Shown piece after piece: positions 1-5,125 of a stretch of DNA of 5,125 nt. Positions within the stretch are counted from its first letter, which is position 1. Each line of letters starts with the position of its first letter. The notes under the pieces are model-generated. The model saw only the letters and a list, made by a program, of their open reading frames with translations. It searched no databases and was not told the DNA's origin. The DNA comes from Fimbriimonadaceae bacterium (GTDB lineage Bacteria; Armatimonadota; Fimbriimonadia; Fimbriimonadales; Fimbriimonadaceae): positions 1-5,125 of the forward strand of contig JAIBBE010000130.1 in assembly GCA_019694835.1 (NCBI GenBank). Direction: 5' to 3'. Both the position numbers and the translations under genes were made by a program.

Positions 1-372
1 GTAGACGTTGCCCTGGACTTGCTCGAGGAGCCCCGGGTCGGCGCCCTTGCGTTCCTCGGCCTCGAGAATCCGGCGGGCCTCCTGCTTGGGGACGACCACG
101 CCGTCGACCAGCTGGCCGTCGACATCCAAGGCGTAGCCGCAGACCACGGCGTTATCGGGCAACGGAAAGGTGAGAGTTCCCTCCAGCACGCGATCGTTCG
201 GGTTGTAGAAGCGCATGGTCTGCGTCGTCTCGGCCAACAGACCGCTGACCTTGACCTGGATCTCCAGGCCACTCAGTTCGATGGCCCGTTCGCCGCGGGG
301 CGCCTCGACATAGGGCAACCGGTCCTCGGGCGAGAACTGGCGGTCAACCGATTGTCCGAAGAACCAAAACAT
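1..372 (-). CDS. VIT-domain protein, N-terminal part (C-terminus beyond the left edge)
   Basis: This reading frame is open from an ATG at 372 to the window edge, giving 124 residues and no stop. From about residue 30 the translation matches the VIT (vault / inter-alpha-trypsin) domain pattern. It shows IELSGLEIQVKVSG, then MRFYNPNDRVLEGTLTFPLP, then a segment reading VCGYALDVDGQLVDGVVV. After these come the family's KQEAR motif and the LLEQVQGNVY segment. Family knowledge: VIT domains usually precede a von Willebrand A domain and work in protein-protein interaction; that second domain would lie outside the window. The start MFWFFGQSVDRQF is short and followed by charged residues, so I see no signal peptide and infer a cytoplasmic protein. 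The ATG is preceded by GGGAG at a 7-base spacing. GC is about 66% by hand count, above the operon to its right. The exact role is unknown. Confidence 0.85.
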   Translation of the reverse strand, partial: MFWFFGQSVDRQFSPEDRLPYVEAPRGERAIELSGLEIQVKVSGLLAETTQTMRFYNPNDRVLEGTLTFPLPDNAVVCGYALDVDGQLVDGVVVPKQEARRILEAEERKGADPGLLEQVQGNVY

Positions 373-518
373 GAATCCGCTCCCTATCGACTGGCACTCT
401 CGTGCACAACGAACACCTAAATGGTCAGCGAGGGCGCTATGTCCCGTGTGTTCACAGACTGCCCCCGACCCGAATGCGTGCTAGCTGCAGCAATTCCCCC
501 ACGCAGCGTCGAGCACGG
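373..518. other. Intergenic gap between the operon and the VIT-domain gene
   Basis: This 146-base gap is the only sizeable non-coding stretch. It follows the stop of the 870-residue protein and precedes the VIT-domain start, so it should hold the end of the operon transcript and any promoter of the VIT gene. I find a possible hairpin with six-base arms at 475-480 and 500-505 (TGCGTG/CACGCA, 19-base loop). A competing pairing joins 477-482 with 512-517. Neither is followed by a T run, so a terminator is only possible. No convincing -35/-10 pair stands out on the minus strand. Confidence 0.7.
380..384 (-). promoter_or_regulatory. Ribosome binding site of the VIT-domain gene
   Basis: The minus strand reads GGGAG here, seven bases before the ATG at 372. 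This spacing and sequence support that ATG as the true start. The gene is thus likely translated independently of the operon upstream. Confidence 0.65.
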
Positions 519-3131
519 TCACCGTATCTCCTCGGACCGACAACTTTCTGCGCTTCCGTTTGCGACGCCGTCTGCCCCAGACAAGGGAGGCGATAGAGAT
601 TCGCCGAAGAGAACGTCGGCATCTCTCCAACACTCATCCGCCTTGGCGTTCGACAGCCGGGCTTGATCCCGGAATCCACTACGTGTGAGGCCGCGCTCTC
701 GCGCTTCCGCGGCCTTCTGGGCCAGGCTGAGTCTGACTTGATCCGAATCGGGGTTGGCATAGAACTTCCCATCCCGGAGTAGCGCTGGGACGACATCGTT
801 ACTTACTCCGAGGTGCTCGGCGATCTGCCTCCTCGTCGCACCCCCGGCCTGAAGTTCGACCGCGCGGCGGCAGCGATCGAGGCGATCGGCCCGGGCCTGC
901 GAGTTACTGGCGTTCTGGCCACTGCTTTTGCCGCTGCCGTTGCTTGCTGAGCCGGTCGTCGTGACGATCGTATTGTTCCTGGGTGGTCGCGGAGCTAGCT
1001 CTCCGCGTTGCGGGCGATCGCTCTCCGGTGGAAGCCATTTCGCGAAGATGTTCGGAAGATTCCGCAAGTCGGACTCAGTGACGGTCACGACAGGAATCTG
1101 GTGGCGGCTTGCCAGATCTATTTTTCGTTCGGCCTTGGCCATATAAGCGGGGTTAGCGGTGAAGCCCAGAGCTTCGACAAAGGTGCCATCCGCCAATCGC
1201 CAGTCCGCGCGGAATCCGTCGGGATTGATGTCGGGATCGAAGGGATAGAAGGGCTCGAGTTCGTGTTCAATGCCGTGATCGAAGAAGAAATCATCGATCT
1301 GGCGCTCCAGTAGCGATCGGCATAGGTGCCCGTCTTTGGCTGTGACAACGACGCCACGGCTTGTGCGAACGCCGGTGGCGAGAACTCCAGCCTTGGCCAG
1401 CCAATCTGTCCAGGAGTAGACCTTTCGGTGTCCGCCCGGGATGGCATAGCCGCGCCTTACGGCCAACATTCGGCACAACATCAGGAGATCCCGGTGTGGC
1501 CCCTCGCTGGGCATTGTGCGGAGTTGCTCGTGCGCGGGAGCGTCGCCGAACTCATGGGCTGCAAGCTTGATGATCGATCCGATGGCGGCGTCGTGCCACG
1601 GTTCGTCGTGGAAGCCGTGGTCTACGAAGAGGCCATCCAGGGCATCTCGAATACAGTCAAGGCAGTATGGCGATGGTTCGGCGTACGGATTTAACGCTCC
1701 GCCGCATAGTCGGCAGCCGCCGGCAGCGTTGGTGGGTTGGTCATCGGCGATCCGGATGTCGCGAAGCAGGTCTACTGGCAGTCGAGGAGCCTCTGGAGGG
1801 CGCCGATGCTGCGGAGGGATGCCGAAAGACATGCCCCCGCGCCCATTGCGGGCGCGCAAGTCCTCCGTTGCTTGCCATCCAGCCTCAATCTGGTCGGCCC
1901 AATCTGCGGGTATCAGTTGTCGTGCGTCCGGGCGAAGTTTCCTGACAGGCCTCGGATTTTGCAGGCGGGCAATCAAGTCCTGGCCGAATAACTGGTGGGG
2001 GTCACGCGGATGGTCTCGGAGGAGTACCGATTCCGGAATCTGACCGGCTCGGCGGAGTAACTTCTCGATTGGCGAGGCCAAATCAGGAGCGAAGACGTGT
2101 AGTTCCTTCGTCTCGAGATCGAAGCTTGCGAGATATGGTTCGACGTTTATTCCTGAGATCCTGCCGACCCAGAAGACGTGGATCCATGCGCCGGACTCCA
2201 ACTCCAGCGATGCGTTCAACCACCCTGGCGTTGGGTCGAAGGGGACCTTGATCCCTGCTTGGGCTAGAGCCGCGACCACTGCTGGCCTGTCGAATTCGCT
2301 CCCGACCTCCACTAAATCGGGGTTGGTCCTCACCAATCCGACGCATCCACCCGTTTCGTTAACGACCCGCACAGCGAAGTTCACTCGACGGCGCACCTGA
2401 AGCACAGGGTGATTGCTGTCTGCGTGATGGACGACCTCATCGGCAAGATGTTTGACGAGTTCGGTTCGCAGGCCATGTAACCACCGCAGCGCCGGGGTCC
2501 TCGTGAACTGTTCCTCCGTGAGGCGGGGGCCTGGAGCTGAAGATTCCGAGTCAGAACTATCTTCATGCGCCGCTAGGAAGTCCCTGATCGCGGCTCCCAT
2601 AATCCGCGCCTTCGGCAGATCAAGAGTGAGCTCTGGGATGCGCATAGGGATGTCCCATCCCTCTTCGTCATCCGAGCATCGATATTTCGCGATGTCGGCC
2701 GGATCACTTTCTCTAGACATGATTGCGGTGAAGTGGACTTCGCCATCCTCGGAGAATGCGGCAAGTCGTGAGACTAAATCCTTGCGGTCGTTGTTGGCGA
2801 TCCCCCAGTTGCTGGTTGTGTGCCGGTAGAGGTAACCGAGGCATCGCTCTTCCTCGTCGCCGCCCACCGACCTCGGTAAGGCAATCGAGACGGCATCGCT
2901 GTCGAATGGGTTATCGGGCCGCGGTATCAGTACCAAATCGACCGAGATGCTTCCCACCCTCTTTCCTCGCGCCGCAAAGGTTGCGTCTGCAAACTCAATG
3001 AGCCGCAAGTCGTAGATGCCGTCGCCGTCTTCGTCTCGAATCCGCGCCCACGAGACTCCGTCCGGGTTGATCGGGCCAGCCGGTGGAAGCGTGACCGTCT
3101 TACCGTCCCATTGGATGGCGTAGCTGGTCAT
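519..3131 (-). CDS. Multi-domain putative nuclease: HIRAN-like, zinc motif, PD-(D/E)XK-like core, C-terminal helix-turn-helix
   Basis: The protein has 870 residues. Residues about 60-103 resemble a HIRAN domain (LVLIPRPDNPFDSDAVSIAL, then CLGYLYR), a family known to bind DNA ends. Residues 200-460 are unrecognised. Cysteines 473, 476, 490 and 493 form two CxxC knuckles, probably binding zinc. Residues about 572-695 look like a PD-(D/E)XK-type nuclease. They begin with a YSWTDWLAKAG segment, followed by DGHLCRSLLERQIDDFF with E609, FRADW with D643, and FVEALGF with E653. Lysines 666 and 670 follow in a helix, then PVVTVTESDL. A linker rich in Ser, Asn and Gly (about 718-748) leads to a helix-turn-helix (ATRRQIAEHLGVSNDVVPAL, 765-784). 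The N-terminal ATG lies 7 bases after the upstream stop with only a weak ribosome binding site, suggesting translational coupling. Cutting nucleic acid is inferred; substrate and gene name are unknown. Some homologues with this nuclease core may be annotated simply as hypothetical proteins. Confidence 0.85.
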   Translation of the reverse strand: MTSYAIQWDGKTVTLPPAGPINPDGVSWARIRDEDGDGIYDLRLIEFADATFAARGKRVGSISVDLVLIPRPDNPFDSDAVSIALPRSVGGDEEERCLGYLYRHTTSNWGIANNDRKDLVSRLAAFSEDGEVHFTAIMSRESDPADIAKYRCSDDEEGWDIPMRIPELTLDLPKARIMGAAIRDFLAAHEDSSDSESSAPGPRLTEEQFTRTPALRWLHGLRTELVKHLADEVVHHADSNHPVLQVRRRVNFAVRVVNETGGCVGLVRTNPDLVEVGSEFDRPAVVAALAQAGIKVPFDPTPGWLNASLELESGAWIHVFWVGRISGINVEPYLASFDLETKELHVFAPDLASPIEKLLRRAGQIPESVLLRDHPRDPHQLFGQDLIARLQNPRPVRKLRPDARQLIPADWADQIEAGWQATEDLRARNGRGGMSFGIPPQHRRPPEAPRLPVDLLRDIRIADDQPTNAAGGCRLCGGALNPYAEPSPYCLDCIRDALDGLFVDHGFHDEPWHDAAIGSIIKLAAHEFGDAPAHEQLRTMPSEGPHRDLLMLCRMLAVRRGYAIPGGHRKVYSWTDWLAKAGVLATGVRTSRGVVVTAKDGHLCRSLLERQIDDFFFDHGIEHELEPFYPFDPDINPDGFRADWRLADGTFVEALGFTANPAYMAKAERKIDLASRHQIPVVTVTESDLRNLPNIFAKWLPPESDRPQRGELAPRPPRNNTIVTTTGSASNGSGKSSGQNASNSQARADRLDRCRRAVELQAGGATRRQIAEHLGVSNDVVPALLRDGKFYANPDSDQVRLSLAQKAAEARERGLTRSGFRDQARLSNAKADECWRDADVLFGESLSPPLSGADGVANGSAESCRSEEIR

Positions 3132-3138
3132 GTTCCGG

Positions 3139-4905
3139 TCAGATCGTCTTCAGTGCGAGAGCGATCCGCCCGCGGTCGATGTCGACGTCGACGACCATGA
3201 CCGTGACGATTTCTCCAACGGAGACCACTTCGGAGGGATGTTCGATTCGTCCTCGGCCAAGGCGTGTCTTGTGAATTAGTCCGTCGACATCGCCGAGATT
3301 AACGAAGGCACCGAACTCCGTGATGTTCGTGATTGGTCCCGAAAGGGTCTGCCCTACAGCAAGTTTACTTAGCGCTTCCTTCTTCCTTTCTTCATTCCCG
3401 TAGTGCCGCTTTGGTGACTTCCCGACGTTGCGGGTCTTGGTTGGAGTCTTGTCCTCGGGTCCGGGGGCATCGGGAGCGGGCGGGCGCGTGGACGGCTGGG
3501 TTGTGACGTCGGCGCCAACCAACCCCTGGTATTCAGCCGGAAGCGTGCCGATTACGTCGAGGGCGTGGCTCAAGTTCTCGGTCATGTACTTCTTGTAGGC
3601 GCCGTCGGCCAGAACCTGGTCTTGGACGAGGTCGCCCTCCTCCTGCCGGTATTTGCGAGATCTGTCGCCACGAAAGGACAACCAGTTGAAACTTGTTTTG
3701 ATGTAGAAGTCGTCGCCTACGAGGATCTTTGCGTGGGTGTCATCTACTCGGACGACCGCCAGGCGGCTGGATCGTTGCGCTGCGGTGTACAGATCGGCGA
3801 TGGCGGTTTGATCTGTCTTTTCATTGTCTCCGAATCCCCAGAAGATTGTGACGTCGGCCGTGCGGGCGAGCTGTTCCAGGCGACTGACCCACTGCGCGGT
3901 TACTACCGATCGGGTAATCCATGGGCTGATGATCAATAGCCGGCGCTGGGAATTGGACAGGGCTTCGTCGAGATACATGGGATGTTCGTAGACGCCCAGC
4001 CAACGGATCGCGGAGCGACTGAGGGTATCTGCGTCATGTGCGTCATCCTGTTGGGCCATTGCGGCTTGCACCGCGATGACTTCTTCCCGGCTTAGCCTCT
4101 TGCCGGGTTCGTCAACCGGTTCGTAGGTTTCCTCGTTGGGGGCGGTCGACAGACCGAGGCGTTCCACGGCGCCGATCGCGTCGAGTGCCGCAGCATGTGG
4201 TTCGCTCCATTGACCGTCGATTTCCACGCCGAGTCGTAGCGCATTGGAATCGATGTCTTTGAACACGAGCAGGATTGCGTCGCGGTAGTAGTTGCGGTTC
4301 TCCGTGACGCCGCTGACGCCCAGGATTCGGAAGGTGTCATTGCGGGAACCCAGCGCGGTTGAGATCGCTGCGTTGTCAAGGTTCTCCAGTTGCACGGGCA
4401 TGCTGGTCGACGGCGGCATGAGAATCCTGGCCGGATCCGACTTTGCCTGCGCCGCACGGAGAAGTGAGTGTTTTCTCCAGTCTGTGACGGTGTTGGTGAG
4501 CCTGTCGTAGATGACCTGGACGGTGGTCGATTTGGGCCGCCTGATGCACGCGTCCCTGGCCGCCTCTTGGCCGGCAGTTAGAAGCGAAAGACGCCGGGCT
4601 CCTCCCTCGGGCGGAGGTCGGTAGTCGATGAATTCAGCGACCAGCAGTGCGGCGACGACGTTGGCGGTGTCGCCTTCGTCTAATCCTAGGAACAGTTCCA
4701 GGTCTTCGACGGTGTCGATGCCGTTAAGCATGGCGCGCAGAGCATATTTCGATGACGCCTCGAGGTCTTCCGCCTGTTCGGCAAGCACGTCGACGGTCAG
4801 GATGGAGGCGGGTATCGCCGATGGTTCCGCAGCCAACAGGATGTGGCCCGGCAGAGCGTGTGCGTGGCGGCGGGCGGCATCGGCGAATATGTCGCGGGTC
4901 CTCAT
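3139..4905 (-). CDS. PLD-family (HKD) putative nuclease with winged-helix-like N-terminal part and C-terminal S1 RNA-binding domain
   Basis: The protein has 588 residues when started at the ATG at 4905. Residues about 50-118 resemble a winged helix, including the wing-like RLSLLTAGQEAA. The PLD-like domain covers about 315-440. It opens with RRLLIISPWIT and carries one canonical HxKx4D motif (H391, K393, D398), followed by IKTSFNWLSF with N407. A single HKD motif implies that two subunits would pair to form an active site, as known for single-motif PLD nucleases such as Nuc. A Pro/Lys-rich linker (about 466-512) leads to an S1 domain at 516-587 (ITEFGAFVNLGDVDGLIH, later GRIALALK). S1 domains bind RNA, so an RNA or RNA-containing target is likely. 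The start overlaps the helicase stop as ATGA. A longer frame from the ATG at 4956 would overlap the helicase by 55 bases and is less likely. Residues 125-310 are unrecognised. Confidence 0.9.
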   Translation of the reverse strand: MRTRDIFADAARRHAHALPGHILLAAEPSAIPASILTVDVLAEQAEDLEASSKYALRAMLNGIDTVEDLELFLGLDEGDTANVVAALLVAEFIDYRPPPEGGARRLSLLTAGQEAARDACIRRPKSTTVQVIYDRLTNTVTDWRKHSLLRAAQAKSDPARILMPPSTSMPVQLENLDNAAISTALGSRNDTFRILGVSGVTENRNYYRDAILLVFKDIDSNALRLGVEIDGQWSEPHAAALDAIGAVERLGLSTAPNEETYEPVDEPGKRLSREEVIAVQAAMAQQDDAHDADTLSRSAIRWLGVYEHPMYLDEALSNSQRRLLIISPWITRSVVTAQWVSRLEQLARTADVTIFWGFGDNEKTDQTAIADLYTAAQRSSRLAVVRVDDTHAKILVGDDFYIKTSFNWLSFRGDRSRKYRQEEGDLVQDQVLADGAYKKYMTENLSHALDVIGTLPAEYQGLVGADVTTQPSTRPPAPDAPGPEDKTPTKTRNVGKSPKRHYGNEERKKEALSKLAVGQTLSGPITNITEFGAFVNLGDVDGLIHKTRLGRGRIEHPSEVVSVGEIVTVMVVDVDIDRGRIALALKTI

Positions 4906-5125
4906 AGGTATTCGATCCTTCCGCCCTTGCCAGATTCGATGTGGTCGAGGACCCACCTCAGGGGTCCGTCCTTGGCGGAGCTGAAGTCTGAATCGCCTAC
5001 GAGCCAGAGGGCTTCTCGGGCGCGGGACAGCGCCACGTTCGTGCGACCTTTGAAACGTTCGCTGAGGAAGCCGAGTTCGCCGGCGAGGTTGCTGCGGGTG
5101 ACGGAGAAGACCACCACATCGGCCT
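4902..5125 (-). CDS. Superfamily 1 helicase of UPF1/DNA2 type, C-terminal end only
   Basis: Only the last 73 residues are visible; the frame is open through the right edge, so the true start lies outside. The segment ADVVVFSVTRSN matches helicase motif V of the UPF1/DNA2 group. It is followed by GELGFLSERFKGRTNVALSR, which includes motif VI with the arginines that contact ATP, and by the usual REALWLVGD. These are hallmarks of the AAA_12 half of SF1B helicases, which unwind RNA or DNA using ATP. The tail after LVGD is short (about 30 residues), so no extra C-terminal domain is fused. N-terminal domains, including any kinase or nuclease fusion, cannot be judged. Its stop overlaps the next start (ATGA), so the two proteins are translationally coupled and probably act together. 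Confidence 0.9.
   Translation of the reverse strand, partial: ADVVVFSVTRSNLAGELGFLSERFKGRTNVALSRAREALWLVGDSDFSSAKDGPLRWVLDHIESGKGGRIEYL
4917..4922 (-). promoter_or_regulatory. Probable ribosome binding site of the PLD/S1 gene
   Basis: The minus strand reads GGAAGG here, eleven bases before the ATG at 4905 and inside the end of the helicase gene. The spacing is a little long, but with the ATGA stop-start overlap it favours 4905 over the upstream ATG at 4956. Confidence 0.45.

Follow-up and report, generated by a model that had tools for sequence, protein, structure and literature searches.

Mokosh systems have been described in two forms. In the account of PMC11672841, type I consists of separate helicase and PLD genes and includes a kinase domain, and type II is a single fused protein. 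A PLD-like domain is given for Mokosh in a table of PMC10952713, MkoA and MkoC appear among the defence helicases in PMC12278908, and Mokosh is said in PMC11291487 to degrade foreign viral transcripts. Two features mark a type I pair: MkoA combines a Ser/Thr kinase with an SF1 (COG1112-type) helicase and has a gene to itself, and a second gene adjacent to mkoA encodes the PLD-family nuclease. Here, we compared these systems with a stretch of DNA of 5,125 nucleotides (the window, taken as a whole), for which the first-pass annotation had proposed a Mokosh-like or separate three-gene defence system.

The genes of the window lie on the minus strand and follow each other from right to left: the tail of a helicase gene (4902..5123), a gene for a 588-aa protein (3139..4905), a gene for an 870-aa, separate nuclease-like protein (519..3131, hereafter gene 3) and the start of a gene for a VIT-domain protein (1-372). 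Since homologues cover each of the first three frames along its length, we regard them as real genes. The ATG of the 588-aa gene and the helicase stop share 4 bp (ATGA), and gene 3 starts 7 bp past the next stop. The tight packing of a helicase, an HKD protein and a PD-(D/E)XK-like protein, as first described, was therefore confirmed, with the HKD motif intact and E653 of gene 3 invariant. The window contains no tRNAs and gave no Rfam matches at gathering score. The GC3 of the VIT-domain gene start was 0.86 (124 codons only) vs 0.67-0.76 in the three adjoining genes, and the three-gene stretch looks distinct in composition.

The helicase is cut by the window edge, and its C-terminal 73 aa matched Pfam AAA_12 (8.2e-10, 39 bits) and PADLOC MkoA (60.9 bits, profile positions 1031-1099 of 1112). 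Over its 73 aa, this tail shared 79.5% identity with the C-terminus of a kinase-helicase of 1130 aa encoded on the Mycobacterium gallinarum plasmid pJCM6399 (L091), which was the nearest annotated sister that we found. The plasmid protein combines a kinase with an SF1 helicase (Pfam Pkinase, AAA_11 and AAA_12) and reached 668 bits with PADLOC MkoA. Of MkoA, the window itself shows only the tail; the evidence for its kinase and motor domains comes from the sister operons. A helicase of a housekeeping family would have counted against the original proposal; the tail proved to be MkoA-like and not housekeeping.

On pJCM6399, the MkoA gene overlaps the gene for a PLD-S1 MkoB protein by 4 bp, as it does in the window. 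This MkoB is 73% identical to that of the window across residues 3-588, and the DNA similarity between plasmid and window covers 3137-5123 and does not continue past the mkoB stop. M. marinum pRAW (L092) carries such a pair as well, again with the 4-bp overlap. Indeed, MkoA was located immediately upstream of MkoB in all 13 MkoB loci examined (11/11 and 2/2), which represent 3 of 18 MkoB plasmid records, 8 of 9 genomes from two surveys (G381 left out) and 2 of 13 genomes from a third survey, in which several matches are partial. PADLOC, a defence-system finder, called MkoA and MkoB at the locus. On the evidence of these profile matches and sister operons, we conclude that genes 1 and 2 are very probably the Mokosh type I pair mkoA-mkoB, which bears out the designation "Mokosh-like" and sharpens it to type I. 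As side observations, the pRAW pair is annotated merely as a kinase and an S1-domain protein and lies near type VII secretion genes, and a DEAD/DEAH helicase protein of 1784 aa with weak PADLOC DrmD and mad2 matches is encoded upstream of the Mokosh pair of pJCM6399 (L091 2963-8317).

The 588-aa protein matched PADLOC MkoB with 196.8 bits and Pfam S1 with 58.5 bits (8.6e-16). In its structure model (pLDDT 79.7; pTM 0.40, a value so low that the relative arrangement of the domains is not given by the model), each domain had strong fold matches: a MarR-like winged helix at residues 46-122 (4540..4770), a PLD-type nuclease domain at residues 295-470 (3496..4023) and an S1 RNA-binding domain at residues 502-588 (3142..3402). 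The alignment places the HKD motif at H391, K393 and D398 (3712..3735), and all three residues are present in the protein of the window, which is encoded as a separate PLD-family nuclease next to mkoA. The S1 segment alone matched no PADLOC family, so the MkoB profile of PADLOC does not extend to this domain. An S1 domain was detected at E 1e-4 in 90 of the 120 listed MkoB proteins (P0066-P0185, window's included; the best 120 of 235); these are ranked by their likeness to the window, so this share is not that of all Mokosh systems. The organisms named among the listed matches were all actinobacteria. We found no work linking Mokosh with an S1 domain in the open-licence literature, and the pair represents an actinobacterial form of Mokosh whose RNA-binding tail is absent from the PADLOC profile.

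The HKD residues were not equally conserved among these 120 listed proteins (window's included; the best 120 of 235): the histidine was present in 91, the lysine in 114 and the aspartate in 120. The catalytic histidine was absent in 28 of the 90 listed proteins with S1. Of the 30 in which S1 was not detected, one (P0137) lacks the histidine as well, and this protein was placed within the S1 branch on the tree. In place of the histidine, R, P, Q, G, D, V or S is found. A quick tree was calculated for 115 of the 120 rows with the HKD columns excluded; it has SH-aLRT support only and came with long-branch warnings. The presence of the histidine requires 8 changes on this tree, of which starred (well-supported) branches force 6 and some may be regains, and a clade of 14 rows (support 100) lacks it entirely. 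Three of the operons read at the DNA level are without the histidine, namely pRAW, L120 and L121, and in their MkoA proteins, Walker A, DEAS and the HRDxKxxN motif of the kinase are all intact. In the underlying motif scan of 13 Mokosh loci, L101 and L104 were missed by the MkoB pattern, and L097 had no canonical HRD motif. Absence of the histidine is a property of the relatives, and the copy in the window keeps H-K-D. This distribution speaks against a constant need for nuclease chemistry in the S1-bearing branch of MkoB, and the nuclease of some Mokosh systems may be a pseudo-nuclease. The absence of the catalytic histidine from part of this branch is relevant to the mechanism of Mokosh in general. 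An S1 form of MkoB in which, judging from sequence comparison, the catalytic histidine is recurrently absent appears to be new.

Gene 3 had no Pfam or NCBIfam match above cut-off. It has 64 homologues besides itself, and the family appears, from these homologues, to be rare and mainly actinobacterial; its occurrence is sporadic, with matches in 10 of 397 genomes of the order surveyed, partial ones counted. The structure model (pLDDT 82.9, pTM 0.64) revealed a fold of the PD-(D/E)XK type at about residues 587-702 (1026..1373), which is TnsA/Vsr-like and contains the conserved E609, D643 and E653 as well as K666/K670. Both the core fold and the catalytic acidic residues that define the PD-(D/E)XK superfamily are present. 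E653 was invariant in all 61 aligned gene 3 sequences, window's included, and so were C473, C476, C490 and C493, which form a four-Cys knuckle at residues 473-493 (1653..1715) that probably binds Zn. The N-terminus (residues 1-190, 2562..3131) is weakly and tentatively HIRAN-like; Pfam HIRAN was detected in only 1 of the 61 aligned sequences. Residues 744-843 (603..902) comprise one HTH and a second helical unit. This C-terminal HTH part also ends a Georgenia protein annotated as a 3'-5' exonuclease (L096 8001-8252), and in two relatives of gene 3 (P0051 and P0054) a RecQ-like helicase replaces the N-terminal part and most of the nuclease domain is absent. Gene 3 stands for a rare, unnamed family with a conserved nuclease centre.

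The first-pass annotation had inferred that the three genes form one system, with the third protein acting as a sensor or second effector, and had suggested a look at whether the trio stays together across genomes. The comparison of loci supported neither the system nor this role. Gene 3 was found in none of the 13 Mokosh loci, and MkoB or the helicase tail was found, at 1e-4, in none of the 35 gene 3 loci. With a full MkoA as query, the helicase part likewise matched in 0 of 35 and only the kinase part produced matches, in 5 of 35. At least 6 kb on each side was available for 20 of the 26 better gene 3 loci (L001-L026); the loci examined leave out relatives of 92% and 80% identity. In the genomes behind these 26 loci, MkoB matched solely with residues 474-588 (S1) in 25 and not at all in one, and no match extended beyond the S1 part in any of the 26. 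Conversely, among 9 genomes with MkoB, one contained a short piece of gene 3, which was located on a different contig from MkoB. Recurrent neighbours of gene 3 were not seen either, as no family occurred in more than 4 of the 26 loci. PADLOC matched some of 72 gene 3 neighbours, a chosen set without control genes. When the longest contigs of the 65 gene 3 clusters and the 120 listed MkoB clusters were compared by size, which is a weak comparison, only the window's own was in common. As far as the loci and genomes examined go, a conserved system of three genes is not supported by these data, nor is a role of the third protein inside Mokosh: the gene 3 homologues have neither Mokosh nor a recurrent partner next to them, which the first-pass annotation had named as a finding against its proposal, and gene 3 was seen beside the pair in the window alone. 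This removes a false lead, namely that the trio behaves as a system. The 7-bp gap makes it plausible that mkoB and gene 3 are transcribed together in this one organism.

Very probably, a Mokosh type I antiphage operon has its 3' end in the window, and the nuclease gene that begins 7 bp behind it is unrelated to the operon and was inherited separately. In such an operon, MkoA with its Ser/Thr kinase and SF1 helicase would engage phage nucleic acid, presumably RNA or RNA-DNA, and the kinase may set a threshold, if it has a controlling function. MkoB would grip nucleic acid via its winged helix and S1 domain and, as a putative HKD dimer, cut what the helicase hands over. The product of gene 3 would most likely act alone, as an independent nuclease lodged behind mkoB: its HIRAN-like head may recognise DNA ends or damaged DNA, its HTH region would hold duplex DNA, and its TnsA/Vsr-type PD-(D/E)XK domain would cut it. 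In a more far-reaching proposal, S1-bearing Mokosh would form a branch of its own that can do without nuclease chemistry owing to the RNA-binding S1 domain, so that MkoB without the histidine would be an RNA-gripping scaffold or a kinase target and not a cutter, and the product of gene 3 would be a defence nuclease, as yet unnamed, that works as a single-gene system and is made of a DNA-end sensor and a TnsA/Vsr-type cutter; taken together, we consider this speculative and would not expect it to hold in full.

Other explanations were weighed against this reading. Gene 3 might have been recruited in a single lineage, perhaps of environmental mycobacteria, as a second effector or sensor working with MkoAB, in which case the window would show a young three-gene variant of Mokosh. 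The 7-bp gap, the common strand and the similar GC3 are in line with this, as is the nature of gene 3 as a nuclease with DNA-binding modules, and its relatives of 92% and 80% identity are outside the loci examined. However, gene 3 is missing from the 13 Mokosh loci, including the sister with the 73%-identical MkoB, and MkoB is missing from the 35 gene 3 loci, including those with gene 3 proteins of 63-65% identity (L002 and L001, the latter with 795 bp upstream only), and we consider such a recruitment unlikely. Genes 1 and 2 could also be an RNA-metabolism pair, that is, a UPF1-like helicase and an S1 protein without a role in defence. The S1 domain of MkoB resembles that of ribosomal protein S1, and the absence of the catalytic histidine in 28 of the 90 listed S1-bearing proteins would fit such a function, but the strong matches to the MkoA and MkoB profiles, the plasmid-borne copies of MkoB and its patchy distribution (matches in 5/301, 7/394 and 13/250 genomes in three surveys, partial ones counted) make it improbable.

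The function of gene 3 leaves more room for an alternative, namely that it is a maintenance or repair protein of a plasmid or ICE that processes DNA ends and does not serve defence. Relatives of gene 3 do occur on plasmids, in 7 of 72,556 records with 10-41% of the query covered; one relative (P0049) is named plasmid-borne, and P0051 and P0054 have the RecQ-like helicase in place of the N-terminus. Against this, many relatives are encoded on long Streptomyces and Micromonospora contigs of up to about 1 Mb, and the occurrence of the family is sporadic, with 10 of 397 surveyed genomes of the order matching, partial matches counted. We regard a maintenance or repair function as possible but doubtful.

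Compared with known systems, gene 3 differs from the PD-(D/E)XK nucleases TnsA, Vsr and I-Bth0305I in its additional HIRAN-like, four-Cys and HTH modules and in the lack of a recurrent gene context. It is also unlike the HIRAN domain of HLTF, given that Pfam HIRAN was detected in just one of the 61 sequences. The PADLOC candidate defence protein PDC-S69 gave a partial match (29.7 bits, residues 596-698 to profile positions 181-279 of 289) and was rejected as the identity of gene 3, as the match does not span the whole profile and comprises only the nuclease domain of gene 3; in the open-licence literature, PDC-S69 was not found named among the best matches listed. MkoB differs from the PLD-family nucleases SauUSI, BfiI, NgoAVII and NucT in that its PLD domain is flanked by a winged helix and S1. 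The pair shares profile similarity with Mokosh type II, as MkoC reached 53.7 bits on MkoB and 16.5 bits on the helicase tail, but type II is one polypeptide whereas the window has two genes, the helicase and PLD genes each having their own stop and start, which rules type II out. The closest system is Mokosh type I: the SF1 helicase and the PLD protein are encoded by overlapping but separate genes, each with a match to its PADLOC profile, and the sister operons carry the N-terminal Ser/Thr kinase. Unlike this type as profiled, the MkoB of the window ends in a C-terminal S1 domain that matches no PADLOC family.
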